NCBI GenBank assembly: GCA_019695175.1
Contig: JAIBAM010000005.1
Coordinates: forward strand, 1 to 64,000
From: Bdellovibrionales bacterium
GTDB lineage: Bacteria > Bdellovibrionota > Bdellovibrionia > Bdellovibrionales > UBA1609
DNA: 64,000 nt
Direction of reading: 5' to 3'
A program made the position numbers and the translations under genes. Shown in pieces: positions 1 to 64,000 of the stretch (its first letter is position 1; every line of letters begins with the position of its first letter). The notes under the pieces were generated by a model. That model worked only from the letters and a program-made list of their open reading frames with translations. It had not been told where the DNA came from and ran no database searches.

Positions 1-97
1 TGAGTACATAGAGACTTGGTATAACAAAAAAAGAAAACATTCTTCGCTTGGATATTTGAGTCCGGAGAGTTATAGAGAATCAACAACATCCGCTTAA
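1..97 (+). CDS. IS3-family transposase OrfB, C-terminal tail (cut by window edge)
   Basis: Frame 2 reads into the window and ends at the stop at 95-97. The 31 visible residues include the run YIETWYNKKRKHSSLGYLSP, the usual end of the integrase (rve) domain of IS3/IS150-type OrfB transposases, which catalyse cut-and-paste movement through a circular intermediate. The catalytic DDE residues lie upstream of the window, so it cannot be seen whether the gene is intact. The accessory character of the next 4.8 kb fits an insertion site. Confidence 0.75.
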   Translation, partial: EYIETWYNKKRKHSSLGYLSPESYRESTTSA

Positions 98-127
98 GAA
101 AGTGTCATTAAATTTTGGGGAATTCCA
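1..127 (+). mobile_element. Right end of an IS3-family insertion sequence
   Basis: Three bases after the transposase stop begins a GTGTCATTAAATTTTGGGG stretch ending in TTCCA near 127. IS3 elements usually place their right terminal inverted repeat, a G-rich stretch ending in CA, directly after orfB. The left end and any target-site duplication are outside the window, so the exact border is an estimate. Confidence 0.45.
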
Positions 128-242
128 ACGTTTTGCTTTCTTGCCCATAAATCCCCCCTTCGGTCTTGGACATAGTTCATCTAAAATTCCCTGACCGTCT
201 CCGAAACGAAACATCCTTCGGAGTGAGGTTCAGGTTAGATTC

Positions 243-270
243 TGTGTCCACTAAAACGGGGGAGGGTCAA
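243..270 (+). repeat. Possible second IS terminal inverted repeat
   Basis: The sequence GTGTCCACTAAAACGGGGGA followed by GGGTCA has the form of an IS3-type right inverted repeat (outer end TGACCCTCCCCCG when read inward). It differs from the end at 100-127, so it could be the remnant of another copy or of a nested insertion. No transposase frame survives between the two ends. Inferred from pattern only. Confidence 0.35.
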
Positions 271-304
271 ACAAATTAAGAGTTCATTAATAGAATTAAA
301 AATT

Positions 305-466
305 ATGACTAGCGGACTCATGTTTATACCTATGACTAAATGGTTCATATTTGTAGTTTTATTTTATGCTATCAACCCGATAGTCGCGTCAGCCTCACCA
401 AGGAAACTTGCATTAGTTCCTTGCTCACATTCCATTAACCTTGCTCTCATTCCATTAAAAAGTTAA
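305..466 (+). CDS. Short secretory reading frame, possibly the broken start of a gene
   Basis: This 53-codon frame begins MTSGLMFIPMTKWFIFVVLF and ends its hydrophobic stretch in IVASA-SP, which reads as a signal peptide with an AxA-like cleavage site. Only about 22 residues follow before the stop. The end of the frame runs through a 20-bp tandem duplication (419-458), and 20 bp is not a multiple of three. The frame may therefore be the truncated 5' end of a secreted protein gene. No good ribosome binding site is seen. I do not recognise a family; it could also be chance. Confidence 0.3.
   Translation: MTSGLMFIPMTKWFIFVVLFYAINPIVASASPRKLALVPCSHSINLALIPLKS
419..458. repeat. Imperfect 20-bp tandem repeat, two copies
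   Basis: CCTTGCTCACATTCCATTAA (419-438) is followed directly by CCTTGCTCTCATTCCATTAA (439-458), differing at one base. It lies within the short secretory frame at 305-466. The unit length is the same as in the repeat at 3751-3810, but the sequence differs. Confidence 0.85.
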
Positions 467-613
467 ACTTTTTCTATATCTGCAACTTTGGTGCAAGCGA
501 AATTCTTTAAACTAAACCAAGTTTTAAAGATCCGCTGGCGGGGAATTTGCGCATGCGTTTCTATGAAGTTCCTACTTTTGTTTCATTTGAAAAACTGGAG
601 GTAATACTACTCG

Positions 614-1657
614 ATGAAACTCTCTTTACAACTAATCACGATAATCAGTCTGCTTCTATGGCCTCTAATTTTATTTTTTTCAGTAATGCTCTTTGATTCG
701 CCTTCTTCATCTCAAAACTGGAATACGATCATAGTAGCTCTTTTAATTAACTTATATCCCATAATGCTTGCCTTTACTTTTTGGATTTTGGAATGGGATT
801 TTTTTAAAATTAACCCAAAATATTTTTTCTTTTCTACCATAATTATCTGTTTCAGCGGTATCGCTGGAATTGGTTATTTTAAATTGTTTAAAAATCTTAT
901 TTTGACTGTTCCACCCGTAGGCTATGCCTTGATCAAAGATAAGGTCTATTATAATGGCGAAGTCTTAACCGCAGACAGTGCTTCATTTTCCATTATCGAT
1001 TCCGAGACTAATGACTTAGCAAAAGATCGTTCGGCAGTTTACTTTCAAGGAAGCCTTTTAAAGGGCGCGGATCCCAAATCTTTTCTACCGATAAAAAATT
1101 CCAACCTCTATTTTAAAGATAAAAACCATGTCTTCTATAAAACAAATATTGTAGAAAACGCCGATCCAAACACTTTTACCCCCATTTATTTTAATCAAGA
1201 TAAAACAAGTTATTTTAGAGATAAAAATCATATTTTTTTACTAGGGAAAGAAATCCCTAGTGTTGAGGCCTCCTCTTTTCAGCTCATCGACAACCACTAT
1301 TTTAAAGACCAAAATGGGGTTTATTATGACGGCCACAAATTAAATCGAGCTAACAAAGATACCTTTAGCGCCATTACAAACCAAGAGGGTTGGGCCAAGG
1401 ACTCAAGCACCATTTATTGTCATGGAAATTTAATTTACGAAGGAAGCACTAAAGAATTCATTCTTTTAGAGAGAAATTACGCTAAAGATTTAAATAAAGT
1501 TTATTATATAAAAGATTGTAGGACGCTGATGGAACTAAAAGATGCGAATCTCTCTAAATTTAAATCCTATTTATACCATCCATCCACCCAAAGCGATGCC
1601 ACCGATGGAGTTCACTTTTGGCTTCTGGGAAAACTTCTTGAAAAAAAAGCTCCTTAA
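614..1657 (+). CDS. DKNYY-repeat membrane-anchored protein
   Basis: The 347-aa product has three predicted membrane segments in its first 95 residues (about 7-27, 38-59 and 72-93), then about 240 residues built from repeats of the kind YFKDKNHVFY...ADPNTF (about 104-310). These are DKNYY-family units, recognisable by the D-K-N-x-V-Y-Y core and the following Ala-Asp/Asn-x-x-(S/T)-F turn. The family has no established biochemical role and occurs in secreted or surface-anchored proteins. The repeat part probably faces the periplasm or the cell exterior. The ATG start fits the membrane N-terminus, although GGAGG is some 13 bases upstream. It stands alone beside IS remnants and has a strong hairpin downstream. 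Confidence 0.75.
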   Translation: MKLSLQLITIISLLLWPLILFFSVMLFDSPSSSQNWNTIIVALLINLYPIMLAFTFWILEWDFFKINPKYFFFSTIIICFSGIAGIGYFKLFKNLILTVPPVGYALIKDKVYYNGEVLTADSASFSIIDSETNDLAKDRSAVYFQGSLLKGADPKSFLPIKNSNLYFKDKNHVFYKTNIVENADPNTFTPIYFNQDKTSYFRDKNHIFLLGKEIPSVEASSFQLIDNHYFKDQNGVYYDGHKLNRANKDTFSAITNQEGWAKDSSTIYCHGNLIYEGSTKEFILLERNYAKDLNKVYYIKDCRTLMELKDANLSKFKSYLYHPSTQSDATDGVHFWLLGKLLEKKAP

Positions 1658-1711
1658 GACCTGTTCCAAGAAGTTATCTTTAAGATTTGTTCCAAAAAGA
1701 TAAACTCTAAA

Positions 1712-1751
1712 TATAGAGGATCCCATTGTCTAAACAATAGGATCCTCTATA
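1712..1751. terminator. Long hairpin downstream of the DKNYY gene
   Basis: TATAGAGGATCCCATTGT, loop CTAA, then ACAATAGGATCCTCTATA form an 18-bp stem with one C/A mismatch. The arms are flanked by near-identical ACTCTAAA direct repeats. No U-tract follows on either strand, so this is not a textbook intrinsic terminator. It could still stop or protect transcripts, or be a small mobile or REP-like palindrome. Confidence 0.4.
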
Positions 1752-1760
1752 AAACTCTAA

Positions 1761-1784
1761 ACGGATAAACGGATAAACGGATAA
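1761..1784. repeat. Three tandem copies of ACGGATAA
   Basis: The 8-bp unit ACGGATAA is present three times without interruption, ending in a run of A. It begins nine bases after the hairpin. It is outside any gene, and copy number could vary by slippage. Confidence 0.85.
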
Positions 1785-1967
1785 AAAAACTTCGTTAAAA
1801 TCTTTGAAATGCCAAATAAATATAATACACAATTCAGTAAAATAGATTTAATTTACATGATGTTTTGTAAAAATTATTCTACAATCGATTGGTTTTGCTC
1901 AACAGACAGAGATATGCTACCACTTGTTTTTATAAAAAAACTTATTTTATCTTATTAAACTTAAACA

Positions 1968-2990
1968 ATGATTGTATTATATAAAAAATTGAATGGCCTG
2001 TGCGGCATTGTTAATTTTAACACTCCTTGTTTCAGGATTGTCTTTAGTTTAGTAATTATTCTTTTAAGCACCCATTTTCATTCTGTAATCTTCCCACCAG
2101 TTCAAGCAGAGACTAATGGTACTGGTACTGAGATATTTTTTTATTGTCACCCAGCGACCCGCATTACCGACTCCATCAATGATACTTTAAAAAGTAATGC
2201 ACCCTACAGATGGAGAGGTTACGACCTTGACGTCCAGATTGACCCGAACGGAACAATCCAAGTTAAAAGTAAACCTAACCTTATTGGAACACCGGCTTCC
2301 GCAACTACTACCCCAGGTCAAGTTCTAGTTACAAATCCTATTTTTGATCTGGTAAATGGCAAAGCAGAAATCCACTTCTTTTCTCAATATTTGCCAAGCA
2401 CAGGGACCCATATAAATGCGGGTGTTGCTTTGATAAGTATAACTCATTTCGTTACGGAGGAGAGGGGGGCCTTTACTCAAACAAAAAAAATAGATACAAT
2501 TGTTTTAGTAACCCCACAAGGTTTGTTTACATTTTCTGTTGCGGCAGATGATCAAGAACATTTTTCATTTTTTGTAAATAGAACACTCCAAAATGATAAT
2601 GGAATTCAACGAATAACTTACACCTTACTGCGATCAACAATTCAACTAAAACCTGAGGCCCCAGAAGATAAACTCCAGACCAAAATATTCATGATGGGCT
2701 TCGAAGATTGGAGAAACTGGGTCTTACACGAGCCCTTGGCGCAACTCACCCTAGAAGTTGATCAAGGTGGAATTATTAATAGGGTGACACAACACATATT
2801 CACATCCGATCCCGATCATGTAGAGCCCATGACTCATCAAATAGAAGCTCCTGGTGCTAATGGTACTACATTTTTTTTATTTAACCCCCTCGGACCTTCC
2901 TCAGTAGAACGAAGTGATTTTTGGAGACGGTTTCTCAGAGATTCACCATTTATTCGTCGGTGTATACATCTCCTCCTTGGAGGTCCGTAG
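1968..2990 (+). CDS. Secreted protein of unknown family, paralogue of the gene at 3409-4846
   Basis: The 340-aa product starts with a long basic N-region, a hydrophobic stretch at about 24-38 and a likely signal-peptidase site after PVQA (about residue 48), so it is probably exported. The mature part is rich in beta-prone segments and has no recognised domain. Segments such as IDTIVLVTPQGLFTF and LPSTGTHINAGVALISI resemble QITLILATPYGLITF and SPSTRTDHVTSEGIAVLV in the products around 3409-4846, so the two are members of one local family. No clear Shine-Dalgarno precedes the ATG, leaving the start uncertain. Function unknown. Confidence 0.6.
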   Translation: MIVLYKKLNGLCGIVNFNTPCFRIVFSLVIILLSTHFHSVIFPPVQAETNGTGTEIFFYCHPATRITDSINDTLKSNAPYRWRGYDLDVQIDPNGTIQVKSKPNLIGTPASATTTPGQVLVTNPIFDLVNGKAEIHFFSQYLPSTGTHINAGVALISITHFVTEERGAFTQTKKIDTIVLVTPQGLFTFSVAADDQEHFSFFVNRTLQNDNGIQRITYTLLRSTIQLKPEAPEDKLQTKIFMMGFEDWRNWVLHEPLAQLTLEVDQGGIINRVTQHIFTSDPDHVEPMTHQIEAPGANGTTFFLFNPLGPSSVERSDFWRRFLRDSPFIRRCIHLLLGGP

Positions 2991-3408
2991 AAACTCTTCT
3001 TAACCAATTAGTTTGAATCTCAATTTTAAACTTATCCACTTTTAGCCAAAGTTGAGAGAATGAGAGAAAATTACATGGTTTATTGAAAAAAATATTCTAT
3101 AAATTTAATTCTTTTGCAACCCCTATTGAAGTTATGTTAGCGAACAACTACTGTTTAAATTAATAGAATTTATCTCTTATTAAGATTTGTGACACAACAA
3201 GATTAATTCTCTCCACTTTGAGTCACTGCCAGGAAAAGAACCATTGTTGTTTGATGATTGAATATTAAATATTGAGAACGACTTCTAGAACTCTGTTTAG
3301 ATAAAATGCATGCGGATTACATCCACTCATTTTGATTACTAATTTTAATTTGGAACATTTATAAAAATGCCTAGGAACTAAAAAAAGAAAAAGATCAAAG
3401 GTTGATTC
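2991..3408. other. 418-bp gene-free AT-rich stretch
   Basis: No RNA gene, hairpin terminator or convincing coding frame is visible. It presumably holds the promoter of the following secreted-protein gene. Confidence 0.5.
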
Positions 3409-3792
3409 ATGAATAGGAATAGATTTCAACTCACCCAATCCAAACTTCGACATAATAAAACACATAAAACCACAACTAAAATAAATCCAGCTTTTCTTAG
3501 TTTTCTCTTTTGTTGTTTTGCCTCTGGTTACTCCCTCTTTTTAGATCCAACTTATGCTGATGTTACTACGGATACGTTGAGTCAACCTTCACAAGAAGTA
3601 ACTCTTGCTCCTGCAACCCCAAGGACTCAACCTGGATTACCAATAAAAATTTTTTCTAGCAATTCATTGTTAATTCAAGCTTCAATGAGACAAATTGCTG
3701 TCCGACACCCTGAAATACCTGGAATTGCTTTAGCTACACCTGCCTTTCTTGATCCTTCTCATGAACACATAATCCTTCTCATGAACACATAA
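3409..3792 (+). pseudogene. 5' part of a frameshifted secreted-protein gene
   Basis: This 127-codon frame has a long basic N-region, a hydrophobic stretch at about 29-45 and a likely cleavage after TYA (about residue 50). Reading enters a triplicated 20-bp repeat at 3751-3810 and ends in its second copy after ...HEHIILLMNT. With only one copy, the frame would run on through HEHIVTFYHFTSTETN into the frame at 3857-4846, giving one protein of about 465 residues. Two or more copies all stop early. The gene is thus off in this sequence, by slippage during replication or possibly by an assembly artefact. Confidence 0.65.
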
Positions 3793-3810
3793 TCCTTCTC
3801 ATGAACACAT
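3751..3810. repeat. Triplicated 20-bp repeat that breaks a reading frame
   Basis: The unit AATCCTTCTCATGAACACAT is present three times in a row; the first copy has G instead of A at its first base. Removing two copies (40 bp) restores one open frame from 3409 to 4846. A unit of this length that is not a multiple of three could act as an on/off switch by copy-number change. Confidence 0.9.
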
Positions 3811-3856
3811 AGTTACATTTTATCACTTCACCTCAACAGAAACAAATCCCCTTATT

Positions 3857-4846
3857 TTGATAATGATCTTAGATACAATGGCTGCTCATGCTCAAATAAC
3901 ACTCATTCTTGCAACACCATATGGCTTGATTACATTTCCTAGAATAGCTGAATATGTTGGCTGCCAGTCATTCTCAATTACAACAACCACTATTTCAACT
4001 GCTCTAGGTAATCGGGTTACCTATTCCCTATCACCTGCCCAGGCACCTGCCCAAGGCGATCCAGATGTCATTACTCCTCGAGCTAATATGATTGCCGAAG
4101 CTACTTTTAATTTAGATGCTGATGGTTTGGTGACTAGAGCAAATGGTACTTTAATGACCAGTAATACTGGTGTTCCAGCAACTATATTACCTTACTTTCC
4201 TGCAGCGTATCCTCAAACATCAAGATTTACGGATACATTAGCCCGAACCTTGGCGAAACCTGAAATTGGTTCAAGACATAATTCAGATCCTTCTTTACCG
4301 AATATTTCATTAGAAACACGTCCCAACCCAGTAGATATAAACGAAGTTTATTTATTTTTAAAAATTCGTCGGAGTATTTTTCACTTAAGAGGAATCACTT
4401 TCAACTTAGGAACATTCGATTTTCATACAACAATGCCAGAAATCCTAGCGATTAGAAGAATTCCATTATCAATGGAATTTAGCCCAAGCACAAGAACAGA
4501 TCATGTAACTAGCGAAGGCATAGCTGTTTTAGTGTGGCTCAATAACAAACCCTACGTGTTTGTTATTGATAAACATCATAATACGGTTCACTCTTTTGTA
4601 TTACCTATTACTGATCTACTCCAACTTCAGAATCAAGATAATCCAAGAAAAACCATGGCGCTCGCAAGAGCCATTTTTTATGACGCCGATTTAAAATTTA
4701 CTACCTCATATGTAATGGGAATTGCCGACTATGCACTGACATTTTTTCATCCATTTTTCATTCCACTTGGCATCACATCATTAGTACACAGAACTAGTAG
4801 AGTCCCTGCAATCAACCGTCCCAGTTGTGGTGACCTTTTAAACTAA
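3857..4846 (+). pseudogene. 3' part of the frameshifted secreted-protein gene (two family modules)
   Basis: The frame is open from just after the 20-bp repeats to 4846; the ATG at 3857 is merely the first one available, so independent translation is doubtful. The product seems to contain two related modules. The first includes LILATPYGLITF and AEATFNLDADGLVTRANG; the second includes SPSTRTDHVTSEGIAVLV and LARAIFYDADLKFTTSY. Both resemble parts of the 340-aa product at 1968-2990. No catalytic motif or known domain is recognised. If joined to the upstream fragment it would be an exported two-module protein. Function unknown. Confidence 0.6.
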
Positions 4847-4881
4847 TTTCTTCTCACGGCAGTTAGTTCCCGAGCTTAAAT

Positions 4882-6720
4882 TCAAAAATGATGTGCGAAG
4901 TGCATCTCAAACATCAAACCTTCTTTTTCTTTTGAGATTTTCTGAGTCCATAACGCATTAAGAACAAGTGAATAATTAGTATTTATATGTTTAGTTGCTA
5001 ACAGATCTAAAGTTGAAAAACTCTCTGCCCCATAAGAACGACTGAACAGGGTTTCCAATCGCTCTTGGATCTGGAAAACATAGTTGGAGCCAGGACGGAT
5101 TACCATCCCCAAAACCGCACTTGGTCCCAGACGTAAATCTAGGGTACGACCCTCTCTGGATGAAATTCCATCCAAAGCCCCTCCCATCAAAACGTATCCT
5201 AGGGTTCGGTCTAGAATATCAGAAGAATAGCCCATCTCCATGGAACCCCGCCAACCATGACAGTTAACACAGTCCCCAATCCACAGAGGTTTAAATGCCA
5301 ATTGTGCAGCCCATGATTTTTGCTTATCGAGATCAGAAAAGCTTTGCAGCGATTTAATTTCAATTAAATTCATTTCATGTAGTTTAATTTTGTTTTGAAT
5401 TCCATGATTCTCAATACGAAAATCTGAATCTAAAAATAGCAACTGAGTGTGGGGCAAAAACCCAGTGTCAACATCGTTGATGGCATGTAGCGCTGGCCTA
5501 AAACCCAACTGCATAAATGGCACTGAATCCTGATACCCACCACCGGCTCGCAGTTGCATCGAGTGATGAGCATAGAGAGGATTCATTTTTAAATCATCCC
5601 CTTCTCTGAGCGGTAAAGAATTCCTTACCACAGGAAGATGAGACCTCATAGCAGTGGCTCGAGCAAATAAAGCTCGAGAATCAGCAGAACCTTGCTTTAT
5701 TTCATTCATAGCCAAAGTAGCAACCAACGCACTTGCCACCTGAGGATCGACAACTTTTTCTATGAGATGTCGACCCAATAAAACCTGACGTAATTGTTGT
5801 TTTTGTCCTGAATCTAAATCATCAAACTGAGTGGCAACCTTACGACGCAAAGAAGGTTTGAAATTACTTTTTTTTATCAGTTGATTTTGGGCCAAAATTT
5901 TAAGCGTTTCTTGAGGGGTGACAAAAAAACCATCCGCGGGCCGAGACAACTCCACCTTTTCATTGGCCACTTCAAGTAATTTTAAAAGTTGATAGGAACA
6001 ATTTCGATTTAAAAATTTATAGGTTGTTCGACCTGCACGTGATAATTCCCATGCATGGGCAAAAATTCGTTGACGTTCCTCCCTGTTGAATTGAAGTTCG
6101 TATTCCCACAAATCTCTATTTTCCCTGTTGGCATAACCATGGATTTTGGGATAATAGCGATCCCACTGGTACTCACCCAAGTATCCCCCCAGCAATCCTT
6201 TAAGCGCATAAATAAGACCGCCTTCCCCTTGTTGAACTTGAGCGGAGTAAGTCAACGAATAACCCAAAAGCCCCTGACGATACGCCCGATCCAAACGCAA
6301 AAAACTGTGCCCAAAAGCAGAGGCCGGATTGCCGACAAACTGAGTCGCATAAATGTAAGAAATAGATTCTGGTTCTGCTCTCTGACTCCATTGCTTGAAG
6401 GAGGAGCAGTCATTTTTTGTGTGCACACTGAAATTTTGGGTCAGAAATCGAAGCCGTGCCGGAAATCGACAGGAAAATCGCTTTTCCTCTTCGAGACCCT
6501 CAGGTTCATTTTTGATATAATTAATTTCTGTTTGTAATTCTTTTTGCGGATCACTGGCACCGTCCGGATGCAAAAAAAAATTAGGATCCATCACATCACT
6601 TTTTTGATTTCTTTCATCAAAATGCAAAAGACGCCACCAAAGTTTTTTTGAATCAGCATGGGAAAGCGGCATCCCCATTACAAACAATTTCAAAATAAAG
6701 CAAAAATTAAATACGTTCAA
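4882..6720 (-). CDS. DUF4105 (Lnb N-terminal-like) exported protein with C-terminal barrel-like region
   Basis: The 612-aa product has a signal peptide ending near SHA-DS (about residue 22). Residues about 120-260 form a DUF4105 domain, with the motif NPASAFGHSF around His138 and NRNCSYQLL around Cys241. The order His then Cys resembles circularly permuted NlpC/P60-like enzymes, so a papain-like hydrolase or transferase role in the periplasm is possible but unproven. The C-terminal half is rich in alternating beta segments and ends in ...FAHHF, like an outer-membrane barrel. The TTG start at 6720 overlaps the end of the upstream DUF3015 gene by 14 bases, suggesting translational coupling. Confidence 0.75.
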   Translation of the reverse strand: MNVFNFCFILKLFVMGMPLSHADSKKLWWRLLHFDERNQKSDVMDPNFFLHPDGASDPQKELQTEINYIKNEPEGLEEEKRFSCRFPARLRFLTQNFSVHTKNDCSSFKQWSQRAEPESISYIYATQFVGNPASAFGHSFLRLDRAYRQGLLGYSLTYSAQVQQGEGGLIYALKGLLGGYLGEYQWDRYYPKIHGYANRENRDLWEYELQFNREERQRIFAHAWELSRAGRTTYKFLNRNCSYQLLKLLEVANEKVELSRPADGFFVTPQETLKILAQNQLIKKSNFKPSLRRKVATQFDDLDSGQKQQLRQVLLGRHLIEKVVDPQVASALVATLAMNEIKQGSADSRALFARATAMRSHLPVVRNSLPLREGDDLKMNPLYAHHSMQLRAGGGYQDSVPFMQLGFRPALHAINDVDTGFLPHTQLLFLDSDFRIENHGIQNKIKLHEMNLIEIKSLQSFSDLDKQKSWAAQLAFKPLWIGDCVNCHGWRGSMEMGYSSDILDRTLGYVLMGGALDGISSREGRTLDLRLGPSAVLGMVIRPGSNYVFQIQERLETLFSRSYGAESFSTLDLLATKHINTNYSLVLNALWTQKISKEKEGLMFEMHFAHHF

Positions 6721-7231
6721 GATTGCAACTGTGAGTGAGAACTTTACTTCTGGACAAATGATCGGTAATGCGGTCTTTAATTGCTAAAGAATTCTCTGAA
6801 CTCACATTGCTGAAAATTTGTCCATGATTCTCTTTTAACATCTCAATGAATTGAGTTTGCACACTTTGATCACATCCATAGAGTGTGGCCAAAGAGGTGA
6901 CATGCTCGCCCTGCCCCTCAGCAGACTCCATTTTAAGCTCAGTCATAGTTTCGGCAATGTACATGTGTCGCTCCTCTTCCGCCTTTGCAAAAGCTTTACA
7001 GTCCCCTGTCGAAGACACATAAGAAGTCGTGGAAGTAGAACTTTGTGAAGTGGCTTGCGAGGTCAATTGTGCAAAATATTCCACAAATATATTTCCGATA
7101 TTTTTACTTTTAGATTCAGTTATCGGCCATGGTTTATAAACATTTTTACACTTACTCCACTTAAAAGCATGAGCTGAGGGTCCCCCCCCTAGGGAAATCG
7201 CTATTAAAACAAGTCCTATTTTTTTTGTCAT
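6707..7231 (-). CDS. DUF3015 family exported protein
   Basis: This 174-aa protein has a typical signal peptide (MTKKIGLVLIAISLGGGPSA-HAF). The mature part shows the DUF3015 pattern: a Ser/Thr-rich stretch leading to a Cys (STSTTSYVSSTGDC), then a helix pair with ESAEGQGEHVTSLATLYGC and a final segment ...NHGQIFS. The family is periplasmic and of unknown function. It is the first gene of a two-gene operon with the DUF4105 protein, which suggests the two act together in the envelope. The alpha/beta hydrolase gene is divergent, so the promoter lies in the short region above 7231. Confidence 0.75.
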   Translation of the reverse strand: MTKKIGLVLIAISLGGGPSAHAFKWSKCKNVYKPWPITESKSKNIGNIFVEYFAQLTSQATSQSSTSTTSYVSSTGDCKAFAKAEEERHMYIAETMTELKMESAEGQGEHVTSLATLYGCDQSVQTQFIEMLKENHGQIFSNVSSENSLAIKDRITDHLSRSKVLTHSCNLERI

Positions 7232-7359
7232 AAATTCCCCTCCCTGTGGATTTTGTCTCTCAATTAAACATCGGAAGTTTTTTTTCTATGGATAAGCTAT
7301 GCAAAGGTCCGAATATCATCCAGTTGAACCCATGTTTTTGCCATGCACACGCCGATACT

Positions 7360-8229
7360 ATGGGAATGCATCAACTCCCTAGGTTTTATTCTCTTTTATT
7401 TCTAGTTATTATTCTCGGTGGCACTCTCCATTGCTCCAATCTGCTCTATTACCCCGACCATGTAATGTACATAGAAGAAGACCTCATGGAGTTTAAACCT
7501 GAGGATGTCCTTCTTAAAATCCCGTCCAACGATGTCGTCCATGGTTGGTATTTTACAGCCAAGGTCCAGCCCAAAGGAGTTATTGTTTTTTTTCATGGCA
7601 ATGGACAAAATCGATCCTCTCATATCACTGAGGTGTATTGGCTTCTTAAAGCAGGATACAATCTCTTTGTCCCAGAATATCCTGGATACGGAGAAACCGA
7701 AGGCACCCCCACACCCCAGAATACGGTGCAAACGGGACATGCAGCTCTTCGTTATGTAGCCCAAAGAAATCCCAACCTGCCAATGATTGTCTACGGTCAA
7801 AGCTTGGGTGGAGCTGTAGCTCTTCGCTCAGTTCTAGATTTAAAAAGTGAAATTAAATTTTGTTTATTTATTGCAGACTCTACTTTTCTTTCCTATCGCA
7901 GAGTGGGTCAGAAAATTCTATCCAAAACGTGGTTCACCTGGCCCTTTCAAATGCTTGCCAAAATCCTGCTCAATGATGAATTTGCGCCAGGTGATCAGAT
8001 CACAAAATTTCCTGCCCCTTTACTTGTAATTCATGATCAAAAAGATCCTGTCGTTCCCTTCAGTTTTGGAGAGGAAATTTTCCTGAAGTCACCCGAACCA
8101 AAGGATATTTGGCGACTGAATGAAAGTAAACACGGACAACCTTTCAGTGGCGCTCAGGGTTTAACTAATCGCAAGCGATTTCTCAATAAATTATCCACAG
8201 TGATACTTCTAAATGAGGCGAAGCCATAA
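7360..8229 (+). CDS. Exported or membrane-anchored alpha/beta hydrolase
   Basis: The 289-aa product begins MGMHQLPRFYSLLFLVIILG and reaches a Cys in GTLHC that could be a poor lipobox. It then shows an alpha/beta hydrolase fold: oxyanion motif FFHGNGQ, nucleophile elbow GQSLGG, acid near HDQKDPVVP and His in ESKHGQPF. It resembles the BEM46/ABHD13-like serine hydrolases, whose substrates are mostly unknown. The frame stays open upstream to a GTG at 7246, but that start would leave only 14 bases to the divergent DUF3015 gene. The ATG at 7360 (or 7366) gives a clean signal peptide and room for promoters, so I prefer it. Confidence 0.7.
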   Translation: MGMHQLPRFYSLLFLVIILGGTLHCSNLLYYPDHVMYIEEDLMEFKPEDVLLKIPSNDVVHGWYFTAKVQPKGVIVFFHGNGQNRSSHITEVYWLLKAGYNLFVPEYPGYGETEGTPTPQNTVQTGHAALRYVAQRNPNLPMIVYGQSLGGAVALRSVLDLKSEIKFCLFIADSTFLSYRRVGQKILSKTWFTWPFQMLAKILLNDEFAPGDQITKFPAPLLVIHDQKDPVVPFSFGEEIFLKSPEPKDIWRLNESKHGQPFSGAQGLTNRKRFLNKLSTVILLNEAKP

Positions 8230-8369
8230 ATTTTTTAATTCGTGGAAAAGGAAGGGATTGGAGCTGAATCCGGCACTGTTCCGACATCACCCAACAAAGA
8301 AGACCCAATAATACTGCAGGAGATAGCCGCTAAATCCATTTTTTAAACCCAGTTCTTATTAATTTTAAA

Positions 8370-9644
8370 TTATTGATTTACCTTTGGGATTTCTCCCCAC
8401 CGAGTCGAGTAATTCGGACTTTTCATTTTCGAAAGCATTTTCCAAAATGGGTCAATACCACAAGCCGCAAACTTTAACGTACTCTTCCCCTCTGTGGCAT
8501 TGACATGATCCAAAACTTGCATAAGGACCTCATCTTTTGCAGAGTCATGCATTTGAAATAAATCTAACTGGGTTTCTGATTTTTTTTGTAGATCCATAAA
8601 AATCACACCCACTTTTTTGTATTCATAACCCGTCTTATATATTTCTTGCAGACAACAAAAAGCACTTTTAATTAATTTATTGGTTGCGGAAGACCCGGAC
8701 AACAAAGTGATCGTGGCAGAATTATGGTACTGGGGAGTGTTTTTAAATGCATTAGTTTGAATGAAAACTAAAATCGCTCTTGCAATGCTTTTTTGTTTTC
8801 TTAATTTTTCGGCTGCTGTTGAAACGTGATGAGCCACAGCCTCTTGCAAATCTTCCATTTTAAAAACAGGCTTTCCAAAGGACCGTGAAGAAATAATCTG
8901 TTTTTTATCGTGAGCCGACAAATCTAATTCCATACACAATTGTCCCCTTAATTCTTTCACGATATTTCGAATCGGGCGAGTGAAGGTTCGTTCGATCCTT
9001 TTGTCGTTAGAATACTTAAGATCATAGGCGGTGAAAATACGATGAAAACTCAATTTTTGTGCTGTCTTTCTTCCAACCCCCCAAATATCCTCCACTGGGA
9101 ACTTTCTTAAAATGTTATCTTCGTTCTTATTCTCAAATAAATTATAAACACAATTTGTACTTAATTTATTTTTTTTTGCCACCACATTAGCTACTTTAGC
9201 CAAAACCTTGGTTGGCCCTATACCAATGGAAACTGGAATCCCGGTGTATTGTAAAAGAGTCTCCCGAATTTTCTGAGCATGATCTGTTAGCATTTCCTCT
9301 TTGATTCCCGTAAATGAGAGAAAGGCTTCATCAATACTGTAGACCTCCATCTCAGGAACCCATTCAGCAAGAATTTTCATAATCCTTCGGCTCAAATCCC
9401 CATATAGAGAATAATTTGATGAAAACACCGCGACGTTATTTCTTTTACAAAAATCCTTGATTTGAAAATAAGGAGCTCCCATCTGAATCCCAAGGGCTTT
9501 AGCTTCGTCAGTTCTGGAAACCACACAACCATCATTGTTACTTAAAACGACAACAGGTCGATTCATAAGTTGAGGCTGAAACACCCTCTCACAGGAACAA
9601 AAAAAGGAATTACAATCCGCTAGAGCGACTTTCTGGGAGTTCAT
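8370..9644 (-). CDS. umuC: Y-family DNA polymerase V catalytic subunit UmuC
   Basis: The 424-aa protein is a full-length UmuC: translesion DNA polymerase that copies past damaged bases when joined to processed UmuD. It starts with the catalytic ALADCNSFFCSCE (Asp10), has the second metal site YSIDEAF (Asp105, Glu106) and the KVLAKVANVVAKK finger/thumb region, and ends with a DUF4113-like segment (AACGIDPFWKMLSKMKSPNY) found in UmuC. Its ATG overlaps the umuD stop as ATGA, so the two subunits are translationally coupled. The operon is probably part of the SOS response. Confidence 0.95.
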   Translation of the reverse strand: MNSQKVALADCNSFFCSCERVFQPQLMNRPVVVLSNNDGCVVSRTDEAKALGIQMGAPYFQIKDFCKRNNVAVFSSNYSLYGDLSRRIMKILAEWVPEMEVYSIDEAFLSFTGIKEEMLTDHAQKIRETLLQYTGIPVSIGIGPTKVLAKVANVVAKKNKLSTNCVYNLFENKNEDNILRKFPVEDIWGVGRKTAQKLSFHRIFTAYDLKYSNDKRIERTFTRPIRNIVKELRGQLCMELDLSAHDKKQIISSRSFGKPVFKMEDLQEAVAHHVSTAAEKLRKQKSIARAILVFIQTNAFKNTPQYHNSATITLLSGSSATNKLIKSAFCCLQEIYKTGYEYKKVGVIFMDLQKKSETQLDLFQMHDSAKDEVLMQVLDHVNATEGKSTLKFAACGIDPFWKMLSKMKSPNYSTRWGEIPKVNQ

Positions 9645-10090
9645 GTCAACTTATGAATACAATGAATGGCCACGCCCCAAATAGAAAAAGAAGCGTTCCC
9701 ATTCACCTTAATCGGAGGAAATTTTTCATTTTCTGGGCACAACAACACGGTCTCTTTTATTTTTTTAAACCTCTTAAGCGTGAACTCTCCATCCAAAATG
9801 GCTAACACCACATTTCCAGACTGGGGAGTACGGGAACGATCGATAATTAATAGATCTCCATCAAAAATTCCAGCTCCAATCATACTCTCACCTTTGGCTC
9901 TGACAAAAAAGGTTGCAGCCGGCTTGGAGATCAAATGCTCATTCAAATCAAGAGGGGATTCTAAACTGTCCTCGGCTGGACTGGGAAACCCACAAGACAC
10001 TGCAGTAAGATAAAATGGCACTTGAACATTTTGAAAAGGTTTACTTTTGTATTTTTTATTTTCAGGCTTTTGCAAACTCACTGCAGTCAT
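9641..10090 (-). CDS. umuD: UmuD-like self-cleaving S24 peptidase, polymerase V subunit
   Basis: The 149-aa product is a UmuD homologue. It has the self-cleavage site Cys33-Gly34 in SCGFPSPAED, nucleophile Ser69 in KGESMIGAGIFDGD and general base Lys106 in FTLKRFK. RecA filaments trigger self-cleavage; the shortened form pairs with UmuC. The ATG at 10090 is chosen because AGGAGG stands six bases before it; a TTG two codons earlier (10096) sits against that site. It overlaps umuC by four bases. A weak LexA-box-like site lies upstream at 10121-10131. Confidence 0.93.
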   Translation of the reverse strand: MTAVSLQKPENKKYKSKPFQNVQVPFYLTAVSCGFPSPAEDSLESPLDLNEHLISKPAATFFVRAKGESMIGAGIFDGDLLIIDRSRTPQSGNVVLAILDGEFTLKRFKKIKETVLLCPENEKFPPIKVNGNASFSIWGVAIHCIHKLT

Positions 10091-10120
10091 AATCAACCTC
10101 CTTTTTTTCTATCCACCACC

Positions 10121-10131
10121 TTACAGAGTTC
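10121..10131 (-). promoter_or_regulatory. Possible degenerate LexA box before umuDC
   Basis: On the plus strand TTACAGAGTTC matches TTAC-N3-GTAA, as I recall the box reported for Bdellovibrio LexA, except for the last two bases. It is about 30 bases before the umuD start, where an SOS operator would be expected. The match is partial, so this is a guess from position and resemblance. Confidence 0.25.
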
Positions 10132-10182
10132 TTTTAAAAAAGACTTTGCTTTTTTGAGTAAAAAAAGACAGATAGAAGATCT

Positions 10183-10896
10183 ATGTACTATAACAATCTT
10201 CCTCCCCTAACATCAATAGGACCTTTAAGGGCTTTAGATTTCCCTTGTTCGCAAAAAAACGAGGGTGGTGTTATTATTTTTTTTCACGGTTATGGCGCCA
10301 ATGCTTATGATTTGTCTTCGTTGCAATCGGAAATAAACCTAGGCCCTAAAAATGGACGTTGGATTTTCCCCCAGGGGCCAAAGCAAGTTGATATTGGCGC
10401 TGGATTTATGGGGCAAGCATGGTTCCCCATTGATATCAGTGCCTTAGAGCGCGCCCTGGCCAAAGGAGAGGACGGAAAGTACTCTCATCATCGACCTTCA
10501 GGGCTAAATGAAGCGCGTGATCAAGGGTTGTCTTTTTTAAAACATCTTGGGGTTGCTCCTCAGGAATTGATTTTGGGCGGATTTAGCCAAGGATCCATGT
10601 TGGCTATGGAGTTAACCCTCTCTCTTCCCGTAACTCCAAAAGGGTTGGTGCTTTTATCTGGAACTCCAGTGGATGAAATTCACCTTTTAAATAAAATAGA
10701 ACATCATCCTTCACTAAAAATATTCCAGAGTCATGGAGATCAGGATCAAATTCTACCCTTCAGTGCGGCCAACAGAATGGCCCAACAACTACAGGCCAAG
10801 GGATTAAACCTGGAGTGGCATCCTTTTTCTGGCGGACACGAAATTCCCCGCAACACACTTTTGGCACTGCAGAATTTTTTAAGAAAACTTCTTTAA
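10183..10896 (+). CDS. Carboxylesterase/phospholipase of the Abhydrolase_2 family
   Basis: The 237-aa product is a cytosolic serine hydrolase of the acyl-protein thioesterase/bacterial carboxylesterase group. It shows the oxyanion motif FFHGYGANAYD, the nucleophile GGFSQGSM, the Asp in SHGDQDQILPF and the His in GGHEIP. Length is normal for the family and no signal peptide is present. Such enzymes cleave short acyl esters or lysophospholipids; the substrate here cannot be told from sequence. The gene is divergent from umuD, 92 bases away, with a weak AGAAG ribosome site. It is probably monocistronic. Confidence 0.85.
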   Translation: MYYNNLPPLTSIGPLRALDFPCSQKNEGGVIIFFHGYGANAYDLSSLQSEINLGPKNGRWIFPQGPKQVDIGAGFMGQAWFPIDISALERALAKGEDGKYSHHRPSGLNEARDQGLSFLKHLGVAPQELILGGFSQGSMLAMELTLSLPVTPKGLVLLSGTPVDEIHLLNKIEHHPSLKIFQSHGDQDQILPFSAANRMAQQLQAKGLNLEWHPFSGGHEIPRNTLLALQNFLRKLL

Positions 10897-10975
10897 AAAT
10901 TTGCTTAAAAATAGTCAACTCTATCGCATTTGCAACTGACATCGAAATCCCAAATAAACTATTTGAAATGGATTA

Positions 10976-12760
10976 TTAATAGAGCTGCTGTAAAAGGGAG
11001 CGGAATTTTTCGCTACAAAATTTACGCTTCACCTTTAAACTTGGAGTTAACTCACCGGCATCAACAGAAAAGTCTCTAGGAAGAATAGAAAAATTTTTAA
11101 TACTTTCATAATTGGCTAATTGACGGTTCACCTGAGTCACAAGGGACTGAACATAACCTTTCACTCGAGGATTTTGAGTCAACATCCCAGGATCCTGATA
11201 GGATAGACCTTCTTTTCGAGCAAAATCCAACAACTCTTTTTGTTGCAGCGTAATCAAAGCAACAATATACTTTTGTTGATCTCCATAAATCAAAGCATTG
11301 GAAATAAAGGGATTTAACTTTAAAAGGCCTTCCAGTTTTTGAGGTGCCACATATTTTCCCCCAGAAGTTTTAATGAGATCTTTTTTTCTGTCTGTTATTT
11401 TTAAAAAGCCCTCTTGGTCTAAATAACCGATATCCCCTGTATGAAAGTATCCTTCACTAAAAACTCTCGTTGTATCCTTTGGCAAATCGTAATATCGATC
11501 CATAACTTTCTCACTACGCACAAGGATTTCCCCATCATCAGCAATTTTAATCTCCACTTCTTTAAATGGTTTTCCCACAGTTCCCAGTTTATAAGCCAAA
11601 GGAGTATTGACTGCAATGGCTGCCGTTGTCTCCGTCAGACCATAGCCCTCATAAATGGGAAGCCCCACAGAATAGAAAAAGTCTGCAATTTCCACACTTA
11701 AAGGAGCTCCGCCACTCACAACAAACCGCAATCGACCCCCAAACTTATTGAGGATGGACTGAAACACCAATTTTTCTGCCAATTGATAAGAGGCTAATAG
11801 ATGCAAAGGAATTGTTTTTTTCTCACTTCGGTATAAGAAAACTTGTTTACCTATAGGCAAAGCCCATTTAAATATTTTTTGTTTAAATGGTTGGGACTGC
11901 ATTTGTGTGAAAATGGATCCATAAAGTTTTTCAAAAATACGAGGGACTGCCATCAAAAAAGTAGGTCGAATGTCTACCAAATTGACCCTGAGCCTCTCAA
12001 TACTTTCTGCAAATGCAAGAGTGAACCCACAGTACACCGAGGCCCAAGATTCCACTCGTCCCAGAACATGAGCATAAGGAAGAAAGGAAAGGCTGATGTC
12101 TTTTTCGTTAAGGTGAATCACATCCGCAATGGATTCCATTTCACTCATAATTTGTAGATGAGTTAAAACAACTCCCTTGGGATTACCCGTGGTACCTGAG
12201 GTGTAAATTAAGCTGGCCCAATCTTCCAAATTTTGACCGGAAATGGAATTTTCAAAACTTTGAGGTTGATCTTGCATAAACTGACGACCCAAAGCCAAAC
12301 AACTTTCCCATGAAATCAGATTCTCGGGAGGTTCACTCCATGTCCCTTTAGACATCATAACAACATTCAGCACATGGGGGCACTGGGAAGCCATTTGAGT
12401 CCATTTAAGATATTGGTTTTGATCTTCCACAAAAACTATTTTGGCTTCAGAATTATTAAGAATATAAATTATTTCTTCTATTCTCTGACTTTGATAAATG
12501 GGAACAGTCACAGCACCGATCCCCATAATTGCAAAGTCACAGTACAACCACTCAGGTCGTGTGTTACTAATGATAGCCACCCGTTCCTTTTTTCCAATCC
12601 CAAAATGCATCAAAAAACCCGCTAGAGATTCACAAATCTGATAGACTTCACTCCAACGTTTGGAATGCCAGGATCCGTTTTGAAAATAGCGTAATGCCGT
12701 CCAACTTCGTGGACGTTCACGGGCTTTAAAAAGACATTGAGTGATTGTATTCTTTTTCAC
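10976..12760 (-). CDS. Long-chain fatty acid-CoA ligase (AMP-forming)
   Basis: This 594-aa adenylate-forming enzyme activates fatty acids with ATP and CoA. It has the phosphate loop YTSGTTGNPKGVVLTH (about 184-199), the adenine motif YEGYGLTET, the hinge region HTGDIGYLDQEGFLKITDRK and the C-terminal catalytic Lys region. It has the length and form of the long ACSL/FAA-type ligases. The GTG start at 12760 is 12 bases after the stop of the kinase gene upstream, so the two form an operon, though no good ribosome site is visible. Acyl-CoA could feed beta-oxidation of prey or scavenged lipid, or membrane synthesis. Confidence 0.9.
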   Translation of the reverse strand: MKKNTITQCLFKARERPRSWTALRYFQNGSWHSKRWSEVYQICESLAGFLMHFGIGKKERVAIISNTRPEWLYCDFAIMGIGAVTVPIYQSQRIEEIIYILNNSEAKIVFVEDQNQYLKWTQMASQCPHVLNVVMMSKGTWSEPPENLISWESCLALGRQFMQDQPQSFENSISGQNLEDWASLIYTSGTTGNPKGVVLTHLQIMSEMESIADVIHLNEKDISLSFLPYAHVLGRVESWASVYCGFTLAFAESIERLRVNLVDIRPTFLMAVPRIFEKLYGSIFTQMQSQPFKQKIFKWALPIGKQVFLYRSEKKTIPLHLLASYQLAEKLVFQSILNKFGGRLRFVVSGGAPLSVEIADFFYSVGLPIYEGYGLTETTAAIAVNTPLAYKLGTVGKPFKEVEIKIADDGEILVRSEKVMDRYYDLPKDTTRVFSEGYFHTGDIGYLDQEGFLKITDRKKDLIKTSGGKYVAPQKLEGLLKLNPFISNALIYGDQQKYIVALITLQQKELLDFARKEGLSYQDPGMLTQNPRVKGYVQSLVTQVNRQLANYESIKNFSILPRDFSVDAGELTPSLKVKRKFCSEKFRSLLQQLY

Positions 12761-12772
12761 AAGGCAAAGAAT

Positions 12773-15148
12773 TTATCGTCTTCCGCTCGGTTGTCTATCT
12801 CTTTTTTGACTGGAACGGCGCAAATCTAATAAGACCTGCATTTTTTTTCCCTGGGGGATTTTGACAACTTGTTGTGTGGTTTCTTGAGTCAAAACATCAA
12901 GGGCCTGAATGATAACAGGGGTTTCCGCAGGCAAGGCATAGGATGAAATAGGAAGTCTTTCGCCATTCAATGAACGACCATTAATGAGCACACGCACATT
13001 TTGTGAAGGGATCACATCAATATCTACATATCCAACTAGAGCGGGCTGAAGAGTTGCACTCAATCGATTTCCCAAATTCTCACTATTTAAACTCTCACGA
13101 TGATATCTGATATAACCCATACGATTCAACGTAACAGAAAAGTTTCTTTGGGTTGGAATTTCCACACGACTGGGAGTAATCAACCCCGTGGATTTGTTAT
13201 CAATTAAGATTTCAGCCCCTGAAGGACTACTGGTAATCAAAATGGTATCTGTCAATGAGGTGACCCCTTCATTCATGGGCTGGGGCGCTACATCGGCTTT
13301 AGTTGGGTTGTTTACAACAGGCGGTATTGCAATTTTTTCGACTGTTTCAATTTTAAAATTCGTGCCTTTACCTACACTCTCTACACTTGGGCTTAATTTT
13401 GGTAATTTATCACCATGATTTTCTGGAACTTTATTTTCTAATTCAATACCCGCAATCATATGTATGGGTTTCAGATAGGGTTGCAAAGCTCGAATCATGG
13501 GTTCCATGGATGAAGAATAGTACTTTGCTAAAAAGATATAACCACTCAATATAAATAATAATAAAGAAACAAAGGTCAATAACTGATTTAAAATACTAGA
13601 AGCCGTCTCTTTCTCTTGCACGGAATAGTTTTTCACTTTAGAGGAAAAAGCGGATGATTCCTGTGGGGGAGACAAATATTCCACTCCCTCACCCTGTATA
13701 GGTTGATCTCGAAATTCCTGCGACAGTGCTCTTTCATCCAAACGTCCGGGAGCCGACGGTTTACCATGACTTGATGTAAAAGAAGCTTCACCCTTAGGGA
13801 TTTCTAAACTTCCCAAGTCATACTTTTCTGTCTTATCTATTCGATCTAAAGCACCGGAAATAGAGTTTTCAATTGAAGAACTATTACTTTCTCCTGATCC
13901 TACCTTATAAATCGATCGCGAGCCGGTGAGATTTGGCAATGCAATATCAGAAATACTGGCTGAGGGTAAAGAACTAGTGACCGACGAATGCACAGTAGAG
14001 TTCGCTATGGATTTTTCTGTGGATTCATTGGGCGGGTGTGTTTCGCTCACAAAGGAAGAGGTGTCTTGATTTTGATTTTCAGAAAGAGAAGGATCCTTAT
14101 TTGTGAGTGAAACATCATTCTCCAAAAAATGATTTTGTGAAGCGAGTTTTTTTACACCACCCTCTTGATTTTTAAAAACTACATTTGAATACTCAACCAG
14201 TCGTTGTCTTGAGTTAAAGATTTCTTCTGCAAATTGATTTTTAATAAAAGTTGCAAAGTCTTGTGAGGAAAAATCAGGATATTGTCGATTCAAAAAACGA
14301 TTTAAATCACGGTGCATCGCAGCCGCAGTTTGATATCTTAGGTTGCGATCCCTTGCCAAGGCTTTCATGGTAATTCGTTCTAGTTCATTGGGAATATTAG
14401 GATTTATTTTTCTTAAAGAAGGGACCTGACAGTCTCGAATTTTACGTAGAGTATTGATTTCATTGCTTGCGACAAAAAGTCGATCATTTGCCAATAGCTC
14501 CCAAATCACAATCCCAAGTGAAAAAATATCTGTACGCAAATCTACAGCTTGACCATCGGCTTGTTCAGGACTCATGTACCCAAACTTACCCTTAAGAGTT
14601 CCAGCTCTCGTAGTTTCTATTTGGCTTTCGGCTTTTGCAATACCAAAATCCACAACTTTTACTTCACCCTCAAAACTTATCATAACGTTCTGAGGACTCA
14701 TGTCCCTGTGGGTAATGTTCAGAGGTTTACCAGTAGTTCCATCTAAACAACGGTGAGCATGATCTAAACCCGCACTGACTTCTTTAATAACATAAACAAC
14801 TTGATCAATCTGCAATCTGGCATTTGTTTTTTTGATTTTATTTAAAATTTGTCTAAGATTTCGACCTTCAACATAATCCATAACTAAATATAGTTGGTTG
14901 TTTTGAATTCCAAAATCATAAATAGAAACTATGTTGCTATGATTTAAGTTCACAGCAATTTTAGCTTCACCCTTGAACATATCAATGAATTCCTGACTGT
15001 CGGCATATTGCGGAAGGATTCTTTTGATAGCAACAAACTTATTGATCCCACCGGCCCCTTGAGCTCGCGCCAAAAACACCTCGGCCATACCACCAGTGGC
15101 CAATTTTTCCATAAGAATGTATTTGCCAAACTGCTCAAAATTCTGCAT
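12773..15148 (-). CDS. Transmembrane Ser/Thr protein kinase with PEGA domains
   Basis: The 791-aa product has an N-terminal eukaryotic-type kinase domain (about 8-290) with glycine loop KLATGGMAEVF, Lys42 in VAIKRI, HRD at 147-149, DFG at 167-169 and MSPEQ, so it should be active. A long Ser-rich linker follows, then one membrane segment (about 520-544) and two PEGA-like beta domains outside (about 636-702, with SSPSGAEILIDNKSTG, and about 706-777). PEGA domains in such kinases are thought to bind cell-surface polymers or proteins. It is the first gene of an operon with the acyl-CoA ligase. It is divergent from coaE across about 106 bp. Confidence 0.9.
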   Translation of the reverse strand: MQNFEQFGKYILMEKLATGGMAEVFLARAQGAGGINKFVAIKRILPQYADSQEFIDMFKGEAKIAVNLNHSNIVSIYDFGIQNNQLYLVMDYVEGRNLRQILNKIKKTNARLQIDQVVYVIKEVSAGLDHAHRCLDGTTGKPLNITHRDMSPQNVMISFEGEVKVVDFGIAKAESQIETTRAGTLKGKFGYMSPEQADGQAVDLRTDIFSLGIVIWELLANDRLFVASNEINTLRKIRDCQVPSLRKINPNIPNELERITMKALARDRNLRYQTAAAMHRDLNRFLNRQYPDFSSQDFATFIKNQFAEEIFNSRQRLVEYSNVVFKNQEGGVKKLASQNHFLENDVSLTNKDPSLSENQNQDTSSFVSETHPPNESTEKSIANSTVHSSVTSSLPSASISDIALPNLTGSRSIYKVGSGESNSSSIENSISGALDRIDKTEKYDLGSLEIPKGEASFTSSHGKPSAPGRLDERALSQEFRDQPIQGEGVEYLSPPQESSAFSSKVKNYSVQEKETASSILNQLLTFVSLLLFILSGYIFLAKYYSSSMEPMIRALQPYLKPIHMIAGIELENKVPENHGDKLPKLSPSVESVGKGTNFKIETVEKIAIPPVVNNPTKADVAPQPMNEGVTSLTDTILITSSPSGAEILIDNKSTGLITPSRVEIPTQRNFSVTLNRMGYIRYHRESLNSENLGNRLSATLQPALVGYVDIDVIPSQNVRVLINGRSLNGERLPISSYALPAETPVIIQALDVLTQETTQQVVKIPQGKKMQVLLDLRRSSQKRDRQPSGRR

Positions 15149-15254
15149 TCAATTTTACATCCAAGATCAAATTAAGAGATAAAATTTTCCATTTCCAATG
15201 GATCTCAATCGGTATAAATTAGGATTCACTTGATAAAGAAAGGACCAGTAAGTT

Positions 15255-15893
15255 ATGGAAACAAAAAAGAAATTCATCTGGATTGGATTGACCGGAGGCT
15301 TGGGGTCCGGGAAGTCTACTTTTGCTCATATCTTGAAAGAAATGGGATTTACAGTGATTTCAGCCGACGTCATGGCTTATAAGGCAGTGGAGCCTGGTAC
15401 TTTAGGCTTAAAAAAAATAGCGCAGGAATTTGGTCCAGAATTTTTAAATCCAAAAGGTGAGTTGCTTCGAAAAAAATTGGGTCAATATGTTTTTGCAGAT
15501 AAAGAGAAACTAAAAAAACTAGAAAGTTTTATCCATCCCGAAATCAAAACTTTAGTAGAGAAACAAAAACAAGAAGCACTTGCTCGTGGCGAAAAAATTC
15601 TTTTTTATGATGTACCATTGTTATTTGAAAAACATTTAAAAAGTAATTTTGACATGGTCATTGTCGTCAATTCCAGTCAAGAAAATCAAATTCATCGCAC
15701 CATGAGCCGGGATGGACTGAACAAAACGGATGTTCTACAAAGGATGAGCCATCAAATTCCTCTTGAAGAAAAATGCAGGGCTGCTGATTTTGTAATCGAC
15801 AATAATGGCTCTATAGAAAATTTAAAAGTACAGGCCCAAAAACTCATTTCTCAACTAAAAAAACTCGTTGATTTTCACCAAACCCAAGAATAG
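15255..15893 (+). CDS. coaE: Dephospho-CoA kinase
   Basis: The 212-aa product catalyses the last step of coenzyme A synthesis, phosphorylating the 3'-hydroxyl of dephospho-CoA. It has the P-loop GLTGGLGSGKST near the N-terminus, the ISADVMAY acceptor segment, the FIHPEIK motif and the lid region HRTMSRDGL. Length is normal. An AAAGGA ribosome site precedes the ATG. The 3' end overlaps the convergent next gene by 19 bases. CoA supply is related in theme to the acyl-CoA ligase on the other side of the kinase, but the genes are divergent. Confidence 0.93.
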   Translation: METKKKFIWIGLTGGLGSGKSTFAHILKEMGFTVISADVMAYKAVEPGTLGLKKIAQEFGPEFLNPKGELLRKKLGQYVFADKEKLKKLESFIHPEIKTLVEKQKQEALARGEKILFYDVPLLFEKHLKSNFDMVIVVNSSQENQIHRTMSRDGLNKTDVLQRMSHQIPLEEKCRAADFVIDNNGSIENLKVQAQKLISQLKKLVDFHQTQE

Positions 15894-16600
15894 CCAAAGG
15901 ACAAAACTACCATTTGCTCACCCAATCCAGTCAGCAACTCCAACTCTATTCTCACACTCATTTTTTTCCTCAATCGATCTTCCATACCCAAGACCCCTCT
16001 AAAAAAATAATTATGAATATCTACAAACGTAGCCAAACCCTCACGAGCCATCACTTGGTGAGTGAGACCCCAAACCACAAAGGGTCGAAAGAAGGTTTTT
16101 TCTAAAAAAGTAGTCCGAACTCCAAAATGAATTTGCCCCCCTATTGAAGGCAAAATGTCGGCGCCCAATTCAGCCTGAGGAGAAGCCAACTTAGGCCATA
16201 AATACATAAACCCCAAACGGGATTTCCATCGATTTTCCTCTTCCGTACTGTAAAGAAACCCCATTCTTAAAGCGAGAGCTTGACGGTAGGGAAAATAAAA
16301 GTTCTGATTTATTTTTTCGCTGACATTTGGCTGATTAGAAACAGATTTATCAATATATGGATCACCGTTCATCAAATTTAGTTCATCTAAACTTGGTGGT
16401 GACGAAGTACTCTCAAGGTTTTTAGATTGTACGTCGGAAGTAGATTCAGAAGAAATATGATTTGAATCCAGTGACATGTTTTCTTTCCATTTGGTTTTCC
16501 GAATTTCTGAGGAAAAGCAGGGGAAGACTGTAAACAAAAAAAATAAAACCCAAAAAGCCCAGACCAAAGTAGATAAGTGTGTTAGAAATATTGTCCTCAT
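15875..16600 (-). CDS. Exported protein, probably outer-membrane associated, unknown family
   Basis: The 241-aa product has an N-terminal hydrophobic segment with Cys (about 10-31, ...FPCFSS), so it is either exported or anchored. A Ser/Asn-rich linker (about 45-95) leads to a C-terminal half with alternating beta segments (FPYRQALALRMGFLYS, QIHFGVRTTFLEKTF) ending in ...LSFGYSWVW, like a small outer-membrane barrel. No family is recognised. The gene runs against coaE with a 19-base overlap and is divergent from the PorV-like gene at 16736. Confidence 0.6.
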   Translation of the reverse strand: MRTIFLTHLSTLVWAFWVLFFLFTVFPCFSSEIRKTKWKENMSLDSNHISSESTSDVQSKNLESTSSPPSLDELNLMNGDPYIDKSVSNQPNVSEKINQNFYFPYRQALALRMGFLYSTEEENRWKSRLGFMYLWPKLASPQAELGADILPSIGGQIHFGVRTTFLEKTFFRPFVVWGLTHQVMAREGLATFVDIHNYFFRGVLGMEDRLRKKMSVRIELELLTGLGEQMVVLSFGYSWVW

Positions 16601-16735
16601 TGGTTAAATATTACTTATGAATTAAGCTCAAAGATATGTTTAAATTAAACGTGCTATTGAGATTTTAAAAAAGTGAACTTCTTTTTATCACCATAAAAAA
16701 CCAGAAAAAATAACAACCGTCACGTCGAGGGGTGT

Positions 16736-17923
16736 ATGAATCAAATGGCTCCCATCTTAAAAAAGATTACGAAAAGCACTACAACAATAATTTTCACATG
16801 GGCGCTGAGTTTCACGAGCCCCACATTCGCCACTCGATCTTTGGATTTTACTATTCACCAAGAATACACCAGCACCAGAGCTCTGGGTATGGGTAACGCA
16901 TTTACCGCTGTCGTTGATGATCACTCCGCTCTTTTTTATAATCCTGCAGCATTAGCTCGACGAACCGATGGACATATGCATTTTTTTCTCAGAGGGGGAA
17001 TAGATAATAAATATTTACCTCTTTCCAAAGAAATTGAAACCGCCACAAACAAGCATACGGAGTCAGAAAAAATCGATGCCATGACTCAACTAGTTCAAAG
17101 CAAATACGGCGAAAATTATTATTTTAGAGTTCCAACAATTGGCGCTTCCTGGGTTCGACCCAATTGGGGGATTGCTTTTATTCCTGCTGATTTATCCATA
17201 GACATTGGAGTGCATCAACAAATTGGACCCACCCTCAATGTCAATGGCTATTTGGATAGCACTCTGGCCTATAGTTATGCGCGCAATCTAAATTTATTTG
17301 GCAAACGCAATTTATTTTCTGTGGGCGCCACAGTAAAGGCCATACATCGCATCAACGTCAACCAAGCCATCTTGGCGGCAGAACTAGCAACGGATAGTAA
17401 AGTTTTTGATACCAAAGATGCAAATGAAGGAATGACAGTGGATATGGACCTGGGCACTCTCTTCACACCATACGTTGGCAATAAAGCTTTTATAAAGCCC
17501 ACTTTGGCTCTTGTGGGTCGAAATTTATTAGATTATGGCTTTACAACCAACTTTCATTTCATTGATGAAAAATCTGGAAAACCCTCAAAATTACAACGTC
17601 GCTTTGATGTGGGAACTAAATTTGATTTTCCTCACTTTTGGGTTTTTGATCCCCGTATATCTGCAGATCTACGTGACATCGGCCATGAAAATTGGACTTG
17701 GAAAAAAGGATACCATCTAGGCGCAGAATTAAGTTGGAAGATGTTTAGTTGGTGGAACGGATACTGGACGGGCGGAATCAATCAAGGTTATTGGACAGCA
17801 GGACTTGGGGCCCGTATGGCTATTTTTCAATTAGACGTTTGCAGCTTTGGAGAAGAGGTGGGCACCCAAAGCACCCCAAAAGAAAGTCGACGTTACATGG
17901 TCGAAATGAGTTTTGATTTTTAA
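16736..17923 (+). CDS. PorV/FadL-like outer-membrane barrel protein
   Basis: The 395-aa product has a signal peptide ending near TFA-TR. The N-terminus of the mature protein carries the motif TRALGMGNAFTAVVDDHSAL followed by FYNPAALAR, typical of the PorV/PorQ/UPF0164 and FadL-like barrels. Aromatic-rich beta strands follow (GGINQGYWTAGLGARM) and the chain ends MSFDF, the C-terminal phenylalanine signal for outer-membrane insertion. Members act as channels or as carriers at the outer face, such as PorV in type IX secretion. No other type IX parts are in this window. It is a close relative of the protein at 19026-20150. GAGGGG precedes the ATG. Confidence 0.75.
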   Translation: MNQMAPILKKITKSTTTIIFTWALSFTSPTFATRSLDFTIHQEYTSTRALGMGNAFTAVVDDHSALFYNPAALARRTDGHMHFFLRGGIDNKYLPLSKEIETATNKHTESEKIDAMTQLVQSKYGENYYFRVPTIGASWVRPNWGIAFIPADLSIDIGVHQQIGPTLNVNGYLDSTLAYSYARNLNLFGKRNLFSVGATVKAIHRINVNQAILAAELATDSKVFDTKDANEGMTVDMDLGTLFTPYVGNKAFIKPTLALVGRNLLDYGFTTNFHFIDEKSGKPSKLQRRFDVGTKFDFPHFWVFDPRISADLRDIGHENWTWKKGYHLGAELSWKMFSWWNGYWTGGINQGYWTAGLGARMAIFQLDVCSFGEEVGTQSTPKESRRYMVEMSFDF

Positions 17924-18032
17924 TAATTAAATTTTATTTACAACCTAAAAATAATTTTTAAATTATAAATAATTATTATATTAAAAATCTTAAGACACGC
18001 AATTGTGAGAATGAATGCATATCTCCCATTCT

Positions 18033-18788
18033 CTAAATACAAGAATCAGACATGGAATCATAGGTTTTATTATCTAATACACAAAAAAGTTGTTTAGAAA
18101 CTAAAGTAGGATTTCCACCAGCTCCTGTAATCGCAGAATTAATTTCCGTACAAATATCTGAAGTGGAATTTGTACCCGCACAATAGGACTCACTTAAAGT
18201 AAGAACAGAGTTTCCAATGGTAGCATGATTTCCACCACAATTTGCCGGAGGTGAACAATTACTCAAAATAGTTGCAATTTCAGCTGGGGTCGGGACCGAG
18301 TTTGGATCCGCAGGATCGTAACCACCACCAGGTAGTGTTGCAGACATCAAAGAACCAACTACAGCTAGATTGGATAGGTAAACCAATCCATCCACCCCAG
18401 AGGCTTCACAATAAGGTTGAGCTTCTGTGGCCTTAGTAGATGGAGAAAGAGCCAATACCGCAATAAAAGTGGCCTCTTTAGAGGCCAAACTATCTTCAGA
18501 AATTTTCTTGTAAGCATTAGCAATTTTTTCTGTAGTCAAACCACCAGACAGAAATTTAATCGAGCATTTAATAATATTGGCCTGGGAGCTATTATATTTG
18601 GAAATTTTAGCCATACAACTTTCCGCACTGGCGTAATTTGCAGATGAAATCCCATCCAGACACTTTTGTGCCGAAGCTATATCATCCGTCTCTTGACTTT
18701 CACAACTCAACAAAAAAAATGTCATAACAAAAACCATCAGCAAGTTTTGATTTATCCCCATTAAATTAAATTTAATTTGTTTTAACAT
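18033..18788 (-). CDS. Lipoprotein of unknown function
   Basis: The 251-aa product has a lipoprotein signal with lipobox FFLLSC, so the mature N-terminus is a lipidated Cys (about residue 29). The mature part has many Cys residues and helical segments with repeats of the kind AQKCLDGISSANYASAESCM, and then Ser/Thr/Gly-rich stretches. No domain is recognised. GGGGTGAAGAT precedes the ATG. It lies between two related outer-membrane barrel genes on the opposite strand, which suggests, but does not show, an outer-membrane role. Confidence 0.7.
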   Translation of the reverse strand: MLKQIKFNLMGINQNLLMVFVMTFFLLSCESQETDDIASAQKCLDGISSANYASAESCMAKISKYNSSQANIIKCSIKFLSGGLTTEKIANAYKKISEDSLASKEATFIAVLALSPSTKATEAQPYCEASGVDGLVYLSNLAVVGSLMSATLPGGGYDPADPNSVPTPAEIATILSNCSPPANCGGNHATIGNSVLTLSESYCAGTNSTSDICTEINSAITGAGGNPTLVSKQLFCVLDNKTYDSMSDSCI

Positions 18789-19025
18789 ATCTTCACCCCA
18801 CCTGCGGTAATTTATATTTGAGATTTTAGATTTGAGAAATCCGATTTTTAAAGCCCTCTAATCTCTATATCGTCTCATAAATCGATTCCAATAAATAGGT
18901 CCGATCCAATTTAGGTCTTAATTTAGGTCTTCTTTAGATTTCACTTTAAAACTAGCTGAGGCTATCCCTCCGACCCAGATCTTAGTCTGTCTCAACTTGA
19001 TGCAAATTATTTCCGAAAACAAACC

Positions 19026-20150
19026 GTGATTAAATTTTATTTCAAAAAAAAAATAAAAAACTACAAAAAAATATTTTTGTTCATTCCATGGGGAACAATT
19101 CTTTTGGCCCATTCTCCCTTAGTCCACTCAGGTGAAGTGTATGAATTTTACAATGGAGTTCGCTCCTTAGGAATGGGTGGATCTGGTATCGCTGTAGTAA
19201 ATGATGAAACAGCTTTGCTCGTAAACCCTGCTGCACTTGGAAAACTCAGAGATTATTTTATAACGGTCATTGATCCCGAAATTGAGGGGAGCAGCAACGC
19301 CATATCCGTTGCGGGTCTAGATCTACTTGAAATGTTTAGTCCGCAAAAGGCATTGGATAAACTCAACACAGCCAACAATAGAGAAAAACATTTACATCTC
19401 AAAGGACAGGTTTTCCCCTCCCTTGTCGTTCCTAACTTTGGCATTGGCGTTTTTGGAAAGTATTCCATGGATGGTGAAGTGGATGCTACATCCACTCAAT
19501 TCGAATACCATTATTTTAATGATTTTTCATTGGTTGCTGGATTCAATTTTAGACTTTGGGATGGAATTATTAAATTGGGTGCGAATGCACGAGCCACAAA
19601 TCGAGTGATGATTGACCGAACAGATATCCCAACCAGTTCGACAGGATTAACCATTGATAGTTTGGCCAGCGAAGGTTTTGGTGTGGGGTCAGATGCTGGG
19701 CTTATATTGACCGCTCCTATTGTCTGGCTTCCCACTCTCGCGGCGGTTTGGAGGGATGTAGGAAATACGAGTTATAGTTTAAAAGATGGAATTTTTACTT
19801 CGGCAACTACGAAACCTCCCGCCACCCAACAAACTGTGGATGTCGCCCTTGCAGTATTTCCAATTTTAGCCAATACGACAAGAGCCACATTCACCTTAGA
19901 GTATCGCGATGTCTTAACCAGTTCTCAGGAGTTGGATCAATGGCGTCGCACTCATGGTGGAATTGAATTTAATTTTTCAGATGTTTTTTTTCTTCGCGCC
20001 GGCATGAATCAGCATTACTGGACCGCTGGACTGGAAATTTCCATGTTTAACTACCAATTTCAAATGGCGAGTTATGGAGAAGAAATTGGTACGGCAAGTG
20101 CGACACGTGAAGATCGCAGATACACCGTCAAGTTTGCCTATCGGTTTTAG
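19026..20150 (+). CDS. PorV/FadL-like outer-membrane barrel protein, second copy
   Basis: The 374-aa product resembles the protein at 16736-17923. It has a signal peptide ending near VHS-GE, the N-terminal motif VRSLGMGGSGIAVVNDETAL with LVNPAALGKL, and strands such as MNQHYWTAGLEISMFNYQF and SYGEEIGTASATREDRRYTV that match the other protein's ending almost word for word. It ends ...FAYRF. It probably forms an outer-membrane barrel. The start is a GTG at 19026 with a basic N-region (KFYFKKKIKNYKK). The duplication suggests two related but distinct substrates. Confidence 0.75.
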   Translation: MIKFYFKKKIKNYKKIFLFIPWGTILLAHSPLVHSGEVYEFYNGVRSLGMGGSGIAVVNDETALLVNPAALGKLRDYFITVIDPEIEGSSNAISVAGLDLLEMFSPQKALDKLNTANNREKHLHLKGQVFPSLVVPNFGIGVFGKYSMDGEVDATSTQFEYHYFNDFSLVAGFNFRLWDGIIKLGANARATNRVMIDRTDIPTSSTGLTIDSLASEGFGVGSDAGLILTAPIVWLPTLAAVWRDVGNTSYSLKDGIFTSATTKPPATQQTVDVALAVFPILANTTRATFTLEYRDVLTSSQELDQWRRTHGGIEFNFSDVFFLRAGMNQHYWTAGLEISMFNYQFQMASYGEEIGTASATREDRRYTVKFAYRF

Positions 20151-20301
20151 GACTCTATAACTCTTTTGAAGAATAGTTCAGAAACACAACCCACTCTTCG
20201 AACTAACCCTCAGGAAACCTCACAGCAATTTGATTTATTTCTTTTACCTTTTCAATTTTATACGGCTAAAATCAGTCAAAAAAAATATCATAGCTCAATA
20301 A

Positions 20302-21219
20302 ATGTACGAAAGAGGAACAGTTCCAGTGCAAAATGAAGGACTCAAAGAACGCATAAAAAATTGTTTTCTAAAAAAACCTTCACGTTCTACTTTATGGTAT
20401 TGGCTCCTGCTCTCTTTAGCTCTGCACTACCTACCCTTTTTACTTATTTTAGAACCCTTAAGAACCTCAAATAATACAATCTCCCCCATAGAAGTAAAAA
20501 TAGATTCCAGTTCAACTCCTATTACAAAAAAACAACATCTGAGGAGTAAGACCAATAAATGGGCTCTTCAAAAAACCAAAGCTCGTGGTCTTAAATTAAA
20601 GGATCTGATTGTACCCTTTCAACTCTCCTCAGAAAAAGGAAATGGAAAACTAACGCAAGGATCTTCTGAAGGCTTCAGTGTACAACCCTGGGGTTCAGAC
20701 TCCAGTGACTTTCAAAAAATAGGTCAGTTTGATTTTATGAACGAAATATTTTACGAAATTAATAACCTTTTGGATTACCCCTCGATTTTAGCTCAAAATA
20801 AAATTCAGGGAAGCGTCCATTCCTCTTTAATCATAACCCCAAAAGGTCAATGTGATTGGAAAAGTACAAGAATTATTTCAGGTCAGGTTTATTTAAGAGT
20901 TTATACCCTGGATTTATTAAAAAAACTTTGTTTAAAAAATTTTCCCAGAGCTTCACGATTCGAAAAAAATATTCAAGTTGATCTTTCATTTTTGTTTACA
21001 ATTTGGGAATCCAACGATCCAAGCATTAAAAAAGATCAAAGCCGTATTTTAGGAAATATGTTAATGTTCTATAGAAATAGTCACCAAAGTAGAACTCAAT
21101 GGAAATTGGGACCTTTTACAGGAATGTTCCCTATTCCAATTGTGGCTATTGATTTTGGTTGGTTGCAAGAAAATTGGGATCAATATATCAATCATAAAAA
21201 ACCACAAAAATTTTTCTAG
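20302..21219 (+). CDS. TonB-like inner-membrane-anchored protein
   Basis: The 305-aa product has a short cytoplasmic N-terminus, one membrane segment (WYWLLLSLALHYLPFLLILE, about 33-52), a charged linker and a C-terminal region (about 150-235) with the TonB-like pattern YPSILAQNKIQGSVHSSLII followed by TPKGQCDWKSTRI. TonB-like proteins span the periplasm and pass energy from an ExbB/ExbD motor to the outer membrane. No motor gene is adjacent on this strand, but the gliding motor genes begin 1 kb away. The last 70 residues have no TonB equivalent. No good ribosome site is seen before the ATG. Confidence 0.6.
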   Translation: MYERGTVPVQNEGLKERIKNCFLKKPSRSTLWYWLLLSLALHYLPFLLILEPLRTSNNTISPIEVKIDSSSTPITKKQHLRSKTNKWALQKTKARGLKLKDLIVPFQLSSEKGNGKLTQGSSEGFSVQPWGSDSSDFQKIGQFDFMNEIFYEINNLLDYPSILAQNKIQGSVHSSLIITPKGQCDWKSTRIISGQVYLRVYTLDLLKKLCLKNFPRASRFEKNIQVDLSFLFTIWESNDPSIKKDQSRILGNMLMFYRNSHQSRTQWKLGPFTGMFPIPIVAIDFGWLQENWDQYINHKKPQKFF

Positions 21220-21440
21220 AAGACCCTTTCGCGGAGACCGTTCGAAACAGATGGATTATTGGCTATAGACTGCAAAACTCTGTTCTTCCGAAGAACCATC
21301 CCGACTCACCATCCTGAATAAACAATCGACATAATCGATATAATTGATTGCGGCACCAATTTAACACTTAACCACTACGAATCGCAGGGGAATTCCATTG
21401 AAACTTTAAAGAATAGAAAATCTTCTGTCGATAAGTACTC

Positions 21441-22148
21441 ATGCAACAAAAATGGTATTTATTAAAAAATGAAGATCAGATCTTTGGTCCTTTCTCGACG
21501 GAAGAGATCATAGCCTACCATCAGCAAAAACAATCCCCTGAACAAGAATACATATGGGGAAATCCTCAACAAGAGTGGAAAACACTACAATGGTGGAAAA
21601 GTGAACTTCCACGACTCATAAACCAATCCGAAAAAAATAAGCCCACAAAACAGTGGCATTATGCCTTCAATGGTCAAGCTCAAGGACCGTTTACTAGGGA
21701 AGAACTAATCCAAACTTTAAAAGATGTCCAAATTTCAGCAGAATTACTGATCTGGACAAAAGGCATGAAAGCCTGGGCTCCTATTTTTGAATTCAGTGAT
21801 TTGCTTAACGAAATAGGAATTAACAAAAGACAATTTCCCAGAGCAGACATTGAAGGTTCCGTTCAAATACAAATTGGATCGAACAATCGAAAAGGGAGAC
21901 TCTTGACTATCAGCGAGGGCGGATTTGGCGCTGATCAACTCAATGGACTCACCGTGGGTCAAATCCTTAACATTAAAATTGAAAGTGAAGATCTTCATGA
22001 AATCATTCACAGCAAATCAGAAGTCCGATATGTCACTGAAAAAGGGTATGCTGGCTTTAGATTTCAGCATATTAATATGGAAGCAAAGAGTGTTATTATC
22101 CAGTATATGAAGCAATCCCACAGAGTCATGTTGAAAGTCGCGGCCTAA
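21441..22148 (+). CDS. GYF_2-GYF_2-PilZ protein, possible c-di-GMP effector
   Basis: The 235-aa cytosolic product has two GYF_2 domains in a row (about 3-50, WYLLKNEDQIFGPFS; and 69-118, WHYAFNGQAQGPFTREEL) and a C-terminal PilZ domain (about 132-228). The PilZ part keeps RxxxR (RQFPR), while the second motif reads TISEGG instead of D/NxSxxG, so c-di-GMP binding is likely but weakened. GYF domains bind proline-rich peptides. The gene ends 9 bases from the convergent end of the gliding operon, whose FHA-TonB protein is very proline-rich, so a control role in gliding is a fair guess. Confidence 0.8.
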   Translation: MQQKWYLLKNEDQIFGPFSTEEIIAYHQQKQSPEQEYIWGNPQQEWKTLQWWKSELPRLINQSEKNKPTKQWHYAFNGQAQGPFTREELIQTLKDVQISAELLIWTKGMKAWAPIFEFSDLLNEIGINKRQFPRADIEGSVQIQIGSNNRKGRLLTISEGGFGADQLNGLTVGQILNIKIESEDLHEIIHSKSEVRYVTEKGYAGFRFQHINMEAKSVIIQYMKQSHRVMLKVAA

Positions 22149-22157
22149 TTAAAGCCT

Positions 22158-22724
22158 CTATTTCTTTTTAAGAACAGCAAAGTTGATTTCGTATATTCCA
22201 GCTTCAGTTACAGTGTACATGACTTTTTTAATTGAAAGGAAATCTATTTCTTTATCTGCCTCTATGGTGATTTTTCGAAAATCATCCACTTCTTTCGACT
22301 TCACTCCCGAACGATTGGCTTCCACCATGGCCTCTCGAATTTGATTTCCCAAAGATTTCTTTTTTGATTCCCCATCACGGATAACCACTTCCACTTTATC
22401 TTTAAGACTCGGCAAAAGCCAATCGGTTGAATTTTTTAAATCTTGAAAGCTAAGTACTGGAGTATTATTTATTCTCACCCCATCCTTAGAAACCAAGACC
22501 ACGCTGGAGGGCTTTAACTCTTTCACTGTTGAAGCCATCGGAAGAGCCACAGAATCAGACAAAGGTAATATTTGGTTGGTTGTGGCATAATTTTGCAAAA
22601 GAAACACCACCAACACAGTAAACATATCCACCATAGCAGTTAATTGTAAAACGGCGACGGCGCTACGTTTACTTGATGTAACATGACCTCTGTGACTTCT
22701 CTTACCAGGTTTATAAATGGGCAT
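22158..22724 (-). CDS. aglS: TolR/ExbD-type motor subunit, AglS-like
   Basis: The 188-aa product has one membrane helix near the N-terminus (AVLQLTAMVDMFTVLVVFLL) with the conserved proton-path Asp, then a periplasmic ExbD/TolR domain. It is the last gene of the gliding operon. In Myxococcus the AglR-AglQ-AglS motor has one TolQ-like and two TolR-like subunits, as here. The ATG at 22724 is chosen because GGAG is suitably spaced before it; the frame is open nine codons further. It overlaps the preceding gene by 14 bases. Which TolR-like gene equals AglQ and which AglS cannot be told by eye, so the symbol is tentative. Confidence 0.8.
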   Translation of the reverse strand: MPIYKPGKRSHRGHVTSSKRSAVAVLQLTAMVDMFTVLVVFLLQNYATTNQILPLSDSVALPMASTVKELKPSSVVLVSKDGVRINNTPVLSFQDLKNSTDWLLPSLKDKVEVVIRDGESKKKSLGNQIREAMVEANRSGVKSKEVDDFRKITIEADKEIDFLSIKKVMYTVTEAGIYEINFAVLKKK

Positions 22725-23193
22725 CACCAGCTCCAGCAGTAGAAACTGCAATCTCCGGAAAGCCTGTGGTCAAAAGCGCATCCATTCCATCAATTAATGT
22801 TTTATAGGGTAATTCATCCAGAACTGTAATTACAGCATCTACTTTTTCTGGGTACAACTCTTTCACCTTTTTCAATTCAATAAGTAAAGCATCTTTATTG
22901 TATTCCCCGTTCAACTTCGGAATCGTGGTCATAGATCTTCCCACCACAATTCCATAACCTTCTGTCTTAACATCTAGGCGAAATGGAATTTCCGCCCGAG
23001 GTGGTGGCTGAACAGTATCATCACTTGATTTTTTTCCGTAAATCGAACTTCCAATCTGAATCATCGAGACTTGAGTCCAAACCGCAGTGATCAAAAGAAA
23101 AATAATACAGACACTCATGAGGTCAATAAAAGGAACTAGATTCACATCGACCGTTGCTTGCCTGCCCTCTGATTTTTCTTCTATATGAGCCAC
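22711..23193 (-). CDS. aglQ: TolR/ExbD-type motor subunit, AglQ-like
   Basis: The 160-aa product has one membrane helix with a conserved Asp (NLVPFIDLMSVCIIFLLITA) and a periplasmic TolR-like domain ending in TAGAGDAHL. The Asp is the expected proton-binding residue of MotB/TolR/ExbD motors. It starts at a GTG with AAGG upstream, about 94 bases after the TolQ-like gene, and overlaps the next TolR-like gene. Having two different TolR-like subunits with one TolQ-like subunit is a mark of the Agl gliding motor. The assignment as AglQ rather than AglS is tentative. Confidence 0.8.
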   Translation of the reverse strand: MAHIEEKSEGRQATVDVNLVPFIDLMSVCIIFLLITAVWTQVSMIQIGSSIYGKKSSDDTVQPPPRAEIPFRLDVKTEGYGIVVGRSMTTIPKLNGEYNKDALLIELKKVKELYPEKVDAVITVLDELPYKTLIDGMDALLTTGFPEIAVSTAGAGDAHL

Positions 23194-23287
23194 TAATCAA
23201 TTACCTTTCTCTTTTTATTTTTTAAAATAATACCCGTTCAAACCATTTTTCATTTAAAGCCAATGGCTTTAGAAACGATCTTACCTA

Positions 23288-23971
23288 TCAATCTTTCATC
23301 TTATCGCGATTTGCCACAACTAAATTCATTAAAGTCATACTACTTTCTTGCATATCGTTGATAGCACGACCAATGCGAATTTGAAAAAATCCGTAAGTAA
23401 CAATCGAAAATATGGCAACCAAAAGACCAAAAGCCGTACAGTTCAGTGCTTCTGCAATACCTTGAGAAAGCTGAGCTGCTTTTGTCGCCTGATCGGCTTT
23501 GGCCACTCCCGCAAACGACGTGATCAAACCTATAATTGTTCCTAGTAATCCCACCAAAACCGCCACGTTACCAAAAACCGCTAAAAAAGAAGTCCACCCT
23601 TCCAAACGGGGAGTTTCACGAAGAACAGAAGCGTCCATAGCCACTTGCACCTCTTCGTCAGGTCTTTTATTCATAACCTGAATAAGACCCGATTTTAAAG
23701 TATTGGTTAGTGGTGTGGGTCGACTGTCGCAAAAGGCAATTGCTTGCTTGAGGTCCCCTCTCAAAAGCATGGCAAAAAGATTTTCATTTAGGTTCACTTT
23801 ATCCACAGTCAACCTTTGCAAGCTCATCAGACGTTCTAAAACTAAAAACAAAACAATCATTCCGATCAAAGCGATTAACTTCATAATGTCTCCGCCCTGA
23901 CAAAAAGACTTGGCTACAAAGTTACCATATTGGCTACATTTATCTAAGATTTCAACAGTCTGTACGTCCAC
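23288..23971 (-). CDS. aglR: MotA/TolQ/ExbB-type motor subunit, AglR-like
   Basis: The 227-aa product is a TolQ/ExbB family proton-channel protein: a first membrane helix (LIALIGMIVLFLVLERLM), a cytoplasmic part, and two long helices near the C-terminus (VAVLVGLLGTIIGLITSF with LGT, and ALNCTAFGLLVAIFSIVTYG). With the two TolR-like subunits it would form the inner-membrane motor that uses the proton gradient. The start is a GTG with GGGGGG upstream. It lies between the FHA-TonB gene and the TolR genes in the gliding operon. Confidence 0.88.
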   Translation of the reverse strand: MDVQTVEILDKCSQYGNFVAKSFCQGGDIMKLIALIGMIVLFLVLERLMSLQRLTVDKVNLNENLFAMLLRGDLKQAIAFCDSRPTPLTNTLKSGLIQVMNKRPDEEVQVAMDASVLRETPRLEGWTSFLAVFGNVAVLVGLLGTIIGLITSFAGVAKADQATKAAQLSQGIAEALNCTAFGLLVAIFSIVTYGFFQIRIGRAINDMQESSMTLMNLVVANRDKMKD

Positions 23972-24025
23972 GTTGCCCCCCTACGTTACTAAATATTACT
24001 TATCATAACTAACTTATTAAAAACC

Positions 24026-26278
24026 TCATTGCGATGAAAATACAAAAGGGAAAGTCACCCTACCTGTTGTGTCTGGCGGAGGATCAGGAAATTGAATAGA
24101 CTTAATCCTCCCCAGAATACATTGAGCCACTTCCTCATCACCCATGGTGTTGCTTTTGACTACGGCTCTTCCAACCCGTCCTTTTTCTTCAATGTCCCAC
24201 TCAATAACAACTTTACCATATAAATCTGGTTTACGTTGTAAAGATCTTTCATAACAACTTCGAATGCTATTTTTATTTTGCTGGATCAATCGTCGAATAG
24301 CTTCTTTATCCATAGAACCGGTAAAAGAAGCCTCCTGTCCACCCACATCAATATTCACGGAACCTTTGGATCCTATCCCTCCAGAACCATACCCATAGGT
24401 GCCTCCACCTTTACCAGACTTCGTAGTGACTCCAGAAATGCCTACAGTAGCGGAGCCCTTTCCCCCAGCACCAGTGTCTCTGAGTTGAGTTCCCAAATTA
24501 TCTCCAGGACGATTGTCGGCATTGCCAGCAAATCCCGTTGCCTGTTCTGCCAATCCGGCAAGTGTTCCAGAACCACTGAAAGTTTGATTTAATTTGCTTT
24601 GTGTTCCTTTGCTTCCAAAAGCACTCAGTAAACCTGTTTTAGTTGGATCTGGTTTTTCACTAGGGGCATTAGACCCTTCTTTGGGAGACGTTTTAATCGC
24701 CCCTCCGGGGCGAACAGAAACTATTTTTGGTTTCTTATCCTTGATTTGATTGGGGGCCAATTCAGCAGCTTTACCCTGTTCTCCTGGTTTTTTTTGAGAG
24801 AGTTGTGTTGGTGGTTTTGGTTTATCTTCCACTTTTACCACCTGAGGTTGCTTTTTTTCTTCAGGTGGTTTTTCCTCCGCCATTATAATAGTTTTGGGTT
24901 TAGGCCTATCAAAAGTAATAATAGCTTTCCTTAGTGGTTCTTCCAATCGAGCTTCATCAGTCAGGGGCACAGGTGAATAAATAGTCATGTACAATTGAAA
25001 AATAGCTACGACAACGATAGATAAAATAATTCCAGTTAATTCTGTAACCGTTAAATCCAACAATGGGGCCATAAAGGGGCGCGGAGATTCTGGAACGTAA
25101 CGAACAATAATGGAAATCAACCCACCTTGAAAAAGGACTCGAGCCATTTCTCCCTGGGAAACATCCAATTCTAATGAACTATCCACAGAACGCATACGAT
25201 TTTGTTTATAAAGTTCGGCGAATTTTGTTGAAACATTGTCCTTAATTAACTCCCCATTCATGTCCTGAGCAAGACACAATGTCGCCAAGCCGCGAATTTT
25301 AATTAAACTATATTTAGTTCCAACGCCCAAGGTGGGAACCATAAGATCGCAGGTTGGATCAGCACCTATGGTAACAACACCTTGTTGATTAAAGTGATGG
25401 GCCGCTATCACGCGCTCTTTCCAAGTAACTAACACTTCAACAACAGTACCCTTGCTCGGTTTAATAACATCCCGTACATCCACAAAAGCACTCGGGGGAG
25501 CAAATGTTTTACTTCCTTTGGCTTTCAATTTTTTATAATTTATTTTTTGAATTTTATTTTCACCAACAATTTCTCCCATCTCGCTGGTGTGAGTCTCCGA
25601 TGATCCTTTTGCAGAAGACACTTTTGGCACTTTAACATGAGTTGGAGTCAAACCTACAGGTTCTTTTTTTAAGGGTGTCATTTTTGGTTGATTTTGCACT
25701 TCAACAGATTCTTTTATGGGTTTATGCAACCCTTGATTCAAAACACTATTCTGTGAAAAAGGAGATGACTCGGGTATCGAATTTTTTAGTTCCTGTTTAA
25801 TCTCCTTTTTTTCTACTTCAACTCTTTTTTCTATTTCGTTAGGCACAGCATCTGGTTTATTGAAATCAGAAGACATTGGAGTCTGTAGCGGCAAAAGAGG
25901 GGGCTGTTGAAGCTCTTGTGGCGGTATTACAGGAGCCAAAATCACTTTTTCTTTCTGAGGTGGAGCGGATGGCTTTGGCACTCCAATGAAAAATTGCATT
26001 TTAAAGGGGCCAATTTTCAGTTCATCACCAGACTGCAAAGGTTCATCTAAAATTTTTTGTCCATTTTTAAATGTTCCTATTTCAGAACCTAAATCGGCAA
26101 TGTAGTAACCTTCATCTCTTTCTTCAATAACTGCATGCAGTTGAGCCACGGCCGGATCATTCAACTCCAACTGACCTTCATTTTTGTTCCGACCAATAAT
26201 TATTTGTTTAAGGTCAAATTGCTTTACTCCCTCAAGTTTTTCATTGCGGTAAATTCGTAATAAAATTGGAGATTTCAT
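24026..26278 (-). CDS. gltG: FHA-TM-TonB-like gliding protein, GltG-like
   Basis: The 750-aa product has an FHA domain (about 20-98; GR at 29-30, LHAV, DLGSEIGTFKNG), a Pro/Lys-rich cytoplasmic stretch, a second weaker FHA-like fold (about 275-395), one membrane helix (about 411-432), a Pro-rich then Gly-rich periplasmic region, and a C-terminal TonB/AgmX-type domain (about 655-750, IRSCYERSLQRKPDLYGKV). Such proteins link cytoplasmic phospho-signals and the motor to periplasmic partners. Its ATG overlaps the previous stop as ATGA. It matches Myxococcus GltG in form; GltJ-type zinc-ribbon and GYF domains are missing. Confidence 0.85.
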   Translation of the reverse strand: MKSPILLRIYRNEKLEGVKQFDLKQIIIGRNKNEGQLELNDPAVAQLHAVIEERDEGYYIADLGSEIGTFKNGQKILDEPLQSGDELKIGPFKMQFFIGVPKPSAPPQKEKVILAPVIPPQELQQPPLLPLQTPMSSDFNKPDAVPNEIEKRVEVEKKEIKQELKNSIPESSPFSQNSVLNQGLHKPIKESVEVQNQPKMTPLKKEPVGLTPTHVKVPKVSSAKGSSETHTSEMGEIVGENKIQKINYKKLKAKGSKTFAPPSAFVDVRDVIKPSKGTVVEVLVTWKERVIAAHHFNQQGVVTIGADPTCDLMVPTLGVGTKYSLIKIRGLATLCLAQDMNGELIKDNVSTKFAELYKQNRMRSVDSSLELDVSQGEMARVLFQGGLISIIVRYVPESPRPFMAPLLDLTVTELTGIILSIVVVAIFQLYMTIYSPVPLTDEARLEEPLRKAIITFDRPKPKTIIMAEEKPPEEKKQPQVVKVEDKPKPPTQLSQKKPGEQGKAAELAPNQIKDKKPKIVSVRPGGAIKTSPKEGSNAPSEKPDPTKTGLLSAFGSKGTQSKLNQTFSGSGTLAGLAEQATGFAGNADNRPGDNLGTQLRDTGAGGKGSATVGISGVTTKSGKGGGTYGYGSGGIGSKGSVNIDVGGQEASFTGSMDKEAIRRLIQQNKNSIRSCYERSLQRKPDLYGKVVIEWDIEEKGRVGRAVVKSNTMGDEEVAQCILGRIKSIQFPDPPPDTTGRVTFPFVFSSQ

Positions 26279-26610
26279 TTGCCACCTTTTACTTTACGTA
26301 GATCTTCAGAGGTGCGTCTCATTTCCGGCAAAAAATCCTCTCTTAATTTAATAAGTCGTTTAAAGTTGAATTGTTTTTTTTGTAAAAGATAAAAAAGTTC
26401 TGGTTTTTTCAACTCTCCTTGGATCAACTCATCTTCAAAATCAATGGAAGTCTTTTTTTTATCCTTCTCTGCTTTTTCAACTTTTTGTGATGTCTCGACG
26501 TTTTTTTCTGTTATGGGTTGCTGAGCCACTCCCTGTTTTGTGAAAAACAAGAACGCCCCAAGAATAAATATATTCAGTCCATTTCTGCAGCCCTTCACCA
26601 CTTTTTTCAC
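26275..26610 (-). CDS. Small exported protein of the gliding operon
   Basis: The 111-aa product has a signal peptide (GLNIFILGAFLFFTKQGVA-QQ) and a charged helical remainder rich in Lys and Glu (LIQGELKKPELFYLLQKKQF, LREDFLPEMRRTSEDLRKVK). No domain is recognised. It starts at a GTG directly after the stop of the TPR gene and ends with a four-base overlap into the FHA-TonB gene, so it must be co-translated with them. A role as a periplasmic link of the gliding machine is inferred from position only. Confidence 0.75.
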   Translation of the reverse strand: MKKVVKGCRNGLNIFILGAFLFFTKQGVAQQPITEKNVETSQKVEKAEKDKKKTSIDFEDELIQGELKKPELFYLLQKKQFNFKRLIKLREDFLPEMRRTSEDLRKVKGGK

Positions 26611-27426
26611 TTAATTTTCAACTCCGCTCATTTTTGCTTCCAGTTGTTCGATCTTCCTTTGTATGCCGCTATCGTCTTCAGAAAATTTCAGTTTAGCGAT
26701 GATTTTTTTTCCTTCCTTATAGTTTTTCATCTTTTCAATAAGCAGTATAGCGAAGTTCAATAATATATTTGGATTTTTTCCATTCACTTTTACTAAATCT
26801 TGAAAAACATCCCTAGCTTCATTAAAACGACCCAGTGCTGTTAAGGCAACGGCATAGTTATTTGTTGCCTCCAAGGCACCCACTGAACCCGACTTAAGTT
26901 CAGTTTGAAAACCCTTGTAACCCACTTTTAAATATTCCAAGGAGTGATCGTAATCTCGATACTGTAGAAATAACGAACCCAAATTGACGGCACTCACTTT
27001 GTGATCCCCCTTCAACTCCAATGCTTTATGAAATAAGGGGAGAGCTTGTCTTTGTTTATCCATACCCAGCAAAACTAAAGCCATATTATTATGTAATGCT
27101 GGAGAATCAGGATAAAATTGTAGCGCACGATTTAAAATAATTTGAGATAAACCATATTTATTTTGTTCGTAGTAAAACATTGCCAAAGTATTTAAGGCGA
27201 TCAGGTTTTTTTCATCTACACTTAGAATTTTTCTAACTACCTTTAAAAGGGCCTCTTCAGACTGACTAGCACGTGCTTCAGAAAGTGCTTTTAGGTCGTT
27301 ACTATCGATTTCCATCTTCACTGAAACACTCTCCGAGGACTCTGCTTCACCTTTAGCGGCATAAATACCCATGGTGAGACCCAATGAAATTAGAAAAGCA
27401 AAAGAATTTAAAACAAATCTCAACAT
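26611..27426 (-). CDS. Periplasmic TPR protein of the gliding operon
   Basis: The 271-aa product has a signal peptide ending near YAA-KG and then at least four tetratricopeptide repeats (for example NLIALNTLAMFYYEQNKYGL, PALHNNMALVLLGMDKQRQA, VSAVNLGSLFLQYRDYDHSL). TPR proteins serve as scaffolds. In the Myxococcus set, GltC and GltE are TPR proteins of the periplasm or outer membrane, and this one fits either. It begins four bases after the 1062-aa TPR gene ends and is followed at once by the small exported gene. Confidence 0.82.
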   Translation of the reverse strand: MLRFVLNSFAFLISLGLTMGIYAAKGEAESSESVSVKMEIDSNDLKALSEARASQSEEALLKVVRKILSVDEKNLIALNTLAMFYYEQNKYGLSQIILNRALQFYPDSPALHNNMALVLLGMDKQRQALPLFHKALELKGDHKVSAVNLGSLFLQYRDYDHSLEYLKVGYKGFQTELKSGSVGALEATNNYAVALTALGRFNEARDVFQDLVKVNGKNPNILLNFAILLIEKMKNYKEGKKIIAKLKFSEDDSGIQRKIEQLEAKMSGVEN

Positions 27427-27430
27427 AGAA

Positions 27431-30400
27431 TTAAATTCCCAACCAATCAGGCATTCGAGTTAAAAATATTTTTTCCCCATTATCATAATTTGTTGAGCTG
27501 TTAAGAACACTCAACTCCCTTTGAGCCATTCGAAACCAATCATTATAAGCTTCGAGCTGACGCCCTTTTTCAATAGCTGTTTGGTAATTTTTAATAGCTT
27601 CAGCTTGGAATGGTTTAGCGATATCCTCCACCCCCTTTTGATAGGTTTTAAGCCCTTCTGCATCCAAATTTTTTGGCAAAGGGACAGCATAGATAGAGGC
27701 TGCCATATGTTGATAAGCCTGACCAATAAGAGTTAAAGAAGCTACAATTTGATCTCCATCATCATATTTAATAACTCGAGCCAGTTCATTTTTAAGTCGA
27801 TCCAAAAAGGCTAGTTTTTGTTGCACAACTTTTGCCTGCTTTTGGGGCTGAGCTGGTATGCGTATAGATTTTAGTTCTTCAAAAGTTTTATATACCAAAC
27901 GAAATTTGGCATGAGCCGCATTGGCTACCCCGATGGGAGCCTCCGGTTTTGAGATCCGCTGCTGAATAGAAATAGTTTTTTGATACCATTCATCTGCGAG
28001 CTTTTTTTGACCTTTTGCTTCAAATAATTTTGCGATAGCTAATGCTGTTTCAATTAGACTAGACCCATTTTTCGGATTTGCAGAAAAATACTTCTGGTAA
28101 AATTCTAAACTTTGACGTGGACTTTTCTTTTTCTCCCACACTTTAGCCATTAGAAAAAGGGCTTCATTTCTATCTTTATTACGACTTAAATCAAAGTATC
28201 TTTGATAACAATTGAGCGCCTTTTGATATTGATTCAAACCATCATAGATCACACCCGCATTAAAATAAAAATTAACCGACTCCTTATCCTTTTCATTTTG
28301 ATGAGCATAATTTTCAAATGCTTGAGCTGCATGTGCATATTGACCTGTCTTTTCATATAAGATCGCTATAAATTTACTCGCATTCTTTTTTAAGTTGGCA
28401 TTTTTACTGCTTTTAGCTGATTGTAGAGCTACATACATTTCTAAAGCTTTGTTTAAATCTCCACCACGCTCGTAATTGACTCCAGCATTGAACATTGCAG
28501 TTTCAGTTAACTCCGACTGGGATTGGGACCGACTAAAAGATTCATAGGCTTCAGCACTTTTTAAATAATTTTTTCCAGTTTCCAGATCCTGAGCCTTTTT
28601 AAAACTCGCACGTTGTAAAATGTTTTTAATTTGGTTTCCCACTCCCGAATGCGCTAATTCCGGCTGAACTAAAATTTTTTGCCCTGCCTTTTCCAAACCG
28701 ACATAATCTTTTCGAATGTTGTAAATATCTAGGGTCAAGTTTGCCGCAAATTCAGCGAACTGAGATTTGGGATGCTTAGTATATACCTCTTCAAAAATAA
28801 CCAATGCTTTATCAAATTGATTGTAATAATAATAAAGAGATCCCAAACGGTAATTAATGGCCACTGAATTTTCATGGTTAGGGAAAGCTTGAAGATACGC
28901 TTTAGCAGCTTTTTCAAAGCTTTTAATAATTTTATCAAATTCAACTGGCTCTGTAGTATCCCCTACTTCTTTACGAATTTCATCCACATGGGGTAACTTT
29001 TTTTCTAAAGATAAAACTGCATTCAATAAAGACTTTTCATTGTATTTACTTTTTGGCGCATGCTCATTCACCCACATGTAGTGATAAGCAGCACGTTCAT
29101 AATTTTGTAAATCAAACAGTAATTCTGCAAAGAAAAAATGCATCTCATCTAACTTGACGGAGTCTTTAAAAGTATTAAAGTAAAGCTCATAGCCTGCCAA
29201 AGCCAACTTCTGGGCAAACTCTGTATGTGAATTTTGTGCGGTCTGATGCTGTTGTAAAACATAATTACGCAAAGTGGATTCAATAAGTAAATTTGCTTTA
29301 TTTATAAGATCTTTGTTTTTGCTATTGACTTGGGCCCACTTGCTCTCGGGACCATAAAGCGTGATCCACTGATACAATTCGTCTTTAAAGACTTTTGCGT
29401 CACCAGTCGCGGCATACATGTTTACAATCTGATATTGATAATCATAGGCCTTGGGCGAATTGGGATTACGTTCAACAAGTTCCTTAAATAATATTTTAGC
29501 CCCAGTTTTATTCCCAGAATCAGCATAATAGTAAGCTAATTTTTCAGTCAAATTTAAAACATTTTTTTCACCTGCCACTTTCTGAAAATAGCTCTGGGCA
29601 GACTCAGGCGAACCCACTTCCGCGTAAAAAACCACCAAATCTTTAAGAGCTTCCGAAGCCAACCGAATATGGCTCACTCCACCACTGGCTTCGTTGGATT
29701 TGGATTTGGCAATACGACCCACTCGAATCACCCGCTCCAAATATTTTAAACCCTCTTTCACTTTTCCCAATTTATATTCACACCATGCCGTTTTATATAA
29801 TCCAAAGGAATAAAGTCGAGCTTCTTTATTAGCGGCCACTTTTTGATAATATCCAACAGCATCACCCCATTTTTCCTGATCAAAATAATACTCACCCAGT
29901 GCAAAACGACTTTCATCTACAAAAGGACTGTTTGGGAATTTTTGCGTAAGCAATTCGTAAAAACTTTTTCCTTTGGCTTCATTATTGAGCTCAAAATAGT
30001 TGTATCCAAGAAAAAACAAGGCTTGATCGCCTTTGGGATCATTCGGGAAGTCATTTAGAAATGCTTCGTAGAGTTGAATGGCTTTTTGATTGTAGCTTTG
30101 CGAGTCCTGCAAATTAAGTCGAGGCTTTAATTTCGATTCACCACTTTGAAACTTTTTTAATTTAACATCATATTCATTTTGCAAACGGTATTCGATCATA
30201 CGCGACTTTTCCACATAAAGTTCGGCCAATCGTAACCATAACTCACCCCTTCGACGGCTGTTTTTAAACTGTTGGGTGAGTTTATAAGCTTGTCGGATTT
30301 GTTGATCCGTTACTTTTTCTAATTCAGCCTCATTTGAACCCTCTTCATAATACATGTTGGATTTGGAAGGAGGTTTCACATCTTTTAAATTTAAAGTTTT

Positions 30401-30619
30401 GGAGGTTCCTATTTTCGAAAATTCGGGCAGTTTATTATCTTGTTTATTAATTTTTACGCTTTTTGTTTCAATTTTTTTTAAAAGTTCACCTACAGTTCCC
30501 GTCTTACCTGATTTTTTTTCTAGGGCCTGACTTTGAGTCAAGCCATTCATCAATAGAAAAAATGCCAGAAAACAACGCTCATAACTTTTATTTATTTTGA
30601 AAATAATCAAATTATTCAC
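27431..30619 (-). CDS. gltD: Large periplasmic TPR protein, GltD/AgmU-like
   Basis: The 1062-aa product has a signal peptide (about 1-33, ...LTQSQA-LE) and is almost entirely TPR or TPR-like repeats of the YbgF/Tol-Pal type (GDQALFFLGYNYFELNNEAK, KESVNFYFNAGVIYDGLNQY). In Myxococcus the large TPR protein GltD (AgmU) spans the periplasm and joins the motor to the outer-membrane complex; size, context and repeats agree. The GTG start lies within the end of the upstream gene (8-base overlap). The repeats probably bind several partners. Confidence 0.85.
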   Translation of the reverse strand: MNNLIIFKINKSYERCFLAFFLLMNGLTQSQALEKKSGKTGTVGELLKKIETKSVKINKQDNKLPEFSKIGTSKTLNLKDVKPPSKSNMYYEEGSNEAELEKVTDQQIRQAYKLTQQFKNSRRRGELWLRLAELYVEKSRMIEYRLQNEYDVKLKKFQSGESKLKPRLNLQDSQSYNQKAIQLYEAFLNDFPNDPKGDQALFFLGYNYFELNNEAKGKSFYELLTQKFPNSPFVDESRFALGEYYFDQEKWGDAVGYYQKVAANKEARLYSFGLYKTAWCEYKLGKVKEGLKYLERVIRVGRIAKSKSNEASGGVSHIRLASEALKDLVVFYAEVGSPESAQSYFQKVAGEKNVLNLTEKLAYYYADSGNKTGAKILFKELVERNPNSPKAYDYQYQIVNMYAATGDAKVFKDELYQWITLYGPESKWAQVNSKNKDLINKANLLIESTLRNYVLQQHQTAQNSHTEFAQKLALAGYELYFNTFKDSVKLDEMHFFFAELLFDLQNYERAAYHYMWVNEHAPKSKYNEKSLLNAVLSLEKKLPHVDEIRKEVGDTTEPVEFDKIIKSFEKAAKAYLQAFPNHENSVAINYRLGSLYYYYNQFDKALVIFEEVYTKHPKSQFAEFAANLTLDIYNIRKDYVGLEKAGQKILVQPELAHSGVGNQIKNILQRASFKKAQDLETGKNYLKSAEAYESFSRSQSQSELTETAMFNAGVNYERGGDLNKALEMYVALQSAKSSKNANLKKNASKFIAILYEKTGQYAHAAQAFENYAHQNEKDKESVNFYFNAGVIYDGLNQYQKALNCYQRYFDLSRNKDRNEALFLMAKVWEKKKSPRQSLEFYQKYFSANPKNGSSLIETALAIAKLFEAKGQKKLADEWYQKTISIQQRISKPEAPIGVANAAHAKFRLVYKTFEELKSIRIPAQPQKQAKVVQQKLAFLDRLKNELARVIKYDDGDQIVASLTLIGQAYQHMAASIYAVPLPKNLDAEGLKTYQKGVEDIAKPFQAEAIKNYQTAIEKGRQLEAYNDWFRMAQRELSVLNSSTNYDNGEKIFLTRMPDWLGI

Positions 30620-32198
30620 AGCTTTGAGTTCCTACATAATGATAGTTCCCTATTTCATCCAACCAATATTCCCCGCGGAAGGGCCAATATTCATAACCAT
30701 TTTGAACGTAGTAATCCCGTTCATTTTTCTCATCGACTTGGGTCTCTTTAGCATCTTTTCCAGCCACATTTTTCTTCAAAGATTCTTTTTTTCCGTTAAT
30801 CATTTCATAACGAATAAACCCTTCTTGCTCAAAGAGATCAAACAACTCCTCCCGAATTGCTTCTAAATGGATTTTAATTTCCCCACCTGCTCGCTTACGG
30901 GCCTTTTGAATTCGAGTTTGTAAGATTTTTTTACTATATTTTCCTAGCGAAGAGTTTTGCCAATCCGCTGGCATACGCTGAATGCGTTTTCTTTCGTCTA
31001 ACAATTTTTTTACGTACTGAAAAGAATTCTGAAAATCGCCTTCTCGAGATATTTTACGAACTACCAAAAAAGGGAGTTGATAGGAATTGCGATCTATCTC
31101 TTCACCCTTAATTTTATAATCACGCATCACTTTAACCACTTCATTAAATAATTTTACCGTGTCTTTTTCATTTTCGAGATTTTTTTCAATACTCTTATAA
31201 ACCGGTCGATAAATTTTATTGAAGAGATTAAGAACCTTTTCCATTTCATTGTATTTGCAAATATAGAGATAAACGATGGATCGTAACAATAAAGACTCAG
31301 GTAAATAAAAGTCTTCATAGAAACTAGAGTGTAAAGATTGAAAATTACTTAAAGCAGAACGAAATCGTCCCGACCGCAACATGGCCCAACTACTTTCAAA
31401 CAATGTATCATGCCAAGCCAAAGTATCCACAGGAACTTCTCGGTAGGCTTCAATAGCGCCATCCCAATCTTTTTTCTGATAGAGAGCTCGAGCTTTCCCT
31501 AACAATCCAGAAACCCGGGCTTCATCAACAATGCCCGCACTTTCACGAAATTGAATCAATTCTTCAAAAGCAGAAACCGCTTCACCTGGGTTTTTTGCTA
31601 AAGCCAGAGCCAATCCCTCTTGATATTTTGCTTGAGCGTAGAGCGGTGATGATTTATTGACTCGTGCAAAACTTTTTGCAGCCTCACTAAATTGGGAATT
31701 GCGGAGTTGAAATTCACCAATGCGGAAAAGTAACATATCCCGATGAACCCGGGGGAATTCATCCACTTTGATTTTTGAAATAGCATAATTGAGTAAAGTG
31801 TCGTCGCCTAAAGTATCCGCCACCAAAGACAGTTTTTCTAAACTCTGTTTCAAGTAACTACTCTTTCCATCTTTAACCACGCTAATAAATTGGAAAGCCG
31901 CAATTTGGTTGAGCTTCATTTGGTAAAGCATGAGTCCTAGAATGTATTTTATTTGCATTCGACGACTTTGGTATCTGGGACTTAAACTTAACTGAAAAAG
32001 TCGAACCGAAGCTTCTTTGTACTTTCCACTTTTAGCGAGCTGCAAGGCTTTATTTAAAGATTGGTCCTCTGCCGCAAAAACCCGAATACTGTTCAATTGA
32101 AAAATGATGAGAAAAAAGATCCAAAATAATTTTTTCCCTGTTAGGAACTTCATTCGATCTAACCATTGAATCCTTTTAAAAACAAATAGTGTTTTCAT
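30612..32198 (-). CDS. gltE: Exported TPR protein of the gliding operon, GltE/AglT-like
   Basis: The 528-aa product has an N-terminal signal (KKLFWIFFLIIFQLNSIRVF-AAEDQ, cleavage near residue 43) and TPR-like repeats through about residue 300 (LNKALQLAKSGKYKEASVRL, LGKARALYQKKDWDGAIEAY). The C-terminal 200 residues are helical and charged, and end in a Tyr/Trp-rich segment (YEYWPFRGEYWLDEIGNYHY). Its ATG overlaps the upstream stop as ATGA, and its end overlaps the GltD-like gene by 8 bases. A second in-frame ATG 15 codons in would give a shorter signal peptide. The GltE name rests on order next to gltD and on TPR content. Confidence 0.78.
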   Translation of the reverse strand: MKTLFVFKRIQWLDRMKFLTGKKLFWIFFLIIFQLNSIRVFAAEDQSLNKALQLAKSGKYKEASVRLFQLSLSPRYQSRRMQIKYILGLMLYQMKLNQIAAFQFISVVKDGKSSYLKQSLEKLSLVADTLGDDTLLNYAISKIKVDEFPRVHRDMLLFRIGEFQLRNSQFSEAAKSFARVNKSSPLYAQAKYQEGLALALAKNPGEAVSAFEELIQFRESAGIVDEARVSGLLGKARALYQKKDWDGAIEAYREVPVDTLAWHDTLFESSWAMLRSGRFRSALSNFQSLHSSFYEDFYLPESLLLRSIVYLYICKYNEMEKVLNLFNKIYRPVYKSIEKNLENEKDTVKLFNEVVKVMRDYKIKGEEIDRNSYQLPFLVVRKISREGDFQNSFQYVKKLLDERKRIQRMPADWQNSSLGKYSKKILQTRIQKARKRAGGEIKIHLEAIREELFDLFEQEGFIRYEMINGKKESLKKNVAGKDAKETQVDEKNERDYYVQNGYEYWPFRGEYWLDEIGNYHYVGTQSCE

Positions 32199-33121
32199 CG
32201 ATAACCTGCTTCAGGAACAAAAAAGCTGACACCCAATGAAATAAATAAATCATTATGATTAGAACTGGTACTTCCAGAACCGCTGGTCGCATCCACTTGA
32301 GCTGAATAAAAATTCCACACTAAGTCCCAACGAAAAGCCATGCTTTTAGAAAGAGCAAAGGCCTGTCCACTCCCCAAGTGAAAAGTGGGCTCCTGCTTTT
32401 TATCTGTTTGAGTCAGACCAAATCCCCCAGTAAAAAAAAGATCAAATGGGATGATTTTGACATTTAAAAAAGTAATTTTTCCATAAACAGGAGCCCATTT
32501 ATAAGCCAAACCCATGTAACTTTTCGGAGTCACTAAGTTTGAAGTAAGAACATCCCGTTTTTCTTCTAAATTCTTAGTAACCGTTTTTTGTGAGTTGGTA
32601 AAAAGCATGTACTGCGCTTCAATTCCGTGCTTTTCATGGAAATAATAAGCGGCACGGGCCTCACCACCAAAATTATTAAAAAATGGATTGTTGAGCCCCA
32701 CCATACCCGAAGCGGAGAGCTCAAATCTTCCCGTGTGGGGTAAAAATTTGCGTTGAATTACCGCCACATCTGTAAAAGGAGCTAAATCCACCAAATCAGT
32801 AAGTGAGTTTATTTTTTTTGTTTTTTGACTTTGCTGAACCTCTTTTTTTCGAACTACTTGGTTTTTTTCCTTTTGATCTTCGTCCAATTTATCATAAAGG
32901 GCTTCCACTTCCACGTCAGTTTCACTTTTACTGTTTTGACCTAGACTACTTTGACTTAAACTAGGATTGTTTGAAAGGGTTTCCACTTGTGCAAAAGCAG
33001 TTTCCCAACCCATGAAATGGAATACCGTACCTACCAAAATACAAGTGTAATAGTAATTTATTTTTTGAATCTTTATAAGCCTCACAGAGGTGATTCCCTT
33101 TATGCAGTTCATTCCTAACAT
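32195..33121 (-). CDS. Outer-membrane beta-barrel protein, GltA/GltB-like
   Basis: The 308-aa product has a signal peptide ending near AFA-QV and a low-complexity charged linker (about residues 55-100). It then has a C-terminal outer-membrane beta-barrel domain with strands such as FELSASGMVGLNNPFFNNFG, ARAAYYFHEKHGIEAQYM and FRWDLVWNFYSA. It resembles the next protein (33161-33877) over the barrel, including the LNxPFxNxF segment. Myxococcus GltA and GltB are also a pair of related porin-like proteins, reported at the outer membrane. The ATG at 33121 has GGAAG before it; a TTG at 33148 is less likely. Confidence 0.78.
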   Translation of the reverse strand: MLGMNCIKGITSVRLIKIQKINYYYTCILVGTVFHFMGWETAFAQVETLSNNPSLSQSSLGQNSKSETDVEVEALYDKLDEDQKEKNQVVRKKEVQQSQKTKKINSLTDLVDLAPFTDVAVIQRKFLPHTGRFELSASGMVGLNNPFFNNFGGEARAAYYFHEKHGIEAQYMLFTNSQKTVTKNLEEKRDVLTSNLVTPKSYMGLAYKWAPVYGKITFLNVKIIPFDLFFTGGFGLTQTDKKQEPTFHLGSGQAFALSKSMAFRWDLVWNFYSAQVDATSGSGSTSSNHNDLFISLGVSFFVPEAGYR

Positions 33122-33160
33122 GCCACTTCCATCATTAAAGAGTATCAAATAAACGTTCTC

Positions 33161-33877
33161 TTACAACAAATAGACAAGTCCCAGACTTAAGTCTGTGCTA
33201 AAAAATAAAGCCTTATCGAAGGCGCTTTCCGAGGGTCTGGCTCCTGCAGTATCTAACTGTACTGTAGTGGCATCGGGTCCACTGTAAACCAAAAGTCTAA
33301 GATCAAATCGAGCTGCCAAACGTGGTGTAAAATAGAAATTTTGACCCAGACCAAGGTTGAGCACTGGGTTGCTGATGCCACCTGTTTGTATAACTCCGGC
33401 ACCGACCATTCCAAATAAGGCAATATTCATTATATTTTGTTTAGATAAACTGAGCTTTCCATAATAGGCTGTAAATTGATAACTTCCCAGAACCATCCAC
33501 TGGGGTGTGGGAGCTTTGCTTGGATCAAAAGTTTGCCCCCCTCTCAATCCTTCCCCTTTTTTCAATTGCTCTCCATAAGAGTTAAGTCCACTCATATAAA
33601 AGGTACCCACGAGATTCACTGCGTGTTGATCTGTAAAATGATAAGTGGCTAAACCGGTAAAATGGTAGGGATTATAAAAAGGTTCATTGAGAGAAAGTCC
33701 TCCACCACCACCGACCTCAAAATGCCCTGTAGTTTGCACATTACGATTGAGCACACTGCGCACTTTATCAAAAACGGGCAGAACCGTCTCTGAAGCCAAT
33801 TCTTCCTCTGGGAATTCTATCACCTCAGCTTGCGCCCCCAAGGAACCCAACAGAACAATCAAATACAGCCAACCCAT
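33161..33877 (-). CDS. Outer-membrane beta-barrel protein, first gene of the gliding operon
   Basis: The 238-aa product starts MGWLYLIVLLGSLGAQA-EVI, a clean signal peptide, and GGGGGAG lies just before this ATG, so I place the start at 33877 rather than at the upstream TTG (33916). The mature part is an outer-membrane beta-barrel domain (FEVGGGGGLSLNEPFYNPYH, YHFTDQHAVNLVGTFYMSG, ARFDLRLLVYSG). It is the paralogue of the next gene and the likely GltA/GltB partner. As first gene, the operon promoter should lie in the 33.9-34.1 kb region, where no clear -35/-10 pair is visible by eye. Confidence 0.78.
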   Translation of the reverse strand: MGWLYLIVLLGSLGAQAEVIEFPEEELASETVLPVFDKVRSVLNRNVQTTGHFEVGGGGGLSLNEPFYNPYHFTGLATYHFTDQHAVNLVGTFYMSGLNSYGEQLKKGEGLRGGQTFDPSKAPTPQWMVLGSYQFTAYYGKLSLSKQNIMNIALFGMVGAGVIQTGGISNPVLNLGLGQNFYFTPRLAARFDLRLLVYSGPDATTVQLDTAGARPSESAFDKALFFSTDLSLGLVYLL

Positions 33878-34168
33878 CCCGCTCCCCCGAAAGTCATACG
33901 ATTCCTGTTTCCGCAAACCACCATAGAATTAGTTTAATTTAAATTTTATTTATTACTAATAAGACCTCTTGATCATCATAGGTGAGTCGAATCCTTCTGG
34001 CTATGAATCTCATGAAGAGCCAGACTTTAAGCCGGCAAATCCGAATCTGTAACAAAACGGCAGTAAGCCAGCTCACCACCATCATATAAAATTGTGTCCA
34101 CATTTCTGGTCCATAGCAAAAATACAAGCGCTCACATGAACAAGCGTTTGTAGATATTGCGCCATATT

Positions 34169-34393
34169 TTAAGAAGGGGTTAACAGGGTATTTAGTTCAA
34201 AAAATCGAGATTCAAGCTCTTCAATAGGAAGTGGCGACCAACCTTGGCGTCGAAGTTCAATGTTTACCATTGTTTCAGCATTAATTGATCCGCTAGTTTT
34301 GTCCAGGAAAGAAAAAGGTCCTTTAAAAAAGATAGTTTTAAAATGCATTTCCACGTGGGCAAAGCTCGCCACATAAGTTTTAAGATGAACCAT
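34169..34393 (-). CDS. Small protein of unknown function
   Basis: This 74-codon frame has AAGGGGGG seven bases before its ATG, a better ribosome site than many real genes here. The product has an N-terminal mixed segment and a C-terminal helix-like, acidic part (RRQGWSPLPIEELESRFFEL). No signal peptide or domain is recognised. It is downstream of the methyltransferase gene on the same strand and upstream of the gliding operon, so it could be read with either. It may be a real small gene but has no family support. Confidence 0.45.
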   Translation of the reverse strand: MVHLKTYVASFAHVEMHFKTIFFKGPFSFLDKTSGSINAETMVNIELRRQGWSPLPIEELESRFFELNTLLTPS

Positions 34394-34524
34394 AGCCCCC
34401 CTTATGCTCAGACAAATTTCAATATTTGTAGAGGATTAGGACTTCAACTTCAAATTTCCTGTAACGAGGCTGCAGTGTGGAGTTTAAATCAATTTTGCGA
34501 AAGACAATCAAGAACGAAGTCTCA

Positions 34525-35685
34525 CTATCGTTGCCCTTGCCTGTGGGCTGAAAGTGCCTGTCCAAACGCTCCACGGACGGCCTCACCATTGCGGACGGCC
34601 GCATAGACCACCAATTCTTTGCCTTGACGCTCCGGAATCGAACGCCTCCAGCGAGTCCAGTAAATAAATTTAAAATATTTATCTAATCTTTGTCGCACTT
34701 CCCACTCAGATCCACCCCAGGGAGGACCTTGTCTTTTATCCCAGGCAAAAAGAATTCCCAAAAAATGACCACTTTCACTCAAAAGTTTATGCCATATACG
34801 CACCAGTTCATTTCTGCGAGAGGGATTCACTGCACAATAACAAGTATGCTCATAAATAAGATCAAAATAACCCCAATATTCTTTTGGCATAGAAAAAATA
34901 TCTTGCACTTTAAACTGGAGATTTTTTATTTGTCCATATTGAGTCCGAGAACGGGCAATAGCTTCTTCACTAAAATCAATTCCAGTTACAATGTGTCCTT
35001 TTTGTGCCAAATAAGCCGCATCATGACCCCCTCCACATCCCACAACTAAAATTCGACTTTTAGGAAGTTTTAATTGAGGTAATATATCGTTTAAGATTGC
35101 AGTCTCTCGCCCCAAATCCCAACCTGGTTTTTCATTTTGGTAAATAGACGTCCAGAAATGAGGAGTCTCGACAAGGGAATCTCCATAGTACCAGTTCTCC
35201 ACGGGATATTTGATGCCATGAAAAGTCACACTTTCATCATCAAATTGATCAAGAATATCAAAAAGTTGAGTTTGAGCGGCCCGACTCAATACCAAAGGTA
35301 ATTGATCTATTAAAGGATCTGAATTTAAAGAGGTCGAGATGGTTAAACTCTTTTCGGCAGAGAAGGAAGTCATTATCACAAACCGGTCCCAGTCGTCCAA
35401 ATACACCTGTTTAAGAGTTATGGATTTGCTGAGCCCATATGGCAAATGAACGGTCAAATTTCCGTTTTCTACCGAAATACTTTGTGCCACTAAAGGATAA
35501 TCAAAAGCTTCAACAATAAAACTTCTTTCCTGATCCTGAGTGACATACCCGTGATAACGATCCTGGCGTAAATTCCCCAGTAATAAAGCAACATATTCAT
35601 CGTTTTTAATGGGATCACTCCCTTCAAACCACAGGCCATTTGCATCAATGGTTAAAAACGAACTGGGGGGATCCATGCTCTGCAT
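34525..35685 (-). CDS. SAM-dependent methyltransferase, TPMT-like, with extra N-terminal domain
   Basis: The 386-aa product has an N-terminal beta-rich domain of about 165 residues with no recognised family, joined to a class I methyltransferase domain (about 170-370). The latter shows the SAM loop ILVVGCGGGHDAAYLAQKG, the acidic VTGIDFSEEAI, and the segments LIYEHTCYCAVNPSRR and FAWDKRQGPPWGGSEWEV, which resemble the thiopurine/thiol methyltransferase (TPMT) family. It probably methylates a small thiol, selenol or halide-type acceptor; the N-terminal domain may set the substrate. GGGAAAGAG precedes the ATG. Confidence 0.8.
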   Translation of the reverse strand: MQSMDPPSSFLTIDANGLWFEGSDPIKNDEYVALLLGNLRQDRYHGYVTQDQERSFIVEAFDYPLVAQSISVENGNLTVHLPYGLSKSITLKQVYLDDWDRFVIMTSFSAEKSLTISTSLNSDPLIDQLPLVLSRAAQTQLFDILDQFDDESVTFHGIKYPVENWYYGDSLVETPHFWTSIYQNEKPGWDLGRETAILNDILPQLKLPKSRILVVGCGGGHDAAYLAQKGHIVTGIDFSEEAIARSRTQYGQIKNLQFKVQDIFSMPKEYWGYFDLIYEHTCYCAVNPSRRNELVRIWHKLLSESGHFLGILFAWDKRQGPPWGGSEWEVRQRLDKYFKFIYWTRWRRSIPERQGKELVVYAAVRNGEAVRGAFGQALSAHRQGQR

Positions 35686-35759
35686 AAACGACTCTTTCCC
35701 AAACTCGAAGATTGAGTGTTATTAAAACCCAGAACACGATTTCTTCTGGAATTCAAAAA

Positions 35760-36236
35760 CTACAATTCTTTGTCTGGATTATCCTCAATATTTTCCTGGG
35801 AAGTTTCCTCGGAGTTGGTTTCCAAAGAATCTTCCCCCGCCTTCACTGTTAATGGTTCTTTAAATTCAATATTATTGTTGGAAACCACAAGAGTGTCTAA
35901 GCTCCAAGAAACCCTTGATGAGTGCTCATCTGTTTGATTCAAAATAGCATACCCTTCAATTTCCACTTGAGCTTTTCCAATATCGTCATCGTCATCTTCA
36001 AAACTGTAGATAAAGGAAGCCTTTATCTTTTTATTATTTACGGTTTCAGTCCAAAAACGATTAAACTGCAAATTTTGTGAATTGGGCAGTTGCTGTTGAA
36101 CATAATCTGTGATGAGCTTTTTAAGCTCATCTTGCAACTCCATATGAGTCTGTTCTGTTAGTGAAAAATTAAAGTGATGGATGCGCCAAGACAATCCCAT
36201 CATAAATAATATGATAATCAAGCTAAAGTATTTCAT
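35760..36236 (-). CDS. Exported or anchored acidic protein of unknown function
   Basis: The 158-aa product has an N-terminal hydrophobic segment (FSLIIILFMMGLSWRI) that is a signal peptide or anchor, a helical part (QDELKKLITDYVQQQLPN), a beta-rich middle with an acidic run EDDDDD, and a strongly acidic Ser/Glu-rich tail. No domain is recognised. It is 74 bases upstream of the methyltransferase gene on the same strand, so the two may be co-transcribed. It is divergent from the leucine-degradation operon. Confidence 0.6.
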   Translation of the reverse strand: MKYFSLIIILFMMGLSWRIHHFNFSLTEQTHMELQDELKKLITDYVQQQLPNSQNLQFNRFWTETVNNKKIKASFIYSFEDDDDDIGKAQVEIEGYAILNQTDEHSSRVSWSLDTLVVSNNNIEFKEPLTVKAGEDSLETNSEETSQENIEDNPDKEL

Positions 36237-36423
36237 AGATTTGTACCCTCTGCCCCGATTTCATCCGAGTCCCTGCTTGCTGACGATGAAAGAATTCTAT
36301 CTGTTATGCCATTTGAACTCAATACTATACTCGGACTATGTTCATAATTTATACTCACCGAATTCAATTAACCTGTTCTCACCTAAAATAAAGGTCTGAA
36401 ATTGGAGTAAAGGAAGCCGCAAA

Positions 36424-38034
36424 ATGGAAGTCCTTGGTACAAAGGTTCAAAAGGAAAGTTCTCAGTTTATCGAAAATAAATTAGCCATGGCGAATCTTGT
36501 GGATCAATGGCAAAAAAATACCGCACGGGTGCAAAACGGCGGGGGGTTAGAATTAATTCAACGTCATAAATCCAGAGGAAAACTCACAGCACGTGAACGC
36601 ATCCAACAGCTCTTAGATCCTGGGACACCTTTTTTAGAACTCTCAACTCTTGCAGCATGGGATATGTACCAGAATGAATCCCCTGGCGCAGGAATTGTGA
36701 CCGGCATTGGAGTGATTCACGGCAATGAATGTATGATTGTCGCCAATGACTCCACTGTAAAAGGTGGGACCTATTATCCCATGACGGTAAAAAAACATCT
36801 TCGTGCTCAAGAAATTGCGATGGAAAACCACCTTCCATGCATCTATTTGGTTGATAGCGGCGGTGCCTATTTACCCAAACAAGATGAAGTATTCCCGGAT
36901 CGAGACCATTTCGGACGGATATTTTATTACCAAGCAAAAATGTCAGCGCAAGGCATACCTCAGATCGCTGTGGTGATGGGATCCTGTACCGCCGGAGGAG
37001 CTTACGTACCAGCCATGAGCGATGAAAATATCATAGTAAAAGACAACGGCACCATATTTCTAGGAGGCCCCCCTCTCGTTAAGGCCGCCACCGGGGAAGA
37101 GGTAGATCCCCAGTCACTAGGAGGTGCCCAAGTCCACTGTCAGCAAAGTGGAGTTACAGATCACTTTGCTGACAATGACAACCACGCCCTAGAGTTAACT
37201 CGCGACATTGTTTCCCATTTAAATCTAAAAAAAACCCGAAGCTTGCAACAAAAAATGGTCGTCGAAGAACCGCTTTATTCCATTGATGATATTTATGGAA
37301 TCCTTCCTAAGGAATCCCGCATACCTTTTGATGTCCGAGAAATTATCGCCCGAATTGTTGATGGCAGTAAATTTCATGAATTTAAATCCGACTACGGTAA
37401 AACTCTTGTGACCGGATTTTCACACATTTGGGGTTTTCCCATTGGAATTGTAGCCAACAATGGTGTTTTGTTCAGTGAGAGTGCCTTAAAGGCCACGCAT
37501 TTTATTGAACTGTGCGATCAAAGAGGTATTCCACTTTTATTTCTACAAAATATTACTGGTTTTATGGTGGGAAAAAAATATGAAACCGAAGGAATTGCAA
37601 AACATGGAGCCAAAATGGTAGCTGCGGTTAGCAACACTCGTGTTCCAAAATTTACTATAGTCATTGGCGGCTCTTATGGAGCAGGAAATTATGGAATGTG
37701 TGGCAGAGCCTTTCAACCTCGATTTCTTTGGATGTGGCCCAACGCCCGAATCTCAGTTATGGGAGGAGAACAAGCCGCCAATGTTCTGGCCACCGTCAAA
37801 ATGGATCAACTCAAAAGTCGCGGTCTTAGCATGACACTTCAAGAACAAGAGCAATTCAAAAAACCTATTCTAGAAAAATATGAAAAAGAAAGTTCAGCCT
37901 ACTATTCAACCGCAAGGCTTTGGGATGATGGAATTATTGATCCGGCGCAAACCCGAAAAATTCTAGCTTTGGCACTGAACACCACATCCCAACAACCACT
38001 CGCTGAAAGAAGAACCAGTGTTTTTAGGATGTAA
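36424..38034 (+). CDS. mccB: Methylcrotonyl-CoA carboxylase beta subunit (carboxyltransferase)
   Basis: The 536-aa product transfers the carboxyl group from carboxybiotin to 3-methylcrotonyl-CoA in leucine breakdown. It is a crotonase-fold carboxyltransferase with both halves present: the N-half has [20 protein letters not shown] and [16 protein letters not shown], and the C-half has [15 protein letters not shown] and [20 protein letters not shown]. The latter is typical of the methylcrotonyl- rather than propionyl-CoA enzymes. Length is normal. AAAGGAAG precedes the ATG. It leads an operon with liuC, the biotin carboxylase, the biotin carrier and HMG-CoA lyase, which confirms the substrate. 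Confidence 0.93.
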
Positions 38035-38068
38035 GTCATTTTATTAAAACTATAACCCAGAGAAAAAG

Positions 38069-38968
38069 ATGTCACATTTTAAATTTATTCAAGTCACTGA
38101 AAATCACTTAGTAGCCCAAGTAGGACTCAACCGCCCCGAACGCCATAATGCCTTTCACCCCGAAATGATTGCCGAACTCACCCAACTCTTTTTACAATTG
38201 GACAAACGAAAAGACCTTTTAGCCGTTGTGCTCCATGGGTTCGGTAAATCTTTTTCTGCAGGGGGCGACCTGGAGTGGATGAAATCCATGGCCAAATTCA
38301 GTTATGAAGAAAATTTACATGATGCCCGTCTCTTGTTCGACATGTTCCAAGCCATTTCCTCTTGCAGCCTCCCCTTGATCGGATTTGTCCACGGTAAAGT
38401 TTTAGGGGGAGGAATGGGTCTCATTTCCGTTTGTGATTTTGTGGCTGCAGAAGAAAAAACTTCATTTGGATTTACCGAAGTCAAATTGGGTTTAGCACCC
38501 GCGGTTATCAGTCCTTTCGTTTTAAAAAAAGCCCGACCTCAGGTGAAAGACTTCATGCTTACCGCTCAAATTTTTGATGCAATAATAGCCCAACAATTGG
38601 GACTGATTCAATTTATTGGAAACCCCACCCAATGCTTTGAATATTTATCCCAAACCCTTACCCAACTTTGGAGCCTTTCCCCCGAGGCCGTCAGAGAAAC
38701 TAAAAGACTTTTGCAACACTTATCCAACCCCTCTTCTCCCATCGAACAACGGGAGACTTCCACAACAGTCCTAGCCCAAAGAAGAGTGAGTCCCGAAGGG
38801 CAGGAAGGTTTGTCTGCTTTTTTACAGCAGCGCCCCCCTCGGTGGAATCATCTTCAAACTTCTGAAAATAAAAAATTCCCCAAAGAGTTTTTTATATCTC
38901 TTTGGCAGGAATGGATGGAACTTAAAACAAACGATTCCAATAAAGAATTCAGTAAAGGTTTGCCATGA
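38069..38968 (+). CDS. liuC: Methylglutaconyl-CoA hydratase (enoyl-CoA hydratase family)
   Basis: The 299-aa crotonase-fold product should hydrate 3-methylglutaconyl-CoA to HMG-CoA. It shows FSAGGDLEWM (oxyanion), GGGMGLISVCD and TEVKLGLAPAVISPFV. The last stretch is characteristic of LiuC-type hydratases. The first catalytic Glu of classical enoyl-CoA hydratase is Gly in MGL, as in other LiuC proteins as far as I recall, while the second Glu in TEVKL is kept. About 40 extra residues follow the normal end. The stop overlaps the next start as ATGA. Its place in the leucine operon supports the role. Confidence 0.88.
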   Translation: MSHFKFIQVTENHLVAQVGLNRPERHNAFHPEMIAELTQLFLQLDKRKDLLAVVLHGFGKSFSAGGDLEWMKSMAKFSYEENLHDARLLFDMFQAISSCSLPLIGFVHGKVLGGGMGLISVCDFVAAEEKTSFGFTEVKLGLAPAVISPFVLKKARPQVKDFMLTAQIFDAIIAQQLGLIQFIGNPTQCFEYLSQTLTQLWSLSPEAVRETKRLLQHLSNPSSPIEQRETSTTVLAQRRVSPEGQEGLSAFLQQRPPRWNHLQTSENKKFPKEFFISLWQEWMELKTNDSNKEFSKGLP

Positions 38969-40476
38969 AACTTTCCTCCAAAACAAAAAATTTTTCCAAG
39001 GTCGCTATTGCCAATCGAGGGGAAGTTGCCGTTCGAATTATTCGCGCTTGTCAAGAGTTGGGTCTAGAATCCGTCTTGTTGCATTCAGAAGCCGATCAAA
39101 AAACATTGGCAGCACGTTTAGCTGATGAATGTGTCTGCATCGGTCCCGCTAATGTAAATAATAGTTATTTAAATATAAATTCAGTCATCCAAAGTGCTTT
39201 GAGTGTGGGCGCCGAAGCACTTCATCCGGGATTTGGTTTTCTTTCCGAAAATCCCGATTTCGCTGAGCAGTGCGAAGACCAGGGCTTAGCCTTTATTGGC
39301 CCCTCAGCCAAATCCATCCGTTTATTTGGCGACAAAATCTCCGCAAAACAATTGGTCGTTGCAACAGGTGGTCCTATCTTACCTGGATATGATGGAGAGG
39401 ATCAAAGTGAAGAAGTTCTCCTTGATTGGGTGGAGCGCATTGGTTTCCCTGTCATTGTTAAGGCCACAGCTGGTGGTGGGGGACGAGGATTGAAAGTCAT
39501 TCGCAATCTGTCAGAGGCTCGCACTCAAATCCAATCGGCTCAAAGAGAAGGTAAGTTGGCTTTTGGATCGGATAAAGTATTTTTAGAAAAATATTTGGAA
39601 AATGCCAAGCACATTGAAATTCAAATTTTTGGGGATGCTTCTGGAAACATATTCCATTTGGGGGAAAGAGAATGTTCGGTGCAAAGGCGTCACCAAAAGA
39701 TTATTGAAGAATCCCCAGCAGCCAACCTCATCAAAAGTTTACGTGACAAAATTTGTGCCACTGCCGTCAGCATCGCAAAGCAAGCCAACTACCAAAACGC
39801 AGGGACCATAGAATTTTTAGTACAAGACAATCAATTTTATTTTATGGAGATGAATACACGATTGCAAGTGGAACATCCAGTGACAGAAATGGTCATGGGA
39901 ATTGATTTGGTGAAAGCCCAAATTCTCACCCGTAAGGGTGAGTGTTTAAATTGGCCCTCGAATTTTACACCTCGTGGGCATGCGATCGAATGTCGAATCT
40001 ATGCTGAAAATCCCTATAAAAATGGTTTACCAAGTTTAGGCCTATTAGGAGGTTGTCATTGGCCCATGGGTCCAGGAAGAAGATTTGAAATTGGATTTTC
40101 ACCCAACGATGAAATCACTTCCCACTATGATTCAATGATTGCAAAAGTGATTGTATGGGATGAGTCTCGACCGCGAACCATCCAGAAAATGATTCAAACT
40201 TTAAAAGAAACGGTTATTTTTGGAGTTCATACAAACATTCCCCTTCTTTTGGAAATTTTAACCCATCCAGAGTTTATGATGGGGGATATGACTACACGTT
40301 TTTTTGAAAAAAATTTCCTTTATGAATTGGAAAGCCCCAGCCTGGGCTCTGAAGAAAAAGACCTTTTTGCGCAATTGCGGCGACAGGTCTCTGGGGACAC
40401 ACAATCTTCGGCTCTTGATTCACAAAATTCTACAACACGAAACAATCCATGGAATTATTCTTGGAGTGCACTATGA
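38965..40476 (+). CDS. mccA: Biotin carboxylase subunit of methylcrotonyl-CoA carboxylase
   Basis: The 503-aa product uses ATP and bicarbonate to carboxylate biotin. It has the three biotin carboxylase parts: N-domain (VAIANRGEVAVRIIRACQEL), ATP-grasp (GGGGRGLKVI, HLGERECSVQRRHQKIIEE, FMEMNTRLQVEHPVTEM) and C-domain (GHAIECRIYAEN). In most bacteria MccA also holds the biotin carrier at its C-terminus (about 650 aa). Here the chain stops at residue 503 and the carrier is a separate gene overlapping by ATGA, giving a split alpha subunit. The final 30 residues, rich in Ser/Thr/Asn, look like a former linker. Confidence 0.92.
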   Translation: MKLSSKTKNFSKVAIANRGEVAVRIIRACQELGLESVLLHSEADQKTLAARLADECVCIGPANVNNSYLNINSVIQSALSVGAEALHPGFGFLSENPDFAEQCEDQGLAFIGPSAKSIRLFGDKISAKQLVVATGGPILPGYDGEDQSEEVLLDWVERIGFPVIVKATAGGGGRGLKVIRNLSEARTQIQSAQREGKLAFGSDKVFLEKYLENAKHIEIQIFGDASGNIFHLGERECSVQRRHQKIIEESPAANLIKSLRDKICATAVSIAKQANYQNAGTIEFLVQDNQFYFMEMNTRLQVEHPVTEMVMGIDLVKAQILTRKGECLNWPSNFTPRGHAIECRIYAENPYKNGLPSLGLLGGCHWPMGPGRRFEIGFSPNDEITSHYDSMIAKVIVWDESRPRTIQKMIQTLKETVIFGVHTNIPLLLEILTHPEFMMGDMTTRFFEKNFLYELESPSLGSEEKDLFAQLRRQVSGDTQSSALDSQNSTTRNNPWNYSWSAL

Positions 40477-40880
40477 AACTTTGGCCGGTGGAAATTCTTA
40501 ACCAAAAAAAGTGGGTCTTTGCAGAGCGACGAGAAAACAGTTTATGGTTTCACTGGAAAGGTTGCACCTATGTTCTCCCATTAGAGGAACCTCGAAATCG
40601 AAACCGAAAGGGCCAGCAAAACCCTGCTAGTGGAAGGATTTTGGCTCCCATGCCTGGAAGAGTGACTAAAATCTCGGCTCGAGAGGGAGATTCCGTGACT
40701 GCCGGAACAACTCTTGTCATTATGGAAGCGATGAAAATGGAATACACCTTAGCTGCAGAAACAAGCGGGTCTATCGAAAAAGTAAGTTGTCAGGTGGGAG
40801 ATCAGGTGAGTTTGGGCCAAGAGCTGGTGAGGATGCAACCACTCAGCCAACCTCTTTCCCATTCAGATTCAAATAATTAG
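40473..40880 (+). CDS. Separate biotin carboxyl carrier subunit of the carboxylase
   Basis: The 135-aa product is a biotin carrier with the motif VIMEAMKMEYTL; Lys88 is the biotin-bearing residue. The fold is completed by APMPGRVTKISAREGDSV and VGDQVSLGQELVRM. The start at 40473 is set by GGAG and the ATGA overlap with the biotin carboxylase stop. The first 50 residues (WPVEILNQKKWVFAERRENS) look like part of the BT linker domain of a fused alpha subunit. A biotin ligase encoded elsewhere must modify it. Confidence 0.9.
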   Translation: MKLWPVEILNQKKWVFAERRENSLWFHWKGCTYVLPLEEPRNRNRKGQQNPASGRILAPMPGRVTKISAREGDSVTAGTTLVIMEAMKMEYTLAAETSGSIEKVSCQVGDQVSLGQELVRMQPLSQPLSHSDSNN

Positions 40881-40887
40881 GATTCAT

Positions 40888-41811
40888 ATGAAAATTAAAA
40901 TTGTTGAGGTTGGTCCTCGCGATGGATTACAGAATGAAAAAAAAATCCTTTCCCTAGAAAACAAACTATGGTTGATCCATGCGCTCGTAGAAGCCGGACT
41001 TAAAAGAATCGAAGCCGGAGCGTTTGTTTCACCCAACAAAGTCCCCCAAATGTCTGATTCATCAGTTTTATTCAAAAAAATAAACTTAATTAAACCTTAT
41101 CAAAATCCTAAATTAGGGGTTCACTTTTCGGCTTTGGTGCCCAACCTTCATGGACTGCGAAACGCTAGGGACTCTGGCGTCAGAGAGATCGCTGTCTTTG
41201 GTTCTTGTAGTGAATCCTTCTCATTAAAGAACATCAATTGCACCATTGCAGAAAGTTTTGTCCGTTTTCGTGAAGTTATTAAAGAATCCAAAAAAAATAA
41301 AATGAAAGTGAGAGGATATTTAAGCACAGCGTTTGGTTGTCCTTATGAAGGGAAAGTAAGCCTTAAAAAAGTGATTTCACTGACTGATAAGATGCTGGGC
41401 TTGGGGGTGAAAGAGGTTTCCATTGGAGATACGATTGGGGTCGCCACGCCCAAACAAGTTCGCACCCTACTGAAAGAGCTCATTCCCCAAATTGGAACGC
41501 AAAAAATTGCCCTCCATTTTCATGATACCCGCGGTACCGCTTTAGCGAATGTTTTAGCTGGCCTTGATTTAGGCATTACAACTTATGACAGCAGCATTGG
41601 CGGCTTGGGTGGATGCCCCTATGCCCAAGGTGCCAGTGGAAATTTAGCTACTGAAGACTTGGTTTACATGCTAGAGGGGATGGGTTTAAAAACAGGAGTT
41701 GATATAAATAAAATATATAGTTTAAAAGATCCCTTAGAAAAAATGATCGGACATGTTCTTCCAGGACGTGCCATCCAAGCAGGGAGTTCTCATGCCTCGA
41801 CTCAGATTTAA
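40888..41811 (+). CDS. liuE: Hydroxymethylglutaryl-CoA lyase
   Basis: The 307-aa TIM-barrel enzyme splits HMG-CoA into acetyl-CoA and acetoacetate, the last step of leucine breakdown. Family marks are KIVEVGPRDGLQNEKKIL at the N-terminus (Arg and Asp of the active site), RGYLSTAFGCPYEG, SIGDTIGVATP, ALHFHDTRGTALANVLAG with the metal His pair, and the Cys-containing GGLGGCPYAQGASGN loop. Length is normal. It lies 7 bases after the biotin carrier gene and overlaps the next gene by 20 bases. Confidence 0.93.
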   Translation: MKIKIVEVGPRDGLQNEKKILSLENKLWLIHALVEAGLKRIEAGAFVSPNKVPQMSDSSVLFKKINLIKPYQNPKLGVHFSALVPNLHGLRNARDSGVREIAVFGSCSESFSLKNINCTIAESFVRFREVIKESKKNKMKVRGYLSTAFGCPYEGKVSLKKVISLTDKMLGLGVKEVSIGDTIGVATPKQVRTLLKELIPQIGTQKIALHFHDTRGTALANVLAGLDLGITTYDSSIGGLGGCPYAQGASGNLATEDLVYMLEGMGLKTGVDINKIYSLKDPLEKMIGHVLPGRAIQAGSSHASTQI

Positions 41812-42547
41812 AAAGATTCCTCTCTCCTTACTATGGATCCCAATTGTCGCCTTATTTTCGTTCTCGATTATTTTTGCCATAAAATGGGGTTTGAAACCCA
41901 AACCAATTCCACAAATCAATCCAACTTCTTTTGAAGAACTGGAGCAGATCGGAGCGGTTACCTATCGTCGATTAAGCTCTGCCCTTCGTCAGGAAAAAAT
42001 GCTTATTATGGGGAGTGCCCCCTGGATTCAGAATTATGAAAAAGTTTGGAACGGGTTTATTGCCGCCGCTCGCGAAGATCACTGGAAAATTGATATCGTT
42101 TTTGAAGAAACAGAGGCCCGTGCCATTAAATCTTTTTCTGGATTGGAACGTGAAAGTATTAGTATGAACCCGTTAAACTTTTTTCAAATGAATTCTTCCC
42201 TTAAAAAACACTTATCTTTCGGCCATTTAGTTCTCGTACATACTTGGTTTAATTATTCTGCTCATAAAAATCCCTTGTCACTAACCCTAGAACTAGAAAA
42301 GCAACTGAAAAGGCCGTGGCCCGCAATTACGATGTTAGGTTTTGCAATTTCTGAGGCCGAATTATTGCATTTACAGCCCCCCTGTCGAAATGAAATCAAT
42401 CCTCCAGTGGAGGACTACTCCGCCTGCGCTGCAATGAGGTTTTCTCGTCGGCAACTGCGCCGTCGACTGGATCCCAACAAAAATTGGGCCGCCCTAGAGC
42501 AACATGGTCTTAAAGATTACTTTTTATATATTCACCAAAAACCATAG
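41792..42547 (+). CDS. Membrane-anchored protein of unknown function
   Basis: The 251-aa product begins with a basic segment and one membrane helix (LLWIPIVALFSFSIIFAIKW), followed by a non-cytoplasmic domain of about 210 residues with helices and a few Cys near the end (PPCRNE, SACAAM). No family is recognised. The ATG at 41792 is chosen because AGGGAG stands before it; the frame is open 13 codons further upstream. It overlaps HMG-CoA lyase by 20 bases and so is translated from the leucine operon, yet nothing in it suggests a catabolic role. Confidence 0.65.
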   Translation: MPRLRFKKIPLSLLWIPIVALFSFSIIFAIKWGLKPKPIPQINPTSFEELEQIGAVTYRRLSSALRQEKMLIMGSAPWIQNYEKVWNGFIAAAREDHWKIDIVFEETEARAIKSFSGLERESISMNPLNFFQMNSSLKKHLSFGHLVLVHTWFNYSAHKNPLSLTLELEKQLKRPWPAITMLGFAISEAELLHLQPPCRNEINPPVEDYSACAAMRFSRRQLRRRLDPNKNWAALEQHGLKDYFLYIHQKP

Positions 42548-42598
42548 AGATTGTTCGGAGAGACCGCCCTTACCAGTTTGGTTTTTAAAGCGGCACCC

Positions 42599-43984
42599 CT
42601 AGCTCTCAGTAAAAGGGAGCTCGTGAGGCAAAGGTCTTTTAGGTGCACGAAAATAAGTTCGAGGTGAAAAAGCAAGTAGGTCGGCTAATTTTGCCATATA
42701 AACACAGGCAAACCTTTCCACTTGATGGGCAAAGTAACTTTCCTCTATACCCACACGCATGACTTCACCCCAATATTTATTAAATATTTTTTGTTGTTCT
42801 TTAATAAGCGGGCTGATTTGACGATCTATCTCAGTAATGCGTGCAGTCTGAAATTCAATCTTCTGTGTTAAAGTAACATCATTATGTTCAATTTTTTTAG
42901 AAATAAGCTGATCTAATTCTTGTTCATAGGGAATTTTTTGATCCATCAACACATTAATTTTTTGTACCAAAGACTCGGCCTGATGATTTTTTTCAATTTC
43001 TTCCTGAAGCTCCTCCACCACTAAAGCAGTACGCCAAGCACAATCCTTTTTTAAACGTACAATATCGCCATAAATATGGTCACCGATATAGAGGATTTCA
43101 TCCGCATTAAGTTTCAAATCTTGAGTAAAAGTGGAAGCACAACCTCCCTGATAAATTCCCTTTGTTAAAGTCCCTTCAAAATTTTTCATAGAGCCATCTT
43201 CCGGGTGCACACGCAAAAATTTCAACTTATCAAAAAAGAACCGAGGCTTTTGCGCCGAAGTGATCACAAACTCAAATAAATCACTCCAATGTTTATGTTC
43301 TTTCAAATAGGGCAAAATGGCATGATCTAAGAGAATTTTAGTATATTCGTAGTCTGAATTCGTTAAAATGAATAATTTTTTGCCATGTTTTACAAACCGC
43401 TCTAGCCTTTGCACCACTTCAGGGTCTTTAACTATGAAATCTTCCAACCGATCTCGGACTTGATTCTTTAAACTTCCATCTCGATGAGCTCGATCTAAAA
43501 CCTCATTCAAATCATTGGCAATATCAACGAAATCGGGAAGTAATTTTGATTCAGTGGTTTCTTTGAGTTCAACCAGTTGCATAAAAAGTCCGGCAAATGC
43601 GATGGAAAAACTGGTATCTACTTTATCAAAATTTGGATCACTTAAATCAATGTAGGTCGACTGATAAAGCTCTTTTTGCAGATTATAATCGATGGGTCGT
43701 AGGCCATGATAACTCACTCTGATAGCTGCATAGCGAGAAAGTTTAAGGACATTGCCGCGACGTTTATCTATAACCAAGCCACGAATGGCTCGATCATAGG
43801 AAAACTGCAACTGACCGATTGAGCTCGGATAGCCCTTTTCCCGAATCAACTTTTCCAACATCACTGAGTGGGCCAATCTTTCGAAGTTTTCTGAATGATA
43901 ACGGATCAGAGTGTGATCCATATCTAAACCAATAAAATGGATACGCTTTAAATTAAGTGTGCGATTCACATAGACTTTTGCCAT
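42599..43984 (-). CDS. HAD-family purine 5'-nucleotidase (cN-II-like)
   Basis: The 461-aa product belongs to the HAD-IG 5'-nucleotidase group related to eukaryotic cytosolic nucleotidase II, which removes phosphate from IMP/GMP-type nucleotides. It shows HAD motif I GLDMDHTLIRYH with both Asp, motif II FILTNSDYEYT, and motif IV ILYIGDHIYGDIVRLKKD. A helical, probably coiled-coil segment follows (about 325-410). Length matches the family. The gene is on its own strand between the leucine and tyrosine operons and is probably read alone. Confidence 0.88.
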   Translation of the reverse strand: MAKVYVNRTLNLKRIHFIGLDMDHTLIRYHSENFERLAHSVMLEKLIREKGYPSSIGQLQFSYDRAIRGLVIDKRRGNVLKLSRYAAIRVSYHGLRPIDYNLQKELYQSTYIDLSDPNFDKVDTSFSIAFAGLFMQLVELKETTESKLLPDFVDIANDLNEVLDRAHRDGSLKNQVRDRLEDFIVKDPEVVQRLERFVKHGKKLFILTNSDYEYTKILLDHAILPYLKEHKHWSDLFEFVITSAQKPRFFFDKLKFLRVHPEDGSMKNFEGTLTKGIYQGGCASTFTQDLKLNADEILYIGDHIYGDIVRLKKDCAWRTALVVEELQEEIEKNHQAESLVQKINVLMDQKIPYEQELDQLISKKIEHNDVTLTQKIEFQTARITEIDRQISPLIKEQQKIFNKYWGEVMRVGIEESYFAHQVERFACVYMAKLADLLAFSPRTYFRAPKRPLPHELPFTES

Positions 43985-44184
43985 CAGGCATCCTAAACTG
44001 AGCTGTCAAAATAATCTAGGATTTTTTCAAAGATAACCGACGAGAACCTGTTTGCAATGGGAGAAAGGTTTTGTTTTTTCGCTCATCCCAAAAGGTACAG
44101 GACTTCAATACACGCAATAACTCCCACTTTACATATAAGAAAAAGCATGATTTGAAGTGAGTCCAGATAAAAGGGAGGGGAAAT

Positions 44185-45288
44185 ATGCAGATATCAATGC
44201 CACAATTTAAAACAAATCGGAGTGAGGTTATGAATCTCGTTGATAATGAAACACAGGTGAATTTTTTAGGGCTGGATGGAATTGAATTCATTGAGTTTGC
44301 TTCTCCAGATCCCAGCTCCATGGAACTGTTATTTCAGAACTTTGGATTTAGTAAAGTAGCTCAACATAAACGAAAAAATGTCTCCCTCTACCGCCAAGGT
44401 AAAATTAACTTTGTTATCAATAAGGAGCCCGGAACTTTCGCAACCTCTTTTGCCAATTCCCATGGCGCCTCCATTTGCGCCACCGGTTTTCGAGTAAAAA
44501 ATGCCCCGAAGGCAAAAGAAATTGCTATTTCCAGAGGGGCCAAGGCCATTGATAACGAAACGGATCAATCAAGCCATAGCTTTCCCGCCATTTATGGGAT
44601 TGGAGATTCAGCAGTTTACTTTGTGGATCGCTACCAACATGGGGATCATTTTGCCGCTGATTTTGATTACTTGACTCAAGAGGAATCTCCTGCGGGATGG
44701 GGCTTGCAACTTATCGATCACCTCACCAACAACGTCCCCAAAGGTGAGATGCAGAAATGGTGTGATTTTTACCGAGATATTTTTGATTTCCGTGAAGTGC
44801 GATATTTTGATATCCGAGGACAGCAAACGGGTCTCTACTCCAAAGTGATGCGCTCCCCTTGTGGTAAAATCACCATCCCAATTAACGAGCCCATTGACGG
44901 AAAATCACAAATTCAAGAGTATTTGGATGAATACAATGGATCTGGAATTCAACATGTGGCTCTACTCAGTCAAGATATCCAAGCCGCAGTTCGTTCCCTT
45001 AAAAACCAAGGGATTAAATTTTTAGACGCTCCTCCAGAAACTTATTATCAGGCGATTTCAGAACGAATCCCCAACGTACAAGAAAACATTAAAAGTTTAT
45101 CGGATTTATGCATTCTTTGTGATGGCGACGCCGAAGGATATTTGTTACAAATCTTCACCCAAAATATCGTTGGCCCGATCTTTTTTGAAATCATTCAACG
45201 AAAAAACCATGATGGGTTCGGTGAAGGAAACTTTCAAGCCCTCTTTGATGCCATTGAGAGAGATCAAAAACGCCGAGGTTATTTATGA
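44185..45288 (+). CDS. hppD: 4-Hydroxyphenylpyruvate dioxygenase
   Basis: The 367-aa iron enzyme turns 4-hydroxyphenylpyruvate into homogentisate in tyrosine breakdown. It has the two vicinal-oxygen-chelate halves (GLDGIEFIEFASPDPSSMEL; IDHLTNNVPKGEM), the metal His in GIQHVALLSQDI, the metal Glu near the C-terminus and the family-typical end FGEGNFQALFDAIERDQKRR-G. Length is normal. GGGAGGGG lies just before the ATG. It overlaps hmgA by four bases (ATGA), so both steps are coupled. Confidence 0.95.
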   Translation: MQISMPQFKTNRSEVMNLVDNETQVNFLGLDGIEFIEFASPDPSSMELLFQNFGFSKVAQHKRKNVSLYRQGKINFVINKEPGTFATSFANSHGASICATGFRVKNAPKAKEIAISRGAKAIDNETDQSSHSFPAIYGIGDSAVYFVDRYQHGDHFAADFDYLTQEESPAGWGLQLIDHLTNNVPKGEMQKWCDFYRDIFDFREVRYFDIRGQQTGLYSKVMRSPCGKITIPINEPIDGKSQIQEYLDEYNGSGIQHVALLSQDIQAAVRSLKNQGIKFLDAPPETYYQAISERIPNVQENIKSLSDLCILCDGDAEGYLLQIFTQNIVGPIFFEIIQRKNHDGFGEGNFQALFDAIERDQKRRGYL

Positions 45289-46433
45289 GCGACCAGTACT
45301 CCCAAGGAATTCACACTCGCCAAGCCCACAAAGCAATCCCTGAAGGATGTTACGAAGAAGAACAGGGTTTAAAGGGATTTTTTGGACCTGTTTCCCATTT
45401 AATTAAAAAAAAGCCTAGCACTTCTTGGATGGAAATTGAAGGTCCTCTTCGCCCCCATATGTTGGATCTAGTTCAACTCAAAACCCCAATTTCAGAGACC
45501 TCCGGTGCGGTCCCACAAATGGTCCCGACGCTCTACAAACAAAGACTATTATACAACAAGGATTTAATTGTTTCTTGGCTCACGATCCAAAAAAGCGAAC
45601 CCCATCAATTGAAGGCCCATCGAAATGCCGATGGTGACATTCTACTCTTCTGTCATAAAGGGACAGGTGAAATATTAACTGAATATGGTTGGTTTAGTTA
45701 CAGACCGGGCCAATATATTATTATTCCAAAATGTCTTACCCACGTTATTGCGGCCCATGAACATTCTACTTTTTTAGTTACTGAAAATCTCACTAGTCAT
45801 TATGAGAGTCCAGACCGTGGACTCGTGGGTCGTCACGCCATTTATGACCCGCAAGCCTTAATTAAACCGGATCTGGAAAAACTCCATGAAAGCCTCAAAC
45901 ATTGGGGATCCATCACCCAGGTTAAAATCCAACACCGCAATGAATTCACCACCTTTCGTTATCCCAGTTGCATTTTTGCGGATATTTTAGGGTGGAAAGG
46001 TGATCTTTACCCCTACACATTGCACATGGACGATATGATGCCCCTGATGAGTCACAGAGCTCACTTACCTCCCAGCGCCCATACCACATTCGTAGCCCGT
46101 GAATTCGTCGTCTGCACCTTTTTACCCCGTCCTCTCGAAAAGGACTGGGACGCCCTGAAGGTTCCATTTTATCACCAAAACATCGACTATGATGAAGTTC
46201 TCTTTTACCACGCTGGGGATTTTTTCAGTCGAGACAACTTGCATGCAGGAATGATGAGTCTTCATCCAGCAGGTTTCCCCCACGGACCCCATCCCAAAGC
46301 AGTTAAAAATATCCACCAAAAAACTGAAACCAATGAGTACGCAGTGATGATCGATTCCCGTTGGCCCTTACAAATGGATCCCATCGTTCAACAAATAGAG
46401 TTGAAAGAGTACTGGGGTTCTTGGCGTGAATGA
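45285..46433 (+). CDS. hmgA: Homogentisate 1,2-dioxygenase
   Basis: The 382-aa cupin-type iron enzyme opens the homogentisate ring to maleylacetoacetate. The cupin signature is seen in AHRNADGDILLFCHKGTGEI and GQYIIIPKCLTHVI, and the iron site near the C-terminus in DEVLFYHAGDFFSRD and HPAGFPHGPHPKAV. It is shorter than the roughly 440-aa human/Pseudomonas type but matches the shorter bacterial form. It starts inside the hppD stop and its own end overlaps ribD by 8 bases. Fumarylacetoacetase, needed for the last step, is not in this window. Confidence 0.92.
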   Translation: MSDQYSQGIHTRQAHKAIPEGCYEEEQGLKGFFGPVSHLIKKKPSTSWMEIEGPLRPHMLDLVQLKTPISETSGAVPQMVPTLYKQRLLYNKDLIVSWLTIQKSEPHQLKAHRNADGDILLFCHKGTGEILTEYGWFSYRPGQYIIIPKCLTHVIAAHEHSTFLVTENLTSHYESPDRGLVGRHAIYDPQALIKPDLEKLHESLKHWGSITQVKIQHRNEFTTFRYPSCIFADILGWKGDLYPYTLHMDDMMPLMSHRAHLPPSAHTTFVAREFVVCTFLPRPLEKDWDALKVPFYHQNIDYDEVLFYHAGDFFSRDNLHAGMMSLHPAGFPHGPHPKAVKNIHQKTETNEYAVMIDSRWPLQMDPIVQQIELKEYWGSWRE

Positions 46434-47646
46434 TTCTGCAAAGATAAATGTTTTTAATTTATTTTTAAATTTGGAAAATTCTCTTTTACCAACCTTGGAC
46501 CCATCCCAATTTCATTATAAAAATCAAGCGGCGCTCAAAGTAACTCCCCAGCAAGCTATGGAATTAGCCATGCTGGCAGCACTGAAAGGATCAGGATGTG
46601 TCTCGCCCAATCCACTTGTCGGCTGCACTATTGTAGATCAAAACCATCATTTACTCAGTATTGGCTATCACGCCCAACTCGGTGCCGATCATGCCGAAAT
46701 AAATGCCTTAAATAAAATTTTGGATCCAGAGAGAATTAATGGTGCCACCGTTTATGTCACTTTGGAGCCCTGCGCCCATTTCGGTAAAACTCCTCCTTGT
46801 GCGACCCACTTGGCTCAGCTCCCGATTCATAAGGTTGTTTATGGTTTACAAGACCCCAACCCCTTGGTTGCTGGCAAAGGAATTGAAATTCTAAAAAACA
46901 GTGGAAAAATAGTAGAGTTATGGGCTGGAACAAAAGAACCGTTGGAAAATCTAGCTGAGTTTTTTTTACACAATATGGAAAAACGTACCGCTTTTATTAC
47001 ACTTAAAGTTGCCACTTCCGCGGATGGACAAATGGCACTCAAGTCCGGTGAAAGCCAATGGATTTCTGGCCCTCAAGCGCAGGGATACTCTCATTTTCTA
47101 AGGCATCACCATGACGCCACCATGATCGGTCGTAGAACTTTTTTATTTGATGATCCCAAGCTCAATGTTCGCCTCTACCAAAACCAAAAAACAAAACCTA
47201 GTAAAATTATTATCATGGATCCCAAGGGTCAGGCCCTCTCCGCACTGAAAGAGAGTCAGATTCGAGCGCACCATGAAATAGAGAATATTATTTGGGTGGT
47301 TGAAGAAGGACTCAATCTACTCGCTCCTGTGCCCTTATGGCAAATTCCCAAAACCCCTTCTGGAAAAATAGATTTGCACCAATTGGCCCAATACTCTCAC
47401 AGTCAAGGAATTAACTCTATTCTCGTAGAAGGGGGAGCTAGTCTAATCAGTTCCTTTCTCACACAAAATGCAGCTCAAAAATGGTGTCAGTTTATAGCGC
47501 CTCAGATCCTCGGTTCTGATAATGGACTCAATGTCACCACGGGATTTGAAATTAAAAAATTAGCCGATAAAATTCAGCTCAAAAAACACTCTTGGCAACT
47601 CTGCGGGCAAGACCTTCTTCTTCAAGGTCGCTTAGATCCTATTTGA
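46426..47646 (+). CDS. ribD: Bifunctional riboflavin deaminase/reductase RibD
   Basis: The 406-aa product performs two steps of riboflavin synthesis: deamination and reduction of the pyrimidine intermediate. The N-terminal deaminase has His89-Ala-Glu91 (HAEINAL), Cys116 and Cys125 (PCAHFGKTPPC) for zinc. The C-terminal reductase shows KVATSADGQMAL, GRRTFLFDDPKLNVR and ILVEGGASLISSFL. About 40 extra residues precede the usual start, and the GTG start at 46426 lies within hmgA. It is odd to find it coupled to tyrosine catabolism; no other rib gene and no FMN riboswitch is visible here. Confidence 0.92.
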   Translation: MNDSAKINVFNLFLNLENSLLPTLDPSQFHYKNQAALKVTPQQAMELAMLAALKGSGCVSPNPLVGCTIVDQNHHLLSIGYHAQLGADHAEINALNKILDPERINGATVYVTLEPCAHFGKTPPCATHLAQLPIHKVVYGLQDPNPLVAGKGIEILKNSGKIVELWAGTKEPLENLAEFFLHNMEKRTAFITLKVATSADGQMALKSGESQWISGPQAQGYSHFLRHHHDATMIGRRTFLFDDPKLNVRLYQNQKTKPSKIIIMDPKGQALSALKESQIRAHHEIENIIWVVEEGLNLLAPVPLWQIPKTPSGKIDLHQLAQYSHSQGINSILVEGGASLISSFLTQNAAQKWCQFIAPQILGSDNGLNVTTGFEIKKLADKIQLKKHSWQLCGQDLLLQGRLDPI

Positions 47647-47719
47647 AGCCCTTCTTAGAGTCCTGAAAATAAAAATCCTGCTAATTTTTCATGTCTTTAA
47701 TATGAAAATACTATTTTAT

Positions 47720-48892
47720 TTAGTGAGAGGTTCGAATAAATGAACCGTCAGGATCCGTCCCAATTCCTTCAGGAATACTTATCAAACTTTTTTTAAATAC
47801 TGGGTCTCCGCTATACTTTTCAAAACATGTATCCTCAAACTTTTTCATTTTTCCTTTAATTAAATTTGAATAACAACACCCGGCAATACCGAGAGCCAGG
47901 TTTCGATATTCAACAGAACCTACTGAAGGGTTCCCTACAAAGGGCTCATTTAAATCCCTTTCTAGATCCGTCAATGGAACTTCCAACTTGCTTTCAAATG
48001 CTTTTTTTTCTTCGATCCATTCCCATACGACCATTTTTTCGTATTTTATAAAAGAAGGTGACGAATCTCCCAAAGATTTTGGTGTTGAAAGAGTCAAATA
48101 AAATAATGCCTCAGTCTTCTTATCACTTAAATCCACATTTAGTTGTTTTACAAATGAAATCGAAGAGTAAGTGTGTGAAGAATCAGATTGCAATTGATTT
48201 GTTAACTTTACAACCTCAGGATTATCGTCTTTCAATAAGCATTTGGCTTGCAATTGAACTGCATTCAATCCGCTAAAGAACAATGCGCTAACCGCATTTT
48301 TATCAGCCTTACACGCAGCAATGAAACAAATTCCAATAGCGGCTGAAACAGCCATTGTACCTTGATCGACTATATACGGTTCTCCATAGGTTTCAGGAAT
48401 AACAAAATTAAACAAGGATTGTTTTTTTGAAATGATATTAATAATATACTGATACCTCTCCCGTAGAGATTCGAACTGGGCTATTTTTGAAAGCACAAAC
48501 CCATTAAGAATAAATTGTCCTTGGTCATCAATATATAATTTTCCAAAGGTCTTTTTAGAGTTTGCGGAAATAAACTCAAAGCGAAATGGTGCTACCTTTT
48601 TCAAACTATAAAATAGAGCTTTTGGGTCTTTATTAAATTCATTTTTAAAAAAAATGTAATCTTTAGTGCTGAAGCTTTTTTTATTATCATCAAACCACTG
48701 CAATATATTTTTGTTTGCAAAATTTCTATTAAAAAATTGCTCAAAATTTTTAAACCGATCGCGAAATAATGATTCTGTTTGTTTTTGAGCTTTTGTTTCT
48801 TTTGATTTTTTTTCCAAATTTTCTGCCAAAATTTGTGTGGCAAATGAAAAAATAATCATAAAGGTAAGAATGTTTTTTAAATTCTTTTTCAT
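47720..48892 (-). CDS. Exported protein of unknown function
   Basis: The 390-aa product has a signal peptide (MKKNLKNILTFMIIFSFATQ, cleavage near ILA-EN), a helical charged first part (about 25-110) and a middle with a small-residue hydrophobic stretch (GTMAVSAAIGICFIAACKAD, about 180-200). Cys are scattered in the C-half, with a pair in GIAGCCYSNL. No domain is recognised. AT-rich codon use suggests either low expression or acquisition. It is monocistronic, convergent with ribD, and 222 bases from the FecR gene end. Confidence 0.6.
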   Translation of the reverse strand: MKKNLKNILTFMIIFSFATQILAENLEKKSKETKAQKQTESLFRDRFKNFEQFFNRNFANKNILQWFDDNKKSFSTKDYIFFKNEFNKDPKALFYSLKKVAPFRFEFISANSKKTFGKLYIDDQGQFILNGFVLSKIAQFESLRERYQYIINIISKKQSLFNFVIPETYGEPYIVDQGTMAVSAAIGICFIAACKADKNAVSALFFSGLNAVQLQAKCLLKDDNPEVVKLTNQLQSDSSHTYSSISFVKQLNVDLSDKKTEALFYLTLSTPKSLGDSSPSFIKYEKMVVWEWIEEKKAFESKLEVPLTDLERDLNEPFVGNPSVGSVEYRNLALGIAGCCYSNLIKGKMKKFEDTCFEKYSGDPVFKKSLISIPEGIGTDPDGSFIRTSH

Positions 48893-49114
48893 TTTTAATC
48901 ACCCCAGAGCTACTTCAAAGAAACAACCTTACCTGCAACTGGTTATAACTTTTTAAGTCCTTATACCTGTCAGTATTGCAATGGCTTGATTCAATATAAA
49001 TCATTTAAAACTTCTATCTAATTTTACATCAAATAGAATATTTTTGATAAACTTAACAAAACATTAACTTAAAAATTAATTTTGAGGTTAATATTGCTTA
49101 AAAAGAGAACCTTA

Positions 49115-52100
49115 TTAAAGTCGGTTCGAAACCGATGTTCCCAAGACACTCACCGTTTCTTTTAAAATAAAACTTCGAATCTCACTTTGCCACAAAATCT
49201 TTCCTTGTATGGAAAGGCCTAGACGCCAATACATCCTTTCCCCATCTTTCCCTGGAACTTTTAATATGACTTGCTGCTTTTTAGTAACAATTCGATTCAA
49301 GTTTTTTTTAAAATTCTTTGAGTTTGAAACTTCTAAAACAAAACTTCCAAAAACAGGTTGAGATTTCCATATAAAAGAAATCAATGGAAAAACGTCGGCT
49401 TCAAAAAAAATTTTTTGTTCCGTCTCAGGAAAAAGAAGAATTGGAAATCGAACCGCAGCAGGGATACGATCCAATTTTTTAATTTGCAAAGGACGAAAAG
49501 TTGATGAATTTAAAACTCGATTTTCTTCATTTAAGGCTGAAACTTTCCAAAAATATAACCCTTCTTTAGAAAAGGGGAGACTCTTCGAGGGAATTTTTGT
49601 GGTCACCAAGGATTTTATCTGTGATTCATTCCCCTCCTCAAACCACTCGACTTTGTATTGACTTGCAAAAGGAACAGGGGACCAGCGCAGTTTTTCAGGT
49701 TGAGGAAAGGATTCTGAAAAAATAAAAATTTCATGAGGAGTGAGTAAATTAATTTTTTCCACACTCAACTTAATTTGATGAACTCTACTATATGGACTCG
49801 GTTGCTGACCCCTGCCGCGGGATTGAATTCTCCAGTAAAAGATCCCAGGACGCACATCCATCCATCTAAAAAACTGCGCCGTGGATAAATAGGATTGAAC
49901 ATTCTCTCTAAAAGATTTATCCGATGAAATTTCTATTCGATACTGAGAAGATTCCATTTCAGACTCCCATGAAAACGAAGGGAAATCTTTTAAGAAAAAG
50001 GTGGTTTTGATTGGTTTTTTAATTAAGGTTTTTTTAAAACCAATTTGAGGATTTATATCCAAATCCATCAAAGTTTTTACATTGGGTAGGGTGGCATACT
50101 GCAGGACAAACTGAGCGGGTCCTTGGAGTTTTTGTGGCGGACTCAAAATCGCCCCTGAAAACTCCTCTTGCAAAGTCTTTTTTAAATTAATTTGAGCGAT
50201 TTTTCTTTGTTGCATTCTTTCTTGTTTTTCCAGTTTTATTTTTGCTAGCAATTGTTGAGTTTGAAGCTTTTCTCTCTCGGCCAATAACCTCTCCTGATGT
50301 TTTTCTGAGGTTTTAAAATCAAAGGACTTAATTTCATTTTTAATATTAAATTTATAAAAGGGAGTCCACGAGCTCCTATAGTTTTTATTTTCAAGCCGTA
50401 TCCGCCAGTAATACCATCCGTCCCCCATTTTTCTTCTCAGAAAATAAAAATCATTTTGAGTGAGTGTATTCACTATCAAATTTCCAGGATCTGAATGGGA
50501 ACTTAGTTGAAAACGAAAATTTCCTGCCTGATAGGGAGTTAACCATCTAAAATTAATTTTTAAACTCCCCCCCCCAATCACCATTAAGGTTTCATTGACA
50601 GGGCCAACCCCCTGAAGCACTTTGGTTGTATTTGCATTTAATAAAGTTCTAGAAAATGAAATGGAGTAACTTAAAGACCATGGTGAAATTGGATTTTGTT
50701 TTTCATCAATGGACCTAATCCGCCAATAGTATTGCCCCACAGACGGAACTTGAATTTTTTTAAATGTGTTGTTGGTGATTGTACTTAACGGTTTGGAAAA
50801 ACTTGGGTCCCGATCAAATTCTAAATTATAGAGGGGAGTATTGATTGTAGCTCCCCATCTTAACAAGAAAGGAGGTGGAGAGGCCTCCAATTGAGCCATG
50901 TTGGCTGTTTCTTCTTCTATTTTTTCTTGAGTTAATGACAAAGGAGCGTCGATTCCAACTTTAATTTTTTGCGGATCTGAAAAGGGGCCTTTGATTTCAT
51001 CCGGATAAATTCCTCGCACTCTCCAATAAAAGACCCCAAGTAAAACTTCTTGCCACTGAAAATGTGTCGAATTTTGTAAAGATTGGCGAACTACCTTTTC
51101 GAAGCTAGCATCAGTTGCTATTTCAACTTCATATTGAACTGCACCCCTAACCTCCTTCCAAACCAAGTCAGGCACCTCTTCAACCCATTGGTGCACTTCT
51201 TCAAAAGGTATATGTTTTAAATCTTGTAAAGGATCCACATTGCCACGAGTTCGCAATAAAAATTCATGCGATGAACTTATAATTTGTGGAGGATACAATT
51301 GGGTAGATTGTCTTTTTTTTATATTCAAAATTCCAGCGGCACTCCAACGAGCTTCTTCCCATGACTGGGAACGAACTCGAATATAATAAACTCCCTCATT
51401 AAGCCTGCTAAGATCATAAGAGGTACTTTTGCTGATAGCCGTTTTAAGAATTTCATTAAATGCAGAGTCTTTTGCCAGTTGTAGTTCCCATGTCAAAAGA
51501 GGTGACGAAATCATACCATTGGAATTTTTTGTAAATTCATAGGGATTGTCCCACATAACGGTCACGGCAATTTGATTGCCAAAATCAAAATAAGGATTTT
51601 CTTCAAATGAATATTCTACTTCAGAAACTGGGAAAATAATTTTTGGCACTAATTCATCTGCTAAAATAAAGGATTGTTTTTGACTTTGAGTGATAGGTTC
51701 TAACTGTTGATTTACAACTGAAACTCTCCAGTAAAGTCGTTCGTCGATGGGAAGATTTTCCGGTTTATAAAAGTTTTGTCTCACGTTTTCTTTTATTAGA
51801 ATCTGATCAAAATTTTCATCACGAGCTATTTCAAATAAGTAATATTTAGTTGGCAAAGTAGATTTCCAGTTAAAAAATATTTTTTTTCTTTCTAAAGGTG
51901 AAAAGACTCTCTCTCCCACAGGACTAATAAGTGTTAGTTTATTTTTAATTTCAAAGGATTCGTTCACCCAATCAGGATTGATTCTTGTGTCTGTTATTTC
52001 AATTTGTGAAGTGTTTACCGTCTGAGCATTCCCTTCTAAAATATCAACTGCAATTTTTTTTTGTTTATTAACCTCAACTTTAATTCGAGCATTCTGGCTC

Positions 52101-52546
52101 TTGATTTCAGCAGTTTCTCCACCAGAGGTGACAAGAATTTTTTTTCCACTGGCAATTTGTCCCTGAATCGTTCCATAGTTGATTTCTATTCTCAGAACAT
52201 CTTCACTGGTATTTAAAACTATAAGAGAATTGGAAGATATTGATATTTCATCACCTTGAGAAGTCACTAATACAGCCTCAGATTGATCTCCGGTAAAAAT
52301 ACTGTCCCCTTGATACACCTTATCTCTGAAGTTAAGCGGAACCCATGAAAATGTCGATTGATGCCTGCGACGAATGTCACGCAAAGAAGTTTTGACTCGA
52401 CCTATATTAATTAAATTATTATTAGAATCGGAAAAAAATTGTTGCACCCAACCGTCTTCATAAATGAGATACGATGTTAAAAGAAACACCGCAGTCGCAA
52501 ACAAAATTAATAACTTATCAAGTCGCTTTAAGCTGGTCCAAAACAT
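49115..52546 (-). CDS. FecR-domain protein with about eight Fn3-like repeats
   Basis: The 1143-aa product has a membrane anchor (about 12-29), a FecR domain (about 70-180: VYQGDSIFTGDQSEAVLVTS, GGETAEIKSQNARIKV) and repeated units of about 100 residues, each ending in a Tyr-Trp-Arg strand (LYWRV 271, YYIRV 388, FYWRV 506, YYWRI 606, YYWRI 712, FYWRI 903, YFWKV 998, MYWRL 1105). A coiled coil (about 745-797) splits the repeats. FecR domains of this LysM-free type usually sit in the periplasm and bind surface ligands. It lacks a sigma-factor partner; the divergent neighbour is a membrane SpoIIE phosphatase, so the two may sense together. Confidence 0.82.
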   Translation of the reverse strand: MFWTSLKRLDKLLILFATAVFLLTSYLIYEDGWVQQFFSDSNNNLINIGRVKTSLRDIRRRHQSTFSWVPLNFRDKVYQGDSIFTGDQSEAVLVTSQGDEISISSNSLIVLNTSEDVLRIEINYGTIQGQIASGKKILVTSGGETAEIKSQNARIKVEVNKQKKIAVDILEGNAQTVNTSQIEITDTRINPDWVNESFEIKNKLTLISPVGERVFSPLERKKIFFNWKSTLPTKYYLFEIARDENFDQILIKENVRQNFYKPENLPIDERLYWRVSVVNQQLEPITQSQKQSFILADELVPKIIFPVSEVEYSFEENPYFDFGNQIAVTVMWDNPYEFTKNSNGMISSPLLTWELQLAKDSAFNEILKTAISKSTSYDLSRLNEGVYYIRVRSQSWEEARWSAAGILNIKKRQSTQLYPPQIISSSHEFLLRTRGNVDPLQDLKHIPFEEVHQWVEEVPDLVWKEVRGAVQYEVEIATDASFEKVVRQSLQNSTHFQWQEVLLGVFYWRVRGIYPDEIKGPFSDPQKIKVGIDAPLSLTQEKIEEETANMAQLEASPPPFLLRWGATINTPLYNLEFDRDPSFSKPLSTITNNTFKKIQVPSVGQYYWRIRSIDEKQNPISPWSLSYSISFSRTLLNANTTKVLQGVGPVNETLMVIGGGSLKINFRWLTPYQAGNFRFQLSSHSDPGNLIVNTLTQNDFYFLRRKMGDGWYYWRIRLENKNYRSSWTPFYKFNIKNEIKSFDFKTSEKHQERLLAEREKLQTQQLLAKIKLEKQERMQQRKIAQINLKKTLQEEFSGAILSPPQKLQGPAQFVLQYATLPNVKTLMDLDINPQIGFKKTLIKKPIKTTFFLKDFPSFSWESEMESSQYRIEISSDKSFRENVQSYLSTAQFFRWMDVRPGIFYWRIQSRGRGQQPSPYSRVHQIKLSVEKINLLTPHEIFIFSESFPQPEKLRWSPVPFASQYKVEWFEEGNESQIKSLVTTKIPSKSLPFSKEGLYFWKVSALNEENRVLNSSTFRPLQIKKLDRIPAAVRFPILLFPETEQKIFFEADVFPLISFIWKSQPVFGSFVLEVSNSKNFKKNLNRIVTKKQQVILKVPGKDGERMYWRLGLSIQGKILWQSEIRSFILKETVSVLGTSVSNRL

Positions 52547-52639
52547 ATTAACATTATCGTATTATTTAACAACGAAGTTGATGTACCTTGGTCTCGTCAG
52601 ATCTCATATTCCCGTATTTATATCCGATAGGACCATGTT

Positions 52640-54553
52640 ATGAGCCCGACAAACCAGAAACAATTAATTCACAATAAACCCTCCCTCGTTATAAAAAAAC
52701 GAGAAGTGCGAAAAATTCGTATTTCACTACGTTATAAAATTCTATTACTTCTTACGCTCATACCTTTAATCACTTTAGCACTCTACCTTAGACTCGCCAT
52801 CGACCTTTTTGAAAAAGACAAAATCGCTTACGTTTATGACTCGGGTGTAACCCTTACCCGTTCCTTAGCCATGCAATTTAAAAGTGAAATAGATTTTTTT
52901 CTTAATACCGCACGTCCCATCGTAGAGGGTTTCAATAGTAAAGACGCAGCACTTGTGGCACAAAAACAAAAACTTCTTGAAGCCTTTCCTCAACTTGGGG
53001 CTCTAATATTGCTCCAGTATGAATCTAATTCGGGTTATCAAAAAGTAATGGAATTAATCAGTCCTTGGGCTTCTGGTATTCAACAAATCAGAGATATAAA
53101 TTTTATAAAAAGAATTCAAATTCGAGCTCAACAAAATGAGTTCTTTATTATCAGTGGTGATCCCAACACCTCTTCTCTCTTTATGGTCTCGCGCATGGGG
53201 TCCTCACAAACATCACCCCACTGGGTTCTCATTGGTTTGTACCGTGCCTCTCATTTTCTTCATGCTTTCTCCCAAGGAACGCTTTATCAAAATTTTTTGA
53301 TTGATAGCATTGATACGATGGACCTCACTACAGGAAAAAATAATAAAAATATATTGGAAGGTGAAAATTTAAAAAGTTTTTTTGAACCAGTCCGAAAAGG
53401 TCAACTGCCTGAAAGTTCCTTTGAATTAGTAAGTTCACGAAAGAAAAAAACTTTAGTCTCCTACGCAGAGGTGGGCGTAGGTGGCCTCAAAGTAGCTTCC
53501 GTAGTGGAGCGAAATAAGGTCACTAAAGCTGTTGATATTTTGATTGTAAAATCCATGATTTTCTTTTTAGCACTTCTTTCCCTAACAGCTTTAGTTTCCA
53601 TTTTTGCATCTACACAGTTAACCGCAACGTTGAGCGATCTCTACAATGCTACTAAAAAAATAGCCTCCGGACATTTTAATGTACGGGTGCAAACTCGTTC
53701 GAACGATGAGGTAGGTGGCCTAGCTGATGGATTTAATGCAATGGCGGCTGAAGTTTCAAGGCTCATGAAAGACACAGCACAAAAAGCTCGTATGGAAAGT
53801 GAACTCAATACGGTTCGCACCGTGCAGGAAACATTATTTCCCAATCCCTTAGGTCACTTCGACCAAATTAAAATTGCGGGGTATTTCGAACCAGCCAGTG
53901 AATGTGGTGGAGACTGGTGGAATTACTCATTAATAGGTGAAAATGTCTTGCTCTGTATAGGTGATGCCACAGGACATGGGGCTCCCGCTGCATTGATTAC
54001 CAGTGCCGCACGATCTGCGGCAGCTGTCATAGAACTTCTTGGTGGAGTGAAACCACATCAAGCCCTTGAAATTATGAATTATGCCATTCATGAAACATCA
54101 AAGGGAAAGATCAATATGACATTTTTTTTGGCACTGATCCATAAAAATACGGGAAAGATGGTTTACGCTAATGCCAGCCATGACCCTCCTTATCTTGTGA
54201 AAAAAAGTCGTGAAGGAAAACTCAGCAAAAAAAATTTAATTCCACTTATGGAAGCCAACGGGGCTCGCTTGGGAGAAAAATCCAACAGCACTTATCAGCA
54301 AACAGAAATTCAATTAGATCCTGGTGATTGTTTGGTTTTTTACACCGATGGAATTATCGATATTCAAGATCCCCAGGGACAACGATGGGGAGAACGTGCT
54401 TTTTTAAAAACTCTCACTTCGTCCTTAGGTAACTCAGAAAAACTTGAAAGCAAACTAGCCCTCATTAAAAAAAACATTGTGGGATATCGCGGTGACGCCC
54501 AACTTATTGACGATGTCACTCTTTTCATGGCCGAGTTTAAGGACGTTGCTTGA
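52640..54553 (+). CDS. Membrane SpoIIE/RsbU-type PP2C phosphatase with HAMP
   Basis: The 637-aa product has membrane helices at about 33-53 and 300-325 flanking a roughly 240-residue periplasmic sensor, a HAMP domain (about 325-375, DLYNATKKIASGHFNVRV) and a C-terminal SpoIIE phosphatase domain (about 395-632). The phosphatase shows ECGGDWW, IGDATGHGAPAAL and CLVFYTDGIID with the metal Asp residues. Such enzymes dephosphorylate STAS-domain antagonists in partner switching. The stop overlaps the next gene (GCTTGA), and ATPase and STAS genes follow. It is divergent from the FecR gene. Confidence 0.9.
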   Translation: MSPTNQKQLIHNKPSLVIKKREVRKIRISLRYKILLLLTLIPLITLALYLRLAIDLFEKDKIAYVYDSGVTLTRSLAMQFKSEIDFFLNTARPIVEGFNSKDAALVAQKQKLLEAFPQLGALILLQYESNSGYQKVMELISPWASGIQQIRDINFIKRIQIRAQQNEFFIISGDPNTSSLFMVSRMGSSQTSPHWVLIGLYRASHFLHAFSQGTLYQNFLIDSIDTMDLTTGKNNKNILEGENLKSFFEPVRKGQLPESSFELVSSRKKKTLVSYAEVGVGGLKVASVVERNKVTKAVDILIVKSMIFFLALLSLTALVSIFASTQLTATLSDLYNATKKIASGHFNVRVQTRSNDEVGGLADGFNAMAAEVSRLMKDTAQKARMESELNTVRTVQETLFPNPLGHFDQIKIAGYFEPASECGGDWWNYSLIGENVLLCIGDATGHGAPAALITSAARSAAAVIELLGGVKPHQALEIMNYAIHETSKGKINMTFFLALIHKNTGKMVYANASHDPPYLVKKSREGKLSKKNLIPLMEANGARLGEKSNSTYQQTEIQLDPGDCLVFYTDGIIDIQDPQGQRWGERAFLKTLTSSLGNSEKLESKLALIKKNIVGYRGDAQLIDDVTLFMAEFKDVA

Positions 54554-55434
54554 AAATCAAAAGTGTTTTGGAATCTCAAGATTCATTCAACTACGATTAT
54601 TTAAAAAAATTAGAGATAAAATACAAGACCCCATTAATTCAACTTGAGAGGGGTAAAGTCCCCCCTCTGAATGAAAACACTTCAGATTTATTTATTACCA
54701 GTCAGTGGGAAATCAAAAATATTTTAAAGATCTTTAGAAATAGGAATCGTGGCCATCTCTGTCAATTTGAATCAGGTAGTTTTGAGCAAGAAATTTATTC
54801 TTCAACTCTCATGATTCATCAACCAGATGAGTTTCTAATTCATCCGGTACAAACCATTTTAAACCATGATAAAAATAATTCTGCTGAAATTCTTTTTCAA
54901 ATCCAATTCGCCACTATGAAAGAAAAAAATACTCTTTTAGAAGAAACCACAAAGGCTTTGCAGAAAAAGAATCACACCTCTACCGTGGTCTCACAGTCCC
55001 TATTAATTGCCGATGAACTTATTACCAATGCCATTTTAAATGGGCCTAAATTATATAATATCCCAGACCAATATCTGGAAAATCTAGAAAATAATACTCC
55101 TAAAACTTTGGATCCTAGCCTAAAAGCTGAGTTTATTTTAGCTCAAGACGAAAATCGAATTTTGATTTTATGCCGAGATGATTACGGTTCTTTAGATGTG
55201 ATTCGTCTCATGAATCGATTGTATGATTGCAACAAGTTGGGTCTATCCGCTAGCATGAGAATGGGTACGGGTGGTGCGGGCATTGGCTCCTACTTAATAT
55301 TCAATACGGGATCCAGTTACTACGTTGGTGTTAAAAAAGGTTTAAAAACAGTGATCGGCTCCACTCTACACTGGAAATGGAGTCACAAAAAACGATCTTC
55401 AGAATTTAAAAACATTCATATTTTTCAAATATAG
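54550..55434 (+). CDS. GHKL ATPase, anti-sigma-like kinase
   Basis: The 294-aa product starts at a TTG overlapping the phosphatase stop. Its C-terminal half has a degenerate GHKL (HATPase_c) fold: N-box LIADELITNAILNG, G1-like LCRDDYGSLDVIRL and G2-like RMGTGGAGIGSYLIFN. The N-terminal 140 residues match no known domain. In Rsb/SpoII systems such an ATPase phosphorylates the STAS partner. Position between phosphatase and STAS genes makes that the natural reading, though the protein is about twice the length of RsbW/SpoIIAB. Confidence 0.75.
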   Translation: MKIKSVLESQDSFNYDYLKKLEIKYKTPLIQLERGKVPPLNENTSDLFITSQWEIKNILKIFRNRNRGHLCQFESGSFEQEIYSSTLMIHQPDEFLIHPVQTILNHDKNNSAEILFQIQFATMKEKNTLLEETTKALQKKNHTSTVVSQSLLIADELITNAILNGPKLYNIPDQYLENLENNTPKTLDPSLKAEFILAQDENRILILCRDDYGSLDVIRLMNRLYDCNKLGLSASMRMGTGGAGIGSYLIFNTGSSYYVGVKKGLKTVIGSTLHWKWSHKKRSSEFKNIHIFQI

Positions 55435-55442
55435 GGGAAAAC

Positions 55443-55916
55443 ATGGGACAATTTCAAATCGAAAGACAACAGCTAGGACAAAAAACTTTATTCACTCTAA
55501 AAGGCCCGATTGATGAAGATGCTATTCTCAGTGGTGATTATTTTAAAAATATATCTGAAATAGAATTAGATTTAGCTCAAATTCAATCCATTAATTCCTG
55601 TGGTATAAGGGAGTGGATTAAATGGTTAAGTCATACCCAAAGCTCCCAAAAAATTACTTTTAAAAACTGTCCTAAGCTCATTGTCGATCAAATCAATATG
55701 GTTGCTGGTTTTTTACCGGTCAATGGCGTGGTGGAAAGCTTTTTTGTTCCTTATTTTTCAGAAGATTCTGGCGAGGAAAAAATGATTCTCTTTCGACGTG
55801 GGTTCGAATTCGATGGCTCGAACATTCAAGCTCCGGATAATGTTAAAGGAACTTCTGGTGAATTAATGGAAATGGATGTTATTGAATCTAAATACTTTAA
55901 TTTTCTCAAAAAATAA
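55443..55916 (+). CDS. STAS-domain protein, anti-anti-sigma-like
   Basis: The 157-aa product has a STAS-like fold over its first 100 residues: FTLKGPIDEDAI, then IELDLAQIQSINSCGIREWI. In SpoIIAA/RsbV the switch site reads DSSG/DSTG; here it is NSCG, so one Ser remains and the other is Cys. The tail of about 55 residues is not usual for the family. AGGGGAAA precedes the ATG, 8 bases after the ATPase gene. It is probably the substrate of the phosphatase and ATPase. The target it releases (a sigma factor or something else) is not in the window. Confidence 0.75.
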   Translation: MGQFQIERQQLGQKTLFTLKGPIDEDAILSGDYFKNISEIELDLAQIQSINSCGIREWIKWLSHTQSSQKITFKNCPKLIVDQINMVAGFLPVNGVVESFFVPYFSEDSGEEKMILFRRGFEFDGSNIQAPDNVKGTSGELMEMDVIESKYFNFLKK

Positions 55917-55928
55917 TTCTAAAAGCTT

Positions 55929-57944
55929 ATGGTGAATTACAGTGTATTTGATGCTTTATTTGATTCGGTTTTTATCATCGATGAAAACCGCAAAATTATT
56001 TATTGCAATGAAACAGCCGCACATCTCTCCCATTCTTCTGTAAAAAGACTTTCTCGAGGAGTGATTTTTTCAGATCTCTTTAACATGAGTGAACCCAATT
56101 TGTTTCCATTATCAGGTGGTCCCATCGGACGAGAAAAGGCCTCTCCCCTTCAAGAAGTTATCTATGAAATAAAGGACCCGAGTTTAATCAAATCGACGAC
56201 CTCTCTCGAAGCTTCCAGACCTTCCAAAGGTAAAGTGCAAATTACGATTCAACCTTTTGTTGAAGGAAGCGTTAAAAGATGGACAGTAGTTCTGCGTGAT
56301 GTGACTTTAGAGGAAACACTCCACCATAAATACCAAGGACAACTGGCTCTTAGGGAAAAATATATCGCTGAACTGCAAGAGGCTAAAATCAAATTGGAAG
56401 ACTATTCGAACAACTTAGCTGAAAAAGTGGCGGAACGAACTTTTGAACTGCAAAATGCCAATCATCGCCTCAACGCAGTCATGAACAGCCTAGGTCAGGG
56501 TTTTTTAATTATTGATAAAAAAGGGATCTGTTCAGACCTCTACACCAAAGCCTGTTTGGAAGTTTTAGAAAAGGATCCATCACATAAACCTATAGGGGAC
56601 GTCTTAAATTTATCCTCCAAAGAAAGGGATCAATTTAATATGTGGATGCAGGCTGTTTTTTCTGAATCATTACCTTTTGAAGACCTGGCCACACTAGCCC
56701 CTGATAATTATAAACACACAAGAGGGGAAAGGATAACACTTCACTTTTTTCCTTTACGTGACGATCAAAAAAGTATCCAACATATTGTTCTTGTTGCCAC
56801 AAATCGAACCAGCGAATTTTTAGCAAAAGAAGCCTTAAGCAAAGAACAAAATCACGGGGCCATGATTTTAAAAATGGTAAAGTATCGACAAAAATTCACT
56901 GCCTTTATAAATTCAATCGACAAAGAAATAACAAGTATCCACAATCAAATCAAAAACAAATTTATTCTTCCAAATGAAGTAAATAATATATATAGATATT
57001 TACACACTATCGAAGGGGAGGCTGGTTTGTACTCTTTAGAAGAAATTCGAGAGTGTTGTCGTCAGATACAAACCTTTATGGAACCATGGCGTCAAGGAGA
57101 TTCCCGCGAATCCAACATTCTTCTCCCCAAAGTTCTAGTGGAATTGGAAAAAATTAAAAAATACCTAAAAGAATTTCGTATAGAAAACACCGACTTACTC
57201 AATTTGATTTCGAATCAACAAGAGAACTCCCTTGAAATTTCTTTAGACCACGTTCTTGCCTTTGGCAAACTTTTACAAGACCCTAGGCTACCGTTGGAAC
57301 TTCAAACTCAATTTTTAACAACTATTTTAAAACAACCAATTCTTCCTTGCTTAAAATTTTTAGATGATGTGGCTCAACAGGTGGCAACAACCCAAAATAA
57401 AAAACTTTATCCTATTTATTACAGTTGTGAAAATGTTTACATCACTCCTAAAATATACGATGCTTTATTAGCATCACTAGTTCATGCCATTCGCAATGCC
57501 GTCGATCATGGTATTGAACCCCCCGAAGTAAGAAAATCCAGCGGAAAAGAAGAAATGGGAACAATAAGAATAAACTGTACCAACACTTTTTATGAGGGTC
57601 AGCCTTGGATTCAAATACAAATTTCAGATGATGGCTCAGGAATCGATGTTCAAAAAATTAGAAACCTGCTCCCAATTAAATTTCCCACAATGAATTTAAC
57701 ATCATTGAGTGATTTTGAAATTTTACAAACTGTCTTCCTTCCAGGGTTTTCCAGTCGAGAACAGGTCAGTCAATTTTCAGGTCGTGGCGTTGGCTTAGAT
57801 GCTGTCAAGTCAGAAGTGGAACTCTTAAAAGGGAATATTCAAATGGATTCAAAGCCAAATAATGGTTCGGTGCTCACGATAAACATCCCTAAAATTACAA
57901 AAATAGAAAATCTGGAAAATAAATTAAAATTAATGTCAGCTTAA
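55929..57944 (+). CDS. CheA-like hybrid of PAS, Hpt and HATPase, without CheW domain
   Basis: The 671-aa product has a PAS domain (about 5-125), a coiled coil (about 130-185), a second PAS-like domain (about 185-295), an Hpt domain with His359 in LHTIEGEAG (about 310-420), and a CheA-type ATPase (about 490-665; N-box HAIRNAVDHGIEPPEVR, G1 DDGSGID, G2 GRGVGLDAV). It has no P5/CheW domain, so it cannot join chemoreceptor arrays in the usual way, and it has no membrane segment. It should pass phosphate to a receiver such as the next gene's product. It follows the STAS gene by 12 bases. Confidence 0.85.
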   Translation: MVNYSVFDALFDSVFIIDENRKIIYCNETAAHLSHSSVKRLSRGVIFSDLFNMSEPNLFPLSGGPIGREKASPLQEVIYEIKDPSLIKSTTSLEASRPSKGKVQITIQPFVEGSVKRWTVVLRDVTLEETLHHKYQGQLALREKYIAELQEAKIKLEDYSNNLAEKVAERTFELQNANHRLNAVMNSLGQGFLIIDKKGICSDLYTKACLEVLEKDPSHKPIGDVLNLSSKERDQFNMWMQAVFSESLPFEDLATLAPDNYKHTRGERITLHFFPLRDDQKSIQHIVLVATNRTSEFLAKEALSKEQNHGAMILKMVKYRQKFTAFINSIDKEITSIHNQIKNKFILPNEVNNIYRYLHTIEGEAGLYSLEEIRECCRQIQTFMEPWRQGDSRESNILLPKVLVELEKIKKYLKEFRIENTDLLNLISNQQENSLEISLDHVLAFGKLLQDPRLPLELQTQFLTTILKQPILPCLKFLDDVAQQVATTQNKKLYPIYYSCENVYITPKIYDALLASLVHAIRNAVDHGIEPPEVRKSSGKEEMGTIRINCTNTFYEGQPWIQIQISDDGSGIDVQKIRNLLPIKFPTMNLTSLSDFEILQTVFLPGFSSREQVSQFSGRGVGLDAVKSEVELLKGNIQMDSKPNNGSVLTINIPKITKIENLENKLKLMSA

Positions 57945-58021
57945 TTTTAATTTAGAGTTTGCATCAAAGATGCTGTGTCAGTCGAATCGAACCTACGGTC
58001 AGAACTCATTCATATTGTTTG

Positions 58022-58051
58022 TTGACTCTTCTTCGGCTTACTTAACATACT
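58022..58051 (+). promoter_or_regulatory. Possible promoter before the CheY-like gene
   Basis: TTGACT (58022-58027) and CATACT (58046-58051) are separated by 18 bases in the 160-base gap before the receiver gene. The pair resembles a sigma-70-type promoter, but the -10 match is weak. The gap itself suggests the receiver genes can be read apart from the upstream kinase. Confidence 0.25.
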
Positions 58052-58104
58052 TAAGTAGTGACGTAGAGCCCTAGAATCTCAATAGAATTAAAACGGAGAA
58101 TTCC

Positions 58105-58521
58105 ATGTTCCGCAGTGACACCCATATTTTGGTAGTAGATGACTCAATTAATATTCGACGAATCGTTGTGGATCACTTACAAAAATTAGGATTTTCAAAA
58201 ATAGTGGCTGCAGAAAACACGGCGGAAGCTTTAGAAAAATTAAAATCCTACAAACAGTCTGGTTCACCCATTCAACTTGTACTTTCAGATCTGAATATGC
58301 CTGGACCCTCAGGTCTTGATTTTTTAAAAGAAGTTCGTAAAGATCCACAATATCAAGCTCTCCCCTTCATTTTAATCACCACTGAAAGCGAAAAAGGTGC
58401 CGTCATTGAAGCAGCGGTTAACGGCGTGAGCGGATATATTGTAAAACCATTTAATGCGGACACTCTTACCAAACGCCTCAAAGAAGCCTACCGCAAACAC
58501 TACCCAGAGGGTTTGAATTAG
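58105..58521 (+). CDS. CheY-like single-domain response regulator
   Basis: The 138-aa product is one receiver domain with the acid pair in ILVVDDSINIRRI, the phospho-acceptor Asp in LVLSDLNMPGPSG, the Thr in ILITTES and the Lys in YIVKPFNADTL. There is no output domain, so it acts by binding a partner or by relaying phosphate. GGAG precedes the ATG. It follows the CheA-like kinase (His359 Hpt) by 160 bases and precedes the REC-DUF4388 gene by 56, so a kinase to CheY to effector chain is likely. Confidence 0.92.
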   Translation: MFRSDTHILVVDDSINIRRIVVDHLQKLGFSKIVAAENTAEALEKLKSYKQSGSPIQLVLSDLNMPGPSGLDFLKEVRKDPQYQALPFILITTESEKGAVIEAAVNGVSGYIVKPFNADTLTKRLKEAYRKHYPEGLN

Positions 58522-58577
58522 GACTCCATCCGAAGGTCTTGTAACAAATCAAGCTTAAGAATCCGATAAGTCGAGGT

Positions 58578-60497
58578 ATGAAAAAGAGCCAAATCAATAT
58601 TCTCGTTGTCGATGATGATGTTTCCTTTCGTCATGCCATGATTGAAGCGATTCAAAAGTTTGGTTATCGTGTAACAACCTCCGCTCGGGCGGATGAAGCG
58701 CTTAATTTAGTTAAGATAAAACACTTCCATGCTGCTATCATTGATTGCATGCTCCCCAAGATGAATGGAGTGGAGTTAGCACAAGAGATAAGAAAGACCA
58801 GTTTTTCCCAGTCGCCGATTATTTTAACCAGTGGAATATTTAAAGATAAAACCTTCATGACTGAGTCTTTAGAAAAAACTCAGGCAGTTCATTTTTTAGC
58901 CAAACCATTTCATCTCACTGAACTTAAAAATACCTTTGATGAACAGTTTAAAGAAAGTCTATCAAGAGAAAATGTTTCACTTCACGTTCTGGTGACTAAA
59001 TCATTCACTTCACAACGTGAACGGATTAAGGTCATTGAGGGTTTAGAAAAAATTAAAGGCTTTGATTTACCTTTTGTAATTTGTGTTCTTTTGGAAGCCA
59101 AATCATCTGGGTATCTAAATATCGCCACCGAAACCAATAAGCTTTTTGGAGTCACAGTACAGCAGGGAAAAATCACCGCTGTTGACGGCAATGACAGTGA
59201 AAAAAATCTTATTGAACTTCTTAAATCAAAGGGTCATTTAACATCTGAAGAAGTTCAGCAGGTAATGAAAGCTCCTCCAAAGGGGGATCTTCTCACTTAT
59301 TTTGTAGAACAACAATTCATCAGTCCCCACTTGATCACATCCCTTCGTAAAGAACAAATATTGAGTGATTTAAATAGTCTTTTTAATAATGAAAGTATTA
59401 AAATAAATTTTGTTGCAGGAAGAACCAAACCATCTGCACTCAACATGAGTTTAGAAGAGTTGACTCCATTGTTTCACGATGTCATTGAGAAGAACGTTCC
59501 GGCCCACCATATCCAAAGTTTCTACAATGAATGGCTTGAAAACCCTATTTTAACCAATTCGGAGTTAACAGAAAGTTCCGCTATTTTTCAAATGTCCTTA
59601 TTTAAAAAATTACCCGATCTTCATCATTTTCTTAATGAACACTTGGTTATGGATGAAATTTGTAAAAGAGGTTCTTTTGAAAAAAACCTATTTTTGAAGG
59701 CCATACATTTACTCTCTTTTTTAAAACTTATATCCTTTGATGATGTAAAAAAATCCAAACAAGTTTTTGAATATGGCGAAAGAATGCAGCAGTTATTCCA
59801 AGATATTAAAATTCTAAATCCGTTCCAAATTTTTAATTATTTTGGCGCTAGTAAAGAAGGAAAGGAACAAGAAGTAGAAAGAATTTTTAAAGACTTTGCA
59901 AAAGCAAACCATCCAGATCTTCTCGACAAAACAACAAGCGAAGAGACCAAAAAAATTGTCACCCAGGTTTATTCTATTGTAAGTCAAGCCTATGATGTGC
60001 TCATCAATGAGGACAAGCGAACTAAACTTATAAATGAAATTCAGCAAAAGGATGCGAAAGCTCAAATTCAAGCCGAAAGCTTGGCCGAGGAAGCCACTCT
60101 AAAACTACGTAATGGTAAGACCGTGGATGCACTCAGTTTAGCTAAAAAAGCTTTCAATTTAAATCAAAGTAAAAACATCAAAATCACTTACGCTTGGGCC
60201 ACTCTTAAATCCACAACTGATTCCCAAACCCTCACCGAAATAAATACCCTGTTAGAAACTATACCCCATGAAGAAAGGAGAACGGCCAATTATCACTTTG
60301 TTCAAGGCTTATTAAAAAAAGCATTGGGTGATCCGAAAGGAGCCTTGATTCAATTTGATAAGGCCATCGCCTTAGATCCCAATGCCCTAGAAGTCCGAAG
60401 AGAAAAAACGCTTATTTCTAGCTCCAATCAAAAACTAGATCTTTTCAAATCTGATCTTTCTGAACTTATGGGTGGACTTTTTAAGCGAAACAGATGA
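58578..60497 (+). CDS. REC-DUF4388-J-domain-TPR effector protein
   Basis: The 639-aa product has a receiver (about 3-120; VVDDDVSF, phospho-Asp in AAIIDCMLPKMNG, LAKPF), a DUF4388/PATAN-like region (about 150-330, with SGYLNIATETNKLFGVTVQQ), a helical middle, a J-like domain (about 413-480, with the HPD motif in KANHPDLL) and TPR repeats (about 490-620, NYHFVQGLLKKALGDPKGAL). The HPD motif of J-domains stimulates DnaK-type ATPases. A receiver joined to a J-domain is unusual. GTCGAGGT lies before the ATG. Confidence 0.82.
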   Translation: MKKSQINILVVDDDVSFRHAMIEAIQKFGYRVTTSARADEALNLVKIKHFHAAIIDCMLPKMNGVELAQEIRKTSFSQSPIILTSGIFKDKTFMTESLEKTQAVHFLAKPFHLTELKNTFDEQFKESLSRENVSLHVLVTKSFTSQRERIKVIEGLEKIKGFDLPFVICVLLEAKSSGYLNIATETNKLFGVTVQQGKITAVDGNDSEKNLIELLKSKGHLTSEEVQQVMKAPPKGDLLTYFVEQQFISPHLITSLRKEQILSDLNSLFNNESIKINFVAGRTKPSALNMSLEELTPLFHDVIEKNVPAHHIQSFYNEWLENPILTNSELTESSAIFQMSLFKKLPDLHHFLNEHLVMDEICKRGSFEKNLFLKAIHLLSFLKLISFDDVKKSKQVFEYGERMQQLFQDIKILNPFQIFNYFGASKEGKEQEVERIFKDFAKANHPDLLDKTTSEETKKIVTQVYSIVSQAYDVLINEDKRTKLINEIQQKDAKAQIQAESLAEEATLKLRNGKTVDALSLAKKAFNLNQSKNIKITYAWATLKSTTDSQTLTEINTLLETIPHEERRTANYHFVQGLLKKALGDPKGALIQFDKAIALDPNALEVRREKTLISSSNQKLDLFKSDLSELMGGLFKRNR

Positions 60498-60627
60498 TTT
60501 GCATTTTAGCCCAAAAAATGTCATTCAAGTTACAGTTTCAATGTTTTAACCATTAAACCACCAATTGTGCGAAATAAACATTGCCATATCATCGAATCAG
60601 AGCGCCCTATTGAAACAGGAGGGGAAA

Positions 60628-61506
60628 ATGTTCCAAGTTTTAATTCAGTTTATATTCTCATTTATATTACTTCAATTCTCACCAACATCCCTCCACGCAG
60701 AAGAAAATTTGCCTTTGGTCAAAGGAAAGTATTTTCAACGAATCCTTTTTGTTGTTTTTGAAAACACCAACTATGACAAAGCGTTAAAGCAACCTTTTTT
60801 TAACTCATTAGCCAAAAATGGGGTTCTTTTTTCTAATTTTCATGCCATCATCCATCCTTCCCAAGGTAATTACATTGCTCTCACTTCCGGTGACGGTAGT
60901 ATTAATCATGATAACAATGTTGATCTCGATCTTAAAAATATCGTGGATTTACTCGAAGGCCAAAAAATTTCTTGGAAAGTTTATGCGGAAGGATTCCCCG
61001 GCAATTGTTTTGCAGGCGCTAAAATGGGTCGCTATGTAAGAAAACATAATCCATTTATAAGCTATAATAATGTGCGCAATAATCCCAAACGTTGCGAAAA
61101 TATTGTAGACGCAACTCATTTTACAAAAGATGTTACAAAAAACCTACCTCAGTATTCTTTTTATATTCCTGATCTTGATAATGATGGCCACGACACCGGA
61201 GTTAAATACGCGGATCAATGGTACAACGAAAAATTTTCCAATTATTTCAATAATAAAACTTTAATGAAGGACACCCTCATTGTAACACTTTTTGATGAAA
61301 GTTCTCGTGGACCCAATGATACCAATCAAATTTTTGTGAGCTTTAATGGAGGAAACATAAAACCAGGAGTGGTTCTCAAAGAAAAATTTGATACTTTTAG
61401 TTTATTAAAAATGGTGCAAGAGAACTGGAATCTTGGTTCCCTGACAAACAAAGTTCGCGACGCGTACCCAATTCCACTCTCTACTATTTTTACCCCTGAG
61501 GAATAA
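60628..61506 (+). CDS. Secreted phosphoesterase family protein (acid phosphatase/phospholipase C-like)
   Basis: The 292-aa product has a signal peptide (QVLIQFIFSFILLQFSPTSL-HA-EE) and an alkaline-phosphatase-fold phosphoesterase domain of the PF04185 type: ILFVVFENTNYDKAL, HPSQGNYIALTSG, IPDLDNDGHDTGV and LIVTLFDESS. Members cleave phosphate esters or phospholipids outside the cytoplasm. The ATG at 60628 is chosen because AGGAGGGG directly precedes it; the frame is open 21 codons upstream but those residues would spoil the signal peptide. It may help digest nucleotides or lipids from prey or surroundings. Confidence 0.85.
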   Translation: MFQVLIQFIFSFILLQFSPTSLHAEENLPLVKGKYFQRILFVVFENTNYDKALKQPFFNSLAKNGVLFSNFHAIIHPSQGNYIALTSGDGSINHDNNVDLDLKNIVDLLEGQKISWKVYAEGFPGNCFAGAKMGRYVRKHNPFISYNNVRNNPKRCENIVDATHFTKDVTKNLPQYSFYIPDLDNDGHDTGVKYADQWYNEKFSNYFNNKTLMKDTLIVTLFDESSRGPNDTNQIFVSFNGGNIKPGVVLKEKFDTFSLLKMVQENWNLGSLTNKVRDAYPIPLSTIFTPEE

Positions 61507-61524
61507 CTATCAGAGGAATAACAG

Positions 61525-61564
61525 TCATCAGTTAAGACCCTTTATGAAAATTCTGAACTGATGA
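61525..61564. terminator. Weak hairpin between the phosphoesterase gene and menH
   Basis: TCATCAGTT (61525-61533) and AACTGATGA (61556-61564) can pair over a 22-base loop in the convergent gap. No U-tract follows, so it is at best a weak terminator or a pause site serving both strands. Confidence 0.25.
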
Positions 61565-61700
61565 TTGAGGGTTTACTGAACTGCAATATTCTTATGACAA
61601 ACTTTCTAATCAACAGCTTTGTACAAAAACCAATCTAGTACTTCCAAGTGCTTATCGCAATTTTATTTCATCGGACTTAAATCTCTCATTGAGAGCCCTC

Positions 61701-62468
61701 TCAAAGCCTATTCAAAGATAAAAAATTTACGATTTGACTCTCATCCGTCATGAGTATTCTATGTCCTGAATTTGGAAAAGTTAGATAGTCTCCAGGAATA
61801 CCTATTCGTTCCATTTGTTTTTTTATTTCCATATACTTGGTATCTTTTTCTCCAAAACCCCAGATCCAATGGGGCTGGGACATCTTTGTTAGATCTTCAA
61901 GCGAAAACAAATGCTGAGTTAACGACCATTGGGAAAAAGCCTGAGCCCATAATCTTCGTGAATTAGCATTAAAAGAAACTTTCAACTCTTCTAAAAAAAT
62001 ATCTTTTGCCACGGGGGATTCATTTAAAAAAATGTCTTGTTCATTCCACATTTCAATGATTTTTCGAGGGGACGATTCCTCTAAAAATATTTTTTCCCAT
62101 TTTTTTTCCCAAACTTTTCTCTCTTCTCTTGACTTTAAAAATCCTGGATTGGTAGACAACAAAACAACATTGTTAAATAAATTATGATTATAAAAAAGTG
62201 CATTCAACGCCAATCTTCCACCCAACGAATACCCCAAAATAGAAACTTTTTTTGTGCCAAAATGTTGCCTTATAATTTCAACTAAATTCTCACACCATTT
62301 TTCCCAAGAAAAATCTGACGACAAAGGCCCAACATCAAACAAATCGGGAACCAACCAATCTGTATCAATTCCCTTTTGATTGAGTTTCTTTTCAATGTTT
62401 CTCCAATGCAAAGGCGACCCTAAAAAACCATGCAAAGCTACAGCACAGAATTTACTTATTTCTTCCAT
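61701..62468 (-). CDS. menH: MenH-like alpha/beta hydrolase of menaquinone synthesis
   Basis: The 255-aa product should remove pyruvate from the MenD product (SHCHC synthase). It shows the oxyanion motif LHGFLGSPLHWRN, the nucleophile LGYSLGGRLALNAL and the C-terminal His in PNSGHRILM. The ATG at 62468 overlaps the menD stop by 13 bases; a TTG seven codons earlier is an alternative. The coupling to menD makes MenH much more likely than a general hydrolase. Confidence 0.88.
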   Translation of the reverse strand: MEEISKFCAVALHGFLGSPLHWRNIEKKLNQKGIDTDWLVPDLFDVGPLSSDFSWEKWCENLVEIIRQHFGTKKVSILGYSLGGRLALNALFYNHNLFNNVVLLSTNPGFLKSREERKVWEKKWEKIFLEESSPRKIIEMWNEQDIFLNESPVAKDIFLEELKVSFNANSRRLWAQAFSQWSLTQHLFSLEDLTKMSQPHWIWGFGEKDTKYMEIKKQMERIGIPGDYLTFPNSGHRILMTDESQIVNFLSLNRL

Positions 62469-64000
62469 AAAAGTTCCCACTCTTTCCAAAACAACCTGGT
62501 TTGTTGAACATCGGGCAAAAGTTCAACGACCAAAGGACCTAAGGTTGACTCTATATTCTGCAAATGTTGAGAATTTTTTACAGCTATATATTCCATTCCC
62601 CACATTTTGGCCCAATATTCAAATTGAAGCGCATGATGGTTTTCCAAAACGGGTTGGGCAAACATACGTTCAAAAATTTTTCCCCCATAATTATTAATAA
62701 CTACAATGCGATAGGGGGCTTTTTTTATTTCCCTGAGAACCCAAGGAGCACTTAAATTATACAGCGTCGTCAAATCCCCCAGAATAGCCCAATGACCTTG
62801 GGCCCTTGCTTCGGAAAAACCAAAAAAAGTCGATAACTGACCATCAATTCCATTGGCTCCACGATTGCCCTCGTACCACCATGAAAAATCTGATTCAGTC
62901 ATCAAGTCCCACTCACGTATGGGTAAACTATTACCTAAATATACTTGAGCCGCCTTGGGAATCACCTGACTCAGAGAACGGCATAAGACAGGTTCAGCAA
63001 GAGGATATTGTGCGCAGAGACTCTTTAAAGACTCCATAAACTTCTCGTCTTGAGTCTTCAACTTTTGTTTAAGACCGTTCTCATTATTTTTTTGAAAACC
63101 CCTCTCGTTGAAAAAATGAAGGAAGGGAAGAAGTTGGTCAAAGTTCAACAACCATTGATTTTTTCGATCTTTGCTTAAGCCAGAAAAGGGGAGATGGGAA
63201 AAACTCAAAACCGGAACATAGTTGAGCAACTTTTCTAAATCCCGCCACAGTCGAACTGTCGGCACCCCTCCAATCCTAATCACGCTCGAGAAGTGTTTAT
63301 TTAAAACGGTCCATTTGAGCGTTAACTCCCCAGCCTGAATTTGGTTTTGCTTTATCTGTGGACAATTTTTTAAATTGGATAAAGACTCAGCATAAAAAGA
63401 AAGGTGAGTTTTTTTTAAAAAATCAATCGCCTTTTTTCTTAAATCAAGTGGCAAAGGCCCAATGATTACAAGGGGATTGGAAAGACTTTCATGAACCTGA
63501 GCCATCGCTCTAAAACAACTTAAACTCTCAGAATTTATTGATTGAAAAGTTTCGCTTGATTCTTGTATCAAAAACTCTTTTTTTTCTAAAAAATCTTTAT
63601 TTTCTTTAGCTATTTTTTGATTTAGAATAGAATTTGTTTTTTCACAAAACTCATTCTTTGAAATGTCCTTTTTATAAAATTCTTTTAATTCACTGAGTTC
63701 AGGCTCTTCCAAACAAATATTTATATGCACAGGAAGGGATGGAAAATCATTTAAAGAAGAAAAAGATTGTGAAACCCTATCCAAAATTTCCGCGGTGGAA
63801 AACAGGGGGTTCCCCTGGTCTGTCCACTCTAAGTCCATGGTCCTCCCTGCATAATGAGAAAAAATTCCCACTTGTTCAATGGCCTGGGGTGCCCCCGTAT
63901 TACGGAAACGGGACGGTCTATCTGCAGTGATTAACAAAAGTTTTAAACCAGAATAATAAGCTTCAATCGTTGCAGGTATTAGTTCTGCGGCTGCTGTTCC
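62456..64000 (-). CDS. menD: MenD, SEPHCHC synthase (partial: N-terminus beyond window)
   Basis: The minus-strand frame is open to the window edge, so the first 60 or so of about 580 residues are missing; 514 are visible. This thiamine-diphosphate enzyme joins 2-oxoglutarate to isochorismate in menaquinone synthesis. Visible family marks are GTAAAELIPATIEAYYSGLK and LLITADRPSRFRNTGAPQAI, and the thiamine-diphosphate region GDLTTLYNLSAPWVLREI with VVINNYGGKIFERM. It is coupled to menH by a 13-base overlap. Menaquinone would serve as respiratory quinone. Confidence 0.93.
   Translation of the reverse strand, partial: GTAAAELIPATIEAYYSGLKLLLITADRPSRFRNTGAPQAIEQVGIFSHYAGRTMDLEWTDQGNPLFSTAEILDRVSQSFSSLNDFPSLPVHINICLEEPELSELKEFYKKDISKNEFCEKTNSILNQKIAKENKDFLEKKEFLIQESSETFQSINSESLSCFRAMAQVHESLSNPLVIIGPLPLDLRKKAIDFLKKTHLSFYAESLSNLKNCPQIKQNQIQAGELTLKWTVLNKHFSSVIRIGGVPTVRLWRDLEKLLNYVPVLSFSHLPFSGLSKDRKNQWLLNFDQLLPFLHFFNERGFQKNNENGLKQKLKTQDEKFMESLKSLCAQYPLAEPVLCRSLSQVIPKAAQVYLGNSLPIREWDLMTESDFSWWYEGNRGANGIDGQLSTFFGFSEARAQGHWAILGDLTTLYNLSAPWVLREIKKAPYRIVVINNYGGKIFERMFAQPVLENHHALQFEYWAKMWGMEYIAVKNSQHLQNIESTLGPLVVELLPDVQQTRLFWKEWELLWKK

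Follow-up and report, generated by a model that had tools for sequence, protein, structure and literature searches.

A tandemly triplicated 20-bp unit as the probable cause of breakage of an exported-protein gene in a Bdellovibrionales genome

In a 64-kb stretch of DNA from a Bdellovibrionales bacterium (referred to here as the window), a once-intact gene encoding an exported protein has probably been disrupted by a 20-bp tandem duplication that later expanded to three copies. Most likely, the mutation arose recently and by accident and could in principle revert; it does not look like a dedicated genetic switch. We propose that the two genes predicted at this site (3409-3792 and 3857-4846) be annotated as one gene disrupted by tandem duplication. 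The locus clearly illustrates the fresh breakage of a gene by such an event and serves as a warning for annotators, to whom a single broken gene is presented here as two predicted ones.

The array comprises three copies of ATCCTTCTCATGAACACATA, arranged head to tail on the forward strand at 3752-3811 (copies at 3752-3771, 3772-3791, and 3792-3811). TRF reported a period of 20, 100% matches, and a score of 120, and an exact check likewise found the three copies to be perfect. These results bear out an earlier sequence-only reading of the window, which had noticed a triplicated 20-bp unit within a reading frame; the coordinates given there (3751-3810) were one base off. The register of the array is unique because neither G3751 nor G3812 continues the unit, and no partial copies were detected beside the array, leaving a unit that cannot be shifted. 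By chance, only ∼1e-18 runs of 40 consecutive self-matches would be expected in 64 kb. Another 20-bp unit, duplicated in tandem at window positions 419-458 with 95% identity between its two copies, was observed near the end of a short reading frame (∼305-466) whose N-terminus is hydrophobic.

The sequences on either side of the array have the properties of two halves of one gene. The upstream half (3409..3792, forward strand) begins with an ATG preceded by an AAGG-like ribosome-binding site, and its N-terminus resembles a signal peptide as judged by eye, with a hydrophobic stretch ending in TYADV. It is truncated after 127 amino acids by a TAA at the end of the second copy. Scored against codon usage taken from clear genes of the window, this half reached +0.17 bits/codon in frame, compared with −0.19 to −0.89 in the other frames. 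The downstream half (3812..4846, forward strand) consists of 344 stop-free codons in the frame that a single copy would join to the upstream half. It scored +0.08 bits/codon in that frame and negatively in all others. Such a run of open codons has a chance probability of ∼3e-9 in its own composition, and the other frames of the same region contain 20 to 33 stops. The offset between the two codon-biased frames is exactly the shift introduced by two extra copies. Because both halves appear to be coding in the frames joined by one copy, and because the downstream half lacks stops, we read them as one gene rather than two. Its intact product would be ∼465 amino acids long and, judging from the N-terminus, is predicted to be exported.

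Frame arithmetic agreed with the earlier claim that one copy gives a single frame from 3409 to 4846 and that two or three copies stop early. Reduced to one copy, the region is a single open frame of 465 codons. With 2 to 7 copies, the range tested, the first stop followed codon 127 every time. The incoming frame reads ...ATG AAC ACA TAA at the end of the second copy, or TAG where that copy is the last. Since this stop lies within the second copy, no higher copy number reopens the frame: four copies remain closed, though the length is then again a multiple of 3. The ON state of the gene is thus one copy only. The locus combines the features that define inactivation by an internal tandem duplication: exact copies located within a reading frame, a length that is not a multiple of 3, a premature stop, and, with one copy, an uninterrupted frame whose two sides both carry coding signal. 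The earlier statement that both halves are otherwise open also held, given the coding signal in the appropriate frames and the 344 downstream codons free of stops.

It is highly improbable that the locus represents two genuine genes, or that frameshifting or re-initiation at the repeat, acting as a functional junction, still allows the downstream part to be made. The two frames overlap at 3785-3792 and could be joined by a +1 shift at the TAA, and each copy of the unit carries an ATG. However, the stop (ACA TAA T) does not lie in a known slippery motif. Inspection of the sequence near the upstream stop revealed no ribosome-binding site for the downstream half, and the downstream frame offers no ATG, GTG, or TTG before a point 65 bases beyond the stop (first TTG at 3857, ATG at 3863). 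Two separate genes are further argued against by a neighboring gene, which carries the same region behind an N-terminal part of its own in a single frame.

This neighbor (1968..2990, forward strand; 340 amino acids) also has a signal-peptide-like N-terminus and is a distant paralogue of the broken gene. Its residues ∼155 to 281 aligned to the first part of the downstream half (blastp E value, 3e-6; 2e-5 when composition adjusted), with a shuffle Z score of 7.9 and none of 2,000 shuffles scoring as high. The homology starts ∼3 residues beyond the repeat. In the neighbor, ∼154 residues, including the signal-peptide-like stretch, precede the region that aligns; with a single repeat copy, the broken gene would have slightly more than 120 residues ahead of the corresponding point. 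The upstream half itself showed no significant likeness to the N-terminal part of the neighbor (Z score, 0.6). The layout of the neighbor, a shared region joined in one frame to its own N-terminal part as in the one-copy version, therefore provides independent but moderate support that the two halves once belonged together, and the adjoining paralogue indicates what the broken gene was. The coding scores, the length of the open downstream frame, and this alignment together uphold the initial suggestion of a recent breakage of a secreted-protein gene.

Searches for further relatives returned little. No relatives of the downstream half were detected in 148 related genomes or in 141 genomes of the order, and none of the broken gene were detected in a species-level genome collection (genome_contigs), viral contigs, or plasmids. 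In the family and order genomes, a profile built from the gene pair matched only the two window genes; the neighbor alone gave one very weak match (E value, 0.005; 15 bits). Nothing significant was found in Pfam, NCBIfam, or PHROGs, and the best hit among solved structures had an E value of only 0.28. Structure models, with mean pLDDT values of 46.9 and 43.1, lacked the quality needed for a fold search and suggest no more than a strand-rich stretch within the shared region. A one-copy allele, which the sequence-only reading had proposed to look for in relatives, was not found, nor was an orthologue, in up to 148 family and order genomes and the other collections named above. This outcome reflects a lack of relatives and says nothing either way; because neither allele nor orthologue was found, we infer the ancestral intact gene.

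Exact non-triplet repeats in the 5′ part of an exported-protein gene with an adjoining paralogue would also suit a dedicated phase-variation (contingency) locus, at which the array would be maintained to turn the protein on and off as slippage changes the copy number between one, two, and three. We consider such a locus unlikely. In evolved repeat switches, one in three copy numbers is ON, whereas here a single copy number is ON and 2 to 7 copies are all OFF. Three units are few, and the ON allele keeps no repeat to slip, so that switching it OFF again would take a new duplication event. The unit was not found elsewhere in the 2.6-Mb genome with up to 3 mismatches allowed and so does not form a repeat family across genes, although a repeat common to several genes is usual, if not universal, at contingency loci. 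The locus resembles simple-sequence-repeat contingency loci (PMC4235727) in that a non-triplet coding repeat shifts the frame when its copy number changes, but differs from them in having a 20-bp unit, three copies, and one ON state in all. In pneumococcus, tandem duplications within genes are reported to make expression disappear reversibly (PMC4243769, PMC4022640); a search of the literature on repeats and phase variation in Bdellovibrio found nothing relevant. The slippage switch raised in the sequence-only reading is therefore not favored. It would hold in the weak sense that tandem duplications can collapse, but there is a single ON state, there are three units, and no second allele was found in the genomes searched. 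That the OFF state is selected and reversible, with a long-unit tandem duplication serving as a slow switch in an undescribed paralogous pair, is very unlikely.

The general background of such duplications in the genome likewise argues against a dedicated switch and is consistent with accidental breakage. In a sample of stretches covering 509 kb of the 2.6-Mb genome, we counted 12 exact tandem duplications with a period of at least 12 (∼24 per Mb), whereas about one with a period of at least 10 would be expected at random in the whole sample. All six sampled duplications located in long frames (stop-free, at least 166 codons) had a period that is a multiple of 3, as expected if out-of-frame duplications are normally removed; the duplications whose period is not such a multiple lay outside long frames. 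The 3752-3811 array is the out-of-frame exception, as expected of a loss-of-function mutation. An in-frame counterpart was observed at L025 13569-13626, where a 21-bp unit is present in 2.8 exact copies within an open frame of 729 codons. The genome as a whole appeared unusually prone to duplication when compared with four relatives, but this impression weakened when a wider set was counted. Several relatives had almost no such duplications, and the others, when pooled, had a similar rate that was due in part to one repeat-rich contig; we therefore make no claim that this genome stands out.

These counts bear as well on whether the chromosome, or most of the population, in fact has one or two copies, the remainder being an artefact of assembly or of population mixture. 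The draft genome consists of 56 contigs, many of whose ends carry repeats, and mixtures of copy number could resolve to one consensus. However, ordinary reads can span an array of just 60 bp, the array sits well within the interior of its contig, and exact duplications of a similar kind are present at other sites of the sampled genome, those within genes being in frame. We regard an artefact as quite unlikely.

Under the preferred reading of accidental breakage, the first event would have been a 20-bp tandem duplication inside the intact gene. The ends of the duplication lack microhomology (left flank G, right flank GTTA, unit ATCC...CATA), in keeping with a probable origin by end-joining or illegitimate strand slippage. 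Ordinary slippage between identical neighbors may then have added the third copy. Since 20 bp is not divisible by 3 and the incoming frame hits a stop at the end of the second copy, translation would end at residue 127 and presumably leave the C-terminal 344 codons unread. A recent origin of the lesion is well supported, because no other damage appears to have accumulated. Reversion is plausible: the same slippage may occasionally delete the extra copies and restore the gene. Such a collapse would be expected at some rate; repeats shorter than ∼30 bp are considered to recombine via replication slippage rather than RecA (PMC2884548). If copy number varied in a natural population, such reversible gene loss would be directly visible in metagenome reads.

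The closest known kind of mutation is the frameshifting tandem duplication described in pneumococcal capsule genes (type 3 locus, cap8E, and tts; Waite et al. 2001, 2003, as cited in PMC4243769 and PMC4022640). The 3752-3811 array differs from the pneumococcal examples in having three copies, in affecting an orphan exported-protein gene, and in being known from sequence alone. The pneumococcal duplications were reported to be reversible (PMC4243769); for insertions no longer than 9 bp, reversion is expected at a frequency of ∼1e-5 or lower (PMC4022640). In Xenorhabdus, tandem duplications of 26 to 116 bp in lrp were interpreted by their authors as ordinary mutations and not as phase variation (PMC6786866). 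They belong, like the present array, to an ordinary loss-of-function class of spontaneous in-gene tandem duplications; unlike it, they were selected in culture and affected a known regulator.

Other repeats and elements were observed in the same genome. A full-length match to a group I intron model was detected on the minus strand of L028 (953-1153), below threshold (34.5 bits versus a cut-off of 50; E value, 9e-6). A 122-bp repeat with several small hairpins is present in 10 near-identical copies in the genome (e.g., L028 1-122 and 222-343). Many of these copies sit exactly at contig ends, so the repeat breaks the assembly. The spacing of two copies, 221 bases, is reminiscent of a cassette array, but the integron integrase model gave no match above its cut-off. 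Within the window, positions 128-270 hold a dispersed element of up to ∼140 bp, with some 9 copies at 95% identity or more, which closely follows an apparent transposase tail at the contig start (1-97).
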